The position numbers and the translations under genes are program-made. This document shows positions 1 through 64,000 of a DNA stretch of 64,000 nt, one piece after another. Under the pieces are notes generated by a model. The model saw nothing but the letters and a program-made list of their open reading frames with translations. It made no database searches and was not told the DNA's origin. The stretch's first letter is position 1. Each line of letters starts with the position of its first letter. The stretch covers positions 1 through 64,000 of the forward strand of contig CANGJI010000004.1 in the NCBI GenBank assembly GCA_947454135.1. Reading direction: 5' to 3'. This DNA is from Sphingomonadaceae bacterium. GTDB taxonomy: Bacteria; Pseudomonadota; Alphaproteobacteria; Sphingomonadales; Sphingomonadaceae.

Positions 1-89
1 CCCCGGCGTCCGGGGCGCCCCCCCTCGCGCCGGGCACGCCCCTTTTCCCTGGCCGGGATGTTTCCATCCCCAGAACACCGGAGATTGCC

Positions 90-638
90 ATGAAGCGGGC
101 AATAACCGCGCCGCCGACACTGGCACCGACGGCGCTCGCAGAGCTCAAGGCATGGCTCGGCATCAGCACGACGCGCGACGACGCGGAGCTGACAAGTCTG
201 ATCAGGACCGCGCTGGAGCTGTGCGAAGGATTTATCGGCACGATGCCGCTGGTATCGGGCTGCGAGGAAGTGCTGCCGGCGTCCGGTGATTGGCAGTCGC
301 TGGCGACAGTTCCGGTCAAGGCCATTTCGGGTGTGATGGCGATTGCCAAAGATGGCACCCGTACAGCGCTGGCTCCGACAGACTACGACCTCGACATCGA
401 TGCAGAGGGCACCGGACGCCTGCGCCTCACCCGGCCGACCAGCCAGACACGCATAGCGGTGAGGTTCACCGCCGGCATGGCGGAAGGGTGGGATACTCTG
501 CCCGATGCGATCCAGCAGGGACTGGTGCGCTGGGCTGCCTACCAGCACCGCGCGCGCGACAACGACAAGGCGATCGTCGGCCCGCCGACTTCGGTGGCAG
601 CGCTGTGGCGACCATGGCGGCGGATGCGCATCGCATGA
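90..638 (+). CDS. Phage/GTA head-tail connector protein (gp6-like)
   Basis: 182-aa ORF; N-terminal 'LAELKAWLGISTTRDDAELTSLIRTALELCEGFIG' typical of gp6-like head-tail connectors; first gene of a GTA-ordered series. Confidence 0.85.
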   Translation: MKRAITAPPTLAPTALAELKAWLGISTTRDDAELTSLIRTALELCEGFIGTMPLVSGCEEVLPASGDWQSLATVPVKAISGVMAIAKDGTRTALAPTDYDLDIDAEGTGRLRLTRPTSQTRIAVRFTAGMAEGWDTLPDAIQQGLVRWAAYQHRARDNDKAIVGPPTSVAALWRPWRRMRIA

Positions 639-784
639 GCCGGGTCAGCAGCAACTTCGCCCAGGTGCAGCAACAGCTGATCGCAGCCGCGCGACGCATT
701 GCAGAGGCACGCGCAGCGCAGCGCGCGGCGCCCGACAACACGGCCAATTGGCGATCTGCACGGTGGCTCTGGCCCCTGCACTGA
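635..784 (+). CDS. Small 49-aa protein at the GTA head-closure (gp7) position
   Basis: ATGA overlap with the upstream stop; MSRVSSNFAQVQQQLIAAARRIAEARAAQRAAPDNTANWRSARWLWPLH; lies between gp6-like and DUF3168 genes. Confidence 0.5.
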   Translation: MSRVSSNFAQVQQQLIAAARRIAEARAAQRAAPDNTANWRSARWLWPLH

Positions 785-796
785 CTGGAGTGAGCT

Positions 797-1192
797 ATGG
801 AACTGGCTTTTCGCGCCACAGTGATCGACTGGCTGGCCGCCGACCCGGTGCTCGCCGCCGGGCTGAATGCGATCGTCGAGGAAGCGCCGGTCCGGGCTGC
901 CCTGCCCTGGCTGGCACTGACCGCCAGCGCGAGCACGGATTGGAGCAACAAGAGCAGTCGCGGGCGGGAAATCCGCGTGGCGCTCGAGCTCAACTACCGG
1001 GGCTACGAGCAGCTCGCCGAAGCGGGACTGATCGCCGCCATTGAGGCGCGCATGGAGAGCTTGCCAGCCGACCAGAGCGCTGTCGGCATCCAGATCGCCA
1101 GCCTGACCTTCCTCAAGGCCCGGGCCGAGCAGCGCGGTGAAGCGCTGCGCGTGCTCGTGCTGGAATACCGGGCCCGGGTGCTCGCGGTCTGA
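797..1192 (+). CDS. DUF3168 family tail terminator (GTA gp8-like)
   Basis: 131 aa; 'FRATVIDWLAADPVLAAGLNAIV...' pattern of DUF3168; conserved order. Confidence 0.85.
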   Translation: MELAFRATVIDWLAADPVLAAGLNAIVEEAPVRAALPWLALTASASTDWSNKSSRGREIRVALELNYRGYEQLAEAGLIAAIEARMESLPADQSAVGIQIASLTFLKARAEQRGEALRVLVLEYRARVLAV

Positions 1193-1243
1193 CCACAGTA
1201 CCTGGCCCAAACTGACCGCTTCCTCTCAACCAGGAGAACTTAA

Positions 1244-1651
1244 ATGCCCGCACAGAAGGGAAGCGCCTTTCTGCTGAAGATCAGCGATGGCGCAGCGACA
1301 CCGACCTACAACACCGTAGCCGGGCTGCGCACGACGCAGATGTCGATCAACGGCGAACTGGTGGTGATCACCAGCAAGGAATCGGGCGGCTGGCGCGAGT
1401 TGCTCTCGGGTGCGGGGACGCGCTCGGTCAGCGTGAGCGCGGCCGGCATCTTCCTCGGCAGCGCTGCCGAAGGGCAGGTACGCGGCAATGCGCTGGCGGG
1501 CACGATTACCGACTACGAGCTTTCCTTCGAAGGGGGAGAGAAGATGCGCGGCAAATTCCTTGTCCAGCGCCTCGACTACGCCGGCGATTTCAACGGCGAA
1601 CGCAACTACACCCTCTCGCTCGAAAGCTCGGGCGTGGTGGTGCAGGTATGA
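1244..1651 (+). CDS. Phage major tail protein, TP901-1 family (GTA gp9-like)
   Basis: 135 aa; 'QKGSAFLLKISDG...YNTVAGLRTTQMSINGELVVITSKESGGWRELLSGAG' typical of GTA major tail protein. Confidence 0.9.
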   Translation: MPAQKGSAFLLKISDGAATPTYNTVAGLRTTQMSINGELVVITSKESGGWRELLSGAGTRSVSVSAAGIFLGSAAEGQVRGNALAGTITDYELSFEGGEKMRGKFLVQRLDYAGDFNGERNYTLSLESSGVVVQV

Positions 1652-1980
1652 GCGCCGCATCCACCACACCCGCCGCTGTCAATCCGCACCGCGGCGAGGC
1701 CGGGTTGCTGCTGGACGGCGTGACGCACGTGCTGCGCCCCACGTTCGGTTCTCTGGTGGCGGCCGAGGAAGAGCTCGGGCCGCTGTTCGCAGTGGTCGAG
1801 CGGGCCAGCGGCGGCGAACTCAAGCTGGGCGAAATGGTGGCGCTGTTCTGGCACTGCCTTGCAGACCCTTCAGCCCACAGCCGCGAGGACTTTGCCGAGG
1901 CAGTGACCCGTGCCGGCCTTGCCGCCTGCGCGCCTGCGCTGCGCAGCCTGCTCGTGCAAGTGCTCAAGGGCGGCGGATGA
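1648..1980 (+). CDS. GTA tail assembly chaperone (gp10-like)
   Basis: 'NPHRGEAGLLLDGVTHVLRPTFGSLVAAEEELG' motif; ATGA overlap with tail gene. Confidence 0.85.
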   Translation: MSAASTTPAAVNPHRGEAGLLLDGVTHVLRPTFGSLVAAEEELGPLFAVVERASGGELKLGEMVALFWHCLADPSAHSREDFAEAVTRAGLAACAPALRSLLVQVLKGGG

Positions 1981-2174
1981 GCACGCGTTTCGGTGAAGCG
2001 GCAGCACGGCTTGCGGGCCAGGCAGCGCTGTTCATCGGCTGGACGCCCGACACGTTCTGGTCAGCCACACCCGCTGAACTCGCGGCGATCGTGATGGCCG
2101 CCGCGCCGCCGCCCGGCGACGGGATCGACCGCACCACCCTGACCGCGATGATGGAGCGCGACACGCATGGATAG
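1977..2174 (+). CDS. Phage tail assembly chaperone (rcc01693-like)
   Basis: 65 aa 'MSTRFGEAAARLAGQAALFIGWTPDTFWSATPAELAAIV'; ATGA overlap with upstream gene. Confidence 0.8.
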   Translation: MSTRFGEAAARLAGQAALFIGWTPDTFWSATPAELAAIVMAAAPPPGDGIDRTTLTAMMERDTHG

Positions 2175-2748
2175 TCTTTCAACGCTGGTCGTCGATGTGC
2201 GGGCCAGCACCGACGGGTTTGCCAGCGACATCGGCCAGATGCGCAGCAGCTTCGATTCGATCGTGGTCGACGGCTTCAGCCGGGGCAGCGATGTGCTTGA
2301 GCGCGGGCTGCTGAGTGCAGTCCGCCGCGGCAGCCTCGGCTTCGAGGACCTGCGCCGGACCGGCCTGCGCGTGATCGACGACATCGCGGCGCAGGCCTTG
2401 CGCGGCGGGCTCGCCTCGATCGGCATAGGCGGTTCAAGCAGTGGCGGCCTTGGTGGCGGAATCCTTGGGCTGGGAAGCCTGATCGGCTCGCTGTTCGGGC
2501 TGCCGGGGCGGGCGACAGGTGGGCCAGTCTCACCCGGACGACCCTACGTGGTGGGTGAGCGCGGACCGGAACTGTTTGTGCCGACATCAGCCGGGCAGGT
2601 CGATGCTGGCGGTGGCGGCAGCGGTGGCCGCTCGGTCAACGTTTCGATCCGGGTAGTGGCGCCGGAGGGCAGCAGCAGCCCGGAAAGCCTGCGGCGCTCC
2701 AGTCGCCAGGTGGCGCAGGCCGTGCGCCGTGCGCTCAGCGAATACTGA
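2167..2748 (+). CDS. Short tail tape measure protein (GTA gp11-like)
   Basis: 193 aa; 'GRATGGPVSPGRPYVVGERGPELFVPTSAGQV' tape-measure C-terminal motif. Confidence 0.85.
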   Translation: MDSLSTLVVDVRASTDGFASDIGQMRSSFDSIVVDGFSRGSDVLERGLLSAVRRGSLGFEDLRRTGLRVIDDIAAQALRGGLASIGIGGSSSGGLGGGILGLGSLIGSLFGLPGRATGGPVSPGRPYVVGERGPELFVPTSAGQVDAGGGGSGGRSVNVSIRVVAPEGSSSPESLRRSSRQVAQAVRRALSEY

Positions 2749-2783
2749 GCCGGGCGAATTGTGAAGAAGAGGAACGAGGGGCC

Positions 2784-5138
2784 ATGAGCTTCTGGCTGGC
2801 ATGCCGCCGCACAGTGCAGGCAACCGATACGATCCAGCGGTTTGATCCGCGGTTCTGGACGGTCGACTTTCCGCGCCCGGCGATGGCTTCGGTGGTGACG
2901 ACCGCGCCCGATGCGCTGCGGGTCGATGCAGTGTTCCAGAAGACGAACGACCTGGTCGGGCTGATCTGGGAAAGCGCCGACCGGTGGGATCACCCGCTGC
3001 TCGCTTACGATACCAACCGCGACTACGCGCGCCTGACACTTTCGTTTCGCTGGCGTTCGAGCGGGGTCCTGCCGCTTGATGCGGTGAACGGACCGACATT
3101 GACCATCGAGGGGCGCGACGCAGCGGGCAATCGGCGCGGCTGGTATGTGCGCCTGTGGAACTACGCCGAAGGCACGCCGACCGATGCGGTGGTAACGCTG
3201 CCGTTCTCTGCGCTGGCGGGCGGCTTCATGCTGCCGGGGGAGGCCGATCCGGTTTATCCCTCGGACATCGACCGCGTGTTCATTTCGCTTGTGGCGCCGG
3301 GTTACTCGGCAACGGCGACGACGCCGTTTCCCGCAGCAGTGACGGGCTGGGCCGAGCTTAGCGCGATGCGGTGCAGCGGCCACAAGCCCATGCTGACAAT
3401 CGGCGATGTGATGGTGCCGCCACACGGGATCTCCATCGCGACGGGCTATGACGACGGCTACAACCAGACGCCCGCGCGTCTGCTGCGCACTATCCGCGGT
3501 CTCGGTTATCGCGGCAGCATCAATCACTACGTGGGAATGAGCCACTTCTTTCCGCTGGCGCCAGACGGCGCAGGCGGCTTCACGGTCGATCCGGCGCTGC
3601 CCGCGCTGAATGTTGCGGCGGAGCGTTGGCATGGCGCATTTCTTTCTGCCGCAAAGGCGATGGGATACACGGTCATCCTCTCGCAATCCTACGAGTTGCT
3701 CGCGCAGCATTGTCCCACGGCCTGGCAGCAGCGGGCCGCCGATGGCACGGCGGCGCGAACGGGCTGGTCGCCGCCTTCAGCCCTGCTCTCGCCCGCCAAC
3801 ACGGCAGCGACAGGGTGGCTGCGAAAGGTTGCCGTCCGGCTGGCAGGATTGCTCACGGAAGCCGGGCTTCCGGTGCGCTATCAGGTGGGCGAGCCCTGGT
3901 GGTGGGTCACTGCCGAGCGCAAGATCTGCCTGTACGACGATGCGGCAAAGGCCGCGCTGGGCGGCAATCCGGTGGTCATTCCCGACCTTGGCGCGGTGCT
4001 TACCGCCGAGCAGAAGTCGCTTCTGGACGCTGCGGGCGCCCTGCTCTCCGCATCGACAGCGAGCCTGACGGCTGCAGTACGCACCGCTGCTGGAACCGCG
4101 CCCTGCGAGACACTGCTGTTGGCATTCGTGCCGACCGTGCTCGATCCGGCCACACCCGAAGCACGGCGTGCGAACCTGCCGATCGGCTGGGCATCGCCTG
4201 CCTTCGATGTGCTGCAGCTTGAGGACTACGACTGGCTGATGGCCGGGTTCGAGGCGAGGCGAACGCGCGGACGGGCCGAAGCCGAGGCGCGGCTCGGCTA
4301 TCCGCGGGCCAAGCAGCACTACCTTTCCGGATTCGTCCTGAACGCCGCCGATGCTGAAGCGATGTGGCCGCTGATCGATGCAGCGGCAAGCGAAGCGCGG
4401 GCAATGGGTGTCGCTGAGACTTTCATCTGGGCGCTGCCCCAGGTGGCTCGGGACGGCTTTACCCGCCTGCCCGACGCCGCGGCCGGAGCAGCCAGCGAGG
4501 ACGACATTATGCAGCCCTTTGACGACGTGCTCTTCCCCATCGCGATCGGCCGATCGGCGACGGTGACACCCGAGTTCTCGACCAATGTGACCATCACGGC
4601 TTCGGGGTTCGAGCGGCGCAACAGCCTATGGTCCGACGCGCGGCTGCGCTTCGATGTGGGGCCGGGGGTGCGTTCGGAAGCAGAACTGGGCGAACTCATC
4701 GCCTTCTTCCGCGCACGGCGCGGGAAGGCACGCGGGTTCCGGTTGCGTGATCCTTCGGACTACAGCTCGAACGGGATGACCGGCACGCCGACCGCGCTCG
4801 ATCAGGTGATCGGGACGGGAAACGGGGCGACAGCGCGCTTTGCTCTGGTGAAGGCCTATGGGTCAGGGCTCGACGCACAGCAGCGGCGAATTACTCGCCC
4901 GCGAGCAGAAAGCCTGCTGGTTAGCGTGGACGGCGCGGCTGTGACCAACTGGACGCTCGATGCGCTGGGCGAGATCGTGTTCGCTGATGCCCCGGCCATG
5001 GGCACGACGGTGTGTGCTGGCTTCCTCTTCGATGTGCCGGTGCGGTTCGCCGAAGACCAGCTCGACGTTTCGGGCACGGCCTTTGCCGCAGGAGAAGCAC
5101 CGAGCGTGCCCCTCATCGAATTGCGCGAGGATGCCTGA
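2784..5138 (+). CDS. GTA distal tail protein: ~570-aa TIM-barrel-like N-terminal module fused to C-terminal DUF2460
   Basis: 784 aa; C-terminal 'FPIAIGRSATVTPEFSTNVTITASGFERRNSLWSDARLRFDVGPGVRSEAEL' = DUF2460/TIGR02217; N-terminal contains GH-like 'YQVGEPWWW' and 'FDVLQLEDYDWL'. Confidence 0.8.
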   Translation: MSFWLACRRTVQATDTIQRFDPRFWTVDFPRPAMASVVTTAPDALRVDAVFQKTNDLVGLIWESADRWDHPLLAYDTNRDYARLTLSFRWRSSGVLPLDAVNGPTLTIEGRDAAGNRRGWYVRLWNYAEGTPTDAVVTLPFSALAGGFMLPGEADPVYPSDIDRVFISLVAPGYSATATTPFPAAVTGWAELSAMRCSGHKPMLTIGDVMVPPHGISIATGYDDGYNQTPARLLRTIRGLGYRGSINHYVGMSHFFPLAPDGAGGFTVDPALPALNVAAERWHGAFLSAAKAMGYTVILSQSYELLAQHCPTAWQQRAADGTAARTGWSPPSALLSPANTAATGWLRKVAVRLAGLLTEAGLPVRYQVGEPWWWVTAERKICLYDDAAKAALGGNPVVIPDLGAVLTAEQKSLLDAAGALLSASTASLTAAVRTAAGTAPCETLLLAFVPTVLDPATPEARRANLPIGWASPAFDVLQLEDYDWLMAGFEARRTRGRAEAEARLGYPRAKQHYLSGFVLNAADAEAMWPLIDAAASEARAMGVAETFIWALPQVARDGFTRLPDAAAGAASEDDIMQPFDDVLFPIAIGRSATVTPEFSTNVTITASGFERRNSLWSDARLRFDVGPGVRSEAELGELIAFFRARRGKARGFRLRDPSDYSSNGMTGTPTALDQVIGTGNGATARFALVKAYGSGLDAQQRRITRPRAESLLVSVDGAAVTNWTLDALGEIVFADAPAMGTTVCAGFLFDVPVRFAEDQLDVSGTAFAAGEAPSVPLIELREDA

Positions 5139-5139
5139 A

Positions 5140-5970
5140 ATGCCCGAGAGCACGCGCATCTGGTTCAGCCAGCCGCTTGAGACCGTCGCGATCTGGTGGC
5201 GGCTCGAACGGCGCGATGGTGTGACACTTGGTTTCACCAGCCATGACCGGGACCTGTCGTTTGACGGTCTGGTTCACCGCACTGCTCCCGGCATGGTGCC
5301 TTCCGCGATCCGCCGCACAGCCGATTTCGAGGCAGACAGCGCCGAAGTGGCAGGCGCGCTCAGCCACGATTCGATCCGCGAGGCCGACCTTGCGGCGGGC
5401 CGGTTCGACGGCGGATCGATTGCCATGGGATTGGTCGATTGGGAAACGCTTGAGCGCATGACGCTCTACGCAGGCACGATCGGTACGGTCGGCCACGAAG
5501 GCGCCGGCTTCTCCGCCGAACTGCGGTCGGTCAAGGACCTGCTGGCGCGGCAGATCGTTCCTCGGACTGCGCCGACCTGCCGCGCGGAGTTCTGCGCGGA
5601 GGGCTGCACGCTTTCCGCCAGTGCCTTTACCCATCAGGCGACCTTGGCAGAGGTATCGACAGACGGCGGTTCAGTGCGCGTCTCAGGCGGTCCCCCCGTG
5701 GCGTCGCTGGCCTTCGGAACAATGCGCTGGATCGACGGCCCCGACGCCGGACTCACGCGTCGGATCGAGACTGTCGAAGGGGCATGGCTGGTACTCGACC
5801 GAACGACGGCGAGCGCAGTTGCGACCGGAACGCTGATCGAACTGCGCGAGGGCTGCGATCACACGCTCGACACCTGCGCGACCCGTTTTGGCAACGCCGT
5901 CAACTTTCAGGGTGAGCCGTTCCTGCCAGGCAACGACCTGCTGACCCGCTACCCGGCGCCGCAGCAGTGA
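5140..5970 (+). CDS. DUF2163 family protein (GTA gp13-like hub)
   Basis: 'VTLGFTSHDRDLSFDGLVHRTAPGMVPSAI...' and C-terminal 'GCDHTLDTCATRFGNAVNFQGEPFLPGNDLLTRYP' typical of DUF2163; GAGG upstream of ATG. Confidence 0.9.
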   Translation: MPESTRIWFSQPLETVAIWWRLERRDGVTLGFTSHDRDLSFDGLVHRTAPGMVPSAIRRTADFEADSAEVAGALSHDSIREADLAAGRFDGGSIAMGLVDWETLERMTLYAGTIGTVGHEGAGFSAELRSVKDLLARQIVPRTAPTCRAEFCAEGCTLSASAFTHQATLAEVSTDGGSVRVSGGPPVASLAFGTMRWIDGPDAGLTRRIETVEGAWLVLDRTTASAVATGTLIELREGCDHTLDTCATRFGNAVNFQGEPFLPGNDLLTRYPAPQQ

Positions 5971-6377
5971 ACGCCGCGCTTGCGACGGCCGCCATGCAGC
6001 TGGTCGGCACGCGCTTCCGCCTGCATGGCCGGGATCCTGCGACGGGGCTAGACTGTGTCGGTGTCGTGGCGGAGGCGATGCGGCGGGCGGGGATCGCCCC
6101 CGTGACCCCGGCAGGATACCGCCTGCGCAACGCATCGGTGAGCGGCTTGCTGCCCTTCGCCCGCGCCAACCACTTCGAGCCGGTCGGGGCCGCCGAGGCG
6201 GATGTCCTGCTGGTGATGGTGAACCCGGTCCAACCGCACCTCGTCGTCCGTACGTCTGAGGGCTTTGTCCATGCGCACGCCGGGATCGGACGGGTCACCT
6301 ACCTTTCCGGCACCCTGCCCTGGCCGGCCACGAGCGGATGGCGCGTGCCAAGCCCCAAGCAAGCAATCGGGAACTGA
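5967..6377 (+). CDS. NlpC/P60 family peptidase (GTA gp14-like)
   Basis: 'GRDPATGLDCVGVVAEAMRRAG' Cys motif and 'PHLVVRTSEGFVHAH' His motif; GTGA overlap with previous gene. Confidence 0.85.
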   Translation: MNAALATAAMQLVGTRFRLHGRDPATGLDCVGVVAEAMRRAGIAPVTPAGYRLRNASVSGLLPFARANHFEPVGAAEADVLLVMVNPVQPHLVVRTSEGFVHAHAGIGRVTYLSGTLPWPATSGWRVPSPKQAIGN

Positions 6378-6382
6378 CTTCT

Positions 6383-8599
6383 ATGGCTACTTTGCTGCTG
6401 ACCGCTGTTGGCTCCGCTTTCGGGGGGCCGATAGGCGGTGCGATCGGGGCACTTGTCGGCCGCCAGATAGACACCATGATCTTCGGCGGGCGCAGGGTCG
6501 AAGGCCCGCGCCTGAAGGATCTGACGGTCCAGACATCCAGCTACGGTTCGGCGCTCCCACTGCATTTCGGCAAGATGCGGGCAGCGGGGAGCGTGATCTG
6601 GGCAACCGAACTCATCGAGCACAAGGAATCGACGGGGGGCGGCAAAGGGCGGCCATCGGTTACCAGCTATGCCTATTCGTCTTCGTTCGCCGTGGCGATC
6701 AGCAGTCGGCCAATTGCGGGCATCGGGCGGATCTGGGCGGATGGCAACCTGCTGCGCGGTGCCAACGGCGATCTCAAGGTCGGCGGCAAGCTGCGCGTTC
6801 ACCTCGGCCACGGAGACCAGACAGCCGATCCGCTGATGGCGCAGGCGGAGGGGACTGCGCGCTGCCCTGCCTATCGCGGCCTTGCCTATGTCGTGTTCGA
6901 GGACCTTGAACTGGCAGACTACGGCAACCGGCTGCCTTCGCTGACATTCGAGATACTGGCAGACGCTTCAAGCACTTCGATTGCCGCGGTTGCGCGGACA
7001 ATCCTGCCGGAGGTCGTCGTCAGCAACCTCGACATTGGCCTTGCGGGGTTCAGCATCGATCAGGGATCTGCGGGCGACTCGCTGGCCGTGATTGCCGATG
7101 CCGTGCCCATCGCGTTCGCGGTCGTCGGCGGCGCTTTGGCAGTACACTCCGCGGAGCCCACCGGACCGGTCGTGCCCATACTCCTGCCAGAGCCGGCTGC
7201 GGCGAACAGAGATGCCCAATCTGCCGAAGCAAAGGCCAGCGGCTGGTCCCGCAAGCGAGAGCCGCTGCCGCAGGTGCGGCAGTGCGGGATCCGATACTAT
7301 GATGTCGCCCGCGACTATCAGCCGGGTCTGCAACGCGGGATTGGCAGGAGCGAACGGGGCGATCTGCAAGTCATCGAACTGCCGGCGGCGCTCAGCGCCG
7401 CGCAAGCCCAGACGCTTGCCAGCAATGCCAGCCGCCGTGCCACACGGCCGGCCGACACAATCAGCTACCGCGTAACGGAAATCGATCCAGCGATCGTTCC
7501 AGGAGCCTTCGTCGAAGTACCGATCGCCTCCGGACTATGGCGCGTTGCACAATGGGAATGGCAGCAGGATGGCGTTCTGCTGTCGCTCGCGGCCTGTCCA
7601 TCGAACGGCGGCAGCATGACGGGCGCGGCGGTCATGGCCGACCCGGGCCGCATCAATGCGGCAACCGATCTTGCCAGCACACCGACCGTTCTAGGTGCTT
7701 TCGCCTTGCCGTGGGACGGGACCGGCAGCGGCACAACTCCGGCTGTCTTCGTTGCCGCATCAGGGGCCAGCGCCGGGTGGACCGGTGCGGCGCTGCTGGC
7801 AGATCTCGGCGGCGATGGGGGCGCTCTGACCTCCATCGGCACGACCGGACGGCGAAGGGCGCGCATGGGCCGCACGGTTGGCACCTTTCCAGCTGCCTCA
7901 CCGCTTCTGCTGGACCGCCAATCAACCCTCGATGTCGTGCTCGCGGGCCCGGACCAGACCTTGGAGGATGCCAGTCTGATCCAACTACTTCAGGGTGCGA
8001 ACCGGGCGCGGATCGGCAGCGAAATCGTGCAATTCGCCAGTGCAAAACCGCTCGGCGGTGGAGTGTGGCGGCTCAGCGGCTGGTTGCGTGGCCGCGGCGG
8101 CACGGAATGGGCAATCGGATCCCATACGGCCAACGAACCGTTCGTGCTGATAGAAGACACGCTGGTGCAACTCGATGCCGCACAGATCGGCGATCCCGCT
8201 ACGACAAGGATCGTTGCTGTCGGGCTCGGCGATACGGCTGCAGTGAGCGTCTCGATCAGCGATCCTGGTGCGACCTTGCGTCCGCTGTCACCGGTCCATG
8301 GGAAAGCCGTCCGACAGGCCGATGGGACGATGGCGCTGGACTGGGTGCGCCGAGCACGCGGTGCCTGGCGATGGCTCGACGGTGTCGATGCACCGCTCAA
8401 CGAGGAAGCGGAGCGCTGGGAAATCACCGTGGGCGATCCGGACGCACCGGTGCTGCGCTGGCAGACCACCGGACCATCGCTTGCGGTGGCGACCGGGCAG
8501 ATTGCCGATCTGCCAGCAGGCGCACCGCGCTACTTCGCCGTCCGCCAGATCGGACGGAACGCCGCCTCACCCGCGCTGCGCATCGACTTTCCCGCCTGA
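6383..8599 (+). CDS. GTA tail/baseplate protein (gp15-like), short form
   Basis: ~738 aa; N-terminal 'LTAVGSAFGGPIGGAIGALVGRQID' and 'LTVQTSSYGSALPLHFGKMRAAGSVIWATEL' match gp15-type tail proteins; C-terminal 'RGRGGTEWAIGSHTANEPFVLI'. Confidence 0.85.
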   Translation: MATLLLTAVGSAFGGPIGGAIGALVGRQIDTMIFGGRRVEGPRLKDLTVQTSSYGSALPLHFGKMRAAGSVIWATELIEHKESTGGGKGRPSVTSYAYSSSFAVAISSRPIAGIGRIWADGNLLRGANGDLKVGGKLRVHLGHGDQTADPLMAQAEGTARCPAYRGLAYVVFEDLELADYGNRLPSLTFEILADASSTSIAAVARTILPEVVVSNLDIGLAGFSIDQGSAGDSLAVIADAVPIAFAVVGGALAVHSAEPTGPVVPILLPEPAAANRDAQSAEAKASGWSRKREPLPQVRQCGIRYYDVARDYQPGLQRGIGRSERGDLQVIELPAALSAAQAQTLASNASRRATRPADTISYRVTEIDPAIVPGAFVEVPIASGLWRVAQWEWQQDGVLLSLAACPSNGGSMTGAAVMADPGRINAATDLASTPTVLGAFALPWDGTGSGTTPAVFVAASGASAGWTGAALLADLGGDGGALTSIGTTGRRRARMGRTVGTFPAASPLLLDRQSTLDVVLAGPDQTLEDASLIQLLQGANRARIGSEIVQFASAKPLGGGVWRLSGWLRGRGGTEWAIGSHTANEPFVLIEDTLVQLDAAQIGDPATTRIVAVGLGDTAAVSVSISDPGATLRPLSPVHGKAVRQADGTMALDWVRRARGAWRWLDGVDAPLNEEAERWEITVGDPDAPVLRWQTTGPSLAVATGQIADLPAGAPRYFAVRQIGRNAASPALRIDFPA

Positions 8600-8619
8600 C
8601 CCGACGACAGGAGACAACC

Positions 8620-9075
8620 ATGACCGACCCCCTCAGCTTCTCCTCTGCTTCACCGCGCCACGCGCTGCCGCTACTTTTTGCCGGCCAAAGCCAGAAAGAA
8701 GTCATCGTCAACGAGGCGCTACTCGCCGCGGACATCCTGCTGCATCCGGCGATCGAAGCAGTAGCCTCCAGCCCCCCCGCAGCACCCGCCAACGGCCAGT
8801 GCTGGCTGGTGGGGACAGCGGCGACGGGGGCATTTGCAGGACAGACCGACCGGATCGCTGCGTGGAGCGAGGGGGGCTGGCGATTCTTCGCCCCACGCGA
8901 GGGCATCCGCGCCTACGACATCGCTGCGGCTGCATATCGCCTCTATGCCGGAGGTGCATGGCGCCTTGCCTCTGCGCCGACCGCACCGACCGGCGGAAGC
9001 ATCGTCGATAGCGAGGCACGGGATGCGATCTCCAACATCATCACATCGCTACGCACCGCCGGAGTCATTGGCTAA
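8620..9075 (+). CDS. DUF2793 domain protein (putative GTA tail fibre component)
   Basis: 'LPLLFAGQSQKEVIVNEALLAADILLHPAIE...WLVGTAATGAFAGQTDRIAAWSEGGWRFFAPREG' = DUF2793. Confidence 0.85.
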   Translation: MTDPLSFSSASPRHALPLLFAGQSQKEVIVNEALLAADILLHPAIEAVASSPPAAPANGQCWLVGTAATGAFAGQTDRIAAWSEGGWRFFAPREGIRAYDIAAAAYRLYAGGAWRLASAPTAPTGGSIVDSEARDAISNIITSLRTAGVIG

Positions 9076-9263
9076 CGCGATTCCCCTTCGGTCCTACTTA
9101 GGGCGCTGCAGGCCAAGATCGGCCGTAGCATCTAGGATTTGTTGCTTAGATGTCTGGTTTTAGTTGCCTTTTGGCAACATGAGACACTCACGTTTGCTTG
9201 CATGCAAAAACGAGAGCCGCTAATGGCGAAAGCACCCGAGGCATGACTTCGAATAAAGGGGAA

Positions 9264-10376
9264 ATGAGAATGCGGAAACTGCTCATGGGCTTGGCCCTGG
9301 CGTCGACGGCGCTCGCAACGCCGGCTCTCGCCAAGAAAGATTCCTGGTACGTCGAGGTCGATGCTGGCGCGATGATCGTCGAAAAGACGGATCTTGCCAT
9401 CGCTGGCGTCGCTAACGCTGCCACTCTCAATAACGATACTGGCTACGATTTCGGTGGGATCGTTGGTTATGACTTCGGCGGTTTCCGCCTTGAGTCCGAG
9501 ATAGGTTATCGTCGCGCTCGCGTCGACAGCCTCATTGACGGCGTCAACATCAACGATAGCCGCGCAAGCGGAACGTTGGGTGGCCGTTCGCAGGCGCTCA
9601 GCTACATGGTCAATGGCCTCCTTGATTTCGGCGGCGACGGTGACTTGCAGGCATTCGTCGGCGGTGGTGTTGGCGTTGCCAACGTCAAGTACGTGATGAG
9701 TGGCGCTGGCTTCGGCAGCGTTAACGACTCCGATACCCGCTTCGCTTGGCAGGCACTTGCCGGCGTGCGCGCACCGATCTCGAAGCATTGGGATGTGGGC
9801 CTGAAGTATCGCTACTTCAGCGTCGACAAGCTGGGCTTCGTTGGTGACGGCGCGCTGAGCGGCGCTGCGATCAACGGCCAGTGGCGCTCGCACTCGATCC
9901 TTGGCACGCTGGCGTACAACTTCGGCGGCGAAAAGCCGGCTCCGATGCCGGAACCCCCCGCTCCGCCCCCGCCGCCCCCGCCGCCCCCGCCGCCGCCTCC
10001 GCCGCCTCCGCCGCCGGCTCCGGTCTGCAACAAGGGTCCGTACATCGTGTTCTTCGACTGGGATAAGTCGAACATCACGCCTGAAGCGGCAACCATTCTG
10101 GACAACGCGGTTACGGCCTATGGCAACTGCGCCAGCGTTCCGATCATGCTCGCGGGTTACACCGACCGCTCGGGTACGCCGAAGTACAACCTCGGCCTCT
10201 CGCAGCGCCGCAACGACTCGGTCCGCGGCTATCTGACCGCCCACGGCATCCCCGATGGCTCGATCACCAGCCAGGCCTTCGGTGAAGCAAACCCCCGCGT
10301 TCCGACCGCCGACGGCGTCAAGGAACTCCAGAACCGCCGCGTGGAAATCACGTACGGTCCGGGTTCGGGCATGTAA
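9264..10376 (+). CDS. OmpA family outer membrane protein (N-terminal barrel, proline linker, OmpA C-terminal domain)
   Basis: Signal peptide 'MRKLLMGLALASTALATPALA', barrel-like region, 18-Pro run, 'YIVFFDWDKSNITPEAATILDNAV...GYTDRSGTPKYNLGLSQRRNDSVRGYL'. Confidence 0.95.
   Translation: MRMRKLLMGLALASTALATPALAKKDSWYVEVDAGAMIVEKTDLAIAGVANAATLNNDTGYDFGGIVGYDFGGFRLESEIGYRRARVDSLIDGVNINDSRASGTLGGRSQALSYMVNGLLDFGGDGDLQAFVGGGVGVANVKYVMSGAGFGSVNDSDTRFAWQALAGVRAPISKHWDVGLKYRYFSVDKLGFVGDGALSGAAINGQWRSHSILGTLAYNFGGEKPAPMPEPPAPPPPPPPPPPPPPPPPPPAPVCNKGPYIVFFDWDKSNITPEAATILDNAVTAYGNCASVPIMLAGYTDRSGTPKYNLGLSQRRNDSVRGYLTAHGIPDGSITSQAFGEANPRVPTADGVKELQNRRVEITYGPGSGM
9951..10023 (+). repeat. CCG/CCC-rich low-complexity tract encoding a polyproline linker
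   Basis: Run of CCG/CCC/CCT codons giving 18 uninterrupted prolines after EPPA. Confidence 0.95.
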
Positions 10377-10402
10377 GTTTCGGCATAAGCCGAATGGAAT
10401 TG

Positions 10403-10430
10403 GGGGGCCGGAGCGATCCGGCCCCCTTTT
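10403..10430 (+). terminator. Rho-independent terminator of the ompA-family gene
   Basis: GGGGGCCGGA-gcga-TCCGGCCCCC followed by TTTTCTTTT. Confidence 0.95.
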
Positions 10431-10549
10431 CTTTTGGTCCCTGCGGCAAATGCAGGCTAAGCTAGCCTGTAGTATTACTCAGACGAGAGACGCCCGCGGA
10501 TGCGATCGGGGCGAGTTGGGACCCCAGCCGAGGCTGGGCACCAAAGCCC

Positions 10550-12097
10550 CTAACGTTCCTTGCTGATGAGATCGCGGCGACAGACCTCGAGGGAGGCCAG
10601 CGCAAAGGGCACCACCACGAGAATTCCGCCGAGGCCGATGCGCAGATTGGCGCCGAACGCGCCTGAAATCTTGCCGGCTGCATAGGGCCCGAGTGCAAGG
10701 CCGACCATTGTGGCAAAAAGGAAGAACGCTGCCGTTGCAGTGGCCCGGGTATTGGCGGGCACGATGTTCACGATCGTTCCCGCCGCACCGCCCAGCGCAC
10801 AGCTGGCAAGAAACCACATTGGGAACACGCAAATGTAGACGACCGTGAGCGAATGGGTCGCCAGCATGATGCCATTCGGCACCAATGAGGTCAGGAGCGC
10901 TGCCATAACGACAAGGATACGGCGTGAATGATGCCGGTCGCCCGCAAGACGATCGCCCAAGGCACCGCCCGCAATCACACCCAACGCACCACCGATTGCT
11001 GCCGCGCCCCCTACGATCAAGGCTACGGCGCCAGCGGATGCACCAAACTCGCGGATCACGAGGGACGGCCCGAACGCGGAGTTGGCATACGTGATCACGC
11101 ACATGAGGCCGTAACCGAGATTGAGGCCAACCACCGACTTGGAAGCCCAGATGACGCTGAAAGCTTCAGGATCGTCGTGACGCAGCGCGACAGCCCATGA
11201 TGCGATGGCATACGTCCCGATGCCCAGCGCAATCCATTGGACTGGATCACCGATCAGGAACGACAGCAGCGACCCAACGACGGCAACGCCCGCGGCAATA
11301 GCAAGATTGCCGAGGAGCGCAGCAGAGCCGCGCCGAGCTGCTGCCAGTAACGTGAAGGGGGGGACAATCGCGGCAAGATCACGGCCGAATGCCGCAAGCG
11401 TTGCAGGCGGCGGCGCAGGTCGCGGAGCGCAGTCCACAGGTGGCATTTCAAAGCGGCCACGGATCGGTTCTCGGAGGCTGCGCACCCAAATCGCGAGCGC
11501 GAGCCCGGGCAGCCCGACGGCAAGGAACGCGGCCTGCCAGCCCGCCAACCCGAATGGTCGTTCTCCTAAAGGAAAAGCGTGGTTCCAGCCTCCGGCGATC
11601 GCGGTGCCGATGTAGAGCGAGAAGCCGCCGCCAAGGTAGATGCCGGAGGAGAAGATCGCCACGGCGGTCGCGCGGCGGTTCGCAGGGAAATAGTCCCCAA
11701 GCAGCGAATAGGAGCAAGGGCCGGCGGTCGCCTCGCCCACGCCGACACCGATCCGTGCCGCACCGAGTTGCAGGAAGCTGCGCGAGAGCCCGGAAAACGC
11801 GGTCATCATCGACCAAAGGGCAAGGCCGGCTGCAAGGACGCGGGTGCGCATGGCGCGATCGGCCAGTTTGCCGAGAGGAATGCCGAAAAGCGCATAGAAG
11901 ACGCCGAACGCGGTGCCGTAGAGGAAGCCGAATTGGGCATCGGAGATGCCAAGATCGTGCTTGATATCGACCGCGAGAATCGTCAGCAGCTGTCGATCAA
12001 CGAAATTGATGATGTAGACGATGACCAGGACAAACAGCGCGTACCAGCTGTAGCGGTCAACACCGAACCACTGTTTCGGCTTATCCGTCATCTCCAT
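10550..12097 (-). CDS. MFS transporter (spinster-like)
   Basis: 'WYALFVLVIVYIINFVDRQLLTILAVDIKHDLGISDAQFGFLYGTAFGVFYALFGIPLGKLADR' MFS signature. Confidence 0.9.
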   Translation of the reverse strand: MEMTDKPKQWFGVDRYSWYALFVLVIVYIINFVDRQLLTILAVDIKHDLGISDAQFGFLYGTAFGVFYALFGIPLGKLADRAMRTRVLAAGLALWSMMTAFSGLSRSFLQLGAARIGVGVGEATAGPCSYSLLGDYFPANRRATAVAIFSSGIYLGGGFSLYIGTAIAGGWNHAFPLGERPFGLAGWQAAFLAVGLPGLALAIWVRSLREPIRGRFEMPPVDCAPRPAPPPATLAAFGRDLAAIVPPFTLLAAARRGSAALLGNLAIAAGVAVVGSLLSFLIGDPVQWIALGIGTYAIASWAVALRHDDPEAFSVIWASKSVVGLNLGYGLMCVITYANSAFGPSLVIREFGASAGAVALIVGGAAAIGGALGVIAGGALGDRLAGDRHHSRRILVVMAALLTSLVPNGIMLATHSLTVVYICVFPMWFLASCALGGAAGTIVNIVPANTRATATAAFFLFATMVGLALGPYAAGKISGAFGANLRIGLGGILVVVPFALASLEVCRRDLISKER

Positions 12098-12785
12098 ACT
12101 TGGTGCCATCCTCTATCCCGGCTGCCTCGAATCCCGCGCGCCGCAGACGGCAGCTGTCGCACACGCCGCAAGCCCGTCCATCAGGCAGCGGGTCGTAACA
12201 CGACCAGCTGGCACCCGGCTCGAGCCCGAGACGGGCCGCTTCTTGCGCGATTTCGCTCTTCTTGAGGTGTTGGAGCGGGGCGTGAACCCGCACGGTGCCG
12301 CCCTGGTCACCAAGCTTCGTGGCAACGCGGGCCAGATTTTCGAACCCGCCAATGAATTCGGGTCGGCAATCGGGATAGCCGGAATAGTCGAGGGCGTTGA
12401 CCCCGATGAACAGGTCCGATGCACCGGCTGCCTCGGCCCACGCGAGGGACAGCGAGAGGAAGACGAGATTCCGGGCGGGCACATAGGTAACGGGAATATC
12501 GTCCCCCACGCCATCCTTGGGCACCGCGATATCGGCGGTCAGTGCCGATCCTCCGAACTGGCGCAGATCGAGCGGCAGGACGACATGGCGTTCGACACCG
12601 AGAGCCTGTGCGATACCCCGCGCGGCATCGATCTCAATGCGGTGCCGCTGGTTGTAGTCGATTGTCAGCGCCAGAATGCGGAAGCCCTGTTCGCGCGCAA
12701 GCCCCGCACAGACCATCGAATCAAGCCCGCCGGAGAGGAGGACGACGGCGAGAGGAGCTTGGGGGGTAACGACTTCTGCGACCAT
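12081..12785 (-). CDS. queC: 7-cyano-7-deazaguanine synthase
   Basis: 'VVLLSGGLDSMVCAGLAREQG' PP-loop; C-terminal 'SWSCYDPLPDGRACGVCDSCRLRRAGF' Cys motif. Confidence 0.95.
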   Translation of the reverse strand: MVAEVVTPQAPLAVVLLSGGLDSMVCAGLAREQGFRILALTIDYNQRHRIEIDAARGIAQALGVERHVVLPLDLRQFGGSALTADIAVPKDGVGDDIPVTYVPARNLVFLSLSLAWAEAAGASDLFIGVNALDYSGYPDCRPEFIGGFENLARVATKLGDQGGTVRVHAPLQHLKKSEIAQEAARLGLEPGASWSCYDPLPDGRACGVCDSCRLRRAGFEAAGIEDGTKYGDDG

Positions 12786-12834
12786 ATCACAGAGCTAGAG
12801 GGATGGACCGCCCGTGGCAATCCTCAGCGCGAAA

Positions 12835-13281
12835 TCAGGATGTGCAGGCGCCGACTCGCCGTACTTCAGCACGGAAATTGAACGGCAGACCCTGGGCAAT
12901 GCCCTGGGTTTCCAGCTGCACCAATTGCGCGCTCTCGAAGCGGACGGAAGTCTGCCCATAGCCGTTGCCCGGGCACGTGTAGTGCACCGTGACGGCATCA
13001 GCCGTGTCCTCCACCGTGAAGCTGCGGCAAACTTCGCGCATGTGCCGGATCTGGATGAGGCGGCGGCCATTCTCGATGCAGATCCGGCTACGCCCCCCGG
13101 CGAGATCGCGGTCGCGCACTTCCCACTGACCCGGCTGCAGATGGTCGAGCATGGCAAGCGAGGGGCGCTGTGCCGTCAGCGTCGGCGCGGCGAATGTCAG
13201 CAGCATGAGCGCGCTACTACCGACCACCCTAAGGAGCAGGCGGGGTGAGCAACGGGCGAAGAGGCGCAGCAGGCGGTCCAT
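12835..13281 (-). CDS. DUF3617-like exported protein
   Basis: Signal peptide and 'LQPGQWEVRDRD...RSRICIENGRRLIQIRHM...CRSFTVEDTADAVTVHYTCPGNGYGQTSVRFE'. Confidence 0.65.
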   Translation of the reverse strand: MDRLLRLFARCSPRLLLRVVGSSALMLLTFAAPTLTAQRPSLAMLDHLQPGQWEVRDRDLAGGRSRICIENGRRLIQIRHMREVCRSFTVEDTADAVTVHYTCPGNGYGQTSVRFESAQLVQLETQGIAQGLPFNFRAEVRRVGACTS

Positions 13282-13397
13282 CTGACAGGCGCATCCAAGA
13301 GGGCGCTCCGGCACCATGCCGGATAGCCTCCACCAATATACGCAGTTTTTGGCTGCGTTAAAGTGTTCTTCTTCAGCGACGAACCGAAACGGATGTA

Positions 13398-14306
13398 TCA
13401 GTCGAGATCAATCTCGAACACCTTCGAGCAGAAGGCGCAGTCAACAAGGATCAGTCCATCCTCGTTCCGCATCTCCTCGCGCTCGGTAATGGGGAAGCGC
13501 GCGAGCACGGAGCGGTAGTAGTCACTGGTGCAGCGGCAGCCTTTGACGATCTGCTTGCCACGCTCCACGCGGACCTCGCGCTCCTCATGAAAGAGGCGCC
13601 ACAGGACGGTTTCCAGATCGAGACCGGAGTCGACAAGCTCGGCCGTCGACACCGCACCGCCCATGATGCGCATGTGCTCCCATTCCGGATGATCGAGCTG
13701 GACATGGAGCCGCTCGCGCCCCTCCTCGCCCTCTGGCAAATGCTGGATCAGCAGGCCTCCGGCGATACAGCCATTGGCATCGCTGCGCACGCCGACGCGG
13801 ATCAGCGTCGGGATCTGCTCCGACTGGAAGAAGTAGCTCTCGCACGCCGCCGCGAGCGAATCGCCTTCCAGCGGAACGATGCCCTGATAGCGCTGCCCAG
13901 TTGCCGCCAGATCGAAGGTGATCGCGAGATAGCCGTCGCCAAACAGGGCGTGCAGCGTAGGACTGGGCCCGAGATCATCGAGCCGCGCACGGTCGAAGCG
14001 AACATAGCCGCGCAGCTCGCCGGCCCGGTAATCGCAGACCAGCAGTTCGACCACGCCGTCCTGGGTCTGCGCCTGCATGGTGAGCTGGCTCTCCTCATCC
14101 TTGAGCAGCGAGCCAAGCAAAGCCGCCAGCACCAGCGCCTCTGCCAGAAGATGGCGGACTGGAGCAGGATAGGCATGGGCCGCGATCACGTCATCGAGCA
14201 CCGGGCCCAACCGCACGATACGGCCGCGCGCATTGCGGTCGGGGATCGTGAAGGATAGGACCTGCTCGAAGCCGGTCGATCCGGTAGATGAACTGCTGCC
14301 CACCAT
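13398..14306 (-). CDS. hslO: Hsp33 family redox chaperone
   Basis: 'FTIPDRNARGRIVRLGPVLDDVIAAHAYPAPVRHLLAEALVLAALLG' and C-terminal 'GCRCTSDYYRS...DCAFCSKVFEID'. Confidence 0.95.
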   Translation of the reverse strand: MVGSSSSTGSTGFEQVLSFTIPDRNARGRIVRLGPVLDDVIAAHAYPAPVRHLLAEALVLAALLGSLLKDEESQLTMQAQTQDGVVELLVCDYRAGELRGYVRFDRARLDDLGPSPTLHALFGDGYLAITFDLAATGQRYQGIVPLEGDSLAAACESYFFQSEQIPTLIRVGVRSDANGCIAGGLLIQHLPEGEEGRERLHVQLDHPEWEHMRIMGGAVSTAELVDSGLDLETVLWRLFHEEREVRVERGKQIVKGCRCTSDYYRSVLARFPITEREEMRNEDGLILVDCAFCSKVFEIDLD

Positions 14307-14308
14307 GG

Positions 14309-15235
14309 TCAGATCTGTCCGAAAGCCCAGCGCAGGATCGACTTCTGGGCGTGGATGCGGTTCTCAGCCTCGTCCCAAACCACCGACTGCGGACCGTCGA
14401 TGACCTCATCCGTCACTTCTTCGCCGCGATGCGCGGGTAAGCAGTGCAGCAGGAGGGCATCCGGCTTGGCGTGCGCCATGAGCCCGGCGTTGACCTGATA
14501 CGGGGTCATCGCGGCAAGTTTCGCTTCGGCGTGCGCCTGACCCATGGAAATCCAGGTGTCCGTGACGACGACGTCAGCGCCGCGCACGGCCTCTGCCGCA
14601 TCGCGGACGATGTCGATTCGCGCGCCGCTGGCACGTGCCGCTGTGATGAAGGCAGGATCGCTGTCGTAGCCCTCGGGCACACCGATGCGAACGTTGAACT
14701 TCATCAGTCCCGCCGCCTCGACGATCGAGTTGAGCACGTTGTTGCCATCGCCAAGCCATGCCACTTCGAGCCCCGGCAGCGCCTTGCCATGTTCAAGCAG
14801 GGTCTGCAGATCGGCAACGATCTGGCAGGGGTGCGAGAGGTCGGTCAGGCCGTTGATCACCGGCACGGTGGCATAGTGCGCCAGTTCTTCCAGCTTCGCG
14901 TGATCATCCGTGCGCAGCATGATGGCATCGGCCATGCGGCTGAGCACGCGGGCGGTATCCGCAATTGTCTCGCCGCGGCCTAGTTGGGTGTTGCTGGCAT
15001 CGAGCACGATGCCGCTCCCGCCAAGCTGGCGGATACCGATATCGAACGAGACCCGCGTACGCGTGGAGTTCTTCTCGAACACCATGGCGAGGACATGCCC
15101 CGCCAAAGGCGCATCGGCATCGTGCTGGCCCTTGGGGAGCCCGCGCCGCGCCGCTTTCCGCTCGATCGCGTCACCCAGGATCGCGGCAAGTGCGTCGCCG
15201 CCGGCATCGCTCAGACTGAGGAAATGCCGGGTCAT
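14309..15235 (-). CDS. argF: Ornithine carbamoyltransferase
   Basis: '[21 protein letters not shown]' carbamoyl-phosphate motif; '[13 protein letters not shown]'. Confidence 0.95.
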
Positions 15236-16425
15236 GCCGGCACAGCTTCAGGCACGTAACTCGCGGTTGCGGCCGAAAGCTTCTCCATGAATTCCTCGAT
15301 GTGGCTGTCATCGATGACGAGCGGCGGGAGGACGCGGAAGGTCATGTCACCAGCCGCCACAGTCAGCAGGTGGTGATTGTCGCGCATATGGGCGACGAAG
15401 GCGCGCGGCTCGATCTTCATCTTCACGCCGAGCATGAGGCCGCGCCCGCGGACGAGTTCGAACATGTCCGGGTAGTTGCCGATGAACTGCTCCAGCCGTC
15501 CGCGCAGGCGCTCACCCTTGGCCTTCACTTCCTCGAGGAAGGCAGGTTGGGCGACGACGTCGAGCACGGCTTCGGCTGCGGCCATCGCCAGCGGGTTGCC
15601 GCCATAGGTGCTGCCGTGCGTGCCGATCACCATGCCCCGCGCGGCCTTTTCGGTCGCGAGGCAGGCCCCAAGCGGGAAGCCGCCGCCGATGCCCTTGGCG
15701 CTCGCCATGATGTCCGGCGTCACGCCGTACTGCTCATAGGCGTAAAGATCGCCGGTGCGTGCGACGCCGCACTGCACTTCGTCGAAGATGAGCATGAGAT
15801 CGTGCTCGTCAGCCAGCGCGCGCAGGCCCTGCAGGAACTCGGGCGAGGCATCACGGATGCCGCCTTCGCCCTGGATCGGTTCGACAAGGAAGCCCGCCGT
15901 GTTGGGACCGATTGCCGCTTTGGCGCCTTCCAGATCGTCGAAGTCGACATAGAGGAAGCCTTCGAGCAGCGGCATGAAGCCCTTGTGCATCTTTTCCTGA
16001 TTGGAGGCGCTGATAGTCGCCATGGTGCGACCGTGGAACGCGTTCTTGAACGTGATCAGCTCAAAGCGCTCGGTATTACCGCCATGCTGGTGATAGGCGC
16101 GCGCGGTCTTGATCGCGCATTCCACCGCTTCTGCGCCCGAATTGGTGAAGAACACCGTATCGGCAAAGGTGAGGTCGACAAGGCGCTGCGCGAGATGCTC
16201 GCCCTGCGGGCTGCCATAGAGGTTGGAGACGTGCATCAGCGTGGCGGCCTGCCGCTGGATCGCGCCGATCAGGTGTTCGTTGCTGTGGCCGAGCAGGTTG
16301 ACCGCAATGCCGCTGGCGAAATCGAGATAACGCGTGCCGTCTTCGCTGATCAGATGGCAGTGCTCTCCGCGCACCGGACGCACGCCGCACCGGGGGTAGA
16401 CGGGCATCAACGGAGTGATCGACAT
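15232..16425 (-). CDS. argD: Acetylornithine/ornithine aminotransferase family
   Basis: '[20 protein letters not shown]', '[16 protein letters not shown]'; 4-bp overlap with argF. Confidence 0.92.
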
Positions 16426-16565
16426 GACACGGTTCCTTCCTGCTTCGGCTCCCGTCTGGTCGGGAGTTATGTCGTAAACGACAAATGGCGACCCAGCAGG
16501 GCCGCCACTTGCGAATTTCATAGGCACAGACCACCAGCCTCGCGGCAGGCGGCAATGCGCCAGTC

Positions 16566-17351
16566 TCAGTCTTGTCGCGGCACCAGGTTGACAGCCGAGT
16601 GCTTGCCGCGCCGGTCAACCTCGAGGTCGAACTCAAGCTTGTCGCCCTCGTTCAGCTCGCGCATACCCGAACGCTCGACCGCGCTGATGTGCACGAACGC
16701 ATCCGGCTGACCATCATCACGGGTGATGAAGCCGAAGCCCTTCATGGCATTGAAGAACTTGACCGTGCCGGTCGCCTTCTCGCCTGTCAGCTGGCGCTGG
16801 GGTGCAGCCGGCTTTGCCGCGACCGCGATCACATCGCCAACAACCTGCAGGTCGGCCGCCGAGATCTTGCCGCCGCGATCAACAAGGTTGAATTCGAGCT
16901 GCTGACCTTCAGCGAGGCCTTCGAGGCCCGCACGCTCAACAGCGCTGATGTGGACGAACACGTCCTCGCCGCCGTCTTCACGCTGGATGAAGCCGAAGCC
17001 CTTCTGGGAATTGAAGAACTTGACGACACCCTTGCCGGTGCCGACGACCTGGGCCGGCATGCCGCCGCCACCGCCGCCGCCACGCGGGCCGCCAAAGCCG
17101 CCACCGCCGCCGCGCGGGCCACCGAAGCCGCCGCCACCGCCGCCGCCGAAGCCGCCGCGATCACCGCCACCGAAGCCGCCACGATCGCCGCCGCCGAAAC
17201 CACCGCGACCGCCACCGCCGCCGAAGCCGCCGCGGTCAAAGCCACCGCCGCCGAAACCACCGCCGCCGCCGTAAGGGTCGAAGCCGCCCTCGTCACCGAA
17301 ACCATCGCGCTTGTCGCGTCCGCGACCCCGCCGCCCTCTGTCAAAACCCAT
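16566..17351 (-). CDS. Double cold-shock-domain protein with Gly/Arg-rich N-terminal tail
   Basis: Two 'GxVKFFNxxKGFGFIxRxDG...[10 protein letters not shown]' CSDs; N-terminal repeats of GGFGGG(D)RGGFGGG. Confidence 0.92.
17040..17300 (-). repeat. Low-complexity GGN repeat encoding the Gly/Arg-rich tail
   Basis: Iterated CCGCC/ACCGCC units on + strand; protein [48 protein letters not shown]. Confidence 0.9.
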
Positions 17352-17675
17352 AAAAACCAATAAACCTTCGTTCCGCCCCTGCTTTCCTAGGTGCCGCAAG
17401 CCGGACGCGGTTGCCGACGGCACAACAAGGGAAATGCGCGAGACTCTGCTCGCCTGATCCTCTGCGATTAAGACTATAACCAACAAAAGGCTCCAGCGCG
17501 AACGGATTCGTTGCTTAGGAGGACTTGCCGCGACGAGGGTGTTGCCATTCTACCATGTTGGGGCGCCACTTGCCCTTGCAAGCGGCTTTGGGCAAAGCGA
17601 AAGCGATGCACTTGCCGACGCAACTGCACGCGACAAACAGCGCGCGGGGTGCATCGGCAGAGGAGAAATTGGCCC

Positions 17676-18110
17676 ATGTTCCGCAAGATCGACGACAAGA
17701 CCTTCGCCAGCCCGCAGATCGAGCTCTCCGACGTGGCCGAGGCGCAGGCCATGGGTATCGGCATGATCATCAACAACCGGCCCGAAGACGAGTCTCCCGA
17801 TCAGACCCCCGGTGCCGAGATCGAAGCCGCCGCCAAAGCCGCAGGGATCGCCTATGTCGCGATTCCCGTCACGCATGCAGGTTTCTCGATGCCGCAAGTC
17901 GAGGCGATGCAAGCCGCGCTGACTGAAGCAGGCGACAAGCCAGTGCTGGCCTATTGCAGGTCGGGCACGCGCTCGACGCTGCTCTGGGCACTTACGCAGG
18001 CACGGATGGGCATGTCGCCCGATGCGATTGCCGCCCACGCCGCCGAGGCAGGCTATGACGTAAGCCCGATCATGCCGCAGATCGATTTCCTCGCCGCGCA
18101 GGCGCGCTGA
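17676..18110 (+). CDS. TIGR01244 family phosphatase-like/sulfur transferase (BLH domain)
   Basis: 'MFRKIDDKTFASPQIELSDVAEAQAMGIGMIINNRPEDESPDQTPGAEIE...PVLAYCRSGTRSTLLWAL'. Confidence 0.92.
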   Translation: MFRKIDDKTFASPQIELSDVAEAQAMGIGMIINNRPEDESPDQTPGAEIEAAAKAAGIAYVAIPVTHAGFSMPQVEAMQAALTEAGDKPVLAYCRSGTRSTLLWALTQARMGMSPDAIAAHAAEAGYDVSPIMPQIDFLAAQAR

Positions 18111-18129
18111 GGCAGAAGGCAGGCGCGCT

Positions 18130-18567
18130 ATGTCAGTGGACGCCTTTCTTGCGCTCCCCGGCGCGGGGATTGCCGTGCAGGCGGTCGGCTCGCTGGTCGC
18201 CGTCCTGCTCGTCTTCGTGCTCGTGCGCACGCTAGACATGGGCAGCGACGTGCGGATTGCCGACGAGGCCGAAGCCCGCGCGCTCGCCGAAGCAGCCCGC
18301 TGCGGATTCGATGCGGTCGATGTTGCGCTCGACCGTGCGCGGATCGGAGCCTTGCTGCGCAACCATGCCGGTGAAGTGATGCTGATCCGCCGCCACGGCG
18401 CCCGGTTTGCGGCGCGCGTGCTCTCCTCGCATGCCGGCGCCCGCCTGGACCGAGGCTTCCTCACCCTCTCGACCGACGATCCCCATTTCGGCAGCATCAC
18501 CCTCGACCTCGGCGAGCGGGCGCAAGTCTGGGCCGCGAGCTTGCGCCGGCTCGGAGCACAAGCATGA
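18130..18567 (+). CDS. Hypothetical membrane-anchored protein
   Basis: 145 aa; N-terminal hydrophobic segment; ATGA overlap with the sterol desaturase gene. Confidence 0.75.
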   Translation: MSVDAFLALPGAGIAVQAVGSLVAVLLVFVLVRTLDMGSDVRIADEAEARALAEAARCGFDAVDVALDRARIGALLRNHAGEVMLIRRHGARFAARVLSSHAGARLDRGFLTLSTDDPHFGSITLDLGERAQVWAASLRRLGAQA

Positions 18568-19553
18568 ACGAGACCTTCGCCCCGTTCCTGGCGGCGCTCA
18601 GCGCGCCGATCACTCATCCTGTCGACGTGATCGCCTATGCTGTGCCTGCCTTTGTCGCACTGATCCTGATCGAGATCGCCTGGGCGCGCCGTCATGCACC
18701 GGAAGCCTACGAAGCGCGCGACATGCTGACCTCGCTGCTCATGGGTCTCGGCAGCACGATCGCCGGAGCGCTCGTGGCCGGCGCGATCTATGCCGCGGCG
18801 ACATGGCTCTACGCCCACCGCATCGCCACGGTGCCTTATGCCTGGTGGTCGTGGGTGGCAGTCATGCTGCTTGATGATTTCAACTACTACTGGGCGCACC
18901 GTACCGGCCACCGTGTGCGCTGGTTCTGGGCGGCGCACGTCAATCACCACACCAGCCAGCACTACAACCTGAGCACCGCGCTGCGGCAGACATGGACCGG
19001 GTTCCTTGCGCTGTCGTTCGTGTTCCGCATCTGGCCCGCGTTCTTCGGCGTCCCGCCGGAAATGCTCCTGACAGTCGGCGCGGCGAACACCGTGGGCCAG
19101 TTCTGGATCCACACCGAAGCGGTCCGCCGCATGCCTGCGTGGTTCGAATGGGTGTTCAACACCCCCTCGCACCACCGCGTCCACCACGCGACCAATCCGC
19201 TCTACCTCGACCGCAACTATGCGGGCGTGTTCATGTTCTGGGACCGCATGTTCGGGACGTTCCAGCCTGAACTCGACGAGGAACCGGCGCGCTACGGCGT
19301 GATCCGCCAGCTCGGCACGTTCAATCTGCTGCACAGCGTGTTTCACGAATGGAAGGGCATGCTGAAGGACTTTGCCGTGGCGCCCTGGCGCTACAAGCTC
19401 GCCTATCTGGTCCGCGAGCCAGGCTGGAGCCACGATGGCAGCAGCGACACCAGTGATGCGATCCGAACCCGCTGGCTCGAACGGAACGGCACCCTAGCGC
19501 CCGATCATCCCCAACGCATGGCGAATGAAGGCATCGCGGTCAGCCACCCATAG
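18564..19553 (+). CDS. Sterol desaturase / fatty acid hydroxylase family protein
   Basis: His clusters 'DDFNYYWAHRTGHRVRWFWAAHVNHHTSQHYN', 'HHRVHHA'. Confidence 0.95.
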   Translation: MNETFAPFLAALSAPITHPVDVIAYAVPAFVALILIEIAWARRHAPEAYEARDMLTSLLMGLGSTIAGALVAGAIYAAATWLYAHRIATVPYAWWSWVAVMLLDDFNYYWAHRTGHRVRWFWAAHVNHHTSQHYNLSTALRQTWTGFLALSFVFRIWPAFFGVPPEMLLTVGAANTVGQFWIHTEAVRRMPAWFEWVFNTPSHHRVHHATNPLYLDRNYAGVFMFWDRMFGTFQPELDEEPARYGVIRQLGTFNLLHSVFHEWKGMLKDFAVAPWRYKLAYLVREPGWSHDGSSDTSDAIRTRWLERNGTLAPDHPQRMANEGIAVSHP

Positions 19554-20945
19554 CGCACTATCGGAAAGGCGCGGGTTCACATATGTCCACCCGTCACTGG
19601 AGTATACCTTGCCAAAGGTGCCCCGCGTGCCGAACGCCAGCGAAACCGCGCGCTGCTCAGCGCGCAGGGTGAACCCCTCGCCCACAATCGTCGCAGTGCC
19701 CGGCTCGAAACCGCGACCCCATGGGCGCAGCGCGAAGACATAGGGTTCGTTGCGAAAACTGCGGACCTCGGTGTTGAAGAAGACCGAGAGATAGACCTTG
19801 TCCAAGACGCCGAGCGCCAGCGGCGGCATGCGCCAGTCTGAGGTGGCGACCACTGGCCACGGGTAGTGCTGCGGGTTTCCGTAGAGAATCTCGCTGCGCA
19901 GATCGACCAACCCATCGCGTGGTTCCTGCGGCGATGGCACACGGTCGATCTTGAGGTTGCTCGCCCAGGTGAACCCGAACGAGGTCGCATCGATGAGCGG
20001 CATCGCGGAAGGTGGCCCCCGGCCTGGCGCATTGGTAACGGTCACGTTCTCGTAGATCCGCAGGTAGGCCTTGTCCTTCAACTGATGTCCGCTCGCGACA
20101 TTGCTCCAGCCCTGCTGACCCTGCCAGCGTACATTGCGGAAATGCGAGACCAGCGTGCCGTTGATGTAAGTGCCGTGCTCCTGATCGGCGTTGGTCCCGA
20201 CATTGCCGGCAATCTCGCTGTCCTCGGCATAGATCATGGTCTCCCCGCTCGGCACGAAGAGGGCATTCTTGCCGCCAAACAGCTTCGAACGGCGGATGAC
20301 TGCCGTGAACAGGCCGGGCGGCGCGCCGCCATAGGTCTCGAGATGCAGCGCCCCCATCGGCTGGATCGCACCGGGGAAGTCGAGTTCGACATCCCGCATC
20401 TCGAAGTGGATCCGGCTCCGCCCCATGTCGAGCGCCCGCATTCGCAAGCTTGCCCACTGATCCGCGCTGCGGAACGTCACGCGCTCTCCGGGCACCGAAG
20501 AGCGGAAGATGTACTGCGTGCCGTCAAGGTTGCCGACAATATCGGGCAGGCTCGGCGCGAAAGGATAGACGCAGGGCCGTCCAGCGCGGTCCCGTGCTTC
20601 GTAGACGAACTCCAGGCCGCCCTCGGCACGCCCGTAGAGCGAGGCAACGTCATTGCCCTGATAGACCTCGCGGCCCGCAGCCTGCGAGGCATCGCACTTC
20701 ACGAAGAAGCGATTGGCAGGCCGGCGGAGCCCCTGCATGGGCATGTAAAAGGGATAAGCCGCATCGTGCGCGGCAAATTCAGCCGGAGTGCGGGGTGGCG
20801 GCAGCTCGGCCGGGATGAGGGGCTGGAGGGGCACTGCGGCTGCAGCGTGCGGCGCAGTCTGAGCATTCGATTCGCTGCCGAGCCCGCTGCAGCCAATCGT
20901 GCCGAGAACCGCCAGGGCGGCAGCAGCCCACAGCGGGAGCTTCAT
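19494..20945 (-). CDS. Secreted lipoprotein with predicted right-handed beta-helix
   Basis: Lipobox-like 'VLGTIGCSG'; repetitive segments 'SKLFGGKNALFVPSGETMIYAEDSEIAGNVGTNADQEHGTYINGTLVSHFRNVRWQGQQG'. Confidence 0.75.
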   Translation of the reverse strand: MKLPLWAAAALAVLGTIGCSGLGSESNAQTAPHAAAAVPLQPLIPAELPPPRTPAEFAAHDAAYPFYMPMQGLRRPANRFFVKCDASQAAGREVYQGNDVASLYGRAEGGLEFVYEARDRAGRPCVYPFAPSLPDIVGNLDGTQYIFRSSVPGERVTFRSADQWASLRMRALDMGRSRIHFEMRDVELDFPGAIQPMGALHLETYGGAPPGLFTAVIRRSKLFGGKNALFVPSGETMIYAEDSEIAGNVGTNADQEHGTYINGTLVSHFRNVRWQGQQGWSNVASGHQLKDKAYLRIYENVTVTNAPGRGPPSAMPLIDATSFGFTWASNLKIDRVPSPQEPRDGLVDLRSEILYGNPQHYPWPVVATSDWRMPPLALGVLDKVYLSVFFNTEVRSFRNEPYVFALRPWGRGFEPGTATIVGEGFTLRAEQRAVSLAFGTRGTFGKVYSSDGWTYVNPRLSDSALWVADRDAFIRHALGMIGR

Positions 20946-20985
20946 CGCGATCCTTGCGGCCACGGGCAGGTTTGCCCGCATCACG

Positions 20986-22305
20986 TCAGCTGGCGAGGCG
21001 CAGCGCAGTGCCGACTGCTTCCGCATCCGGCTGATCCGGCCAGATACCGCGCGTGTCATAGACGACCTTGCCGCTCCGTTCGGCGAGCGGGACGACCTTG
21101 AACACATCGTGATCGACCAGCACGACCAGCAGGTCGCAGGTTTCCAGCGCATCGTCGAGGTCGATCAGGCTGGCCCCGCTATCGGTGAACTCGACCGGCA
21201 ACTGCTGCGCATAGGGCTCCACGATGCTCACGCGGCTGCCGTACTTGCGGGCAATGCGGGCAGCGACGAAGCGCGCGGGGCTCTCGCGAAAGTCATCGAT
21301 GTTCGCCTTGAAGGCGAGGCCGAGGCAGGCGATGCGCGCCTCGGGATGGGCATCGATCAGCGCAGTGGCGCGCTCGATCACGTGGTGCATCTTCTGGTCG
21401 TTCACTCCGCGCGCGGCGCGGATCAGCGGGGTGTGCTCGGGCGCGCTTGCCACGATGAACCAGGGATCGACTGCGATGCAGTGCCCGCCCACGCCGGGGC
21501 CCGGTTGCAGGATGTTGACGCGCGGGTGGCGGTTGGCCAGCCGAATCACTTCCCACACATCAAGACCCATGCGGTCCGCCACGATCGAAAGCTCGTTGGC
21601 GAAGGCGATGTTCACGTCGCGGTAGGCGTTCTCGACCAGCTTGGTCATCTCGGCCGAGCGCGCATCGGTGGTGATGCATGTCCCGCGCACGAAGCGCTTG
21701 TAGAACGCCAGCGCCTTGCGGGCACAGCGCGGGGTAATCCCTCCGATCGAGCGGTCGTTGTTGGTCAGTTCCTCGAGAATGCGGCCCGGCAGCACCCGCT
21801 CGGGGCAATAAGCGATAGACACATCCGGCGTCTCGCGGGTCAGGCCCGGAAACTTGAGATCGGGACGCAGGCCCGCCATCAAATCGCGCATCATCTCGGT
21901 CGTGCCGACGGGGCTGGTCGATTCGAGGATCACCACGTCGCCGGCCTTCAGCACACCCGCGACTTCGCTGGCAGCGGACTGCACGTAGGAAACGTCCGGC
22001 GTGTGATGGCCGTCCTTGGCGAACGGTGTCGGCACAGCGATCACGAAGACATCGGCAGGTTCGATCTGGGTCGAGGCGCGCAGCAGGCCGCGCTGGACGA
22101 CGCCCTGCACGAGGCCATCGAGATCGACTTCCTCGATATGGATTTCGCCGCGGTTGATCGTGTCGACGACGCTCTGCGTCACATCGAGCCCCAGCACCGG
22201 GCAACCCGACCGAGCAATGATCGCAGCGGTGGGCAGTCCGATATAGCCGAGGCCGACGACGCAGACCTGCGGCTTCACATCACCGTTGCCGATTTTAGCG
22301 GACAT
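20986..22305 (-). CDS. wecC: UDP-N-acetyl-D-mannosamine dehydrogenase family
   Basis: 'CVVGLGYIGLPTAAIIARSG' NAD motif, 'ANHP...GPGVGGHCIAVDPWF'. Confidence 0.92.
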   Translation of the reverse strand: MSAKIGNGDVKPQVCVVGLGYIGLPTAAIIARSGCPVLGLDVTQSVVDTINRGEIHIEEVDLDGLVQGVVQRGLLRASTQIEPADVFVIAVPTPFAKDGHHTPDVSYVQSAASEVAGVLKAGDVVILESTSPVGTTEMMRDLMAGLRPDLKFPGLTRETPDVSIAYCPERVLPGRILEELTNNDRSIGGITPRCARKALAFYKRFVRGTCITTDARSAEMTKLVENAYRDVNIAFANELSIVADRMGLDVWEVIRLANRHPRVNILQPGPGVGGHCIAVDPWFIVASAPEHTPLIRAARGVNDQKMHHVIERATALIDAHPEARIACLGLAFKANIDDFRESPARFVAARIARKYGSRVSIVEPYAQQLPVEFTDSGASLIDLDDALETCDLLVVLVDHDVFKVVPLAERSGKVVYDTRGIWPDQPDAEAVGTALRLAS

Positions 22306-23416
22306 TCCCCAAGAGCTCCACGATACGCCGCGCCGCGTGCCCGTCCCCGAAGGGATTGTGCGCGCGCGCCATGGCCGAATAGGCAGCCTTATCGTCGAGC
22401 AGGGTAAAGATTTCGGAAACTATCCGGGCAGTTTCGGTGCCGACGAGCTTGGCCGTACCGGCCTCCACGCCCTCGGGCCTTTCGGTCGTCTCGCGCATCA
22501 CGAGCACCGGCTTGCCGAGCGCGGGGGCCTCCTCCTGCACTCCGCCGCTATCGGTCAGCATGATCTCGGCCATACCCAGCAGGCGCGCGAAATGCGGGTA
22601 GTCGAGCGGCTCGATCAGCGCGACATTGGCAAGGCCGCCGAGCACCCCCTCCATGACCTTGCGAACATTGGGATTGGGGTGGACCGGAAAGATCAGCGCC
22701 ACATCTTCGCGCGCCGCGATCTGGCGGATGGCCTCGGCAATCGCTTCAAGGCCGCCGCCGAAGTTCTCGCGCCGGTGGCTGGTCACGCCGATGATCCGCT
22801 TGTCGGCAAAGCGGGCTTCAAGATCGGCAAGGCCGCCAGCCAAGGCGGGCTCCGCCGCGATCTTCGCGCTTACCCATTGCAGTGCGTCGATCACCGTATT
22901 GCCCGTCACATGGATCGCCTCGGCACGCACGTTCTCCGCGCGCAGCGCGGCAGCAGAAGTCGCCGTCGGCGCAAAATGCAGCGCGGCGATGGTGCCGATG
23001 ATCTTGCGGTTCACCTCCTCGGGCCAGGGGTGATAGATATTGTGGCTGCGCAGCCCCGCCTCGACATGGGCCACCGGAATCTTGCGATAATAGGCCGCGA
23101 GCGCTCCGGCCATCGCCGTCGCCGTATCGCCCTGCACCACCACCCAGTCCGGCTTCTCGGCATCCATCACGCCGCCGAGCCCGGTGAGCAACGCCGCCGT
23201 CAGCCCGTCGAGCGTCTGATCCGGCTTCATCAGGTCGAGATCGTGATCGGGCACGATGCCGGCAATCGCCAGAACCTGATCGAGCATACCACGGTGTTGC
23301 GCCGAAACGCAGGTCACCACCCGGAAGCGCGGATCGGCGGCAAGCGCATGCACGACCGGAAACATCTTGATCGCTTCCGGCCGCGTGCCGAACACCACGA
23401 GGATTGTCTGTGTCAT
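22295..23416 (-). CDS. wecB: UDP-N-acetylglucosamine 2-epimerase (non-hydrolysing)
   Basis: 'ILVVFGTRPEAIKMFPVVHAL', 'VVQGDTATAMAGALAAYY', 'TDSGGVQEEAPALGKPVLVMRETTERPEG'. Confidence 0.95.
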   Translation of the reverse strand: MTQTILVVFGTRPEAIKMFPVVHALAADPRFRVVTCVSAQHRGMLDQVLAIAGIVPDHDLDLMKPDQTLDGLTAALLTGLGGVMDAEKPDWVVVQGDTATAMAGALAAYYRKIPVAHVEAGLRSHNIYHPWPEEVNRKIIGTIAALHFAPTATSAAALRAENVRAEAIHVTGNTVIDALQWVSAKIAAEPALAGGLADLEARFADKRIIGVTSHRRENFGGGLEAIAEAIRQIAAREDVALIFPVHPNPNVRKVMEGVLGGLANVALIEPLDYPHFARLLGMAEIMLTDSGGVQEEAPALGKPVLVMRETTERPEGVEAGTAKLVGTETARIVSEIFTLLDDKAAYSAMARAHNPFGDGHAARRIVELLGNVR

Positions 23417-23455
23417 GACCTGCCCCCTACCATCCGCCGGTTAAGGGGCACATAA

Positions 23456-24442
23456 TCACACGGAAGGCATCTGCTGGCTGGAGCAGTGGAAGCCGCCGCC
23501 GCCTGCCAGCACCGCATTGGCCATCAGTCCGATCACCGCGCGGCCCGGGAAAAGTTCGGCAATTGCCGCCACGCCATCGTCGTCATGGCGCGTGCCGAAC
23601 ACCGGGACGATCACGACATTGTTGGCGATCACGAAGTTCATATAGCTCGCCGGCTGGACCATACCGCCCCATTCGACCAGCCCCGGCGAGGGGACTTCGA
23701 CGACCTCTACCCCGAAATCACGCGCCCGCGCCGCCGCATCGGCGTAGATGGCAGCATTGGGATCACCCGGCCCTGTCGCCCGTGGCAGCGCCAGCCGGTT
23801 CGGCGCCACGAAGCGGGCGAGATTATCGACATGGCCATCGGTATGATCGTTGATGAGGCCATCGCCGAGCCACAGTACACGGTCGTAACCGAGATCGCGC
23901 GCCAGCCGCATTTCCAGATCAGCCTGTGAAAGCGCCGGATTGCGATTCGGATTGAGCAGGCACTGCGCCGTCGTCGCCACCAGTCCGGTGCCGTCGCCGT
24001 CAAGCGCGCCGCCCTCCAGAATCCATTCGCAGCGATCAGCGGCAAGGCCCGCGCTAGCGGCAAGATCCGCGCCGATCGCCTCGTCACCCGGCATCAGGTA
24101 TTTGCCGCCCCAGCCATTGAAGCCGAACAGCCGCGCCCGCCGATCCTGATCGCCCAGCACCACCAGCGGCCCGGTATCGCGCAGCCAGACATCACCATAG
24201 ATACGGCGCTCGAGCGTGACCGCACCCGAAACGAGGCTCCGCGCGCGGGCCTCGTTCGCGGCATCGCGCACGATGAGGCGAACCTCCTGCCCGCTGTCCG
24301 CGACGGCGCTCGCAAATGCCGCAATCTGCACTTGCGCGGCGTCGATCACGCCGGACCATTCCTCCGCGAGATGCGGAAAGCCGATCCAGAGCCAGTCCTG
24401 CGGATGCCATTCGGGGGGCATCCGCAGCGCGGTGTCGGTCAT
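23456..24442 (-). CDS. aguA: Agmatine deiminase family protein
   Basis: 'PPEWHPQDWLWIGFPH', 'WILEGGALDGDGTGLVATTAQCLLNPNRNP', C-terminal 'GGGFHCSSQQMP'. Confidence 0.93.
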   Translation of the reverse strand: MTDTALRMPPEWHPQDWLWIGFPHLAEEWSGVIDAAQVQIAAFASAVADSGQEVRLIVRDAANEARARSLVSGAVTLERRIYGDVWLRDTGPLVVLGDQDRRARLFGFNGWGGKYLMPGDEAIGADLAASAGLAADRCEWILEGGALDGDGTGLVATTAQCLLNPNRNPALSQADLEMRLARDLGYDRVLWLGDGLINDHTDGHVDNLARFVAPNRLALPRATGPGDPNAAIYADAAARARDFGVEVVEVPSPGLVEWGGMVQPASYMNFVIANNVVIVPVFGTRHDDDGVAAIAELFPGRAVIGLMANAVLAGGGGFHCSSQQMPSV

Positions 24443-24446
24443 GGGA

Positions 24447-26138
24447 TCACTGGGCCTTTGCTGCAGCGAGGCTCTTGTCACGCACCGCCCGGAACTCGTC
24501 GTTCGGGTGCCAGTTGGGCCAGACATTGCTGTCGGCCAGTTCGCGGCCGAGCCGGTAGAACAGCTTCACATCCTGCACCATGCCCGAGATGTCCCAGCTT
24601 TCCTGATACTGGTCGCTCGGCTGGTGGTAGCGCACGTTGACGTAATCGTCCGAGGCTGCCTGCCCGGCCGCCGTGCCGCCATTCACGAGATCGACACCAC
24701 GCCCGAGATCGAACATCGGCACGCCGCGCTTGGCGAGGCTGAAGTGGTCCGAACGGTAATAGTGCCCGCGCTCGGGGTGTTCTTCCGGCGATTCGCTGAG
24801 GCCCATTTCGCCTTCGACCTTGCGCAGGATCGTCGTGAGTTCCGACTTGTCGCCACCGGTTACGGTGATGTCCTTCGCCGGACCGCCCACGGGAAGCGCA
24901 TCCATATTGACCCCGCCTACGGTCCTGGCGAGCGGGAAAACCGGGTTCTGTGCGTAGTATTCTGAGCCGAGCAGGCCCGATTCCTCAAGCGTGACGGCCA
25001 GAAAGACCTGGCTGCGGGCGGCGGGGCCAGCCGCCGCGTTCATCTTGGCGAGCGCCGCGAGCGCGGCAATGCCGGTCGCGTTGTCGACCGCGCCGTTGCA
25101 GATGTCATCGCCAGTCGCATCCGGCTTGCAATGTCCGAGATGGTCCCAGTGCGCGCTGTAGAGCACGTATTCGCCAGGACGCGTCTTGCCGGGCAGCACG
25201 CCGATCACGTTGTGCGAATTGGCCTTTTCGATCGTGCTATCAAACGAGAGACTGGCCTTGAGGCCCAGCGGAACCGGCTTGAAGCCCTTCTGCTGCGCCG
25301 CTGCGGTCAGCGCGGCGAGGTCCTTGCCTGCGGCCTTGAAGATCGCCTCGGCAACCGGCTTCTGAACCCAGCCGTTGGCAACGGTCTGGTCGGCACCGTC
25401 ATTCGCGGTCTGAACAAAGTGCTGTGCGCCCGACCAGCTCGATTCGACAACCTGCCAGCCATAGGCTGCCGGGAAGGTATCATGGATGATGAGCGCCCCC
25501 GTCGCGCCCTGCCGTGCCGCTTCCTCGAACTTGTAGGTCCAGCGTCCGTAGTATGTCATCCGGCGGCCACGGAAGAGGCCGTTCTCCCCTTCCATTGCAT
25601 AGTCCGGATCGTTGACGAGGATGACCGCCGTCTTCCCGTGCATGTCGATCCCGGCATAGTCGTTCCAGCCCAGTTCGGGTGCATTGATCCCGTAGCCGAC
25701 GAAGACCAGTTCGCTGTCCTTGACCTCGGTATGCGGCGTGATGCGATAGCTGCCAGCCACGAAATCACTCGATGGCTTGAAGGTAAGCGTCTGCGCAGCG
25801 CCGGTGATGGTCAGCGGGCTCTTGTTGATCGCCGTAATCGTCGCCGTGGGTACGTCCTGCAACCACTGCCCCTTGTTGCCCGGCTGGAGCCCGGCCGCCT
25901 TGAACCGGGCGATGATCGCGTCCAGCGTCTTGGGCTCGGCTCGTGTGCCCGGCCCGCGCCCCTCGAACTCGTCCGAAGCGAGCGTCCGGATCGTTTCGCG
26001 CATCAGCGCCTCATCGACAGCAGGCACCGTCGGCGCCGCATGGCTCGCCGCCATCGGCAGCGCGAGCGCAGCGCCGCACAGCAGCACCAAAGCCTTGCGA
26101 CCAAACGACCTGCTGATCTTCATCCTCATCTTCCTCAT
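24447..26138 (-). CDS. M28 family metallopeptidase
   Basis: 'YSAHWDHLGHCKPD...NGAVDNATGIAALAALAKM', 'TLEESGLLGSEYYA', signal peptide. Confidence 0.93.
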   Translation of the reverse strand: MRKMRMKISRSFGRKALVLLCGAALALPMAASHAAPTVPAVDEALMRETIRTLASDEFEGRGPGTRAEPKTLDAIIARFKAAGLQPGNKGQWLQDVPTATITAINKSPLTITGAAQTLTFKPSSDFVAGSYRITPHTEVKDSELVFVGYGINAPELGWNDYAGIDMHGKTAVILVNDPDYAMEGENGLFRGRRMTYYGRWTYKFEEAARQGATGALIIHDTFPAAYGWQVVESSWSGAQHFVQTANDGADQTVANGWVQKPVAEAIFKAAGKDLAALTAAAQQKGFKPVPLGLKASLSFDSTIEKANSHNVIGVLPGKTRPGEYVLYSAHWDHLGHCKPDATGDDICNGAVDNATGIAALAALAKMNAAAGPAARSQVFLAVTLEESGLLGSEYYAQNPVFPLARTVGGVNMDALPVGGPAKDITVTGGDKSELTTILRKVEGEMGLSESPEEHPERGHYYRSDHFSLAKRGVPMFDLGRGVDLVNGGTAAGQAASDDYVNVRYHQPSDQYQESWDISGMVQDVKLFYRLGRELADSNVWPNWHPNDEFRAVRDKSLAAAKAQ

Positions 26139-26224
26139 GCCATCCAGAGCGCCAGACCCGGCTCGGCGCGCACAGGTGGCAGAGCCCCCGCTTGCTGGCA
26201 AGCCGGACGCGCGCGCTTGATCGC

Positions 26225-28981
26225 ATGGCGCTGACGGGGCATCGCAGCACGATGACCGGCAGGAGCCATACACCGGACTGGGCACTCGCCCTGCACCGCG
26301 CCCGCAGCGAAGCGCCATTCCTCGCCCGCGGTCTGGACCGCCTGCCCGATCTCGAAGCCTTTCTTGCCGCCGGGCGAATCGAAGAGGCCCTCGCCGCCGC
26401 TCATCAGGCCGGTGCTGACGAACCGGACACGGGCATAGCCCTGCGCCGCCAGCGGCTCGCCCTCGCGGTCGCGCTCGCCATCGGAGATCTCGCCGGCGCG
26501 CTGCCGCTCAAGCGCGTCATGACCGAGCTGTCCGTCTTTGCCGACCATGCACTCGATGCTGCCATCGTGGCTGCCATGCGCCGCCGCGTGCCCGATGCCG
26601 AGCCGCAGGGCTTTTCCGCCATCGCGCTGGGCAAGCATGGCGCGGGCGAGCTCAACTACTCGTCCGACATCGACCCGATCCTCCTCTACGATCCCGAGCT
26701 TCTTCCGCGCCGCGAGCGGGATGATCCAGCCGACGCCGCGCAGCGTATCGCGCGCACGGTCGTCGAATTGCTCGGCGCGGTCACCGGCGAGGGCTATGTC
26801 TTCCGGGTCGATCTGCGCCTGCGCCCCGCTGCGGAAGTCACCCCGCTCGCCCTCCCGTTCATTGCCGCGATCACCCATTACGAATCGAGCGCGCTGGCAT
26901 GGGAACGTGCTGCGTTCATCCGCGCGCGCCCGGCGTCGGGCGACATCGTGGCGGGGCAAGCCTTCCTCGATGCCATCCGGCCCTTCGTCTGGCGGCGGAG
27001 CCTCGATTTCGGGGCGATTGCCGAGATCGGCCGCCTCACCACCCGCATCCGCGATCATTACGCAGGTGGTCAGGCGATCGGCCCGGGCTACGATCTCAAA
27101 CGCGGACGCGGCGGCATTCGCGAGGTCGAGTTCTTCGCGCAGACCCACCAGCTGATCCACGGCGGGCGCAATCCGGCGCTTCGCCTGCGCGGCACCCGCG
27201 CGGCGCTCGATGCCCTGGCGGAGGCCGGCATCGTCGCCGGAGAGGACGCCGCACTGCTCGGCGATAGCTACGACCGCCTGCGTACGCTGGAGCACCGGCT
27301 GCAGATGATCGCTGATCAGCAGACGCACAGCCTGCCGACCGACCCCGCCCAGCTCGAAGCCGTAGCGCGGCTGGACGGCATCCCCTCCGGCACAGCGCTG
27401 GTGGAAGAGCTCGCGCAGATTTCAGAAGCTGTCGGCCGCCGGTTCGACAACCTGATCGCGACTTACGCGCCGACCGGTGCCGTCCCCGTAACCACACGCC
27501 CGCTCGAACAGGAGCTGAAGGCGCTCGGTTTCGCCGATCCGGGCGCCCTCGCGACGCGCATCGAGAGCTGGGAAAACGGCCAGTTCCGCGCCCTGCGCAG
27601 CGCAGAGGCCCGCGCCGCCTTTGCGCGTCTGCGGGATACCTTGCTCGGCGCGCTTGCCGCCGCGCCCGATCCGGAGCGCGCGCTGCTGCGCTGGGAAGGC
27701 TTGCTGGCCGGACTGCCCAGCGCGATCAATATCTTCCAGCTCCTCGAAGCGCGTCCCGCCCTGCTCGGCGTCGTGATGCGCGTGCTTGCCCATGCGCCCA
27801 CGCTGGCGGACGAACTCGCCCGACGCTCGGACCTCCTCGATACGCTCATCGACCGCAGCGCCTTCGATCTGCCCGGCAGCGTCGAAAGGCTCGCCGCCGA
27901 ATTCCGCCGCTGCGAGGCAGGCGACGATTACCAGTGCCTGCTCGATTCCGTGCGCCGCAAGGTCGGTGAATGGCGCTTTGCGCTTGGCGTGCAGCTCATC
28001 GAAAGCCGGTTGGGCGAGACATGGCGCGATCCGCTCGAAGTCGCTGCCGCGCTTTCACGCATCGCCGAAGCCGCCATCCTCGTACTCGCCGAAGCGGCGC
28101 AAGGCGAGTTCGTCCGCGCCCATGGCCGGATCGCGGACAGCGAACTCGTCATCCTCGGGCTTGGCCGGCTGGGCGGCGGCGCGCTGACCCATGCCTCGGA
28201 CCTCGACATCGTGTTCCTGTTCAGCGGTGACCACACGGGCGAATCGGATGGGGCCCGGCCGCTTGGCAGCACGCTCTATTATAACCGTCTTGCCCAGCGG
28301 GTGATCGCAGCGCTTTCCGCCCCCACCGCCGCCGGTGCGCTCTATGAAGTCGACGTCCGCCTTCGCCCCAGCGGTGCGCAAGGGCCGATTGCCGTCAGCC
28401 TCGAAAGCTTCGCCCGCTACCAGCGCGAGGTTGCGTGGACCTGGGAACACATGGCGCTGTGCCGCGCGCGGCCACTGTTCGGCGCGCCGGATGATTGCGC
28501 CGCACTCGCGGGGATCATCGACACCGTGCTGCACCGCCCGCGCGATGCTGAAAAGCTGCGCGCAGACGTGCTATCGATGCGCACCGAAATGGCGCAGCAC
28601 AAACAGCCGTCCGGCCCGCTTGACGTGAAACTGGCGCGCGGTGGGCTCGTCGATCTGGAGTTCCTCGTCCACTACCTGCAACTGCGCGAACGCACCGCGC
28701 TCGATCCCGATCTCGGGCGCGCGGCTGACGGGCTGATCGCCGCCGGTCTGCTCACGCCGCCCTTGCGCGCCGCACACGATCTGCTGGCGCGGCTGCTCAT
28801 CGCCGTTCGCCTCGTTGCCCCTGACGGACGCTATCCGCCCGAAGCCAGCCGCGCTATCGTTGCACGCGCATGCGGTCTCGCCGATTGGCAGGGGCTGCTC
28901 ACTGCCGTGCTGGCAGCCCGCCGCGACATCGCGGCCTGCTGGCACGCCGTATTTGGCGAAGAACTGGAGATCTGTGAATGA
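26225..28981 (+). CDS. glnE: Bifunctional glutamine synthetase adenylyltransferase/deadenylyltransferase
   Basis: Two nucleotidyltransferase motifs 'GKHGAGELNYSSDIDPI' and 'GLGRLGGGALTHASDLDIVFLFSG'; start uncertain (26192/26225/26252). Confidence 0.95.
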   Translation: MALTGHRSTMTGRSHTPDWALALHRARSEAPFLARGLDRLPDLEAFLAAGRIEEALAAAHQAGADEPDTGIALRRQRLALAVALAIGDLAGALPLKRVMTELSVFADHALDAAIVAAMRRRVPDAEPQGFSAIALGKHGAGELNYSSDIDPILLYDPELLPRRERDDPADAAQRIARTVVELLGAVTGEGYVFRVDLRLRPAAEVTPLALPFIAAITHYESSALAWERAAFIRARPASGDIVAGQAFLDAIRPFVWRRSLDFGAIAEIGRLTTRIRDHYAGGQAIGPGYDLKRGRGGIREVEFFAQTHQLIHGGRNPALRLRGTRAALDALAEAGIVAGEDAALLGDSYDRLRTLEHRLQMIADQQTHSLPTDPAQLEAVARLDGIPSGTALVEELAQISEAVGRRFDNLIATYAPTGAVPVTTRPLEQELKALGFADPGALATRIESWENGQFRALRSAEARAAFARLRDTLLGALAAAPDPERALLRWEGLLAGLPSAINIFQLLEARPALLGVVMRVLAHAPTLADELARRSDLLDTLIDRSAFDLPGSVERLAAEFRRCEAGDDYQCLLDSVRRKVGEWRFALGVQLIESRLGETWRDPLEVAAALSRIAEAAILVLAEAAQGEFVRAHGRIADSELVILGLGRLGGGALTHASDLDIVFLFSGDHTGESDGARPLGSTLYYNRLAQRVIAALSAPTAAGALYEVDVRLRPSGAQGPIAVSLESFARYQREVAWTWEHMALCRARPLFGAPDDCAALAGIIDTVLHRPRDAEKLRADVLSMRTEMAQHKQPSGPLDVKLARGGLVDLEFLVHYLQLRERTALDPDLGRAADGLIAAGLLTPPLRAAHDLLARLLIAVRLVAPDGRYPPEASRAIVARACGLADWQGLLTAVLAARRDIAACWHAVFGEELEICE

Positions 28982-29451
28982 GCGAGACCATCGGCGCGGG
29001 CAGCCCGCTGCCTGACATTGCCATGACCACGCCCGAAGGCGGCAGCGTGAAGCCTTCCGACTTTATCGGCCGCAAGCTGGTGCTGTTCTTCTATCCCAAG
29101 GACGATACGCCGGGTTGCACCACGGAAAACAAAGACTTTTCAGCGCTTGTGGCAGAGTTCGAAGCCGCCGGCACCGCGCTCCTTGGTGTCAGCAAGGATC
29201 CGCCGAAGAAGCACCTCAAGTTCATCGAGAAGCACGGCCTCGCCGCACCGCTCGCCACCGATGCGGAGGAAGGCGGCCTTTCGGACGCGCTCGGCATCTG
29301 GACGGAAAAGTCGATGTATGGCCGAACCTACATGGGCATGGAGCGTACCACCTATCTCGTCGGCGCAGACGGCAAGATCGCGCAGGTCTGGTCCAAGGTA
29401 AAGGTCAAGGGCCACGCCGAGGAAGTTCTCGCGGCGGCCAAGGCGCTCTGA
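28978..29451 (+). CDS. bcp: Thioredoxin-dependent peroxiredoxin (BCP type)
   Basis: 'VLFFYPKDDTPGCTTENKDFSALVAEFEAAGTALLGVSKDPPKKHLKFIEKHGL'. Confidence 0.95.
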   Translation: MSETIGAGSPLPDIAMTTPEGGSVKPSDFIGRKLVLFFYPKDDTPGCTTENKDFSALVAEFEAAGTALLGVSKDPPKKHLKFIEKHGLAAPLATDAEEGGLSDALGIWTEKSMYGRTYMGMERTTYLVGADGKIAQVWSKVKVKGHAEEVLAAAKAL

Positions 29452-29458
29452 CCAGCAG

Positions 29459-30253
29459 ATGACCCACACTTCTGTTGCCGCAGCGATCCGGGGAGCGATG
29501 CTCACCGCGGATCCTGCGGCCAAGGCCATGGCTGCGCGGGCCGTCCGGCGCGATTGGGCGGCAGGGCGCCTGACCTTCGCGTTCAACGAAGCCATGCCGG
29601 ACGAGCCTGCCCGTCCGTTGCGGCCCGAATTGCTTCCGCCCAATGCCATGCCCAAGCGCGGGCGCGGCGGATCGGAGCGCGGACGGCTCGCCCTGCTGCA
29701 TGCGCTGGCCCACATAGAATTCGTCGCGATCGATCTCGCGCTCGATGCCGCAGGGCGGTTTGGCGAAGCCCGCGGGCCTGAATTCGTTACCGACTGGCTC
29801 GATGTGGCGGCGGACGAGGCGATGCATTTCTCCTTGCTCGCCCGCAGGTTGCGCACACTTGGTTCGGACTACGGGGCCTTGCCGGCGCACGATGGCCTAT
29901 GGGACGCTGCGCGCGAGACCGCGCATGATGCAGCCGCCCGCCTCGCCATTGTCCCGATGGTGCTCGAGGCGCGCGGGCTCGACGTGACCCCTGTCACCAT
30001 CGAGCGCTTCGTCGCCGCAGGCGATCTCCGATCGGCGCGCATCCTCGAGCGGATCCTGAACGATGAGATCCGCCATGTGCGCTACGGCACAACCCACTTC
30101 CTCAAAATCTGCGAAGAGCGCGGTGAAACGCCTGCCGCCATCTGGAAAACCCTTGTCGCACGGCATTTCCGCGGGGCTGTTAAGCCACCGTTCAACGACT
30201 CGGCGCGTCGCGCTGCCGGTTTGTCGTACGAATTGATGGCAGGGGTTGTCTGA
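29459..30253 (+). CDS. Ferritin-like DUF455 family protein
   Basis: 'LHALAHIEFVAIDLALDAAGRF...WLDVAADEAMHFSLLARRL...ILNDEIRHVRYGTTHF'. Confidence 0.9.
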   Translation: MTHTSVAAAIRGAMLTADPAAKAMAARAVRRDWAAGRLTFAFNEAMPDEPARPLRPELLPPNAMPKRGRGGSERGRLALLHALAHIEFVAIDLALDAAGRFGEARGPEFVTDWLDVAADEAMHFSLLARRLRTLGSDYGALPAHDGLWDAARETAHDAAARLAIVPMVLEARGLDVTPVTIERFVAAGDLRSARILERILNDEIRHVRYGTTHFLKICEERGETPAAIWKTLVARHFRGAVKPPFNDSARRAAGLSYELMAGVV

Positions 30254-30441
30254 TCAGGACACTTCCCCCTAACCGGGTCTCGTCGAGGCAGCGGGAGGGG
30301 TTTCCGCTCAGTCTCATGGAACTTTTCAGGCAGACCGGGCTGACCCGGCGGGCCGTTGGGAAGCTCCAGGTTGGTCGGGTCCGGTTTCAGTAACGCAGGT
30401 GATACTGCAGGGCCGGGGCGATTAAGGGTTAGCGGGTCGTA

Positions 30442-31161
30442 ATGTTTAACAACAAGATTACGAAGCTGGTGCTGGGCTCGATCGGAGCCATCGCGTGTTT
30501 CTTCTCGGCTCCCGCCTTGGCGAACAGCGCCGCATCGGCAGACATTGCCGCCCCGCTCCGCGCCGCCGAAGCTGCCCGCAACGGCACCACTGCCACCCCC
30601 GCCGATGATGAATTCCACAAGCTCTTCGCCAGCTGGCAGTCGCTCGACACCGGCATGCCGATCGGCTCTGCCGCTTCCGCCCAGCGCAGCGGTGGGGTCT
30701 CGATCCCCTCGCTGGTTCCTGTTTCGTCGAACCGCGGCATGAGCAGCGGCTTCGGCATGCGCGTCCACCCCGTACTTGGCGGCCTGCGCGCGCACAAGGG
30801 CATCGATCTTCCCGCCACCACCGGCACCCCCATTCATGCTTCGGCTGACGGTGTCGTCGGCAAGGCGGATTGGTTCGGCGGCTACGGCCTGTTCGTCGAG
30901 CTGGAGCACGGCGGCGGCATGGAAACCCGCTACGGTCACATGTCGCGCATCGCGGTCGCCGAAGGCCAGCGTGTCCGCAAGGGCGACGTGATCGGCTACG
31001 TCGGCTCGACCGGTCGCTCGACGGGCTCGCACCTGCACTACGAAGTGCGCATCGGCGGCGAAGCCGTGAACCCCATTCCCTACATGCAGACGGTCGCCCC
31101 GGGCGTCTCGACCGAGACCGTTCTGGCGCAGAGCGACACGCCTGCTCCGCTGGCGCGCTGA
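30442..31161 (+). CDS. M23 family metallopeptidase (LytM-like)
   Basis: 'SSGFGMRVHPVLGGLRAHKGIDLPATTGTPIHASADGVVG...VELEHGGGMETRYGHMSRI...GRSTGSHLHYEVRIGGEAVNP'. Confidence 0.95.
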   Translation: MFNNKITKLVLGSIGAIACFFSAPALANSAASADIAAPLRAAEAARNGTTATPADDEFHKLFASWQSLDTGMPIGSAASAQRSGGVSIPSLVPVSSNRGMSSGFGMRVHPVLGGLRAHKGIDLPATTGTPIHASADGVVGKADWFGGYGLFVELEHGGGMETRYGHMSRIAVAEGQRVRKGDVIGYVGSTGRSTGSHLHYEVRIGGEAVNPIPYMQTVAPGVSTETVLAQSDTPAPLAR

Positions 31162-31195
31162 TCGCCGCGAAACAACCGCATCTTGGAGAGGATGG

Positions 31196-31229
31196 GAAGA
31201 AGGCGGCGGAAACGCCGCCTTCTTCTTTT
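31196..31229 (+). terminator. Rho-independent terminator
   Basis: GAAGAAGGCGGCG-gaaa-CGCCGCCTTCTTC, perfect 13-bp stem, then TTTT. Confidence 0.95.
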
Positions 31230-31355
31230 CGTGCGTCCGCGTCACCGGATCGGCCCGGCAGAATCACCTTCGCCTGACGAATCCCGTTGCGCCGCTTAAT
31301 CGAGCGGTTAAACTCTCGCGAAAGACGGCCTGATCGCGCCGCTGATCCTGAGAGG

Positions 31356-32900
31356 ATGCGCATGAATTACCACCCAAGTGTCCACGCGAAGACCAACCCC
31401 GAAAAGCCTGCGGTCATCATGTCCGGCAGCGGCGAGGTCGTGACCTACGGGGAGCTCGAAGCGCAGAGCAACCGCTTCGCGCAGTTGCTCCGTTCGCGCG
31501 GGATCGGGATCGGTGACACGATTGCGCTCTGCTTCGAGAACCATCCCGTCTTCTTCTCGCTGTGCTGGGGCGCGCAGCGCGCCGGGATCGTCTACGTCGC
31601 GATCTCCTCGCGCCTCGCCCCGCCGGAAGTGGCCTACATCGCCCGCGACAGCGGGGCCAAGTTGCTCGTCGGTAGCGGCGCCCTCACGCCGCTACTCGAT
31701 GCCGTCGCCGAAGCCGCACCGGAAGTGCCGCAGCTTCGTCTCGGCGGTACCGGCGAGCACGATCTGGCTGCGGCACTCGCCGCCATGCCGATCGACCCGA
31801 TTGCCGATGAGCGCGCAGGCTGCGACATGCTCTATTCGTCAGGCACCACCGGCAAACCCAAGGGCGTACGCGTGCCGCTGCCGGAAGACCCTTCGATCGG
31901 CGGCGCCAATTCGCTGATCATGCTGGCTGGCGGCCCCTTCGGCATTCGCCCCGATGCGGTCTACCTCTCGCCCGCGCCGCTCTACCATGCCGCGCCGCTG
32001 CGCTGGTCGATGACAGTGCATCGCTTCGGCGGCACCGTGGTCTGCATGGAGAAGTTCGACGCCGAGAAGGCGCTCGAGGCCATTGAGCGCTACAAGGTGA
32101 CCGACAGCCAGTGGGTGCCGACTCATTTCGTGCGCATGCTCAAGCTGCTCGAGGAAGTCCGCGCGCGCTACGATCTCTCGTCACTGCGCGGCGCGATCCA
32201 TGCGGCAGCGCCCTGCCCCGTGCCGGTCAAGCGGGCGATGATCGAATGGTGGGGCCCGGTCCTCAACGAATATTACGCCGGCACCGAAGGCAATGGCTTC
32301 ACCTTCATCTCCAGCCCGGAATGGCTGCAGCGCCCCGGCTCGGTCGGCCGAGCACTGCTCGGGACGATCCGCATCTGCGACGAAAACGGCGATGAAGTGC
32401 CGCGTGGCACGGAAGGCCAGGTCTTCTTCGAAGGCGGCAATCCCTTCGCCTACCATAACGACCCCGACAAGACGCGCGACGCCACCAACAAGCACGGCTG
32501 GACCAGCCTTGGCGACGTGGGCTGGGAGGACGAGGACGGCTATCTGTTCCTCACCGACCGCAAGAGCTTCATGATCATCTCGGGCGGCGTGAACATCTAC
32601 CCGCAGGAAATCGAGAACCTCCTCATCACCCATCCCAAGGTGGCCGACGTCGCCGTCATCGGCGCGCCCGATCCGGACATGGGCGAACGCGTGGTAGCGG
32701 TCGTCCAGCCGCACGACATCGGCGAGGCAGGCCCTGCGCTGGCAGACGAACTGGCCGCCTGGCTCGCCCCGCAGCTCAGCCGCGTCAAGCTCCCCCGCCA
32801 GATTGACTTCCGCGCCGAATTGCCACGCGAACCCACCGGCAAGCTGTTCAAGCGCCTGCTGCGCGACGAGTACAAGGCCGCCGCCGCCGCATCTGCCTAA
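31356..32900 (+). CDS. AMP-dependent acyl-CoA synthetase/ligase
   Basis: 'DMLYSSGTTGKPKGVRVPLPED', 'SLGDVGWEDEDGYLFLTDRKSFMIISGGVNIYPQEIEN'. Confidence 0.93.
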   Translation: MRMNYHPSVHAKTNPEKPAVIMSGSGEVVTYGELEAQSNRFAQLLRSRGIGIGDTIALCFENHPVFFSLCWGAQRAGIVYVAISSRLAPPEVAYIARDSGAKLLVGSGALTPLLDAVAEAAPEVPQLRLGGTGEHDLAAALAAMPIDPIADERAGCDMLYSSGTTGKPKGVRVPLPEDPSIGGANSLIMLAGGPFGIRPDAVYLSPAPLYHAAPLRWSMTVHRFGGTVVCMEKFDAEKALEAIERYKVTDSQWVPTHFVRMLKLLEEVRARYDLSSLRGAIHAAAPCPVPVKRAMIEWWGPVLNEYYAGTEGNGFTFISSPEWLQRPGSVGRALLGTIRICDENGDEVPRGTEGQVFFEGGNPFAYHNDPDKTRDATNKHGWTSLGDVGWEDEDGYLFLTDRKSFMIISGGVNIYPQEIENLLITHPKVADVAVIGAPDPDMGERVVAVVQPHDIGEAGPALADELAAWLAPQLSRVKLPRQIDFRAELPREPTGKLFKRLLRDEYKAAAAASA

Positions 32901-32924
32901 TCACCGCTATCAAGGACGACCACC

Positions 32925-34226
32925 ATGGCCACCACTGCTGACCGCATCGTTCCCGAGGAGATCGGCCGCGCCGTGATCGATCCCGCCGCATATGCCGCGT
33001 GGGATCCACTGCTCGATCAGTTCGACACGCTGCGCCAAGAAGGCCTGCAGGTAGGCCGGGTGGTCTCCTCTGCCGATCTGCACGAACCGTTCTGGCTGGT
33101 CAGCGGGTTCGATGAGGTCATGGCGGCGAGCAAGGACAACGTCACTTTCCTCAACCACCCGAAGCCGACGGTCTTCACGCTGCGCAGCACCGATATGCTT
33201 GCCCGCGCGATCACCGGGGGCAGCCCGCACCTCGTGCAGTCACTGGTTCAGCTCGATGCGCCGCTCCATCCCAAGCTGCGCCGCCTGACGCAAGACTGGT
33301 TCATGCCGAAGAACCTGCGCACGATCGAGCAGCGCGTACGCGCGATCGCCGAGGCGACCGTCGACCGCCTGCTGGAAGCTGGCGGCGAAGGCGATTTCAC
33401 CAAACTCGTCTCCTCGCCCTATCCGCTCCACGTGGTGATGCAGATCCTCGGAGTACCGGAGGCAGACGAGCAGCGCATGCTGGTGCTCACCCAGCAGATG
33501 TTCGGCGGGCAGGATGAGGAGCTCAACCAGTCAGGCATCAAGGACTTGCCGCCGGAAATGATCACCCAGATCGTCGCCGGCGCGGTCAAGGACTTCGAAG
33601 CCTATTTCGCCGCGCTTGCCGCAGAGCGCCGCAAGAACCCGACCGACGACGTCGCAACGGTAATCGCCAACGGCACGATCGACGGCAAGCCGCTCGATGA
33701 TGTCGTCACCGCCGGCTACTACATCATCACCGCGAGCGCCGGGCATGACACGACCAGCGCCTCGACCGCCGGCGCCATGCTCGCGCTCGCCCGCGATCCT
33801 GAGCAGTTTGCCCGCGTGAAGGCAGACCGCAGCCTGCTGGCCGGCATCGTCGAGGAAGCGATCCGCTGGACTACGCCTGTGCAGCACTTCATGCGCACCG
33901 CCTCGGCGGATACCGAGCTTGGCGGCCAGAAGATCGCCAAGGACGATTGGCTCATGCTGAACTACGTTGCGGCCAACCACGACCCGTCGCAGTTCCCCGA
34001 TCCGCGCCGCTTCGATGCCGCGCGCGAAGGGAACCGCCACCTCGCGTTCGGAGCAGGCGCGCACCAGTGCCTTGGCCTCCATCTGGCCCGGCTCGAAATG
34101 CGGATCCTGTTCGAGGTTCTGCTCGACCGGCTCGACAGCGTGGAACTGGCTGGCGAGCCTGCGCGCGCCAAGTCCACCTTCGTCGGCGGGCTCAAGCGCC
34201 TCCCACTGCGGTGGAAGGCAAATTGA
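32925..34226 (+). CDS. Cytochrome P450
   Basis: 'AGHDTTSASTAGAM', 'EEAIRW', heme loop 'LAFGAGAHQCLGLHLARLEM'. Confidence 0.95.
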   Translation: MATTADRIVPEEIGRAVIDPAAYAAWDPLLDQFDTLRQEGLQVGRVVSSADLHEPFWLVSGFDEVMAASKDNVTFLNHPKPTVFTLRSTDMLARAITGGSPHLVQSLVQLDAPLHPKLRRLTQDWFMPKNLRTIEQRVRAIAEATVDRLLEAGGEGDFTKLVSSPYPLHVVMQILGVPEADEQRMLVLTQQMFGGQDEELNQSGIKDLPPEMITQIVAGAVKDFEAYFAALAAERRKNPTDDVATVIANGTIDGKPLDDVVTAGYYIITASAGHDTTSASTAGAMLALARDPEQFARVKADRSLLAGIVEEAIRWTTPVQHFMRTASADTELGGQKIAKDDWLMLNYVAANHDPSQFPDPRRFDAAREGNRHLAFGAGAHQCLGLHLARLEMRILFEVLLDRLDSVELAGEPARAKSTFVGGLKRLPLRWKAN

Positions 34227-34310
34227 ATTCGGAGCATTACCGAGAATCAACGAATCCCAAAGCTGACGAAAGGATTTCCATGTAGGTGCTTGGTTTGATA
34301 ACCACCCGAC

Positions 34311-35501
34311 ATGAGCAATTATTCGTACAAATCGCCGAGCTTCCAATCAGTAGAAGTCCTGCGAGCCTACATGGCATGGTGGGTGGTATTTGACCATGGA
34401 TTGCACCTTATTGGCGAAGGCGGCACCACCAAAGGCAACGAACCACCATTTCTGGCATTCGTACCGCACAAGGTGATTGCTCTGCTGACGCAGGGACCAA
34501 CCGCTGTCCATGTCTTCATGATCATCAGCGGGTTCGTTATCGCGAACCTGCTTCTCAGCAAGCGGGAAGGCTATGCAGCCTATCTTACTCGCCGCGCATT
34601 CCGATTGTTCCCGATCTATCTGCTTTGCCTTGGCCTTGCGCTCGCATCAATGCACCTTCACCGGATTGCCTATATCGACAATCCGTTCTCCGAGTTCCGG
34701 CTCAACGAGATCAATCTTGCCGCATCCGAGGACCAAAACTTTCTGACCCATCTCGGGTTACACGTCTCGCTACTCCATGGTTTGGTACCCAACGTACTGG
34801 TACCCCATGCTTCGGGCGCGCTTCTTACGCCCGCCTGGAGCCTTTCCCTCGAGTGGCAGTTCTATCTGTTGGCGCCGTTGCTGGTTGCGGCCCTGATCAG
34901 CAGGGGTGTCATCGTGCGCTGGTCGTGCGCGCTGCTGTTGACTGCAGTGGCAGTTCTGCTGCCCCACCAGACCACCCTGACTTGGGACTTTGGGAGCTTC
35001 CTGGGTCAGGTAAGCGGCTATTTCGTGGTGGGAATCCTGTGCCGACAAGCGCTCGAACAACACCAGAACCGCAAACCCGTCACAGAACTGCTGGTGCTGA
35101 TTGCATTGGTTGCGATCTTTCTCGACAAACTGGCCATCACAATCTGGATTGGCTGGTCGATCATCGTGCTGATCGAGACAGGCTCCCTTGTCGTCCGCAA
35201 CCGCATTCTGGCCAAGTCGATCAATCTTCTGGCGTTCAGCCGGTTCCCGCGCCAGGCTGGGATCTGGTCATTCTCGACCTATCTGGTTCATTTCCCGATC
35301 TACTCGGTCGTGATCGGCAGCTATGGGCTTATGGTCGGTTCCGCGAACATGCGGCAAAGTACAATCGCGCTCCTACTGGTCGCCTGTCTGCCAATTATTC
35401 TTGCGGCATCTGCCCTGCTCTACCGAATGATCGAAGCACCGGGCATCAAGCTTGGCCGGTCAGCGGCCGGTTCGCTTCGGGGGCATGGGCAGATCGGCTG
35501 A
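34311..35501 (+). CDS. Acyltransferase 3 family membrane protein
   Basis: 'SFQSVEVLRAYMAWWVVFDHG', multiple TM helices, 'TPAWSLSLEWQFYLLAPLLV'. Confidence 0.92.
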   Translation: MSNYSYKSPSFQSVEVLRAYMAWWVVFDHGLHLIGEGGTTKGNEPPFLAFVPHKVIALLTQGPTAVHVFMIISGFVIANLLLSKREGYAAYLTRRAFRLFPIYLLCLGLALASMHLHRIAYIDNPFSEFRLNEINLAASEDQNFLTHLGLHVSLLHGLVPNVLVPHASGALLTPAWSLSLEWQFYLLAPLLVAALISRGVIVRWSCALLLTAVAVLLPHQTTLTWDFGSFLGQVSGYFVVGILCRQALEQHQNRKPVTELLVLIALVAIFLDKLAITIWIGWSIIVLIETGSLVVRNRILAKSINLLAFSRFPRQAGIWSFSTYLVHFPIYSVVIGSYGLMVGSANMRQSTIALLLVACLPIILAASALLYRMIEAPGIKLGRSAAGSLRGHGQIG

Positions 35502-35531
35502 AACGTAAGCCGGTCCGCCCATACCGAAACA

Positions 35532-36431
35532 TTACTGCGCCAACAGACGCTGCATGATCGCGCGGACGTCGTCCGCCATGTCGGGCCGTTCGAGTGCGAG
35601 CGAAAGTGTCGCCTCGACGAAACCGGCCTTGCTCCCGCAGTCGAACCGCCGCCCGGTGAAGGTCACGGCGTGGAATGGCTGCTGGCCGATCATGCGCGCC
35701 ATCGCATCGGTCAGCTGGATCTCGCCGCCTGCGCCTTTTTCCTGGCCTTCCAGAGTGCGCATGACTTCGGGCTGGAGGATATAGCGCCCCGAAATGATGA
35801 GGTTCGAGGGCGCTTCATCGCGCCTGGGCTTCTCGACCAGCCCGGTCACCTCGGTGAGCTTGTCGGAAATGCGCGCACCCGGAGCGATCACGCCGTAGCT
35901 GGAGACTTCCTCTTCCGGCACTTCAAGCACGCTGATGAGGTTGCCGCCCACTTCGTTGTAGGCCTCCACCATCTCCTTCATGCAGCCCGGCGTGCCGATC
36001 ATCAGTTCATCCGGCAGGAAGATCGCAAAGGGCTCGTCCCCCACGATCGCACGCGCACACCAGATCGCATGGCCAAGCCCCATCGGCACCTGCTGCCGCA
36101 CTGTGACCAGATTGCCGGGCAAAATGCGGGTGGCGTCGAGGATCGAAAGATCCTTGCCGCGATCGCTCATCGTCCGTTCGAGTTCGAACGCGGTATCGAA
36201 GTGCTCGACGATGGCCGTCTTGCCGCGTCCAGTCACGAAGATCAGCTGTTCGATCCCGGCCTCGCGCGCTTCATCGACTGCGTACTGGATCAGCGGACGG
36301 TCAATGATCGGCAGCATTTCCTTGGGAATCGCCTTAGTCGCGGGAAGAAACCGCGTGCCCATTCCGGCAACGGGGAACACCGCCTTGCGAATGGGTTTGC
36401 GAACAGGCTGCGATGCATTGCTACCGGACAT
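35532..36431 (-). CDS. galU: UTP--glucose-1-phosphate uridylyltransferase
   Basis: 'KAVFPVAGMGTRFLPATKAIPKEMLPIIDRPLIQYAVDEAREAGIEQLIFVTGRGK'. Confidence 0.96.
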   Translation of the reverse strand: MSGSNASQPVRKPIRKAVFPVAGMGTRFLPATKAIPKEMLPIIDRPLIQYAVDEAREAGIEQLIFVTGRGKTAIVEHFDTAFELERTMSDRGKDLSILDATRILPGNLVTVRQQVPMGLGHAIWCARAIVGDEPFAIFLPDELMIGTPGCMKEMVEAYNEVGGNLISVLEVPEEEVSSYGVIAPGARISDKLTEVTGLVEKPRRDEAPSNLIISGRYILQPEVMRTLEGQEKGAGGEIQLTDAMARMIGQQPFHAVTFTGRRFDCGSKAGFVEATLSLALERPDMADDVRAIMQRLLAQ

Positions 36432-36556
36432 GTCGTGTCTGATCCCCTTGTTGAACGGCCTCACGCGGCCCCGTTTTCACTGTGGCATAACGGAGCGCTA
36501 GTGCGCCATCATTTCGATCTTGTTGCGTAGGCTTGTAAAACAGTTAAACGACCGAG

Positions 36557-37840
36557 ATGGACAAGATCATCATTCGCGGCGGTAAACGCCTCTCCGGCAC
36601 GGTTCCCGTCTCTGGCGCAAAGAACGCCGCGCTGACCCTGCTGCCTTGCGCGCTGCTCACGGAAGAGCCGGTGACGCTGCGAAATCTGCCGCGCCTTGCC
36701 GATATCGACGGGTTCCAGCACCTGCTGAACCAGTTCGGCGTTTCGACGTCGATCGCAGGGGCACGCCCGGAAGATTTCGGCCGCGTGATGACGCTGCAGG
36801 CAACGCGGCTGACCTCGACGGTCGCGCCCTATGATCTTGTACGCAAGATGCGCGCCTCGATTCTGGTGCTCGGTCCGCTGCTCGCCCGCGCGGGTGAGGC
36901 TACAGTCTCGCTCCCCGGCGGCTGCGCGATCGGCAACCGGCCGATCGACCTCCATCTCAAGGCGCTCGAAGCCTTTGGCGCGCAGATCGAACTCGCGGCT
37001 GGCTATGTCCGCGCGATTGCCCCCGATGGCGGCCTGCCGGGCGGGGACTACAGTTTCCCCATCGTCTCGGTCGGCGCGACGGAAAACGCGCTGATGGCAG
37101 CAGTTCTCGCGCGCGGCACAAGCACGCTGCACAATGCTGCGCGCGAGCCCGAGATCGTCGACTTGTGCAACCTGCTCGTGGCGATGGGCGCTCAAATCGA
37201 AGGGATCGGGACGTCCGATCTTACCATTCACGGCGTCAACCGCCTCCACGGCGCGACCTACATGGTCATGCCGGACCGCATCGAGGCAGGCAGCTATGCC
37301 TGCGCCGCCGCGATCACCGGCGGTGACATCATCCTCGCCGGCGCACGCGCGGAGGACATGGCCGCCACCATCCAGGCCCTGCGCGATGCGAACGTGCTGG
37401 TCGAGCAGGTCCGCGGCGGCCTGCGCGTGGCGAGTGACGGCCAGTTGCGGCCTGTGACGCTATCGACCGCGCCCTACCCCGGCCTGGCGACCGACATGCA
37501 GGCACAGCTCATGGCGATGCTCTGCCTCGCCAACGGGTCGAGCGTGCTGACCGAGACGATCTTCGAAAACCGCTACATGCACGTGCCCGAACTCAACCGT
37601 ATGGGTGCGCATATCGAGACTAAGGGCCGCACGGCCATCGTCCACGGCGTCAGCAAGCTGCATGGTGCCGAAGTGATGGCAACCGACCTGCGCGCCTCGA
37701 TGAGCCTCGTGATTGCGGGGCTTGCTGCCGAGGGCGAATCGCAGGTCCACCGCCTTTATCACCTCGATCGCGGCTATGAGCGGCTGGAAGAGAAGTTCGC
37801 ACTGATCGGTGCGGATGTTGAGCGCGTCGGCGGCGATTGA
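36557..37840 (+). CDS. murA: UDP-N-acetylglucosamine 1-carboxyvinyltransferase
   Basis: '[45 protein letters not shown]'. Confidence 0.97.
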
Positions 37841-39150
37841 TGGAGAAGGCGAATCTCCGGGGGCCGTCGCTGGCGGAACTGACCCGGGTTTTCGCGCGGA
37901 TAGGTTGTCTCAGCTTTGGCGGCCCGGCAGGGCAGATCGCGCTGATGCAACACGAACTCGTTGAAGAGCGTGCCTGGGTAGACCAAGGCGCGTTCCTGCG
38001 GGCGCTCAACTTGTGCCATCTGCTTCCAGGGCCCGAGGCGCAGCAACTGGCGACCTGGATCGGCTGGCGGCTGCACGGAGTGCGCGGCGGCCTCATCGCG
38101 GGGCTGCTGTTCGTGCTCCCCGGCGCCGCAGTCATGCTCGGTCTGTCGCTGCTCTATGTCGCGGCTGAAGGACTCGGCTGGTTTGCTGCCCTGTTCCTCG
38201 GCGTGAAGGCTGCCGTACTCGCTGTCGTGGTTCAGGCGCTGATCCGGATCGCCAAGCGCGCGCTGGGTACTCGCCTCAAGCTGGTACTGGCCGCGCTCGC
38301 TGCGCTGGCACTGACACTTCTGGCCGCGCCCTTCCCGCTCGTGATCCTTGCCGCCGGCGTGATTGGCGCAGCAGTGACATCGTTTGCACCGCATTGGCTG
38401 GGGACGCACCACGCTCCCGCAAACGACGCGCCCCTTGAGGCAACGCGCAGGCTCGCCGCTATGACCATGCGAACCATCGCGCTGTGGCTTGCCATCTGGG
38501 CCCTGCCACTGGCGCTCGTGTTCCTCCTGCTCGGCCCGCACCACGTGCTGTGGCAGATCGGACTGTTCTTCTCGCGGCTCGCGATCGTGACCTTCGGCGG
38601 AGCCTATGCCGTGCTGGCCTATATGGCGCAGGCCGCCGTCAGCGGGTTTGGCTGGCTCTCACCCGGCGAGATGGCCGATGGTCTCGGCCTCGCTGAAACG
38701 ACGCCGGGGCCGCTCATCATGGTCACGCAATTCGTCGGCTTCGTCGCGGCCTGGCGCCATCCCGGTGGGCTTGCCCCGCTTTTCGCCGGTCTGCTCGGCG
38801 CGGGCCTCACCACCTGGGTCACCTTCGCGCCGTGCTTCCTGTGGATCTTCGCCTGCGCGCCATGGATGGAGCGGCTGGAGCGCATGGAACGGCTGCAGGG
38901 CGCACTGGCAGCGATTACCGCCGCTGTGGTCGGCGTAATCGCCAACCTTGCGCTGTGGTTTGCGCTGCACGTGTTGTTCCGCCGCGTATCCGATAGCGGT
39001 CTGCCGGATCTTGCCAGCCTCGACTGGCGCGCGGCCTTGATTGCAGCTCAGGCAGCGACGCTGCTGTTCGCCCTCAATCGGGGGATCGCGCTGACGATGG
39101 CGGTCTGCGCCGCCACCGGGCTTGCTCTATCGCTGATCCCTTTGAGCTGA
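37840..39150 (+). CDS. chrA: Chromate efflux transporter family (long ChrA)
   Basis: 'ARIGCLSFGGPAGQIALMQHELVEERAWVDQGAFLRALNLCHLLPGPEAQQLATWIGW' and second half 'FSRLAIVTFGGAYAVLAYMAQ...MADGLGLAETTPGPLIMVTQFVGF'. Confidence 0.93.
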   Translation: MEKANLRGPSLAELTRVFARIGCLSFGGPAGQIALMQHELVEERAWVDQGAFLRALNLCHLLPGPEAQQLATWIGWRLHGVRGGLIAGLLFVLPGAAVMLGLSLLYVAAEGLGWFAALFLGVKAAVLAVVVQALIRIAKRALGTRLKLVLAALAALALTLLAAPFPLVILAAGVIGAAVTSFAPHWLGTHHAPANDAPLEATRRLAAMTMRTIALWLAIWALPLALVFLLLGPHHVLWQIGLFFSRLAIVTFGGAYAVLAYMAQAAVSGFGWLSPGEMADGLGLAETTPGPLIMVTQFVGFVAAWRHPGGLAPLFAGLLGAGLTTWVTFAPCFLWIFACAPWMERLERMERLQGALAAITAAVVGVIANLALWFALHVLFRRVSDSGLPDLASLDWRAALIAAQAATLLFALNRGIALTMAVCAATGLALSLIPLS

Positions 39151-39166
39151 CCTCGCCGCAACTGGC

Positions 39167-39442
39167 TCAGTGGCAGCGCTTCTTCGCTGTGATCGTCCGG
39201 TCGATCGCACGGCCGGCAAAGGCACCGCCAACGGCACCCGCAACGATGCCGACGGGCCCGCCCAGCACGGCCTTGCCGACGAGCGCACCGCCCGCGCCGC
39301 CCGCGATCAGGCCCGCCGTGCCGCTCGAATGGCGGCAGGTCCGCACCGCGTGCCGGGAATAGCGGCGCGCATCAGCGGACTCCGAAATGGTGGTCGTAGC
39401 GAGGGTGGCGAGCATGGCGGCGGCGAGGAAGCTACGGCGCAT
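39167..39442 (-). CDS. Small exported glycine-zipper protein
   Basis: Signal peptide plus 'AGLIAGGAGGALVGKAVLGGPVGIVAGAVGGAFAGRAIDRTI'. Confidence 0.75.
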   Translation of the reverse strand: MRRSFLAAAMLATLATTTISESADARRYSRHAVRTCRHSSGTAGLIAGGAGGALVGKAVLGGPVGIVAGAVGGAFAGRAIDRTITAKKRCH

Positions 39443-39525
39443 CGAAAGTACTCCTGAAAGATACGTATCCCACCTATTGCGACCAAGTGTGTCAGAATGT
39501 GCGATGAACGGGGATAGCGCGCCGG

Positions 39526-39783
39526 TCAGACTGCGCCAGTCCGCCCGTCCGATGCGGCAAGGCGCGCGGCGAGCCAGAGCCGTACCGCCCCCGCAAGGCC
39601 CGGCGGCACCTCGGCGGCGATCCGCTCGGCATCGATCCGCGCGACGATTGCGTTGATCGGCACGCCCTCTTCGACAGCAGCATCGCGCAGCAAGTCCCAG
39701 AACAGCGGCTCGAGGCTGATGGACGTCTTGTGCCCCGCGATCTCGACCGAGCGCTTGACCGGAGGGTGATAGGGCGCAGCCAT
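39526..39783 (-). CDS. Ribbon-helix-helix domain protein
   Basis: 'KRSVEIAGHKTSISLEPLFWDLLRDAAVEEGVPINAIVARID'. Confidence 0.85.
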   Translation of the reverse strand: MAAPYHPPVKRSVEIAGHKTSISLEPLFWDLLRDAAVEEGVPINAIVARIDAERIAAEVPPGLAGAVRLWLAARLAASDGRTGAV

Positions 39784-39844
39784 GGAACGGCGATACGAAT
39801 TATTGGGGGTGGCCGGCAAGAGCCTGCCTTCGTAAATCCGGACG

Positions 39845-40615
39845 ATGACCGCCGGGTATGACACGCTGACCGAGAAGGAGAAGGAGACACTCCGGCTGCT
39901 GCTCGGTGGCCACGATGCCAAGTCCATTGCGCGTCACCTTGGCCTATCAGTTCATACGATACACGAGCGGCTGCGCGACGCCCGGCGCAAGATGGCGGTA
40001 TCGAGCAGCCGCGAGGCAGCGCGCTTGCTCCACCGGATCGAGGGGCAGGACCACGAATTGCTGGGGGACAAACGGATCGGGGATGATCGCCCGACCATGG
40101 CCGCGCAATCCGACCGGCAGACGATCAGCAGCACTGGCGATTGGCGCCGTGCCGCGTGGATCGCCGGAGGACTTGCAATGACAATCAGCCTTGCCCTGCT
40201 CGCCATGCTGGCACAATCAGGTACAAATGTTTCAGCCGGGAACGGCCAGACGGCTGCGCCGCCCTTGATCGCAAGGACCTCGTCAAGCGAAGCCGCCGCG
40301 ACGGAAGCTGCAAGGCATTTTCTCGCGCTGCTTGATCACGACGATTGGGCAGGCAGCTGGAAGGCCACGCACAAGTCGTTCCAGATGCTGAACACGGTCG
40401 AATGGTGGGCGCAGACATCGCAATCAGTCCGCACCCGCATCGGCAAACCAATTTCGCGCGAATTGGCGACTGTCGATTTCACCGCCGCCCCGCCCAATGG
40501 CTACTGGGTGATCACGTTCAAGGCCCGCTATGGCAATCAGGCCAGCGTGACGGAGACGCTGCAAATGGCATCCGAGGATGGCGGGTGGAAACTTGCCGCC
40601 ATCTCGATCGAGTGA
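39845..40615 (+). CDS. LuxR-type HTH, single TM and DUF4019 domain protein
   Basis: 'YDTLTEKEKETLRLLLGGHDAKSIARHLGLSVHTIHERLRDARRKM'; TM 'AWIAGGLAMTISLALLAML'; C-terminal 'AARHFLALLDHDDWAGSWKATHKSFQMLNTVEWWAQTSQSVRTRIG...'. Confidence 0.85.
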   Translation: MTAGYDTLTEKEKETLRLLLGGHDAKSIARHLGLSVHTIHERLRDARRKMAVSSSREAARLLHRIEGQDHELLGDKRIGDDRPTMAAQSDRQTISSTGDWRRAAWIAGGLAMTISLALLAMLAQSGTNVSAGNGQTAAPPLIARTSSSEAAATEAARHFLALLDHDDWAGSWKATHKSFQMLNTVEWWAQTSQSVRTRIGKPISRELATVDFTAAPPNGYWVITFKARYGNQASVTETLQMASEDGGWKLAAISIE

Positions 40616-40624
40616 ATACCTGGC

Positions 40625-40654
40625 GCGGCCCCGGCGCTGATGGGGCGGGGCCGC
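40625..40654. terminator. Bidirectional terminator-like hairpin between convergent genes
   Basis: GCGGCCCC ... GGGGCCGC stem between stops at 40615(+) and 40661(-); no strong T-tract. Confidence 0.5.
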
Positions 40655-40660
40655 ATTGGA

Positions 40661-41383
40661 TCAATACATGTGCTGGCCGCCGTTGATGCTCATCGTCGAA
40701 CCAGTGACGAAAGCGCCATCTTCCGAGGTCAGGAACGCAACGCCGCGCGCGATCTCATCGGCCTGGCCAAGACGGCCGACCGGGATCTTGGCAACGATCT
40801 TCTCCAGCACCGGCGCGGGCACGGCGGCGACCATGTCGGTATCGATATAGCCCGGCGCGATGGCGTTCACGGTGACACCGTACTTGGCGCCTTCCTGCGC
40901 CAGTGCCTTGGTAAAGCCGTGGATGCCTGACTTGGCCGCGGCATAATTGACCTGGCCATACTGCCCGGCCTGCCCGTTGATCGAGCCAATGTTGACGATA
41001 CGGCCCCAGCCGCGCTCGCGCATGCCCGGGAACGTGGCCTTGGCCATGTTGAAGCAGCCACCGAGGTTGATGCGCATCACCTCGTTCCAGTCATCGAAAC
41101 TCATCTTGTGGAGCACGCCATCTCGCGTGATGCCGGCGTTGTTGACGACGATATCGATCGGGCCGACTTCCTCCGCGATCCGGGCGCACATATCCAGCGT
41201 AGCCTCGTGATCACCGACATCGAAGCGATAAGCCTTGATCCCGGTACGCTCCGTAAACGCGCGCGCCTTTTCGTCATTGCCGGCATAATTGGCGACAACC
41301 GTGCGGCCCTGCGCCTGAAGCGCGAGGGAAATGGCCTCACCGATACCTCTGGTACCACCAGTCACCACTGCAACGCGCGTCAT
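40661..41383 (-). CDS. phbB: Acetoacetyl-CoA reductase
   Basis: 'RVAVVTGGTRGIGEAISLALQAQGRTVVANYAGNDEKA...YGQVNYAAAKSGIHGFTKALAQEGAKYGVTVNAIAPGYIDTDM'. Confidence 0.93.
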   Translation of the reverse strand: MTRVAVVTGGTRGIGEAISLALQAQGRTVVANYAGNDEKARAFTERTGIKAYRFDVGDHEATLDMCARIAEEVGPIDIVVNNAGITRDGVLHKMSFDDWNEVMRINLGGCFNMAKATFPGMRERGWGRIVNIGSINGQAGQYGQVNYAAAKSGIHGFTKALAQEGAKYGVTVNAIAPGYIDTDMVAAVPAPVLEKIVAKIPVGRLGQADEIARGVAFLTSEDGAFVTGSTMSINGGQHMY

Positions 41384-41496
41384 CGTATTCTCCCTGTCCG
41401 GTCGATGAAAGGGAGGGTAGTCGCAAGGTTGCTGGCGGACAAGCGCTTAGGCAGCAGGCATACGACTGCGCCAGACTTTGCCGCGAATTAGAATAA

Positions 41497-42312
41497 TCAG
41501 AAGCGGAACTGGGTCCCGACGTAGACCGCCTGGCTGTCCTTCTTGCCATCGGTCAGCGGGCGGAGACGATCACGCTCAGGCGAATAACGCACGCCTGCCG
41601 TCACATCGAGATTGCGAGTGAGACGGTAGCTGCCGCCGAGATCGACCTGATAATCACTCTGCCCCTCGAACGTGCGCGGGGTGTGGCCAACGCGGTCACG
41701 CGTATCGAGTTCGATCCGCGGCGCAAGCCGTGAAGGAATGCTCGCCGGAGCTGCGGAGAAGCTGTCCTTGCGGCCAATCGCGCGCAGGTCGGGCATTTCC
41801 AGCCGCTGAATGTCAAGACGGCCAGTCTCACGCGAGACACCAGGCGTTGCAGCGAAGCTTTGATAGCCGCGCGCAAGGCCGAGATTGTAGACCATCGGGG
41901 CGATCCGGATCGTCGCTGCACCCGGAGCGTTGACGCCTGCCGGAAGCCCGCCGCGCACCACAAGGTTCTGCGCGCCGATCTCGCTCACACGAACAGCCAC
42001 TGTCACAGCGCGATCGGGACGATTGTCCATGCCGGCCGGCGTGAAGCGGAACAGGCGACCATGGCCCGGGGTCCGCCCCTGAATCTGCGCCGTGATTTCG
42101 GAAACGAGCTTGGGATCGACAGAGGCGGGAGTGAACGACCCGATTCCTCCGCGCGCCGAAAGGCTCACCGGCGAGGAGGTGAGGCCACCCGTCAGCGCAC
42201 TGCCAAGCGCAGGTGCCGCGACCATGCCAAGGAGCGCGCAACCGACCAGCGGCAGCACGCGCGCACGGAAAATCCCGCGTGCTTGAGCTCCCTTGATCGC
42301 CTTGCCACCCAT
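41497..42312 (-). CDS. Hypothetical exported, possibly outer-membrane protein
   Basis: Hydrophobic N-terminal segment; alternating C-terminal strands ending in '...QAVYVGTQFRF'. Confidence 0.7.
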   Translation of the reverse strand: MGGKAIKGAQARGIFRARVLPLVGCALLGMVAAPALGSALTGGLTSSPVSLSARGGIGSFTPASVDPKLVSEITAQIQGRTPGHGRLFRFTPAGMDNRPDRAVTVAVRVSEIGAQNLVVRGGLPAGVNAPGAATIRIAPMVYNLGLARGYQSFAATPGVSRETGRLDIQRLEMPDLRAIGRKDSFSAAPASIPSRLAPRIELDTRDRVGHTPRTFEGQSDYQVDLGGSYRLTRNLDVTAGVRYSPERDRLRPLTDGKKDSQAVYVGTQFRF

Positions 42313-42692
42313 GGCTTGCCTGACTTTCCCTTTGCCGAGCCGCACGATTTGCCACTCCAGCGAATCCGGAGCCCGACTCTGTAAGCTTGGCATACGGTGC
42401 CCTGAAGATAATTTCCAGTAGGACAACGATTTTCTGACCGATAGGCAGCGTGTCTTGGCAAACCTGTTGCACCTTGCCCACAGGCGGCCGATTGACCTGC
42501 CGTCGCCCCGACCTCGTTCATCCTGCCACAAGCTGCGATCCGCCATTGATTGCCAGCTGATTGCATTGCCCTTGCGGCGCGGCGCGCCGGGGTGATAGAG
42601 CCCCATCCGCAAGGCGTCTCATCGGCGCCGATTTCAAAGGCAGGACGCACGGCGAGGCCGCGCGGGTATCTGCCAGCAAGGACAGTAAGCAA

Positions 42693-43160
42693 GTGACTAC
42701 TAGCCCACGCCGTTTCCCCTCTGTTGCCCGCGGTATCGCAACCGGCATGCTTGTCATCGCCGCAACCGGGCTGGTCGCGGGATGCGGTCACAAGGCACGC
42801 CCCAAGCTCGATCTCGCGGCGAGCAAGGTCACCACGATCGGCGTCAACGCCTACCTGTGGCGCGCCACACTTGAAACGCTCTCGTTCATGCCGCTGGTGC
42901 AGACCGACAGCAACGGCGGCGTGGTCGTCACGGACTGGTACGCCAACCCGCGCAACCCGAACGAGCGGATGAAGCTCACCGTCTCGATCCTCGATCAGGA
43001 TCTGCGTGCGGATGCCCTGCGCATCGCGGCCAGCCGCCAGGTCAACCAGGCTGGCAACTGGGTCGATGCCCCCGTACAGGCCGCCACGGTGCAGAAGATG
43101 GAAGACATCATCCTGACCAAGGCTCGTGATCTGCGCCGCCAGACGCTGGTGAAGGGCTGA
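42693..43160 (+). CDS. DUF3576 lipoprotein
   Basis: 'ATGLVAGCGHKARPKLDLAASKVTTIGVNAYLWRATLETLSFMPLVQTDSNGGVVVTDWYANPRNPNERMKLTVSILDQDLRADALRI'; GTG start assumed. Confidence 0.9.
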   Translation: MTTSPRRFPSVARGIATGMLVIAATGLVAGCGHKARPKLDLAASKVTTIGVNAYLWRATLETLSFMPLVQTDSNGGVVVTDWYANPRNPNERMKLTVSILDQDLRADALRIAASRQVNQAGNWVDAPVQAATVQKMEDIILTKARDLRRQTLVKG

Positions 43161-43225
43161 TTTCAGGCGGGGTGCACCTCGCCTGACAGTTGCACCACTC
43201 CGCGCCGCTCCCTAGAGGGGGCGGC

Positions 43226-45763
43226 ATGACTTCCGACCGCACAGAACCCGCTCGCTTCGACCCCGCTGCCGCCGACCTGCGCTGGCAGCGCGCCTGGGAC
43301 GAGCACCAGACCTTCAAGGCCGACGACGCCTCGCCCAAGCCGCGCAGCTATGTGCTCGAGATGTTTCCCTATCCTTCGGGGCGCATCCATATCGGCCACG
43401 TGCGCAACTACACGATGGGCGATGTGCTGGCGCGCTACAAGCGCATGCGCGGTTTCGAAGTGCTCCACCCCATGGGCTGGGATGCCTTCGGCATGCCAGC
43501 CGAGAACGCCGCGATGGAAAAGGGCGTCCATCCCGGCGGCTGGACCCGCGCCAACATCGCGAACATGAAGGCGCAGCTGAAGCGCCTGGGCTTCGCGCTC
43601 GACTGGAGCCGTGAACTGGCAACCTGCGAGCCTGAGTACTACGGTCACGAGCAGGCGCTGTTCCTCGATCTCTATGCGGCAGGGCTGATCACCCGCAAGG
43701 AATCGACCGTCAACTGGGACCCGGTCGACATGACCGTGCTGGCGAACGAACAGGTGATCGACGGGCGCGGCTGGCGCTCGGGCGCGCTGGTCGAGAAGCG
43801 CAAGCTCAACCAATGGTTCCTCAAGATCACCGAGTTCGCCGACGAGCTGCTCGAGGGCCTGTCCGGCCTCGACAAGTGGCCCGAGAAGGTGCGCACGATG
43901 CAGGAGAACTGGATCGGCAAGAGCCAGGGCTTGCAGTTCCGCTTCGACCTCTCGAACGGCGAAAACGTCGAGGTCTATACCACGCGGCCTGACACCATCT
44001 TCGGCGCCAGCTTCGTGGCGGTCGCGCCCGATCATCCGATTGCGCAGGGCGTCGCCGCGGCGAACTGCGAGGCGGCGAACTTCATCGCCCTGTGCAAGAA
44101 GGGCGGCACCACCGCAGCTGAGCTGGAGACGGCCGAAAAGCTGGGCTTCGACACCGGCATCGGCGCACGGCATCCGCTGACGGGCAAGTACCTGCCCGTC
44201 TACATCGCGAACTTCGTGCTGATGGAATACGGCACGGGGGCTATCATGGCCGTGCCGGGCCACGACCAGCGCGACTTCGACTTTGCCACCAAGTACGGCC
44301 TGCCGATCCTGCGCGTGGTCGCCTCCGACCCGGCAGATGCCGACAAACCCTTCGCCGGCGAGGCCGAAGCGGGCGACGGCGTACTCGTAAACTCCGACTT
44401 CCTGAACGGCATGGCCGTTGCGGCGGCAAAGTCCGCCGTGATCGACCGCGCGCAGGCTGAAGGCTGGGGCGAGGGCAAGACCGTGTGGCGCCTGCGCGAC
44501 TGGGGCGTTTCGCGTCAGCGCTACTGGGGCACGCCGATCCCGTTCATCCACTGCGAAGTCTGCGGTGTGGTGCCGGTGCCCAAGAAGCAGCTGCCGGTCG
44601 TGCTGCCGGAGGACGTGACCTTCGACGTGCCGGGAAATCCGCTCGACCGTCACCCGACCTGGAAGCATGTCGATTGCCCGCAGTGCGGCCACGCCGCCCG
44701 GCGCGAGACGGACACGCTCGACACCTTCGTCGATTCCTCGTGGTACTTCCTGCGCTTTGCCAGCCAGCCGGGCGATGCGCCGTTCGACCCGGAAGCGATC
44801 CGCAAGTGGCTGCCGGTCGAGCAATATATCGGCGGGATCGAGCATGCGATTCTCCACCTGCTCTATGCCCGCTTCTGGACGCGTGCGCTGGCGCGGATCG
44901 GGAAGATCGAAGTACAGGAACCCTTCGCCAGCCTGTTCACGCAAGGCATGGTGACACACGAGACTTACGAGCGGCGCAATCCCGAGAACGGCCAACCGGT
45001 GTTCTTCTCGCCCAGCGAAGTCGAGCGCACAGCGGACGGCGCAACGCTCAAGGTCGATGGCGCGCCGGTCGAGATCGGCCGTGTCATCAAGATGTCGAAG
45101 TCCAAGAAGAACGTGGTCGATCCGGACGAGATCGTCGCGCGCTATGGTGCTGACGCGATCCGCTGGTTCATGCTCTCCGACAGCCCGCCCGAGCGCGACC
45201 TGCCGTGGTCCGAGGCCGGGATCGAGGGCTGCTGGCGCTTCGTGCAGCGGCTGTGGCGCCTGTTCGGCGCGGCAGACGCCTCAGCCACTGGCGAGGATAT
45301 GGCCCTGCGGCGCAAGACGCACCAGACCGTCCATGCCGTCGCCCAGGACATCGAAGCGCTGGGCTTCAACAAGGCCGTTGCGCGGATCTACGAACTGACC
45401 GGCGCGACCGAGAAGGCGGCACCTTCCGCCGACCGCACCGCAGCGATCCGGACCATTCTCCTGCTCGTCGCCCCGATGATGCCGCACCTTGCCGAGGAGG
45501 CCTATTCGGTCTTCGGCGCGGGGCTGGTGGCCGATGCGGCCTGGCCCGAAGTCGATCCTGCCCTGCTCGTCGATGACGAGGTCACGGTCGCCGTTCAGGT
45601 AAAGGGCAAGCTGCGCGATACACTGACTGTTGCCAAGGGCACCCCCCGCGAGGAACTCGAGCGACTTGCTCTCGCTTCAGACAAAGTGCAGCGTGCGCTG
45701 GACGGGGCAGAAGTGAAGAAGGTGATCGTTGTGCCCGACCGACTGGTGAACCTTGTCGCGTAA
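43226..45763 (+). CDS. leuS: Leucyl-tRNA synthetase
   Basis: '[52 protein letters not shown]'; '[15 protein letters not shown]'. Confidence 0.98.
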
Positions 45764-46250
45764 GACCCTCCTCGCCGCCCTTGTGCCGCTCGCCCTGCTG
45801 GCGGGCTGCGGCCTGCAGCCGATGTATGCGGGCGGCGGCAGCGGCAAGGTGGCGCGAGCACTCGCCGGTGTCGACGTAGCCTCGATCGAAGGCAAAGCAG
45901 GGTGGCTGGTACGAGCAGCACTGGTCGATCGGCTGGGAGCAGGCGCACAAGGCTCACCGCGCTATCGGCTTGACGTCCGTCTCGATGAGCAGCTCCAGGG
46001 CCTCGGCCTGCTGGCCAACGACTCGGTGACGCGCGAGCGGCGCACTTTGCGCGCCAGGTACCAACTCGTCGACCTCACGAGTGGAGAAATCGTCCTCGAT
46101 GCGACAGCCGGGGCCGACGCAGGCATCGACATCGTATCCAGTGAATATGCGGTGATCGCAGCGGAACAGACCGCCCTGGAAAACCTGAGCCACGAGGTCG
46201 CCGACCAGATCGTCACCCGCGTCGCCACGAAACTGCGCAAGGCGGGCTGA
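45753..46250 (+). CDS. lptE: LPS assembly lipoprotein LptE family
   Basis: Lipobox '[16 protein letters not shown]'; between leuS and holA, the conserved alphaproteobacterial order; TTG start overlapping the leuS end. Confidence 0.88.
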
Positions 46251-46257
46251 TCGCGCC

Positions 46258-47292
46258 GTGAAGGCGACCCAGAAGAACTTCGCGGGACAGATCGCGCGCG
46301 CGGCGGCAGACGCCGCGATATTCTACTTCTGCGGCCCGGACGAAGCAGGCGCGGCCGATGCAGCAGCACGGTTGTCTGCCTTCATTGCTGCCCAGCAAGG
46401 CCAGTTTGAGCGAATCGAACTCACCGGAGCAGACTTGCGCCGCGATCCGGTCCGGCTCGCCGACGAGGCGCGGTCGGTCTCCTTGTTCGGAGACAAGCGC
46501 CAGATCCATGTGCGCTGCTCCGGAGACGAGGCCTACGACGCGGTCGAGACGCTGCTCGCCAGTCCCATCAAGGGCTGGCCGGTCTTCATTCTGGCCACTT
46601 CGGCCACCGACAAGTCCCGCATCGCGAAACTGCTGGCCGACCGGCCTGATGCTCTGGTCACCATGTTCCATCCGCCGGACCTGCGCTCCGTCACGCTGGC
46701 CGTGCGCGAAATGGCAGATCCGGTCGGAGTTGTCCTGACCGACGAACTGGCCGAGCGCATCGCCCGCGGTGCGGCGCTCGATACGCGAATGGCGCGCAGC
46801 GAGATCGAGAAGCTTGCGCTTTATCTCGACGCCAGTCCCGAGTCGCCACGTCGGGCCGATGCGGCTGCGCTCGAAGCCATTGCTGCGGTCAACGAAGACG
46901 ACAGCTTCATGCCTCTGGTGAACACTGTACTGGCTGGCGACACGGCACGACTTGCGGCAGAACTGGCCCGAATGCAGGAACTCGAGCTCAATCCGGTTGG
47001 CCTGCTGCTGGCGTTCGAGCGCCGCGCGGCGCAGCTGGCACAGCTCTCTGGCCGCATGCGCGGACGGGGCGACATCAACGCATTTCTCGAGCAGGAAATG
47101 GCCGCTCGCCGTGTATTCTTTCGGGACAAGCCTGATCTCTCGCAGCAACTTCGCCGTTGGCGTGGACGCAAGTTGGTGCGACTGATCGAGCGGCTCATGA
47201 TGCTGCATCGCCAGTTACTCGCAGATAACAGGAACGGCGTAATCGTTCTCTCTCAAGGCCTTGCAGAGATCGCCCGAGCCGCCGCGCGCTGA
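46258..47292 (+). CDS. holA: DNA polymerase III subunit delta
   Basis: 'YFCGPDEAGAADAAARLSAF...LADEARSVSLFGDKRQIHVR...NRNGVIVLSQGLAEIARAAAR'; GTG start. Confidence 0.93.
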   Translation: MKATQKNFAGQIARAAADAAIFYFCGPDEAGAADAAARLSAFIAAQQGQFERIELTGADLRRDPVRLADEARSVSLFGDKRQIHVRCSGDEAYDAVETLLASPIKGWPVFILATSATDKSRIAKLLADRPDALVTMFHPPDLRSVTLAVREMADPVGVVLTDELAERIARGAALDTRMARSEIEKLALYLDASPESPRRADAAALEAIAAVNEDDSFMPLVNTVLAGDTARLAAELARMQELELNPVGLLLAFERRAAQLAQLSGRMRGRGDINAFLEQEMAARRVFFRDKPDLSQQLRRWRGRKLVRLIERLMMLHRQLLADNRNGVIVLSQGLAEIARAAAR

Positions 47293-47491
47293 CTTTTCAA
47301 GGCGTTGCTGCTGCAACATGGCCGATTGTGCGCCTGCTCACATCTGCCGCTTGTGTTTGGCAGACAACTCTGTACGTATTGCAGCGCAGCATTATTACTG
47401 ATATCGAAGACACTGCTTTAAAGGCGAAGTTGTCGTCCGGGTCGCACAACCGGAACGCTGATCTTTAGCGGTTCAAAAAGGTGCTTATGCG

Positions 47492-48925
47492 ATGACGACG
47501 TTGCAGCGAGACAGAGCGACTGTCGCGCCGCCTTCCAGAAAGGGAGGCGACGAGCCGCCTGGCGTGAAGCGTCAATTGAAGCTGCCACTCGCACCGTCGC
47601 TCGAGAAGCGTCGGCTTCAGGCCTACCTGCTGCTCATGCTGGTCGATGGTCTCGTGATCGTCGGCGCCTCGCTGCTCGTGAGCCTGCTCTACCTGGGCAA
47701 TGCCTACGATCCGCAGACCCTTCAGCAGATCAATCTCTATCTGCCGCTCTACTGGGGCGCGGCACTGATGACACAGACCTACTCGATCCAGGCTCTGACC
47801 TCGCTGCGCTACAGCCAATCGCACTCGATGATGGCCATGATCATCGCGCTGGTCTTGATGATCTTCGTCGCGTTCTTCACCAAGTCGAGCGAGCAGTTCT
47901 CGCGCGTTTCCACGGCCGCGAGCATCGTGTGCATTGCATTGGGGATGGCTTGGGCACGGGCGGTCACCCAGGTGCTCATCCGATCGGGCTGCGGCGCAAC
48001 CGCGCAGAACGTGCTGGTCATCGATGACGGTGGCAGCCCGGTGCGCGTACCGCATGCCTGGCATATCGACTCGCGCGAGCACCGGTTGCGCCCGGATCGC
48101 AGCGATCCGCATATGCTGGACCGGCTCGGCATGTTCATGACGAACATGGACCGGGTCATCGTGACGTGCCCGAGGGAGCGCCGCAAAGACTGGGCGCTGG
48201 TATTCAAGGGCTCCAACATCTGCGGCGAGATCGTCGATCCGGACGTGCAGGAACTGGGCGTCCTGGGTGCTGGCCGCGGCTATGGCTTTGGCTCTCTGGT
48301 TGTCTCCGTGGGGCCGCTAGGGCTGAGGGCGCGGGCCGTCAAGCGTGCGATGGATCTGGTAATCGCCGGCAGCGCGACAATCGTCCTGGCACCACTGCTC
48401 CTTGTCGTTGCGCTGATGATCTGGCTCGAGGACCGCGGCCCCGTGTTCTTCATGCAGCAGCGTCAGGGCCGCAACAACCGGTTGTTCTGGATCTACAAGT
48501 TCCGCTCGATGCGGGTTGAGCAGCTCGATGCAACCGGTGCGCGCTCAGCGAGCCGCGACGATGACCGGATCACGCGCATCGGCCGTTTCATCCGCAAGAC
48601 AAGCATCGATGAACTGCCGCAGCTGCTCAACGTGCTTCGCGGTGACATGAGCATCGTGGGGCCCCGTCCGCATGCGATCGGCTCGCTGGCCGGCCAGAAG
48701 CGGTTCTGGGAAGTTGATCCGCGTTACCTGCTGCGCCATTCGCTCAAACCTGGCGTGACCGGGCTTGCCCAGATCCGTGGCCTGCGGGGCGCGACCGATT
48801 CGGAAGCCGACCTGAGCAGCCGACTGCAGGCCGACCTCGAGTACCTGGATGGCTGGACGGCCATACGAGACATCAGGATCATCTTCGCAACCGTCACCGT
48901 CGTGGTTCACGACCGGGCGTTCTGA
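47492..48925 (+). CDS. Undecaprenyl-phosphate sugar phosphotransferase (EPS priming enzyme)
   Basis: C-terminal bacterial sugar transferase domain '[58 protein letters not shown]...[28 protein letters not shown]'. Confidence 0.95.
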
Positions 48926-48957
48926 GGCGAACCGTCCCCGTATTGCGGCACGTCATG

Positions 48958-49086
48958 CAAACGTACGATGATTCGGCACGTTCGGATTCCATGCGCCTCA
49001 ATCATCTACATTTTTTCATCTTCGCATTCGCAGCATGAATTTTCGCGCATCGCAACATTTGGGTTGTACGAATCATCCAAACGTAC
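48958..49086. promoter_or_regulatory. Intergenic paired motif: AAACGTAC twice plus inverted GATGATTCG/CGAATCATC
   Basis: AAACGTAC at 48959-48966 and 49079-49086; GATGATTCG 48967-48975 and CGAATCATC 49069-49077. Confidence 0.45.
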
Positions 49087-49122
49087 TAGGTAATGTTTCG
49101 TAACGTTTATGGAGTATGGGCA

Positions 49123-49392
49123 ATGAGCATGTTCAAGATCGCCGTGGCCGGCGCTGCTACGCTCGGCATAGTTCTCGCCGGCACGGCCGCCCGCGCCGAG
49201 CCGGTGCGCGCAGCTGCTGCCACTCCCGGTGTTGTCTCGGTGAAGAAGGTGAAGGTTCTTCGCACGACGGCTCCGTCGTCGCGTGAGTCGCGCGCCGTAA
49301 GCGGAACCGATATTGTAATCGGCGGCATTGCCGCTGGTGCGCTCGGTTTCGGCGTCGTCCAAGCGACCAAGTCGGACAGCAGCGGCGGTTGA
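49123..49392 (+). CDS. Small exported protein with C-terminal hydrophobic Gly/Ala segment
   Basis: 'MSMFKIAVAGAATLGIVLAGTAARAEP' signal; '...GTDIVIGGIAAGALGFGVVQATKSDSSGG'. Confidence 0.75.
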   Translation: MSMFKIAVAGAATLGIVLAGTAARAEPVRAAAATPGVVSVKKVKVLRTTAPSSRESRAVSGTDIVIGGIAAGALGFGVVQATKSDSSGG

Positions 49393-49420
49393 TCGCCCCG
49401 CTTTTGTTTAAGTTCACGAG

Positions 49421-49452
49421 GGGCTCGCAAATTTCACTTGCGGGCCCTTCTT
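49421..49452 (+). terminator. Rho-independent terminator
   Basis: GGGCTCGCAA-atttcac-TTGCGGGCCC then TTCTT. Confidence 0.8.
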
Positions 49453-49583
49453 GCAAGTGACGCAGACGCTGGCCCCTCATGCTGCAATTGACGGGCAAAC
49501 CGATTTTCGGGTTGTGCACTGCAGCAATCAGCATCGCCCTTCGCTTGCACCGAGCCTGGACCGTCGGCGGGGGAGATACTGAT

Positions 49584-51032
49584 ATGTCGGGCGCGCAGGC
49601 AATCAATCCATCGGCCGAGTTGCGTCATAGCGCCAGCCGAACTGGATCACGCGCAACCGCGGATACCGCCCTCACGCCCGGGGCTCGCCCCCTTCCGGGT
49701 ACGGCTCTTTGCATGCTCCTGGTTGCTCTTTCGATGGTTCTCGGCGGTGGCGGTACGGTCAATCCTCAGACGGAAATGATCCTGCAGGTCTGCACTGGCC
49801 TGATCATGATCCCGTTGGTTGCAAGCGCAGACATGCAGCGCGGGCTCGGCCCCGTTCAGATGCCCGCGCTATGTCTTGGCGGCCTCGTCCTGCTTGTACC
49901 TGTTCTCCAGCTCGTCCCGTTGCCCCCTTCGGTCTGGCACGCACTGCCCGGCCGGTCGGTGGAAATCCAGTCGTTGGCACTGGTCAGCGCAGACAATGCG
50001 TGGATGCCGCTCTCCATGGCACCGGCACGGACGTTCGCTTCGCTGCTTGCGATGATCTGCCCGGTCCTGCTCATGCTTCAAGTCTCAAGGCTCTCGGTCC
50101 GCGGCCGGAACTGGCTTTGTGTCGTGATCGTTTCAGGCGGCATGCTGTCGCTCGTGCTCGGCGTGCTGCAACTCTCCCACACCGGGGATTTCGACTGGTC
50201 GCTTTATAGTGAGTACAGCAAAGGCTTCCTTGTCGGCTTCCAGGCCAACCGAAACGCGCAGGCAGACGTCCTGCTGACCGCCATGCTCGCGGCTGGTGCG
50301 CTGGCCAGTGCGCGGCTGGGTAATGGCCGCAGCAGCCTGCTGACGTGGACGGCCCTCTTGCTGGCGCTGGTCGGCCTGCTGATTGGCCTGATCATGACGG
50401 GTTCGCGCACGGGCATTGCTCTGGCAGCGGTCATGTTCAGCTTTGTCGGGCTAATGCTGCTGCCGCTGCTTCGAAACCGCAAAGCCGTGGTTTACGGGCT
50501 CGTCGGATCAGGAGCGACTGCGATCGTCAGCGTGGGCCTGCTCCTCCAATTGCAGTCAGTGCAGAGAATCGCGGATCGATTTTCGTTTGCGCGGGAGGCC
50601 CGCTGGGATCTTTGGGCAGATACCTGGCATGCCGCGACACAGGTCTGGCCGTTCGGCAGCGGCATCGGCACGATCGTTCCCATGCTCGAAGCCGCGGAAC
50701 GACTGGAAGTCGTCGATCCGACACGGCCGGTTCGTGCGCACAACGATTGGCTGGAGTGGACTCTTGAGGCCGGACTGCCAGGGCTTGTCGCGCTTGGCCT
50801 TGTGACAGCGGTCCTCGGATTTCTCGTTTTCCGCGCCGTCATGGAAGCGAGCCGCGGGGATGTCACGTCAAGTCGACGTGCTCAAATCATCTTTGCCTGC
50901 GGGTTTCTGTCGATCGAAGCCCTCCACGCTATCGTCGATTATCCCATGCGCAGCATGTCGCTTGCGATGCTGACCGCGGTTGCAGCAGCGTTCCTGCTCG
51001 CTCCCGCCGCAGCGCAGCAGAAGCAGCTATGA
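49584..51032 (+). CDS. O-antigen ligase/polymerase family membrane protein (copy 1)
   Basis: Polytopic; 'GLIMTGSRTGIALAAVMF', 'RPVRAHNDWLEWTLEAGLPGLVALGL' Wzy_C-type motif; start at MSGAQ preferred. Confidence 0.88.
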   Translation: MSGAQAINPSAELRHSASRTGSRATADTALTPGARPLPGTALCMLLVALSMVLGGGGTVNPQTEMILQVCTGLIMIPLVASADMQRGLGPVQMPALCLGGLVLLVPVLQLVPLPPSVWHALPGRSVEIQSLALVSADNAWMPLSMAPARTFASLLAMICPVLLMLQVSRLSVRGRNWLCVVIVSGGMLSLVLGVLQLSHTGDFDWSLYSEYSKGFLVGFQANRNAQADVLLTAMLAAGALASARLGNGRSSLLTWTALLLALVGLLIGLIMTGSRTGIALAAVMFSFVGLMLLPLLRNRKAVVYGLVGSGATAIVSVGLLLQLQSVQRIADRFSFAREARWDLWADTWHAATQVWPFGSGIGTIVPMLEAAERLEVVDPTRPVRAHNDWLEWTLEAGLPGLVALGLVTAVLGFLVFRAVMEASRGDVTSSRRAQIIFACGFLSIEALHAIVDYPMRSMSLAMLTAVAAAFLLAPAAAQQKQL

Positions 51033-51111
51033 GGATCATGGTCTTCACGGATTTATACGAAGTTGCACTGAGTCATTTATGCTGTCATCCGTTAATTAAG
51101 TCGGAAATAAT

Positions 51112-51828
51112 ATGCTTCAGAGGGCTAATAGTACAGTGAAGAAAACCGCGGCCATCATTTTGCTGCTGACCAGCTCAAGCCTCGCCGCGTGTTCGTCGCA
51201 GTTGTACAAAGCCCTGCCATCCCAGGACGCGGCCTATGCGATCATTCCACCGATCGACAAGGTTCAGGCACCAACCCAATATTTGATCGTGCCAGGCGAT
51301 GTTGTATCGCTTTCCGTATTCGGCGAACCAGATCTCACGTTTGAAAAGCTGCCCGTCGACGATGCCGGTTTCATCCAGGTCCCCCTTGTCGGCGCGGTGC
51401 ATGTTGCATCGCTTACGCCGGACAACGCCTCCAAACTGATTGCGGCAAAGCTCGGAGCGCGTTTCCTCCGCAACCCGGATGTCACTCTCAATGTGATCGA
51501 GCAGACCGGACAGACCGTCACGGTCGAAGGGCAGGTGATGAAGGCTGGTTCCTATCCGATTGACAGCCAGACCACACTACTTGGCGCCATCGCGCTGGCA
51601 CAAAGCCCCACTCGCATTGCCAAGCTCGACGAGGTCGTCGTGTTCCGCACCGTGAACAACGAGCGCATGGCCGCGCGCTTCGACCTCTCCCGAATCCGTG
51701 CTGGACGCGACCCCGACCCCCAGATTCTCGGCGGCGATGTCGTGGTTGTCGGCTTCTCGCAGGCCAAGTCGATTTATCGCGACATGCTGCAGGCGGCTCC
51801 GATCTTCAATGTCTTCACTCGTTTCTAA
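51112..51828 (+). CDS. Polysaccharide export protein (Wza/OPX family)
   Basis: Lipobox 'SSSLAACSS'; 'YLIVPGDVVSLSVFGEPDLTFEKLPVDDAGFIQVPLVGAVHVASLTPDNASKLIAAKLGARFLRNPDVTLNV'. Confidence 0.93.
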   Translation: MLQRANSTVKKTAAIILLLTSSSLAACSSQLYKALPSQDAAYAIIPPIDKVQAPTQYLIVPGDVVSLSVFGEPDLTFEKLPVDDAGFIQVPLVGAVHVASLTPDNASKLIAAKLGARFLRNPDVTLNVIEQTGQTVTVEGQVMKAGSYPIDSQTTLLGAIALAQSPTRIAKLDEVVVFRTVNNERMAARFDLSRIRAGRDPDPQILGGDVVVVGFSQAKSIYRDMLQAAPIFNVFTRF

Positions 51829-54091
51829 CCGCGGCGGTATCGTGCAGCAAACAACCCAAGTGTCCGGCGCAGCCGACCCCAACATCGCTCTCGAGAATAC
51901 TGCCGCGAATGGCGGCTACGGCAGCTATGGCGATAATGGCCACTACATGGACGGTGAGCCCTCGCTGGACCTTCGCGAGATCATCACGACAATTCGCGCG
52001 AACCTCATTCTCATCAGCATCATTGTCGCGTCTGCGCTTGCATTGGCGCTTGTCATGACATTGCTGCAGACACCCCGCTACACGGCCGAAACCACGCTAC
52101 AGATCAACGATCAGTCCGCACAGATCTTCGGCAAGCAGGACGATACGATGCAGGACCCGGTCGTTGCGGCAAGCGACACCGAGCGGTTCCTGCAAACTCA
52201 GGTCGAGATCCTCAAGAGCCGGGCGCTCGCAGAACGCGTAGCGCAGAAACTGCGGCTGGTTGGCAACAGCAAGTTCTATGACGCGATGGGAGTGCGCCAA
52301 CCCACCCAGGATCTCACCCGTTCGGAGCTTGAAGATCTCACAATCCGCACGATCGAAACCGCGCGTGATGTAGACCTCCCACGCAACACCCGCCTTGCGA
52401 CCGTCAGCTTCATCAGCACGCAACCCGAGCTGGCGGCCCGAATTGCCAACACGTTCGCGTCCGAATTTATCCAGACCAACCTTCAGCGCCGCTTTGACAG
52501 CTCAGCTTACGCCCGCGAATTCATTTCAGGTCAGCTGTCCGAAGCGCGCGCGAAGCTTGAGCGTTCGGAGCGAGAGCTCAATGCTTATGCCCGCCAGGCT
52601 GGCCTGATCCGCGATCGCGATGCCGGCGCACCCGGATCCAACCAGCGGGGCCAGCTCGGCGGTTCGGTTACGACCACGAGCCTGCTTGAAGTCAACTCTG
52701 CAGCAAACCAGGCCCAGGCAGCCCGGATCGCTGCCGAGGGGCGCTGGCGTCTGATTTCAAGCGGCAATGCCTTGAACTCGCCTGATGTGCTGGCCAACCC
52801 GGCAATTTCGCAGCTGCTGGCCCAGCGAGCGAGCGCAATGGCAGAGCTTGAAAAGCAGCGGGCAAACCATCTCGAGGACTATCCGCTCGTGCAGCAACTG
52901 CGCGCGCAGGTCGGCGTCATCGATGCGCAGATCCAGAATGTTGCGCGCAGCATTCGTGCTTCGGTGAAGCAGCAGTACGATGCCGCTGTCGAAGCTGAAT
53001 CGAGCCTCAAAAATCAAGTGGCCGAACTGAAGGGCTCGTCACTCGCCGAACAGGATCAACTTGTCCAGTATCGCCTGCTCGAACGCGAGGCGGACACGAA
53101 CCGGACGGTCTATGAAGGCCTCTTGCAGCGCTACAAGGAACTGAACGCTGCTGCGGGCATCAGCGCGAGCAATATCGCGATCATCGATCCGGCCATTGCA
53201 CCGATCCGGCCCAGTTCGCCGAACCTGCTGAAGAACATGCTGCTCGCTCTGGTCATCGGCCTGGGTTCTGCCGCCGCTCTCGTATACCTGCGCACTCTGC
53301 TCGACGACTCGGTCAAGGTTCCCGAGGACATCGAAGGCAAACTCCAGATGCCGCTTCTTGGCGTGATCCCGCTGGTGCAGGATCTTGACCTTGGGGTGGC
53401 GATGGCGGATCCCAAGTCGCCCATCAGCGAAGGGTACAATTCACTCCGAAGTGCTCTGTTGTATTCGACCGCGACAGGCCTGCCAAAGACGATGCTGGTT
53501 ACCAGTTCCCAGCCTTCGGAAGGCAAATCCACCACCAGTATTGCCATTGCGCGCGGCATCGCTCGCCTTGGACGCAGCGTCGTACTGGTCGACGTCGACT
53601 TGCGGCGTCCGGCACTTCATCGGGCCATCCCAACGCTTGGTACCGACAACAGCCAAGGTGTGTCGAGCATTCTGACCGGCCAGAGCACCATTGATGATGC
53701 GCTGTGCGATACCGACGTAGATGGCCTGAAGGTGCTGACCTCCGGCCCCATCCCGCCAAGCCCGACCGAATTGCTCGGTTCGAATCGCATGGGCGCTTTC
53801 ATCGAAGAGCTGGCGGAACGGTTCGATCTTGTCGTGCTCGACAGTCCTCCGGTTCTCGGCCTCGCCGATGCCCCGCTGATGTCCGCGCTGGTTGATGGGG
53901 TCGTCCTCGTGGTTCAGTCGGACCGCAGCCGGCGTGGTTCGCTGAAAGCTTCCCTCCGCCGCCTGCGCAATATGCGCACCAACATTCTCGGCGGCGTGTT
54001 GACCAAGTTTGACCCGACCGACATGGGCAACAAGTACTCTGAGTACTACGGTTACAACTACTACCAATACACAGATACAACAGCCAAATAG
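51809..54091 (+). CDS. Polysaccharide co-polymerase / tyrosine autokinase (Wzc-like)
   Basis: Wzz domain, Walker A 'SSQPSEGKSTTSIAIARGIA', Walker A' 'VVLVDVDLRRPALH', C-terminal tyrosine cluster 'YSEYYGYNYYQYTD'. Confidence 0.95.
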   Translation: MSSLVSNRGGIVQQTTQVSGAADPNIALENTAANGGYGSYGDNGHYMDGEPSLDLREIITTIRANLILISIIVASALALALVMTLLQTPRYTAETTLQINDQSAQIFGKQDDTMQDPVVAASDTERFLQTQVEILKSRALAERVAQKLRLVGNSKFYDAMGVRQPTQDLTRSELEDLTIRTIETARDVDLPRNTRLATVSFISTQPELAARIANTFASEFIQTNLQRRFDSSAYAREFISGQLSEARAKLERSERELNAYARQAGLIRDRDAGAPGSNQRGQLGGSVTTTSLLEVNSAANQAQAARIAAEGRWRLISSGNALNSPDVLANPAISQLLAQRASAMAELEKQRANHLEDYPLVQQLRAQVGVIDAQIQNVARSIRASVKQQYDAAVEAESSLKNQVAELKGSSLAEQDQLVQYRLLEREADTNRTVYEGLLQRYKELNAAAGISASNIAIIDPAIAPIRPSSPNLLKNMLLALVIGLGSAAALVYLRTLLDDSVKVPEDIEGKLQMPLLGVIPLVQDLDLGVAMADPKSPISEGYNSLRSALLYSTATGLPKTMLVTSSQPSEGKSTTSIAIARGIARLGRSVVLVDVDLRRPALHRAIPTLGTDNSQGVSSILTGQSTIDDALCDTDVDGLKVLTSGPIPPSPTELLGSNRMGAFIEELAERFDLVVLDSPPVLGLADAPLMSALVDGVVLVVQSDRSRRGSLKASLRRLRNMRTNILGGVLTKFDPTDMGNKYSEYYGYNYYQYTDTTAK

Positions 54092-54094
54092 TCG

Positions 54095-55285
54095 ATGACC
54101 GACACTGTCGCACCCTCTTCGTTTGCGGTTTTGCGCAAGGCGGCAAGTGTGACCGCCTTGGCCGGACTGGTCGTGGCCGCGCTGCTCAGTGGGTCTGACC
54201 GCCAGAGCCGCGACTTTCCCAGCTCACCGAGCTATCTCGGTTGGCCCTACGATACAGGTGCGGCCCGGGCGAAAGCCACGCTCGCTTTCGTGCGCAGCGG
54301 GCCGGCGAGCGCAATCGGTTTTGCGGGCCGATCCATTCTGTCCGACCCCATTTCAGCGCAGGCCGTTTCCATCCTCGGACGATCTCGGCTCTACGCTCAG
54401 CAGCTCTCAGAGGCCCGCAAGGCTTTTCAGGTATCTGGCCAGTTGGGGTGGCGCGATACCATGACCCAGATTTATTGGCTCGATCAGGCACTGCAGGCAG
54501 GTGACTACCGTATTGCGGCGGAGCGTCTGGACGCCTTGCTGCGGCAGGCCCCGGATGACGAGAACAGAGACCGGTTCATCGCTGCAGTGGCGGCTACGCC
54601 GGAAGGCCGCGCGGCAGTGGCGGAACGGCTCAAGCTCGCGCCCGGTTGGGCTCGCACTATGGTCATTCAGGTGAGCGAACTTCCTCCCGAGCAGCTCCTT
54701 CAGCGCGTCGATCTGATGCGCAGAACTGGTCGAGGAGTCTGGGACTGTCCGGTTTCCGAGGGCATCGCGCAGAAGTTGATCACGCTGGGCATGCTCCATG
54801 AAGCCCAATCCGTTTGGCAACTGAGCTGCGAGACCTCGGGAGCACTCGTTTACGATGGCGGCTTCGAGCAACTCGATACACTCAATCCAACCACCGCGTT
54901 CGACTGGCAGGTCTCCACTCAGGGTGATGCGGACATCGCGATAACTGCTGACAAGGCGAATAATCACCGTCTTTCGGTTGAGACAACGGCGAGCGTGACA
55001 CGGCCAATTGTCCGCCAGCTCGTCGTGCTCAAACCGGGTCTCTATCGGCTTGCTTGGCGCATGCCGCAAATCGATCGATCGCAGGCGCGCGCGATCAAGG
55101 TTTCACTCACGTGCAAGCCGGACTTGAGCCGAGCGACCGCCGGAACAGCGGTGGCCGGGAAGCGTGACACTTGGAGCGTGGACTTCACGGTCGACAACGA
55201 GTGCCCTGCCCGCCACCTGGTCTTCTGGCTTGAGCCACACGTGTCGATCAACCTCGACGACGTCAGCCTGACAGCGGCCAAATAG
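54095..55285 (+). CDS. Hypothetical exported protein with helical repeat region and C-terminal beta-sandwich/CBM-like region
   Basis: N-terminal hydrophobic segment; 'ARKAFQVSGQLGWRDTMTQIYWLDQALQAGDYRIAAERLDALLRQ'; C-terminal 'DGGFEQLDTLNPTTAFDWQVSTQGDADIAI...LKPGLYRLAWRM'. Confidence 0.75.
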   Translation: MTDTVAPSSFAVLRKAASVTALAGLVVAALLSGSDRQSRDFPSSPSYLGWPYDTGAARAKATLAFVRSGPASAIGFAGRSILSDPISAQAVSILGRSRLYAQQLSEARKAFQVSGQLGWRDTMTQIYWLDQALQAGDYRIAAERLDALLRQAPDDENRDRFIAAVAATPEGRAAVAERLKLAPGWARTMVIQVSELPPEQLLQRVDLMRRTGRGVWDCPVSEGIAQKLITLGMLHEAQSVWQLSCETSGALVYDGGFEQLDTLNPTTAFDWQVSTQGDADIAITADKANNHRLSVETTASVTRPIVRQLVVLKPGLYRLAWRMPQIDRSQARAIKVSLTCKPDLSRATAGTAVAGKRDTWSVDFTVDNECPARHLVFWLEPHVSINLDDVSLTAAK

Positions 55286-55410
55286 GGCTCATCTCGAAGG
55301 CGTGGCTATTCCCAGAAACCAACGCAAAACAAGGCGCTTGCCTTGGTTCCAGTTTGCGGCGGCTTGATCAGGCGAACCTGCCCTGCTCGCACCGGCTGCG
55401 CCGGAACCGG

Positions 55411-56490
55411 TCATCCTCTTTGCAACGTCCACCGTGAGAGCGATCTCATCGATGCCTTGATCTGCGACTTGCGTCGTTCCCCGACTTCAGCAAGCGCGAG
55501 GAGAATGCAGAAAGCCAGAACTTCGGCCCCCACTTGCACCAGTGCTCCCCTTTGCTGGGTCCGAAAGATGGCCGAAAAGAAAATGATCAGTGGCTGGTGC
55601 ATGAGATAGATCGTGAATGTGGCGCCTGCGAGCCAGCGGATCGCCTGCTCGGAGCGAGGACCGATCCACTCGGCCCGACCGACAACCCTGGCGACACCGG
55701 CGATATGAAGCCCAAACGCGGACGCCAACAGTGCAGCATAGCACCAGGCGATGATCGTCAGGCGAAGGTCGTATGCATGGAATGCCGAGCCAACCGGAGG
55801 AAAGACCCCATATTTCAGAACTGGATAGATCAACGGGCTCGCAATAAAGATCCATGCGAGGGGAGTTGGTATCCGCGCAAGCTTTGCAGGATCGGATACC
55901 ACATCGTAGAGCCAAGCGCCCATTAGCCAGAGCAGACCATACGCGGCCACCAATGGCCCGAAGATTGCCAGCCACAGCAGCAGAAACGCCGCGCGCCAGA
56001 GCATTGAGCGGATGAATACGGCGCTGAACGCCACATAGTAGGCCGCTTCGAAACCCAGCGACCAGTAAGCCTCGTTGCTGCCGACGACGATGTGCGCGCG
56101 CCAGGCCTCATTGAGGAAAGCAAGGCTGGTCAGAATCTCGGTCCATCGGCCCGTACCGTCAAAAAAATCCAATGCGGCATAGTGTTCGGGCGCAAGGGCC
56201 AGACCGATGCGATCCAGCACAAGCGTCACCACGATGGCGGGAACTGCCACTGAGTAGAGCCTGATTGCTCGAGCCGATGCGTAGGCCCGCCAGTCCTGCT
56301 CTCGCGAGCGGCTGACAAAACGGATGACAAATCCGGACAACAGGAAAAACACGATCACGCATTCGGAAGCATGAACCGCAAGGACCTTCGGGATGGCAGG
56401 GGCCATCAATACCCGGCTATGGCCTAGAAGAACGCCCATGGCCGCCAGGAAACGGACGACTTCAAGATACAGCGACAGGCCGCGCTTCAT
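55411..56490 (-). CDS. Acyltransferase 3 family membrane protein
   Basis: 'LSLYLEVVRFLAAMGVLLGHSRVLM...FFLLSGFVIRFVSRSREQDWRAYASARAIRLYSV'. Confidence 0.92.
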   Translation of the reverse strand: MKRGLSLYLEVVRFLAAMGVLLGHSRVLMAPAIPKVLAVHASECVIVFFLLSGFVIRFVSRSREQDWRAYASARAIRLYSVAVPAIVVTLVLDRIGLALAPEHYAALDFFDGTGRWTEILTSLAFLNEAWRAHIVVGSNEAYWSLGFEAAYYVAFSAVFIRSMLWRAAFLLLWLAIFGPLVAAYGLLWLMGAWLYDVVSDPAKLARIPTPLAWIFIASPLIYPVLKYGVFPPVGSAFHAYDLRLTIIAWCYAALLASAFGLHIAGVARVVGRAEWIGPRSEQAIRWLAGATFTIYLMHQPLIIFFSAIFRTQQRGALVQVGAEVLAFCILLALAEVGERRKSQIKASMRSLSRWTLQRG

Positions 56491-56536
56491 GGACTGCTCC
56501 ATTGTGTGGCATGCGCCGCGTTGCAGTCGGCATGTT

Positions 56537-57649
56537 TCATGGCTTGCCAACACGTTTGCGACGGACCTTCTTCGGCTGCGCTTCGATTGGCGAAGCGATC
56601 GAAGCCAGCAGATCGCGGTCCCATACCCCGTTGTTCAACAACGGAAACACCTTGTCGTTCCATACGCAGGAGTAGACGCCAAGCGAGGCCATGGCCGAAC
56701 TCATGGCGTGGTAATAGCGCACACGATCCTGCTCCGCCGCGAGGCCGATCGCACCAAACTCCAGCATCACGGGCACGCGGCCAGTGCGCTGCATGTAATC
56801 CTTCACCAGTCCAACCTGCTGCATCTGCGTCTGCAGCGCCATTGTTGCCGGGAATCCCACGCCGACTGGAAAGGCGGGCTTGACCCAATATGCCCCCTGA
56901 TGGGTGAACGCCAAGGGTGCGTAGCTATGGAATTCCGGCACGATATAGGGGTCGTCGGGCAACTGCACTTCGCTGAGCGTGTAACTGTTGCTTCCGTTCG
57001 CACCGCCCGCAATCACTGGGCGGGTCGGATTGGTGAGGCGTATCTTTGCCAGAGCTCTGGCATATAGCCCGCGCAAGAAGGGCTCGGTGACTTTATCGTG
57101 CGGCTCATTCAGCAATTCGAACCAGACGGTGGAAGGCGCTTTGGCAAAATGCGCTGCGATCTGATCCCAGAACGCGACGAAGCGGTCGACATTGCCGTCG
57201 GGATTGGCATCCAGATCGCGAAAATGGTGGATGTTGATGATGACGTTCAAGCCGGCTTCGCTGGCGGTGGAAACGTAGGCATCGATCAAAGCGAACCAGC
57301 GCGGGTCGATCTGGTAGTCGGGCAGCGGCTGTGCATGTGTATCCCATTTGATCGGCAGGCGGATCGTTTTGAAGCCGGCAGCCTTGATGGCCGTGAACCG
57401 CGATACCGAGGGCGTTTCCTGCGTCGGCCAGCCTCCCGTCTCCAGTTCTCCGCCAAGGTTCAGGCAGCGGCCCATGGGCAGCGTGATGCCCGTGGATGCC
57501 TTTGCAGGCATCGCAGGCTTGTAAAGCGCGCTCTCGACCGAACTAATGATCGGATTGGAAGCAACTGCCAAGCTGACAATACCAAGCACCGCGCCAATGG
57601 TCATAATATCCACCCGATCTAATATCGATACGAATCCGCCATTAATCAC
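56537..57649 (-). CDS. Glycoside hydrolase family 5 (cellulase-like)
   Basis: 'GRCLNLGGELETGG', 'FKTIRLPIKWDTH', acid/base 'WFELLNEPHDKV', nucleophile 'VMLEFGAIG'. Confidence 0.93.
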   Translation of the reverse strand: MINGGFVSILDRVDIMTIGAVLGIVSLAVASNPIISSVESALYKPAMPAKASTGITLPMGRCLNLGGELETGGWPTQETPSVSRFTAIKAAGFKTIRLPIKWDTHAQPLPDYQIDPRWFALIDAYVSTASEAGLNVIINIHHFRDLDANPDGNVDRFVAFWDQIAAHFAKAPSTVWFELLNEPHDKVTEPFLRGLYARALAKIRLTNPTRPVIAGGANGSNSYTLSEVQLPDDPYIVPEFHSYAPLAFTHQGAYWVKPAFPVGVGFPATMALQTQMQQVGLVKDYMQRTGRVPVMLEFGAIGLAAEQDRVRYYHAMSSAMASLGVYSCVWNDKVFPLLNNGVWDRDLLASIASPIEAQPKKVRRKRVGKP

Positions 57650-57670
57650 AAATTGATCTCTTCTAGGCGC

Positions 57671-58585
57671 TCAGCCTGTCTTGCCGAAATTTGCCACGAA
57701 TGTATCGACAGCCCAGCGGTAAAATCCGCGTGGCAGAAAGGTTCTTGCCATCTGGCGGATTATGATCCGAGATGAAACGCCAGCCCGCCAACCTCGGTAG
57801 AAGGCCATGATAGCGGAACCCGGCTTTTGCCAGGCCCAATAATAGGCGAGGCTTGTCGCGCGATAGCCGGCGATCTCGTCTTCGCGCATCAGGGCAATGT
57901 GCTGATCGAGCCATCGCTGCGGCTGCTCAAAGCCTTTGGTACGCGATGTGCGACCTGCTTCGGATTTGTCCACCCATATGCTTCCGGGTCGATCAAGCAT
58001 CTTGAACGTCCCGCCCGCAGCTTCGATCCGCAAGCAGAAATCCAGATCCTGTCCTTTGCGAAGATTGTCATCAAACCGCACAGCTTTCGCAAACCCGGCG
58101 TTCATGACGATCGTGGACGTCTGGATGATCTGATTTGCGATGAACAGATAGGTCGCCACGCGCTCGTCTGGACCGATACTCCGCTCAGGGCGCGTCCATT
58201 TGCGGTCGTTCTTGCCTCTTTCGACCAAGGTTTGCGTGTAGAGGACTTGCTTCACCGCATTGCGATCAAGGTGCGCCGCCGCGGTGGAGAGTTTGCCCGG
58301 CAGGAACAGATCGTCGGAATCAAGAAAGGCGATGTAGTCCCCGACTGCGGCATCAATTCCCGTATTGCGTGCCGCACCGCCGCCGCCGTTCGGTCGCCAG
58401 ACATAGCGGAAACGCGGATCGCCGAGGCCGTTGACAACGCGTTCGAGCGCCTCGGCGTCCCGCGAGCCGTCGTCAATGACCAGGCATTCGAAATCCGTGA
58501 AGTCCTGGCTCTGAACGGATTCAAGCGTAGGCCTGATAATGTCGGACCGGTTGTAGGCCGGAATGATAACTGAAAATGTCGGCAT
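57671..58585 (-). CDS. Glycosyltransferase family 2
   Basis: 'MPTFSVIIPAYNRSDIIRPTLESVQSQDFTDFECLVIDDGSRD...YIAFLDSDDLFLPGKL'. Confidence 0.95.
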   Translation of the reverse strand: MPTFSVIIPAYNRSDIIRPTLESVQSQDFTDFECLVIDDGSRDAEALERVVNGLGDPRFRYVWRPNGGGGAARNTGIDAAVGDYIAFLDSDDLFLPGKLSTAAAHLDRNAVKQVLYTQTLVERGKNDRKWTRPERSIGPDERVATYLFIANQIIQTSTIVMNAGFAKAVRFDDNLRKGQDLDFCLRIEAAGGTFKMLDRPGSIWVDKSEAGRTSRTKGFEQPQRWLDQHIALMREDEIAGYRATSLAYYWAWQKPGSAIMAFYRGWRAGVSSRIIIRQMARTFLPRGFYRWAVDTFVANFGKTG

Positions 58586-58587
58586 CT

Positions 58588-59976
58588 TCACCGAACTCCG
58601 GATCCATTTGTTATGGGACGTGGCGGCACACGATGGCGCGGGGCGGTGCGACGACCGTGCATGGCGAAGGCGCGCGGGGCGGCACTGCCCATACCGCGCA
58701 GCTTGCGCATTCTGGCGTTCAGGCCACCGATCACGAGGAGGATCAGGACCCACGTCGAACGGTCTCTGTCGGCAAGGCCTGACTCGGTAAACGACTGGAG
58801 CACGATGAAGATCGAGATGCTCGTCAGCAATGCTTCGAGTTCGCGTGGAAGACGCGCGACAGGAAGTTTCTGGAAAGTACCTGAAATCAATGCCCAAATC
58901 AGCAGCCCGAGCCCAATCAGGCCGGTAGATGCCGCGATTTCCAAGTAGCTGTTATGCGCGTGACTCAGCGTTGCAAAGAATCGGTCATTCACCACCTGCG
59001 CAAAGGCTGAAGCACCGCCGGTCTGGAAGATCGACTGATACCCGACACCCCCGATCGGGTTCTTCATGAACACTTCCAAGGTGAGGTGCCAGATATACCC
59101 TCGACCGGTCAGCGAATCCGGATCGCTTACAATCTGGGCAAGCTTGTCACTAAACAAGCTGCCGACAAGAAGCACGAATGCCGGTGCAACCCACACCAAA
59201 TGCCGCGCCGAATCGAAACGCACCCAGACGAAGTATAACGCCATGGAAATTATACAAATTCCCAGGGAGGTTTTTGATTGCGAAAAATACAAGCAAGCAG
59301 ACGCTGCAACAAGAAATCCCCACCCCTGCCAGGCCTGAAATTGCCGGGCACGTATACTGTAAATTGCCAATAGAATGCTGATTGCAGCCACGCCCCCGAG
59401 GATATTCTTGTGATAAAAAATACCCCGCAGGTCTCCAATCGTCATGGTCTCCGTGTCACCGACCTGGTGAATGGACAGTCGCGGAAAAATGACTGCGGCG
59501 GCGAGACTCGCAACCATCATGAAGGCCGTCACAGTACAAAGATTCTTGACCATTCGCTCAAGCGGAAACGCTTCTGCGAGCGTGAAGGCGGTAATCGCAA
59601 TCACGATTGTCAGGCCCAGCCGTCGAGCGGCAATATCGGGCACCGGAGACCAAAGCAGCGTGAGTATAAACCAGCCGAAAAGGAACAGCATCGGCCTCGG
59701 CACATTGCGCAGGACCTTGCCCGAGGAGAGCAATATCGCACCGCCGAGGAGAGCCAGATAGCAAATCTGCCGAACGATGTCGGCCGAACCCGTGTCCAGC
59801 GCACTGGCAATTGCACGCCTCTCGGCAAGGGGGTTCAGGCCGGTAAAAGTCGCGAACACGAACAGGAAAAACAGCACTGTTGCCCAGAGGTCGTGTTGCC
59901 GCAGCCTCGCCTGCCGATTGCTCCCGCTGGAGGTTGTTGGACCGGCGCGAAGCCGGATTCTGTTGGGAAGTCTCAC
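58588..59976 (-). CDS. O-antigen ligase/polymerase family membrane protein (copy 2, Wzy-like)
   Basis: Polytopic; 'FSQSKTSLGICIISMAL', 'LSHAHNSYLEIAASTGLIGLGLLIWAL'. Confidence 0.9.
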   Translation of the reverse strand: MRLPNRIRLRAGPTTSSGSNRQARLRQHDLWATVLFFLFVFATFTGLNPLAERRAIASALDTGSADIVRQICYLALLGGAILLSSGKVLRNVPRPMLFLFGWFILTLLWSPVPDIAARRLGLTIVIAITAFTLAEAFPLERMVKNLCTVTAFMMVASLAAAVIFPRLSIHQVGDTETMTIGDLRGIFYHKNILGGVAAISILLAIYSIRARQFQAWQGWGFLVAASACLYFSQSKTSLGICIISMALYFVWVRFDSARHLVWVAPAFVLLVGSLFSDKLAQIVSDPDSLTGRGYIWHLTLEVFMKNPIGGVGYQSIFQTGGASAFAQVVNDRFFATLSHAHNSYLEIAASTGLIGLGLLIWALISGTFQKLPVARLPRELEALLTSISIFIVLQSFTESGLADRDRSTWVLILLVIGGLNARMRKLRGMGSAAPRAFAMHGRRTAPRHRVPPRPITNGSGVR

Positions 59977-61007
59977 CGGGCTTCTCCATAAACCGCCTTC
60001 AAAGCCAGACCGATGGCGCTTGGTTCCAGCTGCCCTAGCGGCGGCCGCGTTCGATCGAGGCGCCGCATGCTATCCACTTGCGCAAGAAGCCAGTCGACGT
60101 CGAACGGACGATCAAAGCAGCGTACCCATTCCGGGCCAATCTGCTTTGCCAGCTCGGTAAGGGCGCCATCAGCCGGGCAAAGCGCAGGCGTACCGCATGA
60201 AAGTGCCGCGATGACGCTGCCGGAATTGAGGATACTGCTGAAGTTGAAGAGTGCGGCATCCGCCTCGCGGAGGATGAGCGCAAACTCGTCGTGTCCCAAT
60301 TCCCGCTGGATCAGCTCAAACCGCGGATCGCGGCCAATCGCCTCGACGATCCGCGCTTTGTAGCGCTGGGGGCCTTCTCCGGCGATGATCAGCTTGAACT
60401 GCGCATCGCCATGCGCGCGCAGAGCTTCGATCGCCTCGACAACGCCCTTGTAGGGACGGAGCTGGCCCACCATCGCGAATGTCGGCACCGCGGTCGGCAG
60501 CGGTGTCTGTGAAAGGTCGAGACCATGTCCGGCGTAGAAATCGCTGAAATGGGGGTGCGGAATGACGTGGATGCGCGCACCCGCCACTTCAGGATAGTTT
60601 GCCGCCACTTCCCGCTGCGCATTTTCGCTCATGACGATGACGTCGGTCACCAGTGGCAGGAATCGCGCGCTCATCAGCGCATAGATTTTTCCGCGCATGC
60701 CCGTAGGCGCTTCGTGCGGCTTCAGGTTGTGGAGGGTCCAGACCACGCGCCCGCCGCGCTGCCGCACACCGCGCGCAACGGTTATGAGGTGCAGAGCCCG
60801 CAGGTAGCCAACAATCGGCAACCGATAGGCAATCGGCCCCCAATAGACCTGCTCCAGCCAATGCACATGAAGTGCGCGGGGAAACCAGAACCCGCCCGTC
60901 CAGATCGGCAGGATCGAGACGCCCGCAGCCCGCAACCCCAGACCAATCACATGAATGAAGGGATTGTAGATGCGCCGCGAGGGCGAGGGAAACATGATGA
61001 TGCGCAT
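59973..61007 (-). CDS. Glycosyltransferase (GT-B fold)
   Basis: 'WTLHNLKPHE', 'FAMVGQLRPYKGVVEAIEALRAHGDAQFKLIIAGEGPQRYKARI', 'AALSCGTPALCPADGALTEL'. Confidence 0.9.
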   Translation of the reverse strand: MRIIMFPSPSRRIYNPFIHVIGLGLRAAGVSILPIWTGGFWFPRALHVHWLEQVYWGPIAYRLPIVGYLRALHLITVARGVRQRGGRVVWTLHNLKPHEAPTGMRGKIYALMSARFLPLVTDVIVMSENAQREVAANYPEVAGARIHVIPHPHFSDFYAGHGLDLSQTPLPTAVPTFAMVGQLRPYKGVVEAIEALRAHGDAQFKLIIAGEGPQRYKARIVEAIGRDPRFELIQRELGHDEFALILREADAALFNFSSILNSGSVIAALSCGTPALCPADGALTELAKQIGPEWVRCFDRPFDVDWLLAQVDSMRRLDRTRPPLGQLEPSAIGLALKAVYGEAR

Positions 61008-62293
61008 CAGCTTGCGGCACTCGGTACGGCAGCCCTGGCTACCGCCGCGAGCTGGTTGTGCAGATGAAGGGTGATCATCGCACAAACCAGCACTTCGCTG
61101 ATCAAAACGCCGACCAGGGTCATCGCCACCATCTGCGGTGCTAGCCAGATTGCGAGAGCCGTCAGCACCAGTGAAACGGGTGCAGTAATGACGGTGATCC
61201 ATGCCAGCGGGCGGAATTGCCCCATGGCTTGCAGCGCGGCACTGTCACCCGCACGCGCCGCGCGCAGCACGCTGATGCCGCCGATGAGAAAGCACGCGAG
61301 CAGCAATTGGTCTCTGGGATAATCGGCATTGCCAATGGCAGCCGGAGCCAGCAGCAACAGAGCCATTGCCAAAGCGAAGTTTCCGATTGCGCCGGTCACT
61401 GCAGCAAACTTGAACCTGTTCACCTCGCGGCCCATCTGCGCGTAGTCCGCATTGCGCGCACAGTGGGTCATGCGCGGCCGCTCATATTGCGTGAGTGACT
61501 GGATCAGGATCGTGATCGGGCGATAGAACAGGTTCATGGCCGCAATGGGCGCAAATGCTGCGGGCCCGAGCCAACCGGTCACGAGGTAGGCGAAGCTGTT
61601 TGCAGTCGCCTCGTTGGTCACCACACCCAGCAATGCCCAGCGGCCATGGTTGCGGAACGAGGCCAAGAATGGGCCGAACGGTGCGCGCACAATGGCAACA
61701 GCGTCGAGGATCACGTGCCGCGAGAGCGTCGCCATCGCCGCCACGGAACCTGCCGCCAACACCGCAAAGGCCGCGTTCAAGGTAAACCAGCCATTGTAGG
61801 CGATGAACGCGGTTCCGGCAGTAACGACGATGCAATAGTAGATGTCGGCCAGGAAGGGCGCCTGCGTGTTGTTCTCGCCCAGTTCGACAGCGCGGTAGAA
61901 CCAGCGCATCCAGGTGGCGATCGCCAGAAGGGCTACAAGCAGCAGCGTGTCAGGTGCCGTGACGCTGAAGCTCACTATCATCGCCAAGCCGCCTGCACCC
62001 AACAGACAGGCGATGAGATTGGCCTTTGAAAGACTGCCGATCGTGCCGGGATCAAATTTCCCCGCACTGTTTATCATGAGCAGCAGTGGCGCACAGAAGA
62101 AACCGTTCGAAAGCGACATTCCGAACTGGAGATAGACTTGCACAATTGCAAATGTTCCGAAGCCTTGCAGCGACATGTGCCGCTGCAAGGCAAACGCCAG
62201 TAGAAAATTGGCCAGCGAATAGGCGAAGGAGGCCGGAACCCCCTTATAACGCCTCAGTTCAGCGCCCAGACGTTCAGTTAGCCGAACGTTCAT
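61007..62293 (-). CDS. Oligosaccharide flippase family protein (Wzx-like)
   Basis: Polytopic; 'FAYSLANFLLAFALQRHMSLQGFGTFAIVQVYLQFGMSLSNGFFCAPLLL'; in a GT operon. Confidence 0.85.
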   Translation of the reverse strand: MNVRLTERLGAELRRYKGVPASFAYSLANFLLAFALQRHMSLQGFGTFAIVQVYLQFGMSLSNGFFCAPLLLMINSAGKFDPGTIGSLSKANLIACLLGAGGLAMIVSFSVTAPDTLLLVALLAIATWMRWFYRAVELGENNTQAPFLADIYYCIVVTAGTAFIAYNGWFTLNAAFAVLAAGSVAAMATLSRHVILDAVAIVRAPFGPFLASFRNHGRWALLGVVTNEATANSFAYLVTGWLGPAAFAPIAAMNLFYRPITILIQSLTQYERPRMTHCARNADYAQMGREVNRFKFAAVTGAIGNFALAMALLLLAPAAIGNADYPRDQLLLACFLIGGISVLRAARAGDSAALQAMGQFRPLAWITVITAPVSLVLTALAIWLAPQMVAMTLVGVLISEVLVCAMITLHLHNQLAAVARAAVPSAAS

Positions 62294-63071
62294 GCCTCAG
62301 CTTCCAGATCAGCCAAAGGGCGTGGGGGTTCGTCGTGATATATCGCCAGGCAAGCTGCTTGGGCTTCGTGAGCATCCGGTGAAGCCACTCGAGGCCGGCA
62401 TTCTGCATCCAGCGCGGCGCACGCGGATAATCCCCGGTGACATAGTTGAACAGGCCGCCGCAGGTCACGATCCAGCCCACCCTGAGCCTGTGCCGGTTCT
62501 GCACGCAAAAGTTCTGTTCGAACGGTTTGCCGAGTCCGACCCAGAGAACATCGGGCGCTGCGGCATTGATCGCTTCGATAACCGCCTCTTCCGAACCGCG
62601 GAAGTACCCGTTCTGACGGCCCGCAACCCGGATCCCGGGCGCCATCTGCTGGATGCGGTTCACGCACTCGCGGTTCACATCCTCGGTCGCCCCGAGCAGG
62701 AAATAGCTGACACCCCGCGCCGCAGCCGGCTTGAGGCTGTCCATGAACATGTCGGTGGTAGCCGAACGATCCGGGATCGCGGCTTCGCACAGCAAGCGCG
62801 AGGCCGCGACCACGACCTGCCCGTCAGCATGCAGGAGATCGGCTTGCGCCACATCGGACCGGAATTGCGGGTCCGTCGCGTTGAGCGAGATTCCGTGCGC
62901 ATTCACATCGAACACGAGATAGGCTGGCTGTCCGGCAGCCCGGCGCTGCGGGGCCAGCTCATGCATCATATCGATCAGGTCGGCGTTCGATATGACCGCA
63001 ACCGGCATGCCTCCGACACGGACGCGCCGCAATTCGCTTGAAGTTTGACCACTGCGGCATGCTTGCGGCAT
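62274..63071 (-). CDS. WecG/TagA/CpsF family glycosyltransferase (GT26)
   Basis: 'VFDVNAHGISLNATDPQFRSDVAQADLLHADGQVVVAASRLLCE', 'LLGATEDVNRECVNRIQQMAPGIRVAGRQNGYF', 'VLWVGLGKPFEQNFCVQNRHRL'. Confidence 0.93.
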   Translation of the reverse strand: MPQACRSGQTSSELRRVRVGGMPVAVISNADLIDMMHELAPQRRAAGQPAYLVFDVNAHGISLNATDPQFRSDVAQADLLHADGQVVVAASRLLCEAAIPDRSATTDMFMDSLKPAAARGVSYFLLGATEDVNRECVNRIQQMAPGIRVAGRQNGYFRGSEEAVIEAINAAAPDVLWVGLGKPFEQNFCVQNRHRLRVGWIVTCGGLFNYVTGDYPRAPRWMQNAGLEWLHRMLTKPKQLAWRYITTNPHALWLIWKLRHERSAN

Positions 63072-63452
63072 CAATCGAAACACTTTCCGTGTGTCTTGGG
63101 TTGGCAAGTTCGTTGGCGGATCTTGCGCCGCTTCACGGGGATTTGTGCTTGGGAGGCGCACTAGCATTCGTTTTATTCAGGGCGAGATCTGGCCCGTTCG
63201 ATGTACTGCCTCCAGAATGTATGCCCTTTTCTATCGAGCATTGCAGTGCGCCTCGTCAATGCTTTTTTTGCTGCACTTGCACAAACTCAGAGACGAACTC
63301 CTGTTGCGCACAAGGAACTTTGTTTGCGGCGCGATAATCGCGGAAAATCAGACTGCTGCCCTCAGGTTGAAACAGGCGCGGCCATCGCCGGTGTCAGAAT
63401 AGCATCGCTATTGCAGCATTGCGGTTATCAAAGATTGACCGATGGCATCCGG

Positions 63453-64000
63453 TCATTGCCGGTACCAGTTCGTGCCGTCGCAGATCAGCGAGAGCGTACC
63501 TCCAGCAGTCGAGGTGTAGCTCGAGCCAATCAGGAGGTTATTGCCCGACGTGACGACACAGCCTGCCGACACAAACTGCAGCGTGACACGGCGCTGCGTG
63601 CACGAGGCCGCGATTGATGTGATCGCGGTTGTGCCGGTGATCTGGATCAGATCAAGGTTCGCAGGCAACGTAATGGCATTGCTACTGCCGAGCGATGCGA
63701 TGGCCGTCTCGGCTGTCACGTTGCTCGCATAGCGATTGGCGGCTCCGACGTTGGCAATCGCTATGCCGGAACGAGATTGGGCAGCCGGCATGGCATTGTT
63801 GGTGATGACATTGTTCGTGCTGCCGGCTCCCTCGGCGTAGTGCCTGCTCACGGTGAACAGGCCTGCGGTCCGCCCGGGATAGGGGAACGTCGGTGGACTG
63901 CGATAGGTGCCCGCCGCGAAGCCCTGCGCATCGTCATACATGCCGCACCCGGTGGTCACCATGAACTGGCAGTTGTCGATGTGCACGTTGGCAAAGGCAG
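63453..64000 (-). CDS. C-terminal part of a beta-helix/tailspike-like surface protein (continues beyond window)
   Basis: Open reading frame to the window edge; 'HIDNCQFMVTTGCGMYDDAQGFAAGTYRS...TITSIAASCTQRRVTLQFVSAGCVVTSGNNLLIGSSYTSTAGGTLSLICDGTNWYRQ'. Confidence 0.7.
   Translation of the reverse strand, partial: AFANVHIDNCQFMVTTGCGMYDDAQGFAAGTYRSPPTFPYPGRTAGLFTVSRHYAEGAGSTNNVITNNAMPAAQSRSGIAIANVGAANRYASNVTAETAIASLGSSNAITLPANLDLIQITGTTAITSIAASCTQRRVTLQFVSAGCVVTSGNNLLIGSSYTSTAGGTLSLICDGTNWYRQ

Follow-up and report, generated by a model that had tools for sequence, protein, structure and literature searches.

This locus raises the question of where the TIM-barrel module on the tail tip of a sphingomonad gene transfer agent (GTA) came from and what it does there. 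A first-pass annotation had placed such a module on the DUF2460 distal tail protein (gp12) and found the corresponding part of the gp15-like "megatron" apparently missing. The sequence studied, referred to here as the window, comprises 64,000 nucleotides of a Sphingomonadaceae bacterium (GCA_947454135.1, contig CANGJI010000004.1, positions 1 to 64,000, forward strand), and the host of the cluster is a sphingomonad close to Novosphingobium. At position 1 the window meets a contig end that cuts through the GTA cluster, so that only gp6 onward is visible, and the locus is the 3' tail-tip portion of a gene cluster of the RcGTA-like type. Such clusters are defined by the order terminase, portal, protease, and HK97 capsid, followed further on by the tail tube, gp10, a short tape measure, and gp12 to gp15. 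The part from gp6 onward is found in this order in the window, and the complete set is found in relatives (L019, L067, and L069), where the terminase, portal, protease, and HK97 capsid genes lie upstream in GTA order; L067, among the closest relatives, has 81% DNA identity across the first 10 kb. No match to a capsid gene was found in this assembly, which consists of 151 contigs, is 93% complete, and has the cluster cut by the contig start. Sphingomonad clusters are already known to be RcGTA-like, and many clusters of the Sphingomonadales have been classed as GTAs by GTA-Hunter (PMC6821227); the NCTSP and DUF2460 domains are likewise already known in Pfam.

All of the window genes described here lie on the + strand. 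The window encodes a tail tube protein (gp9; positions 1244..1651, identified with Pfam), a short tape measure protein of 193 amino acids, which is a GTA-like length (2167..2748), and the 784-aa gp12 fusion, identified with Pfam and AlphaFold2 (2784..5138). These are followed by a 279-aa hub protein, gp13, with Gp84_N and BR0599 matches and no NCTSP fusion in this locus (5131..5970), a divergent 136-aa NlpC/P60-type cell wall peptidase, gp14, recognized by a weak TIGR02219 match and its cluster position (5967..6377), and the short gp15/megatron of 738 aa (6383..8599). The coordinates and lengths first given for the gp12 and gp15 reading frames are correct. A DUF2793 protein is encoded immediately 3' of gp15 (8620..9075), and no phage genes were recognized among the open reading frames just beyond it. 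Elsewhere, inserts were seen between gp13 and gp14 in L025 (5624-8912, 3.3 kb), where the two longest open reading frames have no Pfam match, and between gp14 and gp15 in L012 (12615-14765, 2.1 kb). An unverified phage record from human feces (L066; MT840053.1, "Bacteriophage sp.") resembles a fragment of a sphingomonad GTA tail cluster from tail tube to gp15 and has the same gp12 fusion.

The ATG start of gp12 at position 2784 is preceded by a purine-rich, Shine-Dalgarno-like stretch (AACGAGGGGCC-ATG), and the MxxWLA start of the protein is common to its relatives. Three domains follow one another along the polypeptide. The first is a beta-rich NCTSP_N domain (PF23844; residues 17-207, positions 2832..3404, E value of 8e-99), which is homologous to the N terminus of N4 gp65, and the second is a TIM-barrel_NCTSP domain (PF23845; residues 212-559, positions 3417..4460, E value of 2e-163), for which the nearest solved structure is N4 gp64 (9yf5/9lc0). 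The third is a DUF2460 or Rcc01695-type distal tail domain (residues 580-781, positions 4521..5126, E value of 1e-75). PF23844 and PF23845 occur in this order and score 329 and 544 bits against a curated cutoff of 27, and TIGR02217 scores 197 bits against a cutoff of 137, with the gene lying between those for the tape measure and the hub. The AlphaFold2 model (23 homologues in the alignment) has a mean pLDDT of 87, values below 50 occur for at least three residues only at the linker 567-577 and the loop 598-617, and a (beta/alpha)8 pattern extends across residues 212-559, with strand-helix alternation over 217-549. The N-terminal TIM barrel that had been proposed is therefore borne out by both Pfam and the model, and the motifs from which it was proposed lie at strand ends of the barrel (YDDGYN at b1, GEPWWW at b4, LQLEDYDWL at b6, and IWALPQ at b8). 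The region also matches existing annotation, as had been expected, in the form of Pfam families of the N4 gp64/gp65 type. On the strength of these domain matches, gp12 is an N4-type receptor-binding/tail-sheath arm, composed of NCTSP_N and the TIM barrel, fused to a DUF2460 ring domain.

The best solved relative of the N-terminal module is N4 gp64, both by sequence (E value of 4e-35) and by fold (1e-22), and gp65 is also close. In a Foldseek search of the PDB with the 784-aa model, N4 gp64 occupied ranks 1 and 2, N4 gp65 ranks 3 and 4, and the R4C distal tail protein rank 5. In phage N4 (Schitoviridae), gp64 and gp65 form a six-fold tail sheath, and the receptor NfrA is bound by gp65 (PMC12633501; PMC12892993). 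The two systems share the same NCTSP_N and TIM-barrel families, with 30% identity over the barrel; however, the N4 barrel is divided between two proteins, of which gp65 has many more domains, whereas in the window it belongs to a single polypeptide ending in DUF2460. The division was seen in L147 (phage N4 type, MK931297), where hidden Markov model matches assign the first barrel strands to gp65 (375-416) and the remainder to gp64 (109-409). At about 30% identity, the module occurs in phi92-like and V5-like myophages, Goslar, Lokivirus, and Acinetobacter siphophages. The phi92 gp142, Goslar 00086, and Lokivirus gp17 proteins and their relatives have NCTSP_N and the barrel at ~28 to 36% identity but are myophage or siphophage tail proteins without DUF2460. 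Conversely, RcGTA Rcc01695 (gp12) and the R4C Dit protein have the DUF2460 domain and the same position in the cluster, but RcGTA gp12 is ~210 aa in length and lacks the N-terminal arm.

The Pfam matches of gp15 are Phage-tail_3 (residues 227-393) and Rcc01698_C (493-588), whereas GTA_TIM (PF13547; cutoff of 27 bits) has no match in gp15, in gp12, or in the whole genome. The protein aligns with the RcGTA megatron Rcc01698 over its first ~200 aa and again in the C-terminal half, which corresponds to the central and fiber-binding parts, but the peripheral GTA_TIM domain of the megatron (230-744) is absent. At the junction (6980..7063, + strand), the N-terminal part joins the Phage-tail_3/central part directly, without a counterpart of megatron residues ~230-744. 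The megatron model NF048004 scores 367 bits, through its N- and C-terminal parts only, against an equivalog cutoff of 800 bits, so that gp15 falls short of a full-length megatron. The top PDB matches of its AlphaFold model (pLDDT of 79.6) are the R4C and RcGTA megatrons, and the model contains no barrel. The possibility of a GTA_TIM domain hidden in gp15 was rejected by the Pfam matches, the AlphaFold model, and the whole-genome search. Longer gp15 proteins of ~1,170 to 1,280 aa were observed in L005-L007, L061 (Lacusarx), and L062 (RXM), with a ~450- to 500-aa insert at the megatron peripheral position. These inserts did not match the peripheral profile, Pfam scans of L005 and L061 were without GTA_TIM, and the hub proteins of the same five loci have an insert of ~200 to 300 aa.

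Domains were counted in 251 Sphingomonadales genomes, over the curated cutoff, and in a class-wide sample of 389 genomes. DUF2460 was found in 137 of the 251, and 134 of those 137 contained the NCTSP barrel (PF23845), with the DUF2460 match lying ~40 to 60 bases 3' of the barrel match and the two generally sharing one open frame; GTA_TIM rose above the cutoff in none of the 251. The class sample contained GTA_TIM in 40 genomes, NCTSP in 5, and both together in none of the 389. Four of the five NCTSP genomes came from the family of the window, and one (G382) came from another. These counts show the NCTSP barrel and the megatron GTA_TIM domain to be mutually exclusive. Among 80 named sphingomonad loci, which include Novosphingobium, Sphingobium, Sphingomonas, Sphingopyxis, Erythrobacter, Qipengyuania, Blastomonas, Polymorphobacter, and others, 79 encode NCTSP_N, the TIM barrel, and DUF2460 in one frame, gp15 is mostly 700 to 800 aa in length, and the megatron peripheral domain is found in none. 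Non-sphingomonad GTA loci mostly have a DUF2460 protein of ~200 to 215 aa and a gp15 of ~1,100 to 1,500 aa. The gp12 fusion is intact in most of 49 genera, and at least 5 of the 134 fusion genes carry a stop or frameshift (G240, G010, G121, G031, and G065). The architecture is order-wide and not a local rearrangement. The stops or frameshifts in the fusion genes of L012, L013, L014, G240, and G031 suggest local GTA decay.

The same module is found elsewhere on related tail tips. In four prophage-like loci of the Sphingomonadales (L001-L004), NCTSP_N and the TIM barrel are joined to the N terminus of the hub protein gp13, DUF2460 is a separate protein of ~210 aa, and gp15 is short. A compact GTA-like cluster from another alphaproteobacterial family (L008, in G382:C3), with a 167-aa tape measure, has the same arrangement of a short gp15, an NCTSP module on the hub, and a separate ~210-aa DUF2460 protein. 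These loci resemble the sphingomonad GTAs in having the module together with a short gp15 but differ from them in the protein to which the module is joined. In L003 and L004, an insert of ~40 to 75 residues interrupts the NCTSP barrel. Tetraselmis viridis virus S20 (L060, 3686-5443) has a Laminin_G_3 domain, a laminin-G/ConA-like lectin, at the hub N terminus where other loci have the NCTSP module. Taken with the NCTSP-hub loci, the S20 lectin indicates that tails of this type bear TIM barrels or lectins at one of three sites, namely the ring protein, the hub, or the megatron. In the barrel tree, Lokivirus and N4 cluster with the copies joined to the hub (94/93), and a separate, weakly supported group (66/89) contains the GTA copies; because the two sets group apart, fusion to the hub and fusion to the distal tail protein were likely separate events.

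The first-pass annotation had suggested that the module either moved within the tail tip or was acquired independently. Relocation of the megatron GTA_TIM module to the distal tail protein would agree with the presence of exactly one barrel type per cluster, never two, and with both being TIM barrels on the tail tip. However, a profile-profile comparison (hhalign) of the barrel with the megatron peripheral/GTA_TIM region gave a probability of 0.5%, that is, no detectable sequence homology, the best folds are those of N4 gp64 and gp65, with no megatrons among the 50 Foldseek PDB matches listed, and the NCTSP barrel brings its own NCTSP_N domain, as it does in phages. Given that no homology to the megatron peripheral region was detected, a move from gp15 is extremely improbable, and independent acquisition of the barrel fits the sequence comparisons better; the source of the module appears to be the phage NCTSP pool rather than the GTA_TIM domain. 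A related question is whether gp15 lost anything. In a concatenated tail-tip tree (DUF2460, gp13, and gp15), the sphingomonad GTAs form one clade (100/99), and all tips with a long gp15 fall to the same side of one branch (95/92), amounting to one short/long change. It may be that the short gp15 came first, that the peripheral GTA_TIM domain was inserted on the way to the Rhodobacterales-type GTAs and related phages, and that this domain was at no time part of the sphingomonad GTAs, with the NCTSP arm as one of several alternative tip modules. The single change and the occurrence of a short gp15 in NCTSP-hub prophages and other phages agree with such an ancestral split; on the other side, the tree is unrooted, and approximately unbiased (AU) tests allow either of two sister groups for the sphingomonad tips, the core RcGTA type (p-AU, 0.11) and the NCTSP-hub prophages (p-AU, 0.19). 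The chances of an ancestral split are about even, and it concerns history only, being compatible with the N4-type arm as an explanation of the tip. Since the trees and AU tests accommodate either direction of the change, the "missing" gp15 domain holds as a description, supported by Pfam, the AlphaFold model, and the whole-genome search, and not as a demonstrated loss.

Conservation within the barrel bears on its function. The residues that do not vary across 32 barrels from GTAs, prophages, podophages, siphophages, and myophages are E304, E370, D385, D475, E480, W549, and D557; D223 is 97% conserved, being kept wherever the residue is present. Three of the invariant acids are E304, right after barrel strand 3 (codon at 3693..3695, + strand), E370 of the GEPWWW motif, at the end of strand 4 (3891..3893), and E480 of QLEDYDW, at the end of strand 6 (4221..4223); several of the conserved residues lie at the C-terminal ends of strands 1, 3, 4, 6, and 8. 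The protein shares with glycoside hydrolases (GH) a TIM barrel with conserved carboxylates (E304, E370, E480, and D223) on its C-terminal face, and the Foldseek matches scatter over GH31, GH14, PgaB, and GH5. In clan GH-A, the catalytic pair is found at strands 4 and 7. The acids of the NCTSP barrel follow strands 3, 4, and 6 instead of forming this pair, and the barrel may therefore only bind. The invariant residues have the look expected of a kept carbohydrate pocket, for which binding alone is possible, and putative cleavage of a glycan is possible as well. For a relative of the module, phi92 gp142, the table of a review gives the entry glycosidase. In eight pairs with Novosphingobium-like relatives, the dN/dS of the barrel is 0.06 to 0.19, like that of DUF2460 (0.05 to 0.2 across the three domains), which shows the barrel sequence to be under purifying selection.

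By analogy with characterized particles, the N4-type arm on the DUF2460 ring probably provides six tip arms that bind, and perhaps hydrolyze, a surface glycan in place of the megatron peripheral domains. The DUF2460 distal tail proteins of RcGTA (PMC7296036) and R4C (PMC10276861) are hexamers, and the N terminus of the RcGTA protein touches the hub and the megatron (PMC7296036). With the stoichiometry of those two particles, DUF2460 would form a hexameric ring below the tail tube, and the natural inference from the RcGTA contacts is that six NCTSP arms would emerge at the tail/baseplate junction. These arms would take over the surface-glycan role of three megatron peripheral domains and would bind, and perhaps hydrolyze, a sphingomonad surface glycan, giving the particle access to the outer membrane; the short megatron and gp14 would then act as in RcGTA. 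The suggestion of the first-pass annotation that the module could alter the way in which the particle penetrates a capsule is plausible. The RcGTA megatron peripheral domain also contacts a detachable tailspike, TspA, which is lacking outside the Rhodobacterales (PMC13420450); sphingomonads would need some other means.

Other roles for the arm are less probable. It might have a structural role as a sheath or clamp, in the manner of N4 gp64, stabilizing a short tail without any role in glycan recognition, as the family name and the encircling of the tail tube by N4 gp64:gp65 would suggest. Yet N4 gp65 is a receptor-binding protein, the acids at the mouth of the barrel are conserved in GTAs, prophages, and all three types of phage tail, as for a binding or catalytic pocket, and a tube of several rings is probably too long to be sheathed by six copies at the tip; a purely structural role is accordingly unlikely. 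That the cluster is a decaying prophage and the fusion an incidental remnant would be consistent with the lack of the fusion in about half of the sampled genomes and with the few broken copies, but this is very improbable in view of the intact fusion in most of the 49 genera, the low dN/dS in all three domains, the compact GTA gene order with its 193-aa tape measure, and the DUF2793 gene without a recognized phage gene just 3' of it. A more far-reaching form of the glycan-binding arm is rather doubtful: that Sphingomonadales GTAs exchanged the whole RcGTA-type adsorption strategy for an N4-style one, in which the barrels of the six DUF2460-anchored arms are active glycosidases for a sphingomonad-specific glycan (a sphingan capsule or a glycosphingolipid headgroup) and the tip sets an order-level recipient range. 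The sphingomonad outer membrane carries glycosphingolipids, and it is speculation that these could be a reason for a different glycan tool.

A conserved "ancient prophage" of the Sphingomonadales was reportedly described by Viswanathan et al. in 2017; a literature search, with that paper outside its reach, found no paper on the fusion in GTAs, its order-wide spread, or the exclusion of GTA_TIM. One practical consequence is that a full-length megatron or a 200-aa gp12, used as a marker in searches for GTAs, may mis-score sphingomonad clusters. According to a 2026 preprint (PMC13420450), no function is known for the peripheral TIM barrel of the megatron, the OB domain of the hub, or the insertion domain of the distal tail. 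The architecture bears on what GTAs recognize on their recipients and on how the particles of one lineage stay within that lineage. The Sphingomonadales present a natural domain swap across an order, with one TIM-barrel module absent and an unrelated phage module anchored on another ring, which makes the role of the tip module testable through one segment of one gene and connects the tips of GTAs with the tail modules of N4, phi92, and Lokivirus. We infer that an N4-type arm without GTA_TIM is the Sphingomonadales GTAs' own design for attachment to cells.
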